This document shows positions 1-16,524 of a stretch of 16,524 nucleotides of DNA, in pieces. Position numbers and translations under genes: made by a program. The notes below the pieces were generated by a model. It was given only the letters and a program-made list of their open reading frames with translations, ran no database searches and was not told the DNA's origin. The stretch covers positions 1-16,524 of the forward strand of contig CALBHZ010000050.1 of the NCBI GenBank assembly GCA_937892815.1, in the 5' to 3' direction. This DNA comes from an uncultured archaeon. GTDB lineage: Archaea; Thermoproteota; Nitrososphaeria; Conexivisphaerales; CALBHZ01. Within the stretch, counting starts at the first letter, position 1, and each line of letters begins with the position of its first letter.

Positions 1-22
1 CGGAGATGTGTATAAGAGACAG
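1..22 (+). other. Residual Nextera sequencing adapter (Tn5 mosaic end)
   Basis: Bases 4-22 read AGATGTGTATAAGAGACAG, the 19-bp Tn5 mosaic end used in Illumina Nextera libraries. The preceding CGG matches the end of the Nextera read-2 adapter. This is an untrimmed library artefact, so real sequence starts at about 23 and this is a contig end. It is not a native transposon end. Confidence 0.97.
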
Positions 23-340
23 CCTTAATATCACTTAATAATTTACTAACAGTCCCAGAGAGCTCATGTATTAATGCATCATGTACTGGTATGGTATACA
101 CCAAAGATTTATTTCTTAGAAATCTTTAAAGAGTGCCTCCCAACAGGTAAGGGGGGTTAAGGAGAAGAAAAGGAACTTCGGAAAATAAGAGAGTTCTTAG
201 AAGAACATAAAGTTAAGAAGTGACTTAAGATATGCTAGGCACTAATTACGAAATTCTTAAATACCGTCCTTAATAATTAATTTCTGGGTTAGAAGTAGGG
301 CATCCTTAAACTTAAAGCAACATTTTATAGGTGGTAAATA
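23..340. other. Gene-free, AT-rich contig-end stretch
   Basis: I see no intact gene here. Two short open stretches look protein-like but could not be identified. One is on the minus strand at about 23-129, reading towards the adapter and including VYTIPVHDALIHEL. The other is on the plus strand at 161-223, a charged tail ending EFLEEHKVKK and then TGA, with a stop codon directly upstream. Both may be remnants of decayed genes, in keeping with the pseudogenes that follow. No repeat, RNA gene or array was recognised. Confidence 0.5.
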
Positions 341-394
341 ATGGTTGTGAAGATTATAGGTATTAACGGATCTCCTAGAAAGACCACCTTATAA
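341..394 (+). pseudogene. N-terminal fragment of an NADPH-dependent FMN reductase-like protein
   Basis: The ATG at 341 follows a GGTGG ribosome-binding-like stretch (331-335). It opens a frame reading MVVKIIGINGSPRK before a TAA at 392-394. The hydrophobic beta strand followed by GSPRK is the usual start of NADPH-dependent FMN reductases and iron-sulfur flavoproteins, where this loop binds the FMN phosphate. Only about 14 recognisable residues remain. The sequence then passes into an ABC-ATPase remnant in another frame, so this looks like a gene start joined to a foreign decayed gene by a deletion, or an assembly chimera near the contig end. Confidence 0.55.
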
Positions 395-748
395 ACTAAG
401 CATGGAGGAGAAGCACAGAGTTACTTTAGCTTCGGTCTTAATACATAGCCCCGGGAATTCTAATGCTGGATGAATATCCCTAATTAACGATTTTAAAGAG
501 GTCCGGAAGAGCAGTAATCATTACTTCATGCAACACTAACTCCATAGCTGAGGTAGCGAACTTAGTTTACGTTTTAAAAGACGGCTCTATTATAGGATAT
601 GGACGCACTGAAGATATACTGTACAATGAAGAACTGCTCGTAGAAGCAGATCTAGAACCCCCGGCTTATCCTACAGATTTCTAAGAAGCTGGACTTACTT
701 GAAGATAAACCTCTCACTATAGAAGATTTAATGTCTATTTTAAGATAG
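360..748 (+). pseudogene. Decayed ECF/CbiO-type ABC transporter ATPase (C-terminal half)
   Basis: Three frames must be joined to read it. Frame A (360 to about 452) gives LLERPPYKLSMEEKHRVTLA and then SVLIHSPG, corresponding to the ABC signature region normally written LSGGEKQRV. Frame B (457 to about 670) gives ILMLDE, a Walker B, then a TAA at 481, then IIT, VYVLKDGSII and LEPPAY. These match the H-loop region and the D-x-G turn typical of cobalt/ECF-transporter ATPases (CbiO, EcfA). Frame C (671-748) gives a plausible C-terminus, LQISKKLDLLEDKPLTIEDL and so on to TAG. The Walker A half is absent and the H-loop histidine position reads Cys (TSCNT). With two frameshifts and an internal stop, this is a pseudogene, unless base errors at the low-coverage contig end explain it. 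Confidence 0.8.
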
Positions 749-758
749 CCATGATAGT

Positions 759-1259
759 CTAAACGGTCATGTCTTCTAACTCCCTTTTAATACTCTCTAT
801 GATATTCGCGTTCCATCCGTGTTGTTTCAGCCCCTTCAATATGAGGGAAACGTAAGAGGAGGTTGGAGCCACAAAGGCCCTTTTCTTAGCTGTGGTATAG
901 GTAAAAGCTTCGATCTCTCCCTCCTCCGTTTCAACTTTAACCTTAATCTTCCTGTAAAACTCGGGCACTCCCATAAATCTATCTAGCTTGCTCACTTGAT
1001 CCTTACCTATTTTATATACAACGCCATAAACAACACCTCCTTCTTTCTCAATTACATCAGCCACTCCTCCGCCCCATCCTGGGTGGAAAGAATTAAACGC
1101 TATTTTATAACCCCTTAAAAGAGCCTTTTTCGCTTCCTTATAACCTCCTATCCTTTTAACAATAGTTTTCTTATCTAAGTTTGTATCGTAGGCAAAATAC
1201 CAAATTTCTCCAATGGCTTCCGAGCACAACTTTACCACCTCTAAAATATTAATTTTCAA
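759..1259 (-). CDS. Gamma-glutamylcyclotransferase-like (AIG2/GGCT fold) protein
   Basis: The 166-residue protein has the GGCT-like layout: YFAYDTNLD at 21-29, a strand with GYKIAFN at 50-56, GGVADV at 64-69, GVVYKIGKDQVSKLD at 79-93 and GVPEFYRK at 97-104. Family enzymes cyclise gamma-glutamyl amines to 5-oxoproline or act on related gamma-glutamyl substrates. The usual substrate-binding YGSNL loop here reads YDTNL. The position normally held by the catalytic Glu of the EGV motif is Met96. The fold therefore looks conserved, but the classical activity is doubtful. The start is a TTG only 5 nt after the stop of the upstream methylthiotransferase gene, so the two are probably co-transcribed. 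No strong ribosome binding site is visible, and the start is less certain than the frame. Confidence 0.8.
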   Translation of the reverse strand: MKINILEVVKLCSEAIGEIWYFAYDTNLDKKTIVKRIGGYKEAKKALLRGYKIAFNSFHPGWGGGVADVIEKEGGVVYGVVYKIGKDQVSKLDRFMGVPEFYRKIKVKVETEEGEIEAFTYTTAKKRAFVAPTSSYVSLILKGLKQHGWNANIIESIKRELEDMTV

Positions 1260-1264
1260 TGTTA

Positions 1265-2563
1265 TTAAGCTTCAAGAACCCGAACTACCTCCCCGAAAAG
1301 GTGAGTTGGAGCGATACCATCTATCCTGACTAATAACTTTCTCTTGAGAATATTCTCCTCACTTTTGACTACTATGGGCCTATAAGCGAAATTCCTAGCG
1401 ATCCACGTACCCTTTTTCGTTCCTCTTTGAGTAACCACGGCCTCTCCTTCCCAATTGATCCACCTTTCATTCCTCTCCTCCATTATCTTTAGGATCAAAC
1501 CGTATAGATACCTACTTCTTTTAGCTATTATATCAGTGGGTATTTGTTTCATCCTAGAGGCATGAGTTCCGGGTCTAAAGCCGAATTTAGATAGGTTAAC
1601 TACTTCTGGTTTTACCTTTTCTATTAGTTTAACGGTTTCTTCAAAATCCTCCTCTTCCTCTCCCGGATGCCCAACTATGATATCTGTTGCTAAAGTTACC
1701 CACTTTATCTCCCTTCTAAATGAATCAACTAACCTGTAAAATAAATCCACTTTATGTCCTCTCCTCATTAATGATAAGACTTTATCGCTTCCAGATTGAA
1801 CCGGTAAATGTACGAATTTAAACGCTTTACTAATCTTTTTATACGCTTCTATCAATTTCTTCTCAATTCTAGCGGCGTAAACCGGCGTCATCATGCCGAC
1901 TCTTATCATAAAATCCCCTTCCACTTCCGATGCTAGAAATAGGAGATCGGGAAGCCTAATTCCACCGTAATCATATACCGCAACGTCCTGTCCCGTAAAC
2001 CATATCTCCCAAGCCCCGTTCCTCACCTGCGATTCTAAGGCTTTAATTATGTCGTGAATTGGATAGCTAATAGCCCTTCCTCTGGAAAATCGGGTAGCAC
2101 AAAAGGAGCATTCAAAAGTACATCCCTCCTGTATTTCAATAACTCCTATAGCTTCAGTTAAAGGTTTTAATGTAAGAGATGGTTTCGATGGAGGTCTTTC
2201 GGAGAATATAATCTTGTGGTATGAATTATTTAAAGCGTACATGCATGCTTCATCTATTCTATGTACGCTGTTTGAATCGATAGCAACGTTCCACCTTAAC
2301 TCACGTAACCTCTTTAGGTTTATTCTAGGCAGACATCCAGCTATCACCACAGGCTTATTTAGAGAACTAAGCTCCCTAATTCTCCATAATATCTTATCTT
2401 CGGTAGGCTTCTTTACTCCGCACGTATTTATAATGATTACATCACATCGATCAATAGTATCCTCTACCCACCCTCTCTTATTTAGTACCTCTTTCATTAT
2501 AACTTCATCTGCTCTATTAGCTGCGCATCCGTAAGTCTCTATGTAATATCTCATTCCTTTCAT
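1265..2563 (-). CDS. tRNA (N6-threonylcarbamoyladenosine) methylthiotransferase, MiaB-like (archaeal e-MtaB)
   Basis: This is a radical-SAM enzyme that adds methylthio to t6A37 of ANN-decoding tRNAs, giving ms2t6A (the CDKAL1/MtaB branch of the MiaB family). The 432 residues show all three expected modules. An N-terminal UPF0004 cluster-binding domain has Cys13, Cys48 and Cys77 (YGCAANRAD, NTCGVK, AGCLPR). The radical-SAM core has C148-x3-C152-x2-C155 (GCTFECSFCATR). A C-terminal TRAM-like RNA-binding segment covers about 370-430. Length is normal for the family. The ATG at 2563 lies about 25 nt from the centre of a TATA box on the minus strand, so a leaderless message is likely. It heads a two-gene unit with the GGCT-like gene. 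The tRNA-Asn(GUU) in this window decodes AAY codons, the class this modification serves. Confidence 0.95.
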   Translation of the reverse strand: MKGMRYYIETYGCAANRADEVIMKEVLNKRGWVEDTIDRCDVIIINTCGVKKPTEDKILWRIRELSSLNKPVVIAGCLPRINLKRLRELRWNVAIDSNSVHRIDEACMYALNNSYHKIIFSERPPSKPSLTLKPLTEAIGVIEIQEGCTFECSFCATRFSRGRAISYPIHDIIKALESQVRNGAWEIWFTGQDVAVYDYGGIRLPDLLFLASEVEGDFMIRVGMMTPVYAARIEKKLIEAYKKISKAFKFVHLPVQSGSDKVLSLMRRGHKVDLFYRLVDSFRREIKWVTLATDIIVGHPGEEEEDFEETVKLIEKVKPEVVNLSKFGFRPGTHASRMKQIPTDIIAKRSRYLYGLILKIMEERNERWINWEGEAVVTQRGTKKGTWIARNFAYRPIVVKSEENILKRKLLVRIDGIAPTHLFGEVVRVLEA

Positions 2564-2581
2564 AAACTCTATACGTTCGCT

Positions 2582-2592
2582 ATTTTTAAATT
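2582..2592 (-). promoter_or_regulatory. TATA box for the methylthiotransferase unit
   Basis: Read on the minus strand the sequence is AATTTAAAAATA, an archaeal TATA element. Its centre lies about 25 nt before the ATG at 2563, which predicts transcription starting at or beside the start codon. It shares the 115-bp intergenic space with a divergent TATA box for the FtsZ-like gene. Confidence 0.6.
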
Positions 2593-2637
2593 ATGTCAAA
2601 AACAATTAATCACGAATAGGCATAGTTTTGATTAAGC

Positions 2638-2648
2638 ATTTTTAAATC
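2638..2648 (+). promoter_or_regulatory. TATA box for the FtsZ-like gene
   Basis: The sequence ATTTTTAAATC on the plus strand has its centre near 2643. That predicts transcription from about 2668-2672, giving a leader of only a few bases before the ATG at 2679. No Shine-Dalgarno sequence is visible there, in keeping with near-leaderless translation. Confidence 0.6.
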
Positions 2649-2678
2649 GAATATCTTACATATCTAGGCCTTGCAGGA

Positions 2679-3575
2679 ATGTTCAGCCAGCTCGATACCT
2701 TATTTATAGGCATAGGAACATCAGGTAAAAGAGCTTTAAAGGTGCTTAAAGAAGAAGAGTTACCCGGTAACTACCTACTTGTTTCGGATAAAAAAACCGA
2801 TGTAGAGAACGACATCTCCTTTTTAGAATTTAAGGGAGAAGCACAAACAATCACATATTCATCGGACCTCACCATAATCTTCACGTCTTTAACCGGCAAT
2901 ACCGGGCCTTACGTCGCTCCACATCTATGTTCAAACTTAAAGAGTAAGGGCTCATATGTTATCTCTGTCGCTTATCCACCTCTCCCCTTCTACAAAAATA
3001 AGTACTTTAAAGCCGCAAATACTTTAAGAAGGTTAAAGAGGACTTCTAATATAGTCTTCTTAGTTGATAACTTGTTCTATAAGGAGAAGTACGGAAATAT
3101 TCCTCTAAACGAGTTTTACTACAACGTTAACCTCGATCTTGCTAAGGCAATACGTTACATACTTTCGGATGAAAGCTCTTTAGACGATATTAAGGAGTTT
3201 AGAGGAGGGATAGGCTTAATCATAAGCACCAAAGAAGATAAGATCACGTCTTCCATCGCTAAGATCTTAACAAAGGCATATAGCCTAGCCATTACTATTG
3301 AGAGCTCTATATCTATAGTGTCCGGAAAGCGTCATCCCTCCTTAGATGAATTAGAGCGTATATACAGAGGTCTATCTATTTTCGAAGGAGGGCCTCCGAT
3401 TAGTATAAGAACGACGGAATTGAGCGCCGAAACAGATTTAACCCTTGTAGCTATTGGGAAGACCATCTTGGAAGAGTACGATCCAGTGGCTAAGATACTT
3501 GGAGATAGGGTACTGGATGATGAACCCGAAGTAAAGCTAAATATTGAACTCCCCAAGCTAATAAGGATAGATTAA
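2679..3575 (+). CDS. Divergent FtsZ/tubulin-superfamily protein
   Basis: The 298 residues follow the FtsZ GTPase fold in order. A glycine-rich T1-like loop, GIGTSGKRAL (11-20), is followed by a strand and a loop. SDLTIIFTSLTGNTGPYVAP (62-81) sits where FtsZ has the tubulin signature (GGGTGTG) followed by an AP helix. VISVAYPPLPF (94-104) matches the VAVVTKPF strand. RRLKRTSNIVFLVDN (117-131) matches the strand ending in the conserved PND. PLNEFYYNVNLDLAKAI (142-158) matches the helix that contacts the base. SLDDIKEF (167-174) lies where the T7 catalytic loop is expected. The signature keeps only T-G-N-T-G, and the N-terminal T2/T3 region is short, so nucleotide binding and polymerisation are uncertain. 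The protein ends soon after the C-terminal domain, with no long tail. Most Thermoproteota divide with CdvABC/ESCRT, so this is likely a specialised paralogue. CetZ and FtsZL-type families are alternatives. Confidence 0.75.
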   Translation: MFSQLDTLFIGIGTSGKRALKVLKEEELPGNYLLVSDKKTDVENDISFLEFKGEAQTITYSSDLTIIFTSLTGNTGPYVAPHLCSNLKSKGSYVISVAYPPLPFYKNKYFKAANTLRRLKRTSNIVFLVDNLFYKEKYGNIPLNEFYYNVNLDLAKAIRYILSDESSLDDIKEFRGGIGLIISTKEDKITSSIAKILTKAYSLAITIESSISIVSGKRHPSLDELERIYRGLSIFEGGPPISIRTTELSAETDLTLVAIGKTILEEYDPVAKILGDRVLDDEPEVKLNIELPKLIRID

Positions 3576-3898
3576 GTTACTTGTGTTCCCGGAGGAATTT
3601 CCTTATCTGGTTGAAGAATGGCTAGATTTTCGCCCGTGAAAGCGGCCAGAATCATTACTTCGGATTCAATGCCAAATATCTTCTTAGGTTGTAGATTAGT
3701 TACCACTATTACTAATTTCCCATTCAGATCCTCTGGATTGTAGAACTCGGCGATGCCCGCGACCGCTCTCTTGACCTCCCCTCCTATATCGATCTTCAGA
3801 TCTAATAGCTTCCTTGAGCCCTTAACCTTTTCAGCTGAAACGATCCTCCCCACCCTTATATCTAGCCTTTTAAATTCCTCGAAACTCACCCTTTCCAT
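3572..3898 (-). CDS. Stand-alone tRNA-binding OB-fold protein (MetG beta / Trbp111 type)
   Basis: The 108 residues form a single EMAP-II/Trbp111-like OB fold. FKRLDIRVGRIVSAEKV (9-25) gives the first strands, followed by LLDLKIDIGG, RAVAGIAEFYNPEDLNGK and VVTNLQPKKIFGIESEVMIL, then LQPDKEIPPGTQV at the C-terminus. This is the usual length of the separately encoded methionyl-tRNA synthetase beta subunit or C-terminal appendage found in archaea. It binds the outside corner of tRNA and raises synthetase affinity. The ATG at 3898 has a clear ribosome binding site, GGAGGGG, about 4 nt upstream. The gene overlaps the end of the FtsZ-like gene by 4 bp, tail to tail. The catalytic MetG is not in the window, so partnership with it is inferred from the family. 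Confidence 0.88.
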   Translation of the reverse strand: MERVSFEEFKRLDIRVGRIVSAEKVKGSRKLLDLKIDIGGEVKRAVAGIAEFYNPEDLNGKLVIVVTNLQPKKIFGIESEVMILAAFTGENLAILQPDKEIPPGTQVT

Positions 3899-3942
3899 AC
3901 TTATCCCCTCCTACTCTTCCCTTTTAAGTATAATCCGAAATC

Positions 3943-3953
3943 ATTTTTAAATA
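3943..3953 (+). promoter_or_regulatory. TATA box for the aIF2-beta operon
   Basis: ATTTTTAAATA has its centre about 25 nt before the ATG at 3974. Transcription is therefore predicted to begin at the start codon, and no Shine-Dalgarno sequence is present. This is the likely main promoter of the downstream information-processing block, whose inner genes do carry ribosome binding sites. Confidence 0.65.
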
Positions 3954-3973
3954 AGCTAATTAACTATCTGACG

Positions 3974-4384
3974 ATGAAGAGCTACAGAGAGCTACTAGAT
4001 AGGATAAAGGATAAACTACATCCAGAAGGAGTTGCTATGCAGTCCAGGTTGGCGATACCCGAGCCGGATGTAATATGGGTTGGAAATAGAACGATAGTTA
4101 GGAACTTCGGAAATATCGCCGAAGCCATTGGAAGAGATCCCCAAAAAGTACTAATCTTCCTCGCTCGAGAGCTTGCAACCGCCGCCTCTTTAGATGAAGA
4201 TAAGAGAGCCATCTTTATAGGAAGGAAAGATTTACAGTCGTTTAAAGTCCTTTTACAAAGATATGTTAAGGACTACGTCATCTGCCCGGTATGCAAAAGC
4301 CCAGACACTAAGCTAGAGAGACATAAAAGAGTCACCTTTTTGATATGTGAAGCTTGTGGAGCTAAATCCCCCGTAAGGGATTAG
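3974..4384 (+). CDS. eif2b: Translation initiation factor 2 subunit beta (aIF2-beta)
   Basis: This is the beta subunit of the heterotrimeric aIF2, which brings initiator Met-tRNA to the small ribosomal subunit. The 136-residue length is typical of archaea. The central alpha-beta domain contains VGNRTIVRNFGNIAEAIGRD (37-56) and the LARELATAA helix, as in the family. The C-terminal zinc ribbon has four cysteines as two CxxC pairs, CPVC and CEAC, about 20 residues apart. No eukaryotic lysine blocks are present, as expected. The ATG at 3974 sits at the predicted transcription start. The gene opens a collinear block and ends 2 nt before the DUF424 start. Confidence 0.96.
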   Translation: MKSYRELLDRIKDKLHPEGVAMQSRLAIPEPDVIWVGNRTIVRNFGNIAEAIGRDPQKVLIFLARELATAASLDEDKRAIFIGRKDLQSFKVLLQRYVKDYVICPVCKSPDTKLERHKRVTFLICEACGAKSPVRD

Positions 4385-4386
4385 CT

Positions 4387-4698
4387 TTGTCTAAAAAATT
4401 CATCGTTAGGCTGATATCCTATCAGAACACGAAGATAGTGAATATCTGTGATGAAGAGCTTTTAAACCGAAAGTTAAAGGAGGGTAACTTAGTCGTAGAC
4501 ATTAATGAGGAATATTTTTCCGGCTTTTTAGCAAGTGAAGAAGATGCGATTAGGCTCGTTAGGGAATCGGACATCGTAAACTTAGTAGGCAATAGGATCG
4601 TTGAAGCCGTATTAAAAGAAAAGCTAGCTCATCCTGGAGCAGTCAGAAAAATATCGAACATCTCTTTTCTCATGATCTACAAATTTAAATCGAAATAG
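4387..4698 (+). CDS. DUF424 family protein
   Basis: This 103-residue protein matches the archaeal DUF424 family: RLISYQNTKIVNICDEELL near the N-terminus, LVVDINEEYFSGFLASEEDA in the middle, then a run of hydrophobic and charged residues with ADIVNLVG-like spacing (SDIVNLVGNRIVEAVL) and a short basic C-terminus. The biochemical role is not established to my knowledge, but the family is archaeal and commonly lies beside translation factors, as here between aIF2-beta and aIF1A. The start is a TTG, two bases after the aIF2-beta stop, with AAGGGA a few bases upstream. It is a small soluble protein with no membrane segment or metal motif. Confidence 0.85.
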   Translation: MSKKFIVRLISYQNTKIVNICDEELLNRKLKEGNLVVDINEEYFSGFLASEEDAIRLVRESDIVNLVGNRIVEAVLKEKLAHPGAVRKISNISFLMIYKFKSK

Positions 4699-4743
4699 GT
4701 AAGTTTATTTTATAGGAGTTTAAAATATGTAGGGGGAGGTTTT

Positions 4744-5052
4744 ATGGGTAAGAGAAAGGTATTAAGTGAAGAGGAATTAAAGGAGCTGGTTTTACCTGGC
4801 CCAGGAGAGATGTTAGGTAGGGTGATTAAGCTCTTGGGAAGCGATCATATTTTAGTACAGTGTGTCGATGGTAAAACGAGGCTTGGGAGGATAAGGGGCA
4901 AGCTGAAGAGGAGGATTTGGGTTAGAGAAGGAGATGTGGTGCTAATAGCGCCTTGGGATTTTAAAGACGATAGATGCGACGTACTCTGGAGGTATACTAT
5001 TGCTCAAGTAGACTGGTTAAAGGAAAACGGATATCTTCCTAAGGAGCTATAA
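4744..5052 (+). CDS. eif1A: Translation initiation factor 1A (aIF1A)
   Basis: The 102-residue S1/OB-fold factor binds the ribosomal A site during initiation. It contains PGPGEMLGRVIKLLGSDHIL (18-37), VQCVDGKTRLGRIRGKLKRR (38-57, the basic RNA-binding surface), IWVREGDVVLIAPWDF and a C-terminal WLKENGYLP helix. These are the hallmarks of archaeal IF1A, and the length is normal. The ATG at 4744 is preceded by a strong ribosome binding site, GGGGGAGG. A 45-nt AT-rich gap separates it from DUF424, and TTTATTTTATAG in that gap could give an internal promoter. Confidence 0.96.
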   Translation: MGKRKVLSEEELKELVLPGPGEMLGRVIKLLGSDHILVQCVDGKTRLGRIRGKLKRRIWVREGDVVLIAPWDFKDDRCDVLWRYTIAQVDWLKENGYLPKEL

Positions 5053-5054
5053 AT

Positions 5055-5837
5055 TTGAACGTTTATGGAGAAGATAAAGCTCTGAAGAAGGTATACGAAA
5101 AGTTATTTAGATATGAAAAGGAATCGAGAATAAAAGTAAAGAGAAGTGAAGATTATGAAGTAGTTGAAGCTGTATTCGATAAACCAACTCTTATGACCCT
5201 CTACTCCATAATGAACGCCGGTATTTTCGATTATTTAAACGGCGTTGTAAGTACTGGGAAGGAAGCAAGGGTGTATTGGGGAGTTAAGGGAGATAAAGAT
5301 GTGGCAGTGAAGATATACTACACGGTGACTTCTTCGTTTAAAAATCGTATTATGTATATGATAGGCGATCCTCGTTTCGTTTCGTTTAAGAAGACGAGTA
5401 GGGGGTTAACGGAAGTTTGGGCTAAGAAGGAGTTTAAGAACTTAAAACAAGCGTACGATGCCGGCGTTAGAGTACCTAAGCCAATTTACGTGAAGAGTAA
5501 CGTGTTAGTTATGGAATTTATAGGAGAGAACGGCAGACCGGCTCCGCTTTTAGCGGAATCAATCGTATCTCAAAGGGATTATTACGAAATACTTGAAATG
5601 GTTAAGAAGCTATATAAGAAAGCTAACATAGTACACGCCGACCTCTCGGAATACAACATATTCAAGTATAGGGGGAAGCTGATACTGTTCGATTTCGGAT
5701 CTGGTGTCGACATTGCTCATCCAGAAGCGCTAGAATTTTTGATAAGAGATATAAATAATATCAATCGATTCTTCCTCAAACGTGGATTAAAGGTTAAGGA
5801 CGCCCGTCAAATACTTAGAGAGGTGGTAGGAGATTGA
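5055..5837 (+). CDS. rio1: RIO1-type serine/threonine kinase/ATPase
   Basis: RIO1 is an atypical kinase whose ATPase activity drives late small-subunit maturation. The 260 residues contain the P-loop STGKEARVYWG (66-76), the nucleotide-contacting Lys86 (VAVKIYY), the flexible loop with FKNRIMYMIGDPRF, the hinge VMEFIGENGRPAPLL, the catalytic Asp196 (HADLSEYNIF) and the metal-binding Asp213 (LFDFGSGV). The RIO1-specific HPEALEFLIRDINNINRFF helix follows. There is no N-terminal winged helix, which argues against RIO2. The TTG start at 5055 has AAGGAG 8 nt upstream, inside the end of aIF1A. The gene overlaps the KH-protein gene by 4 bp (TTGA), so translation is probably coupled. Its partner in the pathway, Dim2/Pno1, is encoded next. 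Confidence 0.95.
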   Translation: MNVYGEDKALKKVYEKLFRYEKESRIKVKRSEDYEVVEAVFDKPTLMTLYSIMNAGIFDYLNGVVSTGKEARVYWGVKGDKDVAVKIYYTVTSSFKNRIMYMIGDPRFVSFKKTSRGLTEVWAKKEFKNLKQAYDAGVRVPKPIYVKSNVLVMEFIGENGRPAPLLAESIVSQRDYYEILEMVKKLYKKANIVHADLSEYNIFKYRGKLILFDFGSGVDIAHPEALEFLIRDINNINRFFLKRGLKVKDARQILREVVGD

Positions 5838-6418
5838 GCTTTGAGGAATCTCTGAAGATCCCTCTAGATAGAGTAGGGGTATTAATAGGCAAGGGAGGGA
5901 AAGTAAAGAAGATGATAGAGGAGGAATGTAAGGTTTCACTCCAAATAGATAGTAAAAGCGGAGATGTAACCGTTAAAATGACGGGTTCAATAGAGGAAGC
6001 TAATCCATTTAAGGCCGTTGAAATAGTAAACGCTATAGGAAGAGGTTTTTCTCCTGAAAGGGCCTTTAGGTTATTGGAAGATGGACAAACGCTCTTAATT
6101 ATAGACCTAAGGGAGTACGTCGGTAAATCGAGGAACTCCTTAATTAGGATAAAGGGGAGAATTATAGGATTTAAAGGAAAGGCTAGAAGGGTGATCGAAG
6201 AGTTAACTGGAGCTTACATATCGGTCTATGGCCATACCGTCGCTATAATTGGAGATGTGGAACAGGTAAGACTGGCTGAAGAGGCCGTTAGATTGTTAGC
6301 GTCAGGAAGTAGCCATAAGACCGTTTATTCTATGTTACAAAGGGAGAGAACTAAGAAGAAGTTGGAAAGGTTAAAGCTATGGGAGGATACATCTCTTGAG
6401 GAAAAAGGTTATATTTGA
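5834..6418 (+). CDS. KH-domain ribosome maturation protein, Dim2/Pno1-like
   Basis: The 194-residue protein has two KH folds. KH1 starts at about 10 with VGVLIGKGGKVKKMIEE, where the GKGG loop binds RNA. KH2 starts at about 100 with IRIKGRIIGFKGKARRVIEE (GFKG loop) and ends with HTVAIIGDVEQVRLAEEAV. The closing SGSSHKTVYSMLQRERTKKK segment is typical of archaeal Dim2p. In the archaeo-eukaryotic pathway this protein binds the 3' end of small-subunit rRNA and works with RIO1 and Nob1. The TTG start overlaps the RIO1 stop, with a GGTGGTAGGAG ribosome binding site. The end overlaps the Top6B start by 23 bp. Confidence 0.93.
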   Translation: MSFEESLKIPLDRVGVLIGKGGKVKKMIEEECKVSLQIDSKSGDVTVKMTGSIEEANPFKAVEIVNAIGRGFSPERAFRLLEDGQTLLIIDLREYVGKSRNSLIRIKGRIIGFKGKARRVIEELTGAYISVYGHTVAIIGDVEQVRLAEEAVRLLASGSSHKTVYSMLQRERTKKKLERLKLWEDTSLEEKGYI

Positions 6419-7898
6419 AGAGATATCTCCTAGCGAGTTCTTCTATAGAAATAGAGATTTAGCCGGATTTACTAATCCGGCTAGAGCTCTCTATTCCTCT
6501 ATAAGGGAACTAGTAGAGAATAGCCTAGATGCATGTGATATAGCGAAGATCCACCCAAAAATCTACGTTAGGCTTTTGACCGCAAATGGTGAAGACGTTA
6601 CCGATAAGCCTCAGGAGTACATGATTACGGTAAGGGATAATGGAATCGGGATAGAAGGAGAAAGGATACCTTTTGCATTAGGAAAGGTGTTTTACGGTTC
6701 TAAATTCAAGCTTAGACAATCCAGAGGAATGTTCGGTATGGGGGGAACGATGAGTATACTTTACGGTCAAATAACGACTCACAAACCGGTAAAAATCGTG
6801 AGTTCGGTGGATGGGAGAATAAAATATACCTATGAGATCCTGATAGATATAGAGAAAAATCGCCCCATCATCTTGAACTTTAAGAGGGAGGATGCAAAGG
6901 GGTGGAGAGGAACGAGTATAACCCTATATTTGTTAGGAGATTACTATAGATCATCTGGAAAAATAATCGAGTACTTTAGAAAAACTGCCATAGTTACGCC
7001 ATACGCAGATATAGCCTTCATAGATCCGTACGGAAGGATACTTACGTTTAAGAAAGCAACAGATGAAATTCCAGAGCCTCCTAAAGAAGTAGACCCGCAT
7101 CCAAAAGGCGTAGATGTAGAGAGTTTGAGGAGGATGATAAGAGCATGGAAGGGAGGCAGTTTAGTTAAGTTCTTAGAAAGGAACTTTCATAGAGTAGGAA
7201 GGAAGACCGCTTTATCCTTTTTAGAGTATGCTGGCATAGATCCCTCAAAGGATCCTAGAGAGTTATCGAATGAAGAGATAGTACACCTATCTAAAGCTCT
7301 ACAGTCTTACGATGGCTTTCTACCTCCAGACGCCAAATGTCTCTCTCCCTTAGGAGAGAACATATTAACTACAGGGATAATTAAGGAGCTTAAACCTGAA
7401 TTTTACGCAATTGCTATTAGAGGACCTTCAGCGTATAGCGGTTTTCCGTTCATCGTTGAAATAGGGTTAGCTTATGGAGGAGGCGTGGAGAGGGGATTAA
7501 AGCTCTATAGATTTGCAAATCGCATTCCCTTATTGTACGATGAAGGCAGCGACGTCTCTTGGAAAATATTGAACGAAAGCATAGATTGGAAGCATTATAA
7601 GGTATCGCTAGACGATCCTCTTACGATTATCGTTCATATCTGTTCGACCAAAATTCCATACAAAACCGTAGGAAAGGAATACATAGCCGATAGGCCTGAA
7701 ATTGAAAGAGAAATAAGAAATGGCGTAAAGGAGGTCCTCAGGAAGCTATCGGCTTATCTTTCAAGGAAAGGAAGTATGGAAATGGCTAAAAGGAAGCTTA
7801 ATATCTACGCTAGATACTTGCCGTTAATAGCAAAATTCGCTACGGAGCTGGCTGGAAAGAGAAAGGAGCCCGATATATCCGTGCTATTAGGTGGTTGA
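6396..7898 (+). CDS. top6B: Type II DNA topoisomerase VI subunit B
   Basis: This is the ATPase subunit of topo VI, which passes one DNA duplex through another with subunit A. The 500 residues show the GHKL ATP site. The N-box is SIRELVENSLDACD (35-48) with the catalytic Glu, followed by VRDNGIGIEG, then the lid SRGMFGMGGTMS. That lid resembles the crenarchaeal RGMFG form, not the euryarchaeal GQQGIG form. The middle carries the helix-two-turn-helix region and the C-terminus the transducer domain. GKEYIADRPEIEREIRNGVK near 425 precedes the helical stalk towards subunit A. The TTG start at 6396 lies inside the end of the KH gene with GGGAGGAT upstream. It overlaps or abuts the subunit A start, so both subunits are made from one message. 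Confidence 0.96.
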   Translation: MRKKVIFEEISPSEFFYRNRDLAGFTNPARALYSSIRELVENSLDACDIAKIHPKIYVRLLTANGEDVTDKPQEYMITVRDNGIGIEGERIPFALGKVFYGSKFKLRQSRGMFGMGGTMSILYGQITTHKPVKIVSSVDGRIKYTYEILIDIEKNRPIILNFKREDAKGWRGTSITLYLLGDYYRSSGKIIEYFRKTAIVTPYADIAFIDPYGRILTFKKATDEIPEPPKEVDPHPKGVDVESLRRMIRAWKGGSLVKFLERNFHRVGRKTALSFLEYAGIDPSKDPRELSNEEIVHLSKALQSYDGFLPPDAKCLSPLGENILTTGIIKELKPEFYAIAIRGPSAYSGFPFIVEIGLAYGGGVERGLKLYRFANRIPLLYDEGSDVSWKILNESIDWKHYKVSLDDPLTIIVHICSTKIPYKTVGKEYIADRPEIEREIRNGVKEVLRKLSAYLSRKGSMEMAKRKLNIYARYLPLIAKFATELAGKRKEPDISVLLGG

Positions 7899-7899
7899 A

Positions 7900-8988
7900 A
7901 TGAAGAAGATGGGAGTAGCGGAAGAACGTAAAGCCGAAGTTTTGAGGAAGTTAAAGGAGCTAGGAGAATCCATATACTACGCGCTTCAAAATAGGAAATT
8001 TCCTGAAATCTATCTTCCGAGCAGATCGGTTAAGAACATAATGTACGATCAAGAGCTACGACAGTACGTATTAGGACCTGCGAAAGTACGTAGATCCTCT
8101 CATAATATAAAACAGATTAGGACTTTTACCCAATTAATCTGGCTCGCCTTCTTCGTTAAACGATTGATAAAGGAGAGGAAAACCTCTACACTAAGGGATA
8201 TCTTCTACTCCGCTCAAGCCTTTAATATCGATTTTAAAGATCAGGATGAGTCCGATAAGATAATTACCGATCTAGAATCCGCCTTAATGAAGGCTAGGGA
8301 AGACTTCAACGTCTTCCCAGAAGAAAGAAGCGCGATATTTGGAGAGCTAATAATCGAGTACACGGTACCTGGTTACGAGGGGAAGAGGTTAGATTTAACT
8401 TCGCATCCAGATGGAGTGATGATAGGTCCGGCGTTAACCACCGCTGAATTTATAGATACAAGTGCTGAAATGGTCATAGCTATAGAGAAGGGAGGTTTAT
8501 TTACGAGGTTTATTGAGGAAAAGGTGCATAAGAGGTTTAAAGCGATCTTGGTGAATACTGCAGGCCAGCCTCCTAGAAGCACGAGGTACCTTCTAAGAAG
8601 GCTAAATCAAGAATTAGGACTACCCGTGTACATATTTACGGATGCCGATCCTTGGGGAATGCACATAGCTATGGTTATTATATCCGGATCGGCCAACGCA
8701 GCTCACCTAAGGGATTTAACGACCCCAGATGCTAAGTGGGCCGGAGTTTGGGCGTCCGATATAAACAAGTACAGGCTTCCTCACGACAAGCTTACGGACA
8801 TAGATATTAAGAGATTACACGAGCTTAAAATGGATCCGAGGTATAACAGTAAGCTTTGGAGAGACGAAATTGAAATCTTCTTAAGACATAAGAAGAAGGC
8901 GGAACAGGAAGCCTTTGCAAGATACGGATTAACCTACATAGTGGACAAGTATCTTCCGGAGAAATTAGAAATAGTTAAAAGCCTATAG
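7900..8988 (+). CDS. top6A: Type II DNA topoisomerase VI subunit A (Spo11-like)
   Basis: This is the DNA-cleaving subunit and homologue of Spo11. The winged-helix (CAP) part contains STLRDIFYSAQAF, whose Tyr is the residue expected to form the 5'-phosphotyrosyl link. The Toprim domain has the acidic AIEKGGLFTRF glutamate and FTDADPWGMHIA, the Asp pair that binds Mg2+. I place the start at the ATG at 7900 because GGTGGT at 7890-7895 sits just upstream with good spacing. The in-frame GTG at 7891 would add three residues (365 in all) but has no ribosome binding site of its own. Length is slightly under the usual 370-390. Its position directly after Top6B is the common archaeal order. Confidence 0.96.
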   Translation: MKKMGVAEERKAEVLRKLKELGESIYYALQNRKFPEIYLPSRSVKNIMYDQELRQYVLGPAKVRRSSHNIKQIRTFTQLIWLAFFVKRLIKERKTSTLRDIFYSAQAFNIDFKDQDESDKIITDLESALMKAREDFNVFPEERSAIFGELIIEYTVPGYEGKRLDLTSHPDGVMIGPALTTAEFIDTSAEMVIAIEKGGLFTRFIEEKVHKRFKAILVNTAGQPPRSTRYLLRRLNQELGLPVYIFTDADPWGMHIAMVIISGSANAAHLRDLTTPDAKWAGVWASDINKYRLPHDKLTDIDIKRLHELKMDPRYNSKLWRDEIEIFLRHKKKAEQEAFARYGLTYIVDKYLPEKLEIVKSL

Positions 8989-9003
8989 TGAAGAACGTAA
9001 AAT

Positions 9004-9198
9004 ATGCCTAGTCGCCCGATCGTCCTCTTAATTAAAATAGCTTCGATCGCTACAGTTATCTTAGGTGCCTTAATGTTGTATCTCGTTAATACTGCAAACC
9101 CTCCTATGCATCCAGTGATATCCGGCTCCCTTAATATATTCTCCACTCTCTTAATAGTTGTAGGTCTGTTTGTATTAATAGCTAGAATAAGAGACTAA
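9004..9198 (+). CDS. Small two-helix membrane protein
   Basis: This is a 64-residue frame starting at an ATG 15 nt after the Top6A stop, with an in-frame TAA just upstream so no longer version is possible. Two hydrophobic stretches (about 6-27 and 39-60) are separated by a short polar turn with proline, NPPMHPV. Arg/Lys residues lie at both ends (SRP, RIRD), which suggests both termini are cytosolic. I do not recognise a family. The ribosome binding site is weak, so translation is not certain, but the composition is what a real mini membrane protein would show. It could be read through from the topoisomerase operon. Confidence 0.55.
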   Translation: MPSRPIVLLIKIASIATVILGALMLYLVNTANPPMHPVISGSLNIFSTLLIVVGLFVLIARIRD

Positions 9199-9206
9199 CC
9201 GTCATG

Positions 9207-9214
9207 TTTATATG
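9207..9214 (+). promoter_or_regulatory. TATA box of the tRNA-Asn gene
   Basis: TTTATATG lies about 30 nt before the first base of the tRNA (9240), at the usual archaeal spacing for transcription starting a few bases upstream of the tRNA 5' end. Confidence 0.6.
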
Positions 9215-9270
9215 AGAGTTCTTATCAAAGAAAAAACGCGCCGCCGTAGCTCAGCGTGGTAGAGCAGCTG

Positions 9271-9290
9271 ACCTCTAGAGGAGGGCTGAA
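9271..9290 (+). other. tRNA-Asn intron 1 (position 30/31, 20 nt)
   Basis: A bulge-helix-bulge motif can be drawn. The central 4-bp helix is CAGC (9265-9268) with GCTG (9285-9288), flanked by 3-nt bulges TGA (9269-9271) and AAG (9289-9291). The intron hairpin CCTC/GAGG (9272-9275 with 9281-9284) closes a 5-nt loop. Cuts after the second base of each bulge give the stated ends. Position 30/31 is non-canonical but is known in Thermoproteota. Confidence 0.85.
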
Positions 9291-9297
9291 GCTGTTA

Positions 9298-9309
9298 ATC
9301 CACGCAGAG
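9298..9309 (+). other. tRNA-Asn intron 2 (canonical 37/38, 12 nt)
   Basis: The central helix CTGT (9292-9295) pairs with GCAG (9304-9307), with bulges TAA (9296-9298) and AGA (9308-9310) and a 5-nt loop TCCAC with no further intron stem. The outer helix is the mature anticodon stem GCTGG/CCAGT, which exists only once intron 1 is removed. Splicing is therefore probably ordered. Confidence 0.85.
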
Positions 9310-9417
9310 ACCAGTTGGTCGCCCGTTCGAGTCGGGCCGGCGGCGCCACTACTTTCCCAAAGCGTTTTTATAGAGAGTTTTTAAGTCTAGCATTTTTAAT
9401 ATGTTGGAGCGGAAAAA

Positions 9418-11229
9418 ATGAAAGGATGGACTGGCTTAGCGCTTAGGGTAGATTTAACTAGGAGGAAGTACCTAGCGACTAAAATCGATCCACATTACCT
9501 AAGGGAATTCCTAGGAGGTAGAGGGTTAGCGATTAGGTTCCTATGGGAAGAACTCCCAATGAACACAGATCCTTTATCTCCCAAAAACATGTTAATATTC
9601 TCTGCAGGGCCTCTTACCGGCTTGCCTTTACCGAGTAGCGGCAAGCTAGTAGTCGCTTCGAAAAGCCCGTTGACGAACGGCTACGGTGATGGCAATTTGG
9701 GAAGCAACGCAGCTGTAGCTTTAAGGAAAGCGGGCTACGATGTATTGATAATTACTGGTAAAGCCGAAAAGCCCGTTTACCTACTAATTGATAACGGTAA
9801 AGTGGAGTTTAAGAGCGCCGACGATTTATGGGGGCTTTCAACTTTTGAAGTAGAGGAAAGGCTTAAGATGGAGAATGGAAATAGCGTAGGGATCCTTACT
9901 ATAGGTCCAGCTGGTGAGAACTTAGTTAAGTTCTCAACCATTACCTCTCAAAGAGGAAGGTCTGGAGGTAGGCCTGGAATGGGCGCCGTTATGGGATCTA
10001 AGAACTTGAAAGCTATAGTTATAAGGGGAACGAAGCCGATTCAAGTGTACGATAGTAATGAATTAAGGAGGTTGGCGGAGAAATGCTACTCTAAGATACA
10101 GAGAAGTGATAACTATTCCTTTTGGATAAGACAAGGGACAATGTCCACTATAGAATGGGCAAATAAAAACTCCGTGCTTCCCACTTATAACTTCAAAGAA
10201 GGGATTTTTGAGAGAGAAGAGGAGATAAATGGATATGCTATGGAGAGGATAAAAGTGGATAGAAGAGGTTGTCCTTATTGTACGATGGAATGTGGAAACG
10301 TAGTACGCGATTTAGAGGAAAGGGAAAGCGAGCTAGATTATGAAAACGTGGCCATGTTAGGCTCAAATATAGGAATTGGAGATTTAAAGGAGGTTTCAAC
10401 TTTAAATAGGTATGCGGATGAGTATGGCCTCGATACCATATCTTTAGGCAACGTAATAGGCTTCGCTATAGAGGCGTCTAGTAGAGGGCTTTTAAATGAA
10501 AAGATAGAATGGGGAGATTACAAGGCGATACTACAGCTCGTAAAGGACATCGCTAAAAGGGAGGGGATCGGCGACCTCTTAGCTGAAGGGGTAAAGAGAG
10601 CATCGGAGAGGATAGGCGGCAAGGACTTCGCTATGCATGTAAAGGGCCTTGAAGTCTCAGCTTACGATTGTCATACCGCTATAGGGATGGCGTTAGCTTA
10701 TGGAACTTCTCCTATAGGGGCTCATCACAAGGATGCGTGGATTATAGGATGGGAGCTGAGTAAGGATAGATTCGGTGTAAGTAGGGAAAAAGTTGAGAAA
10801 ATCGTAGAGCTGCAGAGAATAAGAGGGGGATTTTTCGAATCCCTAACCGTTTGTAGATTTCCTTGGATAGAACTGAACATCGAGCTAGAATGGTATCTCA
10901 GGTTCTTAAGAGCCTCAACTGGAATAAGCTTCGATATGTCTGGAGTCTACAGGATTTCAGATAGGATTTATACGTTGATAAGGGCGTTCTGGATAAGGGA
11001 ATTTGGACGGTGGAGGAGAGAGATGGACTACCCCCCAATTAGGTGGTTTAAGGAGCCCTTAAACAAAGGCCCGTTTAAGGGAGCTAAGCTCGATCTAAAC
11101 TCGTACGATATTCTATTGGATTACTATTATGAGTTGAGAGGGTGGAATAGAAACGGTATACCCAAAGAGGAAACCTTGGAAAAGCTCAATCTTTCATACG
11201 CTAAGGCTATATTGGATCGATCGCGCTAA
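9418..11229 (+). CDS. Aldehyde ferredoxin oxidoreductase-family tungstopterin enzyme
   Basis: The AOR family oxidises aldehydes to acids with ferredoxin as acceptor, using a tungsten-bis-pterin and one [4Fe-4S] cluster. The 603 residues match the family from end to end. The N-terminal domain carries FLGGRGLAIRFLWEE, SAGPLTGLPLPSSGKLVVAS and KAGYDVLIITGKAEKPVYL. Cluster ligands are Cys285, Cys288, Cys292 (GCPYCTMEC) and Cys479 (SLTVCRF), matching the spacing of the Pyrococcus enzyme (288/291/295/494). The pterin motif is DEYGLDTISLGN (334-345). At 416-421 the usual YDPRG-like motif reads YDCHTA, followed by SPIGAHHKDAW, so this is a distinct subgroup with unknown substrate. The ATG at 9418 has GGAG about 9 nt upstream. 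No pterin-synthesis or ferredoxin gene is adjacent. Confidence 0.94.
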   Translation: MKGWTGLALRVDLTRRKYLATKIDPHYLREFLGGRGLAIRFLWEELPMNTDPLSPKNMLIFSAGPLTGLPLPSSGKLVVASKSPLTNGYGDGNLGSNAAVALRKAGYDVLIITGKAEKPVYLLIDNGKVEFKSADDLWGLSTFEVEERLKMENGNSVGILTIGPAGENLVKFSTITSQRGRSGGRPGMGAVMGSKNLKAIVIRGTKPIQVYDSNELRRLAEKCYSKIQRSDNYSFWIRQGTMSTIEWANKNSVLPTYNFKEGIFEREEEINGYAMERIKVDRRGCPYCTMECGNVVRDLEERESELDYENVAMLGSNIGIGDLKEVSTLNRYADEYGLDTISLGNVIGFAIEASSRGLLNEKIEWGDYKAILQLVKDIAKREGIGDLLAEGVKRASERIGGKDFAMHVKGLEVSAYDCHTAIGMALAYGTSPIGAHHKDAWIIGWELSKDRFGVSREKVEKIVELQRIRGGFFESLTVCRFPWIELNIELEWYLRFLRASTGISFDMSGVYRISDRIYTLIRAFWIREFGRWRREMDYPPIRWFKEPLNKGPFKGAKLDLNSYDILLDYYYELRGWNRNGIPKEETLEKLNLSYAKAILDRSR

Positions 11230-11309
11230 AGCACATTTAGCTCTATTAAGTTATAGCTTTAGGAAAGGGCCACTATAGCAAAATAAAGCGGGCTTCTCCA
11301 TAGTCCTTT

Positions 11310-11779
11310 CTAAAGGAAGCTAATCACCTCTTCGATAAGCCTTCTCTTCGTAGGTTGAACTTTCATAGCGGGGTATTCTGGAGCGAGTGCGCCAACTAGC
11401 TTCATTTCCTTCGGTACCCCTAATAGCTCGTTGTATTCTTTTTCCATCATTAAAGGCACCCCAAGCCATACGGATCCATCCCCCTTAGCCCATGCCGCCA
11501 ATATCATGTTCTCCGTAGCTAGACAGACGCTTTGGAAGGCCAACATTAGCCCTATATCTCTCTACAGCTATCAACTAAAGTTCTTCTCCTCACTCTTTAC
11601 TACGTAAAAAACCGTTATTCTCCAGCACTTGTGGTAGGAGATCTTATTCTAGCCCATATTATTTCTCTTATTACTTCATCTGGAATTGGATCCGGCTTAA
11701 GACTCCTACGCTGCATTTCGTTCCAATTACCCCTTTCCACGATATCGTATACGTCGGCCTCTATAATCTTCTTTAAATT
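11310..11779 (-). pseudogene. Decayed nitroreductase-family flavoprotein
   Basis: On the minus strand the N-terminal part (from about 11779) reads ADVYDIVERGNW, then SLKPDPIPDEVIREIIWARI and SPTTSAGE before a TAA at 11615-11617. These match the RRSVRxFxPDPIPDE and WAPSAGN segments of FMN nitroreductases, but the RRS segment is altered and no start codon is seen. A different frame continues VFYVVKSEEKNF and hits TGA at 11571-11573. A third segment gives DIGLM and then LAFQSVCLATENMILAAWAK, GSVWLGVPL and a plausible C-terminus to 11310. A large part between the second and third segments is missing. The 78-residue C-terminal frame (11310-11546) is open but is only the tail of the family. Confidence 0.88.
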
Positions 11780-11818
11780 TCAAAACGTTAAAGTTTTACT
11801 CTAATAAAGCTTAGATAG

Positions 11819-12970
11819 CTAACCTATCCTCCACATACAAGCAATAAAGATGGTAGACAAAATGGGGATTAAAGCTATTATAAATCCGAAACCGCCCAGT
11901 ATTATCACTTCTCCTCCAGTGCCAAATATATCTAAGAATAAGCCAATTACGTAAGGAGATATCATACCCCCTATGCTAGAAGCCATGTTAGATATCCCTA
12001 ACAGCTCGCTTATATCTCCTCCGACCTTAGCCGCCATCCCCCTAACAATAGGAAGGAGCCCTCTATAGGTAGTAGCTAAAATAGAGCCAGCGATCACTAG
12101 AAGGACCTGCGGCACTCTAAAAATCAAGATGGTGCATGCTATCGCTAAAATAGAATTTCCAGCAATTATTATCTTACGCTCTCCATACTTATCCGCAAGC
12201 TTTCCTAAAAGCAGCCCTAAAACGGTACCTAGTATGTACGCGTAAAATAATAGAGTAGTTACTTCAGTTTTCCCTAGAAGAAACGCCTCCTTCAAATATA
12301 TTATAAATACCTCGCCCAGCCCGCCTAATACGTATCCAATTGAAAAGGCGGATATGAAAACTAAGGCGGTAGCAGAAAAGACCGCCTTACCTTCCTTCTC
12401 GGTAACTTTTTTTGGTTCTAAATAGGGATATTTCGAAAACGGAATAATGGGAATGATGGATAGCAAGTAGAATAGTGCAGATAGCAGGATAGCTTGTTGA
12501 TAACTAGGATTTAACATCGTGTATATGCCGTTTCCTATTCCCCTCCCTATTCCTCCTCCGAAGAAGTATATACCCAAAATCGTCGACCTCTTATTTAGAG
12601 CGGTTTTCTTGCTAACGGCGCTCTGTAACGTAGGCCATGTTAATCCAGCCAATAGCCCATGAACCAGCCTCAATGCTATGACTAGCCATATGCTATATGC
12701 GAAAATAAGGAACGACATCGTGAGAGAACTCAATATTAAACAAGTAACGCTTAACTTCTCCAACTTCTTCAATTTTATCTTACCGGAGATAAAGGAACCA
12801 ATTGTTCTGCCTAGCATAAAGCCCGTCATTATCAACCCTACATCAGCTCCTGTCGACATGAGGGTATACCTAGAGAAATACGCTATTGCGGGCTTAGAGA
12901 TCTCAAGGCCGATAGCGGCCAGAAACGGGGATAGGATAATCGCGTAAAAATGAGCGTTCTCTCTTTGCAA
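11819..12970 (-). CDS. Major facilitator superfamily (MFS) transporter
   Basis: This is a 383-residue integral membrane protein with roughly 10-12 hydrophobic segments in two halves, joined by a charged stretch near 188-195 (EPKKVTEKEGK). The loop in the second half, LLGKLADKYGERKIIIAGN, is a good MFS motif A (GxLADKxGxRK). The equivalent loop in the first half, GSFISGKIKLKKLEKL, is degenerate. Conserved small-residue helices such as LVHGLLAGLTWPTLQSAVSK fit the drug/sugar-efflux type, but the substrate cannot be inferred. The start is a TTG at 12970; a TATA box about 30 nt upstream supports it as nearly leaderless. Neighbours give no functional hint. Confidence 0.88.
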   Translation of the reverse strand: MQRENAHFYAIILSPFLAAIGLEISKPAIAYFSRYTLMSTGADVGLIMTGFMLGRTIGSFISGKIKLKKLEKLSVTCLILSSLTMSFLIFAYSIWLVIALRLVHGLLAGLTWPTLQSAVSKKTALNKRSTILGIYFFGGGIGRGIGNGIYTMLNPSYQQAILLSALFYLLSIIPIIPFSKYPYLEPKKVTEKEGKAVFSATALVFISAFSIGYVLGGLGEVFIIYLKEAFLLGKTEVTTLLFYAYILGTVLGLLLGKLADKYGERKIIIAGNSILAIACTILIFRVPQVLLVIAGSILATTYRGLLPIVRGMAAKVGGDISELLGISNMASSIGGMISPYVIGLFLDIFGTGGEVIILGGFGFIIALIPILSTIFIACMWRIG

Positions 12971-12999
12971 ATTAGGTCGAATAGCTAGCGTCTAAATCT

Positions 13000-13008
13000 C
13001 TATATATC
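13000..13008 (-). promoter_or_regulatory. TATA box for the MFS transporter gene
   Basis: On the minus strand this reads GATATATAG. The predicted transcription start, about 25 nt downstream, is near 12977, only a few bases before the TTG start at 12970, where no Shine-Dalgarno sequence is seen. Confidence 0.5.
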
Positions 13009-13019
13009 CCTTTTTCGCC

Positions 13020-15752
13020 TTACCTGCTAGTACTTATAGCGTATTTACCTCTTCCTAAGTTTTCGTATAATGAAGTAATTAACTCATCTTCAGATACCCT
13101 TAGAGACCATAGCCATGCTTCAAGCTGCCTGTCTACCGGTATTACATCAATTCCTGCATCGTGTAATATTTTTACTTCGTCCTTAGATCTTTCGTAGTTC
13201 CACCTAGGTATTATAAACCTCTTGACCCTTATTCTCCTCGTTCTCACGGCCGCTATTATCTTGCCAGATCCTCTCCACCCCAGTCCTCCAACTGGTCCCA
13301 CGTTTCCCTTAATATCGGCCTTACCGGTCATCACTACATCTAATTCAACGGGTATTCCTGAGAGCTCCGATATAGCGGCTACGCTAAAGGTAACTCCCAA
13401 GCTAGGACCGCTAACTCCTAGACCAGGCACGCCCTCCAATGGGCTTATAACTTGGAACTTGAAATCAAAGTTAGATATATCAATTCCCGTTTTCTCCCTT
13501 ATATATCCTCTAACGTACTCAGTTGCATTTATCGCGCTCTCCAATACGCTAGTGTCTTCAACGGGCATTGCTCCAGTTACTGCGGTTTTTGCAGCGCCTG
13601 TTACTACCACTTTACCGGAACCCCTAGGATTTATAGAACACTCAACTAAGAGAGGCATACCCTTCCTTCCTTGGATATCCGTAGCTAACCCAATTGCAGC
13701 ACCCGTTCCTCTCGTTTTGTATATAATGCTTTCTTGAGCATCCATCATTTCCCTGTCTATCTCGCTCTCTAACGCTTCCGATGCCTTTTCGAAGTGATAG
13801 AGTCTTATTTTATACGTACTAGGCTTTATCGTCTTCAAAGTTTCAGGATCTGTCGATTTTAACACTTCCTCTAATCTCTTTAAATCGTCTTTGTACAACC
13901 TCTTCAGTTCTCTTATTCTTATTTCGTCTCCGCTCTCATAAGCCTTAGATAGCTCCATGGCCGCGACGACTTCTTCAGACCTTAGCCTATTAGCCTCCCT
14001 AATTATCTCAGCAACTACTCTAGGAGATACAGCCCTAAATCTCTTAATCACTTTAAGGACGTTTTCAGGGGTAGCTTCAGGATGCAGATGTGGTAAGTAA
14101 TGTCTTAAATGTACCCTAATTATGTCTAGTCTTTCTTCATCATTTCTAGGTAAAGGTATCTCAATAATGTAGGGTTCAAATCTATTCAGAACGGCTTCAT
14201 CTATCGCTTCGAGTCTATTAGTTGCTGCGATAACGATTACGTTCTCCAGAGGTTGTAAACCATCTAGCTCCGTTAGAATTTGCGCCGTTAGCCTATCGCT
14301 TACCGGATCTCCTTTCCTCTTCCCGGCGATAACGTCGAATTCATCGAAGAATATTATGCTCGGAGCATGCCTCCTAGCTAAGGAGAATAAGTCCCTAATG
14401 TTCTTTTCAGGCTCTCCTACCCATTTAGCGTTTATTAGTAACTGAGCTGCTGGAACGTAGAAGAAGGTAGCGTCATTTTCCTTAGCTATAGCCTTCGATA
14501 GGTATGTCTTTCCACAACCTGGCTCTCCCCACAATAGGAAGCCCTTAGGAGGTACCCAGTTTAGCTTGCTAGCGAGCTCTGGCTTTAAGCTCAAAGAGAT
14601 GATTTTAAATAGCTTTTCCTTTATACCGAAGAGACCTCCTACATCGCTATATCCAACAGCGGGCTTTATCTTAAGAACAGTGCTCATTACCTCGGTGCTC
14701 TTCTCTTGTTCAACGTAGCCTCTAAGCTCTCTAGCTACCAACTTAAAGTCGTCAAGTGTAACTCTATACTTTAGGCTTCCTTTCTTCCTGATAATTCCTC
14801 TAAATAAGCTACTGCGTAAAGGCTCTACTTTATGCTGGTAAACCCTCTGACACGCATCTATAATATCAAATGGGCTTAGCTGTGTTTGTCTAAAGGCGCT
14901 TACGGATCTTTCTAAGATCTTAAGCACTTCATTAGCATCTAAATGTTCCCATCCATATTTCTTAAGTTCCGCTTTCAATACAGCTAGTAGAATATCTCGC
15001 GTTAGGTTTTGATCGAGGTCTATGATATATGCTCTCCTTCTAATGTCCTCTCTAATACTTTCAAATTTATTAGTTGCCGCGATAACTACCGTTCTTTCAT
15101 CCGTATTTTGTATCCTGTTTATATTGTCTATAAAGGCATCCTGTACTCTAATGTCCTCTCTATCCGCTCCATGTTCTGGACGAGCAACTCTAAAGCCTAT
15201 GGTCTGGAACTCGTCGAAGAATACTATGCTCGGAGTCTCCTTAGCTCTGTTGAATATACTCGATATGTTCCTGATGCTCTGACCATAATATGGATGGAAG
15301 ACGTCTTCTCCTCTTACTACGATGGGCTGTACATTTACCCCTTTTTCCAATCCATATTTAATAGCCTCTCTTATACAAACTTCCGCTAATAAGGTCTTAC
15401 CGGTTCCCGTAGATCCCTTTAATATGAAGAACTTAGGAGGAGGCATTCCTTGTAAGATGTTCCTTACGGTAGGATCTCTTATTACGTGGTATGCTATAGA
15501 CGAGATTATGAGCTCGAACTCCTTTTCCCTGCCTATAAGATCTTCCTTGCTCCTAGGGAACTTCTTTTCAAGCTCCATTAACCTCTTCTTTATCTTTCGA
15601 GGGTTAAGCCTAGCGTTCCTCCACCTCCTGTAGTTACGGTTAACCAAGTAAAGAGGGAGGCTTAGCAGTTTACGAAGCCTTGGATGCTTAATCCACCAAG
15701 GCTTCTCTCCTCCCCAAGTGTACTCTTCATCACTGCTCATCGATAAGCTCAT
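13020..15752 (-). CDS. Tandem AAA+ (CDC48-like) ATPase fused to a C-terminal Lon-type protease domain
   Basis: The 910 residues fall into four parts. Residues 1-65 are basic and aromatic (WWIKHPRLRKLL, RNYRRWRNARLNPRK). AAA-1 has Walker A GSTGTGKT (113-120), an aromatic pore loop (HPYYGQ), Walker B IVFFDEF (176-182), sensor AATN and Arg residues 238-240. AAA-2 is CDC48-like: Walker A GEPGCGKT (409-416), pore loop KWVGE, Walker B IIFFDEFD (465-472), IVIAATNR and Arg524. The Lon domain (about 680-880) has catalytic Ser784 in GPSLG and Lys831 in GSGKIIAA. The serine-lysine gap is 47, against the usual 43. There is no membrane helix, unlike archaeal LonB, which also has only one AAA module. The start ATG at 15752 has GGAGGGG upstream. 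The gene overlaps its upstream partner by 23 bp. Likely role: ATP-driven unfolding and degradation near the membrane. Confidence 0.93.
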   Translation of the reverse strand: MSLSMSSDEEYTWGGEKPWWIKHPRLRKLLSLPLYLVNRNYRRWRNARLNPRKIKKRLMELEKKFPRSKEDLIGREKEFELIISSIAYHVIRDPTVRNILQGMPPPKFFILKGSTGTGKTLLAEVCIREAIKYGLEKGVNVQPIVVRGEDVFHPYYGQSIRNISSIFNRAKETPSIVFFDEFQTIGFRVARPEHGADREDIRVQDAFIDNINRIQNTDERTVVIAATNKFESIREDIRRRAYIIDLDQNLTRDILLAVLKAELKKYGWEHLDANEVLKILERSVSAFRQTQLSPFDIIDACQRVYQHKVEPLRSSLFRGIIRKKGSLKYRVTLDDFKLVARELRGYVEQEKSTEVMSTVLKIKPAVGYSDVGGLFGIKEKLFKIISLSLKPELASKLNWVPPKGFLLWGEPGCGKTYLSKAIAKENDATFFYVPAAQLLINAKWVGEPEKNIRDLFSLARRHAPSIIFFDEFDVIAGKRKGDPVSDRLTAQILTELDGLQPLENVIVIAATNRLEAIDEAVLNRFEPYIIEIPLPRNDEERLDIIRVHLRHYLPHLHPEATPENVLKVIKRFRAVSPRVVAEIIREANRLRSEEVVAAMELSKAYESGDEIRIRELKRLYKDDLKRLEEVLKSTDPETLKTIKPSTYKIRLYHFEKASEALESEIDREMMDAQESIIYKTRGTGAAIGLATDIQGRKGMPLLVECSINPRGSGKVVVTGAAKTAVTGAMPVEDTSVLESAINATEYVRGYIREKTGIDISNFDFKFQVISPLEGVPGLGVSGPSLGVTFSVAAISELSGIPVELDVVMTGKADIKGNVGPVGGLGWRGSGKIIAAVRTRRIRVKRFIIPRWNYERSKDEVKILHDAGIDVIPVDRQLEAWLWSLRVSEDELITSLYENLGRGKYAISTSR

Positions 15753-16521
15753 ACCATCCCCTCCACTTTCCTATGGCGTAGATTACAGTTAGGATTGAGA
15801 AGAGAATCGAAGCAAGCATTAGATCTGTCAAGGTTATTAACGCCTCAATTCCTAACAATCGAGCTAGTACTATAGAGATAAAGGATCCAATTAAGATGAA
15901 TACTAAGATCAAAGAGGAGGCGTAAAAGGCATACCTTAGAAGCAAGGAGAAGGTGTCCATTTTTCCCCACCTCTTAAACTTCTTTTTATAATCCTTAACA
16001 TCTAAATATCCCGTGATAAGGAAAAGGGGAAATAATGTGGAGTAGATAACGTATTCCCAAGTAGGCAAGCTTGGGGATACGATATTTAGTAAGCCAAGGC
16101 TTAACGGCTTAACCTCTAACGTCCTCAAGATATTAAGCTCTAATTGAGCTGAGATATTGCCAGGTACTACATAAGAGGCTATGAGGGAAGCAATGCCTTC
16201 TTTAACTACAAATACGTTTAGCTCAATAGGTTTATTTGATAAGAAAATCAATGTATATAAAATAGCTTTGTTAGTAGTATTTTTGAGATGAATTTCTATT
16301 CCCCCTTTACTTCCATGCTCATCACTAACACTTTCTATAAATGCTTTAATGCTCTCTATCTTAGAATATGAAACAACGACGGCTCCCTCGCTCTCATATC
16401 TTACTACGATGTAGTCATTTGGGTTTGTAAGATGAATTTTGGGAACTTTAATTACCACACCTTCAGAAGCATATACCGTAGAAGAGGTAACGAAGACGAA
16501 CACCATTAGTAGGACGGGCAA
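15730..16521 (-). CDS. Membrane protein with exported domain and three C-terminal helices (probably 5'-truncated)
   Basis: The frame is open to the window edge. The first TTG (16521) falls inside what looks like the hydrophobic core of a signal peptide (PVLLMVFVFVTSSTVYA, cleavage after VYA), so the true start is probably outside. An outer domain of about 135 residues follows, beta-rich by sequence, with two N-glycosylation sequons (NTT at 81-83, NIS at 122-124). Three membrane helices lie at about 155-174, 196-220 and 228-250. The loop YKKKFKRWGK (178-187) is basic, so it is cytosolic. The helix count then puts the tail KWRGWYELIDEQ in the cytosol, facing the AAA-Lon protease encoded next. 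The family is not recognised. The 23-bp overlap implies coupled translation and a functional link. Confidence 0.8.
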   Translation of the reverse strand: MPVLLMVFVFVTSSTVYASEGVVIKVPKIHLTNPNDYIVVRYESEGAVVVSYSKIESIKAFIESVSDEHGSKGGIEIHLKNTTNKAILYTLIFLSNKPIELNVFVVKEGIASLIASYVVPGNISAQLELNILRTLEVKPLSLGLLNIVSPSLPTWEYVIYSTLFPLFLITGYLDVKDYKKKFKRWGKMDTFSLLLRYAFYASSLILVFILIGSFISIVLARLLGIEALITLTDLMLASILFSILTVIYAIGKWRGWYELIDEQ

Positions 16522-16524
16522 CCA

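Follow-up and report, generated by a model that had tools for sequence, protein, structure and literature searches.

At its end, a 16,524-nt stretch of archaeal DNA (here called the window), which belongs to a MAG of 86.7% completeness, carries two overlapping genes, one for a large protein with AAA+ and Lon features and one for a predicted membrane protein. This raises the question if the two products act together as one membrane-anchored protease, or if they merely share an operon.

The two overlapping genes of the window

The following features were assigned, all on the minus strand:

13020..15752 (-): tandem-AAA+ Lon protease gene, 910 aa, ATG start (alternative in-frame ATG at 15740)
13134..13718 (-): Lon (S16) protease domain, residues 679-873, from Pfam Lon_C and PDB Lon matches
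13260..13262 (-): codon of catalytic Lys831, within GGLGWRGSGKI (alignments)
13401..13403 (-): codon of catalytic Ser784, within GVSGPSLG (alignments)
14169..14537 (-): AAA+ module 2, residues 406-528, with Walker A at 409-416, Walker B at 466-471 and a pore-loop-like KWVGEPE
15018..15431 (-): AAA+ module 1, approximately residues 108-245, with Walker A at 113-120 and Walker B at 176-181
15585..15704 (-): conserved Trp-rich basic N-terminal segment, residues 17-56, PWW..P.LR..L..PLY....YRRWR (alignment), which follows the anchor in fused proteins
15730..15752 (-): overlap of partner and Lon genes, 23 bp; the Lon frame is the partner frame + 1
15730..16524 (-): putative membrane-anchor partner gene, upstream of the Lon gene; 264 codons in the window, frame open at the contig end
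15758..15764 (-): Shine-Dalgarno-like GGAGGGG, within Trp-Arg-Gly codons of the partner, 5 nt ahead of the Lon ATG
15760..15831 (-): partner helix 3 (TM3), residues 232-255, running into the cytosolic tail WRGWYELIDEQ
15853..15963 (-): partner helix 2, including TM2, residues 188-224
15979..16062 (-): partner helix 1, predicted TM, residues 155-182, followed by the basic loop KDYKKKFKRW
16123..16467 (-): exported all-beta domain of the partner, residues 20-134 of the window frame

The initial annotation had read the larger gene as that of a soluble protein of 910 residues, combining two AAA+ modules with a Lon Ser-Lys protease domain, and this description was borne out. Pfam AAA matches the protein in two stretches (E 2.3e-57), two Walker A/B sets are present (GSTGTGKT113/IVFFDE176 and GEPGCGKT409/IIFFDE466), and Pfam Lon_C matches residues 679-873 (E 1.7e-14; 54.3 bits, above the curated cut-off of 21.1). 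Alignment with PDB 1z0e places Ser784 on the Ser of GDSAS and Lys831 on the Lys of QKIEAA; within the PDB, the protease domain matches best to structures of this 1z0 series, which we take to be A. fulgidus LonB. The Ser-Lys dyad is invariant in 24 aligned members and 10 compared loci. No TM segment was found in the Lon protein, where the best 19-residue hydropathy is 1.36 and lies within the protease domain. Judged from its sequence, with Lon_C above the cut-off and the Ser-Lys dyad in place, the protein is a member of the Lon (S16) superfamily.

Its scores lie below the cut-offs of the NCBIfam models for LonB (TIGR00764, 60.6 vs 516.6 bits), LonA (TIGR00763, 68.4 vs 608.05 bits) and CDC48 (TIGR01243, 225.6 bits over residues 61-661 vs 802.65). 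M41 is absent among the 19 Pfam families that match the protein at E<=0.01, and the best stretch with the FtsH model TIGR01241 spans only profile positions 154-347 of 598. The catalytic Ser is preceded by Pro783, invariant in 24 aligned sequences and 10 loci, instead of the Asp of LonB, and the gap between S784 and K831 is 46 residues, compared to exactly 42 in LonA and LonB. The Ser-Lys offset was 47 in 35 of 38 loci, the motif reading none of the other three; among 119 proteins it was 47 in 67 and 49 in 43, with nine not read. This motif demands a Pro before the Ser, and conservation of the Pro was taken from the alignments instead.

In the partner protein, a signal-like helix is followed by an exported beta domain, then by three predicted membrane helices and a short cytosolic tail. 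The AlphaFold model (mean pLDDT 77.6) has a helix at residues 2-13, ten strands between 22 and 134, and helices at 155-182, 188-224 and 232-255, which, like the overlap at 15730-15752, agrees with the earlier description of a 23-bp overlap with a gene for an exported domain, three helices and a cytosolic tail. Helix 1 of the three is only weakly hydrophobic in the window (1.40), but has a value of at least 1.6 in 15 of 18 partners aligned. About four codons of the 5' end are lost at the contig end, as judged from the relatives P0122 and P0123, which begin with MQ(G/E)KWL.

Distribution of the pair and its related forms

Conservation of the neighbourhood elsewhere had been named as a test of the proposed pairing, and the two genes proved to be neighbours with overlapping ends in each of the 18 loci of the window's (main) form. 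Co-occurrence, which was likewise to be checked, is exact: the main-form Lon and the partner profile are found in the identical 18 of 300 Thermoproteota genomes, none having just one of them (co-occurrence counts here are phylogenetically non-independent, the main and the second form being spread over six families each). Lon and partner are the only gene clusters common to all 18 loci, the next cluster being present in six. A C-terminal fragment (L150) was left out of the main set. The gene pair is also present in L156, a further main-form locus. A contig search for related loci returned 80 distant loci, mostly matches of the AAA region (best-segment identity 28-45%), of which none is clearly a family member and which served only as a route to Asgard genomes.

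In Odin- and Hodarchaeia, the membrane part of the partner is fused to the Lon N-terminus in one chain. The partner profile matches nine of the 120 enzyme matches listed (E 1.8e-23 to 2.6e-9), spanning only profile positions 156-182 to 272, i.e. the membrane part, and the exported domain is absent; hhalign gave 99% (E 3.6e-18). The seven full-length fusions form one clade (SH-aLRT 100 in a 76-row tree). Their extension has three hydrophobic segments in five of the seven, while P0068 has four and P0046, which is shorter, has two; three segments would leave the end of the extension, like the enzyme, in the cytosol.

A second Lon form (37-43% identical) has its own membrane-protein partner family, which adjoins it in 19/19 genomes; among the 300 genomes, these 19 are the only ones with either of the two. 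In eight loci of one genus the partner gene is inverted and still adjacent, and the pair was adjacent in 7/7 further loci examined (from 10 new genomes, three without the locus being left out). A third Lon form has, directly upstream in 15/15 loci examined, a membrane protein whose C-terminal part contains two TM segments; of the 19 genomes in this set, G536, G570 and G580 (loci without the enzyme N-terminus) and G598 (no locus) were left out. Across the forms, the adjacency in G063 was taken from coordinates spanning an assembly gap, the N-terminal segments of L167 (partner cut by the contig end) and L158 (masked bases) stayed outside the comparison, and in L170 the partner is present, with the Lon frame beginning upstream of the partner's end. 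The pair as initially claimed thus stands for the main form, but its scope was too narrow, given two further forms with partner families of their own and the fused Asgard form. The hhalign probabilities (second vs main 12%, third vs main 79%, third vs second 1%) do not establish the three partner families as a single one. The second-form partner is modelled with two C-terminal helices only and almost no tail, so that, with the beta domain outside, it would have to contact the enzyme via its basic loop and not via a tail as in the main form.

As to standard LonB, whose presence had also been put up for checking, no match above its cut-off was found in the 300 Thermoproteota genomes. With three to four candidates scored per genome among the matches listed in the enzyme and LonB-like searches, a LonB-like match (E<=1e-30) was seen in none of the 37 enzyme-bearing genomes and in 33 others, and 230 of the 300 had neither. 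This exclusivity (37 vs 33 of 300) could be due to lineage history. The enzyme is missing from 19 further genomes within the order to which the window belongs and, in view of these and of the 230 genomes, is not indispensable.

Proposed complex and rival readings

Constant adjacency, exact co-occurrence and the Odin-/Hodarchaeia fusion provide strong, if sequence-based, evidence for a membrane-anchored complex of Lon and partner, and co-occurrence and fusion point to a probable stable physical association of the enzyme with the TM subunit. The assertion that membrane attachment resides in a separate subunit is supported by the adjacency in 18/18 genomes and the Asgard fusion. We consider it likely that the two genes encode one FtsH-like, membrane-anchored AAA+ protease, composed of a Cdc48-like double motor, a Lon chamber of presumed activity and a separate anchor. 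With both motor sites intact, a doubling of unfolding power is plausible, and the pair probably serves in clearing damaged membrane proteins. Outside sensing or substrate delivery, suggested in the initial annotation, is not supported as the main role, given that the fusions and two genomes (L122 and L126), whose partners keep the membrane part, do without the exported domain.

According to our proposal, the Lon protein would be cytosolic and, by homology, hexameric. The partner would serve as anchor, its membrane helices and cytosolic tail (..YELIDE) docking at a putative site in the Trp-rich Lon N-terminus beside the first motor. Membrane or membrane-associated proteins, the presumed substrates, would be drawn from the partner side, the assumed threading direction, through two stacked motor rings and then be cleaved in the Lon chamber. 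The exported beta domain, dispensable in some lineages, may tune substrate access or outside interactions. The complex would thereby be the counterpart of bacterial FtsH or euryarchaeal LonB in archaea without detected LonB. Weighing against this proposal are the hhalign probabilities between the partner families, the nearly tail-less second-form partner, the phylogenetic non-independence of the counts, the possible lineage effect behind the LonB exclusivity, the many genomes without the enzyme and the incompleteness of the MAG.

Instead of being chiefly an anchor, the partner might be dedicated to regulating or inhibiting the protease or might be its substrate, e.g. a stress sensor degraded on signal. 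The exported domain behind a signal-like segment in 16/18 main-form loci fits this idea, as does, for an inhibitor, a weak Foldseek likeness of the second-form partner model to chagasin-type cysteine-protease inhibitors (three chains, prob 0.91-0.94, E 0.010-0.020), seen among many other sandwiches. However, the beta-sandwich matches are generic, it is the membrane part and not the exported domain that is retained in the fusions and in L122 and L126, and one would hardly expect each protease subunit to be fused to its own substrate or inhibitor; we regard this reading as rather unlikely. It is extremely improbable that the enzyme is a soluble tandem-AAA protease with no more than an operon in common with an unrelated membrane protein: although the Lon protein is without a TM helix, co-occurrence is exact (18/18 and 19/19 of 300 genomes), adjacency persists despite gene inversion, and the Asgard proteins are fused.

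The overlap could also be a programmed frameshift site that yields a single partner-Lon polypeptide in the window lineage, like the Asgard fusions. The constant +1 position of the Lon frame in 18/18 main-form loci, where the overlap (taking the longest ORF) is 14-53 nt, speaks for it, but the constant phase is explained by one ancestral split, and a slippery run was not seen by eye. Moreover, GGAGGGG lies within the last-helix codons of the partner in 14/18 main-form loci (close variants in the remaining four), with a Lon-frame ATG or TTG at equal short distance 3' of it in 15/18 and a Lon-frame ATG at a fixed position farther downstream in 18/18, so that frameshifting appears very unlikely. 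We assign a similarly small chance to a role as unfoldase or dislocase in the assembly of the membrane or surface layer, with the Lon domain used for processing instead of degradation. Such a role would suit the two Cdc48-like motors (CDC48 match over residues 61-661), one more than in the Lon subfamilies described in the accessible part of PMC9569914, whereas the invariant dyad is that of degradative Lon enzymes.

Comparison with known systems

Like CDC48/p97/VAT, the window enzyme has tandem AAA modules, and its full length matches VCP-like ATPases and Cdc48/p97 best among PDB entries (E down to 7e-78); it differs in having a protease domain and in its score below the CDC48 cut-off. FtsH combines a membrane anchor with an external domain, a cytosolic motor and a protease behind the motor. 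By analogy, the pair would have a similar working layout to bacterial and organellar FtsH (m-/i-AAA), but without M41, with two motor modules and, in Thermoproteota, with the anchor on a separate polypeptide.

Archaeal LonB is likewise an ATP-dependent, membrane-held Ser-Lys protease family of archaea, with a single AAA+ module and an inserted membrane-anchoring domain (PMC9569914, accessible part). LonB identity was rejected: the window enzyme has two modules, no TM segment or membrane insert, Pro instead of Asp before the Ser and a Ser-Lys spacing four residues longer, and its presumed anchor is encoded by a gene of its own or fused to the N-terminus. LonA identity was rejected as well, LonA being soluble with a coiled-coil N-region and a single AAA+ module, compared to two modules and a TIGR00763 score below the cut-off in our case. 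With LonA and LonBA the enzyme shares the Pro before the catalytic Ser, the mark of an A-type centre in the part of PMC9569914 seen. LonBA, described there as presumed membrane-bound, with an insertion domain at the N-terminus, one AAA module and an occurrence so far in firmicutes only, was rejected on account of the two modules and the archaeal host.

Judged by titles and abstract starts, no description of a tandem-AAA Lon or a Lon/anchor pair was found among the open-access papers searched, nor were close relatives characterised as free soluble enzymes, which had been named as evidence that would count against the pairing. The chances are about even that we are dealing with a third membrane-integrated AAA+ protease architecture besides FtsH and LonB, distributed over several Thermoproteota lineages and parts of Asgard, in which a Cdc48-like double motor is hard-wired to a Lon chamber and the anchor is exchangeable (three partner families, separate or fused). 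Motor, protease and anchor would then be combined in a layout outside the Lon subfamily definitions in the accessible part of PMC9569914. The natural Asgard fusion predicts the enzyme-anchor interface, and the pair is a concrete candidate for membrane-protein removal in some Thermoproteota without LonB above the cut-off. If true, one complex would do the job of eukaryotic Cdc48 extraction plus proteasome in archaea without detected LonB.

Overlapping genes for a protease and a membrane partner

The two genes overlap at the end of the window:
15730-16524, minus strand, upstream gene of the partner, a membrane-anchor protein; overlaps the enzyme gene by 23 bp
13020-15752, minus strand, downstream of the two, gene of the 910-residue enzyme

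In line with the initial annotation as a soluble protein with two AAA modules and a Lon Ser-Lys domain, Pfam assigns both modules and the protease domain, the Walker A and B motifs are intact in both ATPase modules, and no transmembrane segment was found in the 910 residues. Alignment to PDB Lon domains puts the catalytic dyad of the solved domains at Ser784 and Lys831, which are invariant across 24 aligned relatives. The pore-loop-like motif is YYG in motor 1 and KWVG in motor 2. The enzyme gene accounts for the one Lon_C match in the window's own genome, in which a proteasome gene is present as well.

The partner gene is open at its 5' end because the contig (identical to the window, 16,524 bases) stops there; judged from relatives, about four N-terminal residues are missing. 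No Pfam or NCBIfam matches were obtained at E<=0.01. The AlphaFold model (mean pLDDT 77.6) has an N-terminal helix and ten strands, followed by helices 155-182, 188-224 and 232-255. In the window, the latter two are strongly hydrophobic (2.67 and 2.13) and helix 155-182, which precedes a basic loop (KDYKKKFKRW), is weakly so (1.40, best mean over 19 residues); 15 of 18 aligned partners reach at least 1.6 in the first of the three helices. If the beta domain is exported and the chain then crosses the membrane three times, its C-terminal tail (WRGWYELIDEQ) would be cytosolic, beside the enzyme.

Elsewhere in the window, two genes at 6396-8988 (plus strand) overlap by 8 bp, given the listed GTG start; we take them to resemble topoisomerase VI subunits B and A. 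At ~11310-11780 (minus strand), a six-frame view revealed gene remains over several reading frames with stops. They look like a decayed pseudogene, presumably of a nitroreductase-like family.

Pairing across Thermoproteota

The enzyme family (E<=1e-100) was found in 37 of 300 sampled genomes of the phylum, counts that refer to drawn samples with many MAGs and not to independent events (six families each for the main and second forms). Eighteen, including the window's, carry the main form, i.e. the window's own enzyme type, the other 17 being 61-73% identical to the window (one C-terminal fragment left out). Nineteen carry a second form with 37-43% identity to the window enzyme. Matches to the main-form partner profile (A2, E<=1e-5) were confined to the main-form genomes (all 18, against 0 of the remaining 282), and the partner gene lies directly upstream of the enzyme gene and overlaps it in 18/18 loci. 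Conserved adjacency and co-occurrence of the pair hold in these other Thermoproteota. Enzyme and partner are the only gene clusters common to all 18 loci; the next cluster occurs in six. Within the order to which the window belongs, 19 further genomes lack the enzyme; it may have come to this genome by transfer or been lost in the others.

With the partner frame as reference, the enzyme is read in frame +1 in all 18 main-form loci. GGAGGGG is spelled by the partner's Trp-Arg-Gly codons in 14 of these loci and the other four have close variants; a Lon-frame ATG or TTG follows at a constant short distance in 15/18 (in the window, an ATG 5 nt after GGAGGGG); a further ATG stands at a fixed place downstream in 18/18. 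These features probably reflect coupled translation of the enzyme from an internal ribosome-binding site rather than frameshifting.

Among the 300 genomes, the second-form partner profile (A3) matched exactly the 19 second-form genomes. By sequence clustering this partner adjoins the enzyme in 18/18 loci, in eight of them on the opposite strand and divergent, all in one genus (g20); for the 19th genome (G063), coordinates on either side of an assembly gap indicate adjacency. An additional search covered one class (240 genomes, the enzyme in 39) and yielded one extra main-form locus (L156), with the partner present, and ten new second-form genomes, with the partner in 7/7 loci retrieved. It also revealed a third enzyme form in 19 genomes of one family (f68). 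In the 15 of these whose locus holds the enzyme N-terminus, a membrane protein with two C-terminal hydrophobic segments lies directly upstream (15/15, L170 by eye), and 13 have an N-terminal hydrophobic segment too (12 identified by script and L170 visually).

The second-form partner model (L130, mean pLDDT 76.0) differs from the main-form partner in helix number and tail: a helix and strands are followed by two helices with almost no tail. With the beta domain outside, two helices would bring its end to the outer side as well, leaving the basic loop as the part to touch the enzyme. In profile comparisons, homology of second and main partners was not shown (12%), the third was weakly similar to the main partner (79%, E 1.7e-5), and no similarity was seen between third and second (1%). 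Structure searches of the partners returned generic sandwiches only. Either the partner families are related but too far apart for this to be detected, or the enzyme forms recruited different anchors. In locus L130 (G225, C1:112969-114547) the second-form partner is present as a tandem pair, with A3 matches of 1.4e-84 and 2.5e-62, which suggests anchor duplication.

Fused enzymes and the exported domain

Nine of the 120 enzyme matches listed bear a partner-like N-terminal extension (P0045, P0046, P0053, P0062, P0063, P0066 and P0068; P0073 and P0074 are partial), seven of the nine with Odin-, Hod- or Promethearchaeota names. The extension covers the partner profile from 156-182 to 272, i.e. 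membrane helices and tail (E 1.8e-23 to 2.6e-9). Compared with the partner, the seven full-length extensions gave 99% in hhalign (E 3.6e-18), and they contain three hydrophobic segments in 5/7; P0068 has four, and P0046, which is shorter, has two. In a quick tree (76 rows, midpoint root), the seven proteins cluster as a single clade (SH-aLRT 100), with a split-gene group including P0041 next to them. In the phylum of a Lokiarchaeota-named genome, 2/195 genomes have the enzyme, both with the anchor extension. In at least one lineage, then, the anchor forms a single chain with the enzyme. The fusion puts the tail of the partner next to the Trp-rich N-terminus of the enzyme; no internal start is needed there, and (K/R)H(L/I/S) replaces WRG.

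The exported domain is absent from the fused proteins, as well as from two loci (L122 and L126) with a partner frame of just 124-134 residues, mostly membrane helices. The constant part of the partner is the membrane anchor plus tail, and sensing from outside can be an added function at most. Of the initial proposal, membrane attachment by a separate subunit is supported, with an adjacent anchor protein in 18/18 main-form loci; substrate sensing or delivery from outside as the core role is not supported.

The motifs and the anchor of the proposed complex are evident from the data; for its stoichiometry, entry side and substrates we propose the following as most likely. A hexameric enzyme would be tethered beneath the membrane by its anchors, and a substrate in or near the membrane would go in from the enzyme's N-terminal side, be drawn by motor 1 (YYG), then by motor 2 (KWVG), and be cleaved inside the Lon chamber.

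Relation to LonB, LonA and FtsH

NCBIfam LonB (TIGR00764) scored above cut-off in 0/300 Thermoproteota genomes. LonB-like matches at E<=1e-30 occurred in 33/300, no genome contributing more than four scored candidates in the rows listed, and in none of the 37 with the tandem enzyme; standard LonB, for which pair-bearing genomes were to be checked, was not seen beside it at this depth. LonB-like frames in families f5, f27, f37 and f41 (e.g. G142:C79, G271:C1) are mostly 735-793 aa and score 337-371 bits, below the LonB cut-off; another LonB-like group in the phylum sample has 801-844 aa and 131-166 bits. Many Thermoproteota in this sample have Lon_C in open frames without tandem AAA modules (~190-340 aa or 550-725 aa), which we presume may be a secreted archaeal serine protease family.

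In one account, the proteasome and LonB are given as the only archaeal ATP-dependent proteases, and FtsH is stated to be absent in archaea (PMC4343526). The likeness to FtsH that we claim is in the way of working only; identity with FtsH or LonB is not claimed. According to another account, archaeal LonB carries a membrane domain as an insertion in the AAA module and has an Asp preceding the Ser, LonA has a Pro before the catalytic Ser, and in both types 42 residues separate Ser from Lys (PMC9569914). The window enzyme shares the A-type centre with LonA (Pro783 before Ser), but differs from both in having two AAA modules and a Ser-Lys gap of 46 residues. By its sequence, and as far as that account defines the types, it is an enzyme with an A-type centre that nevertheless falls outside the LonA and LonB definitions alike.
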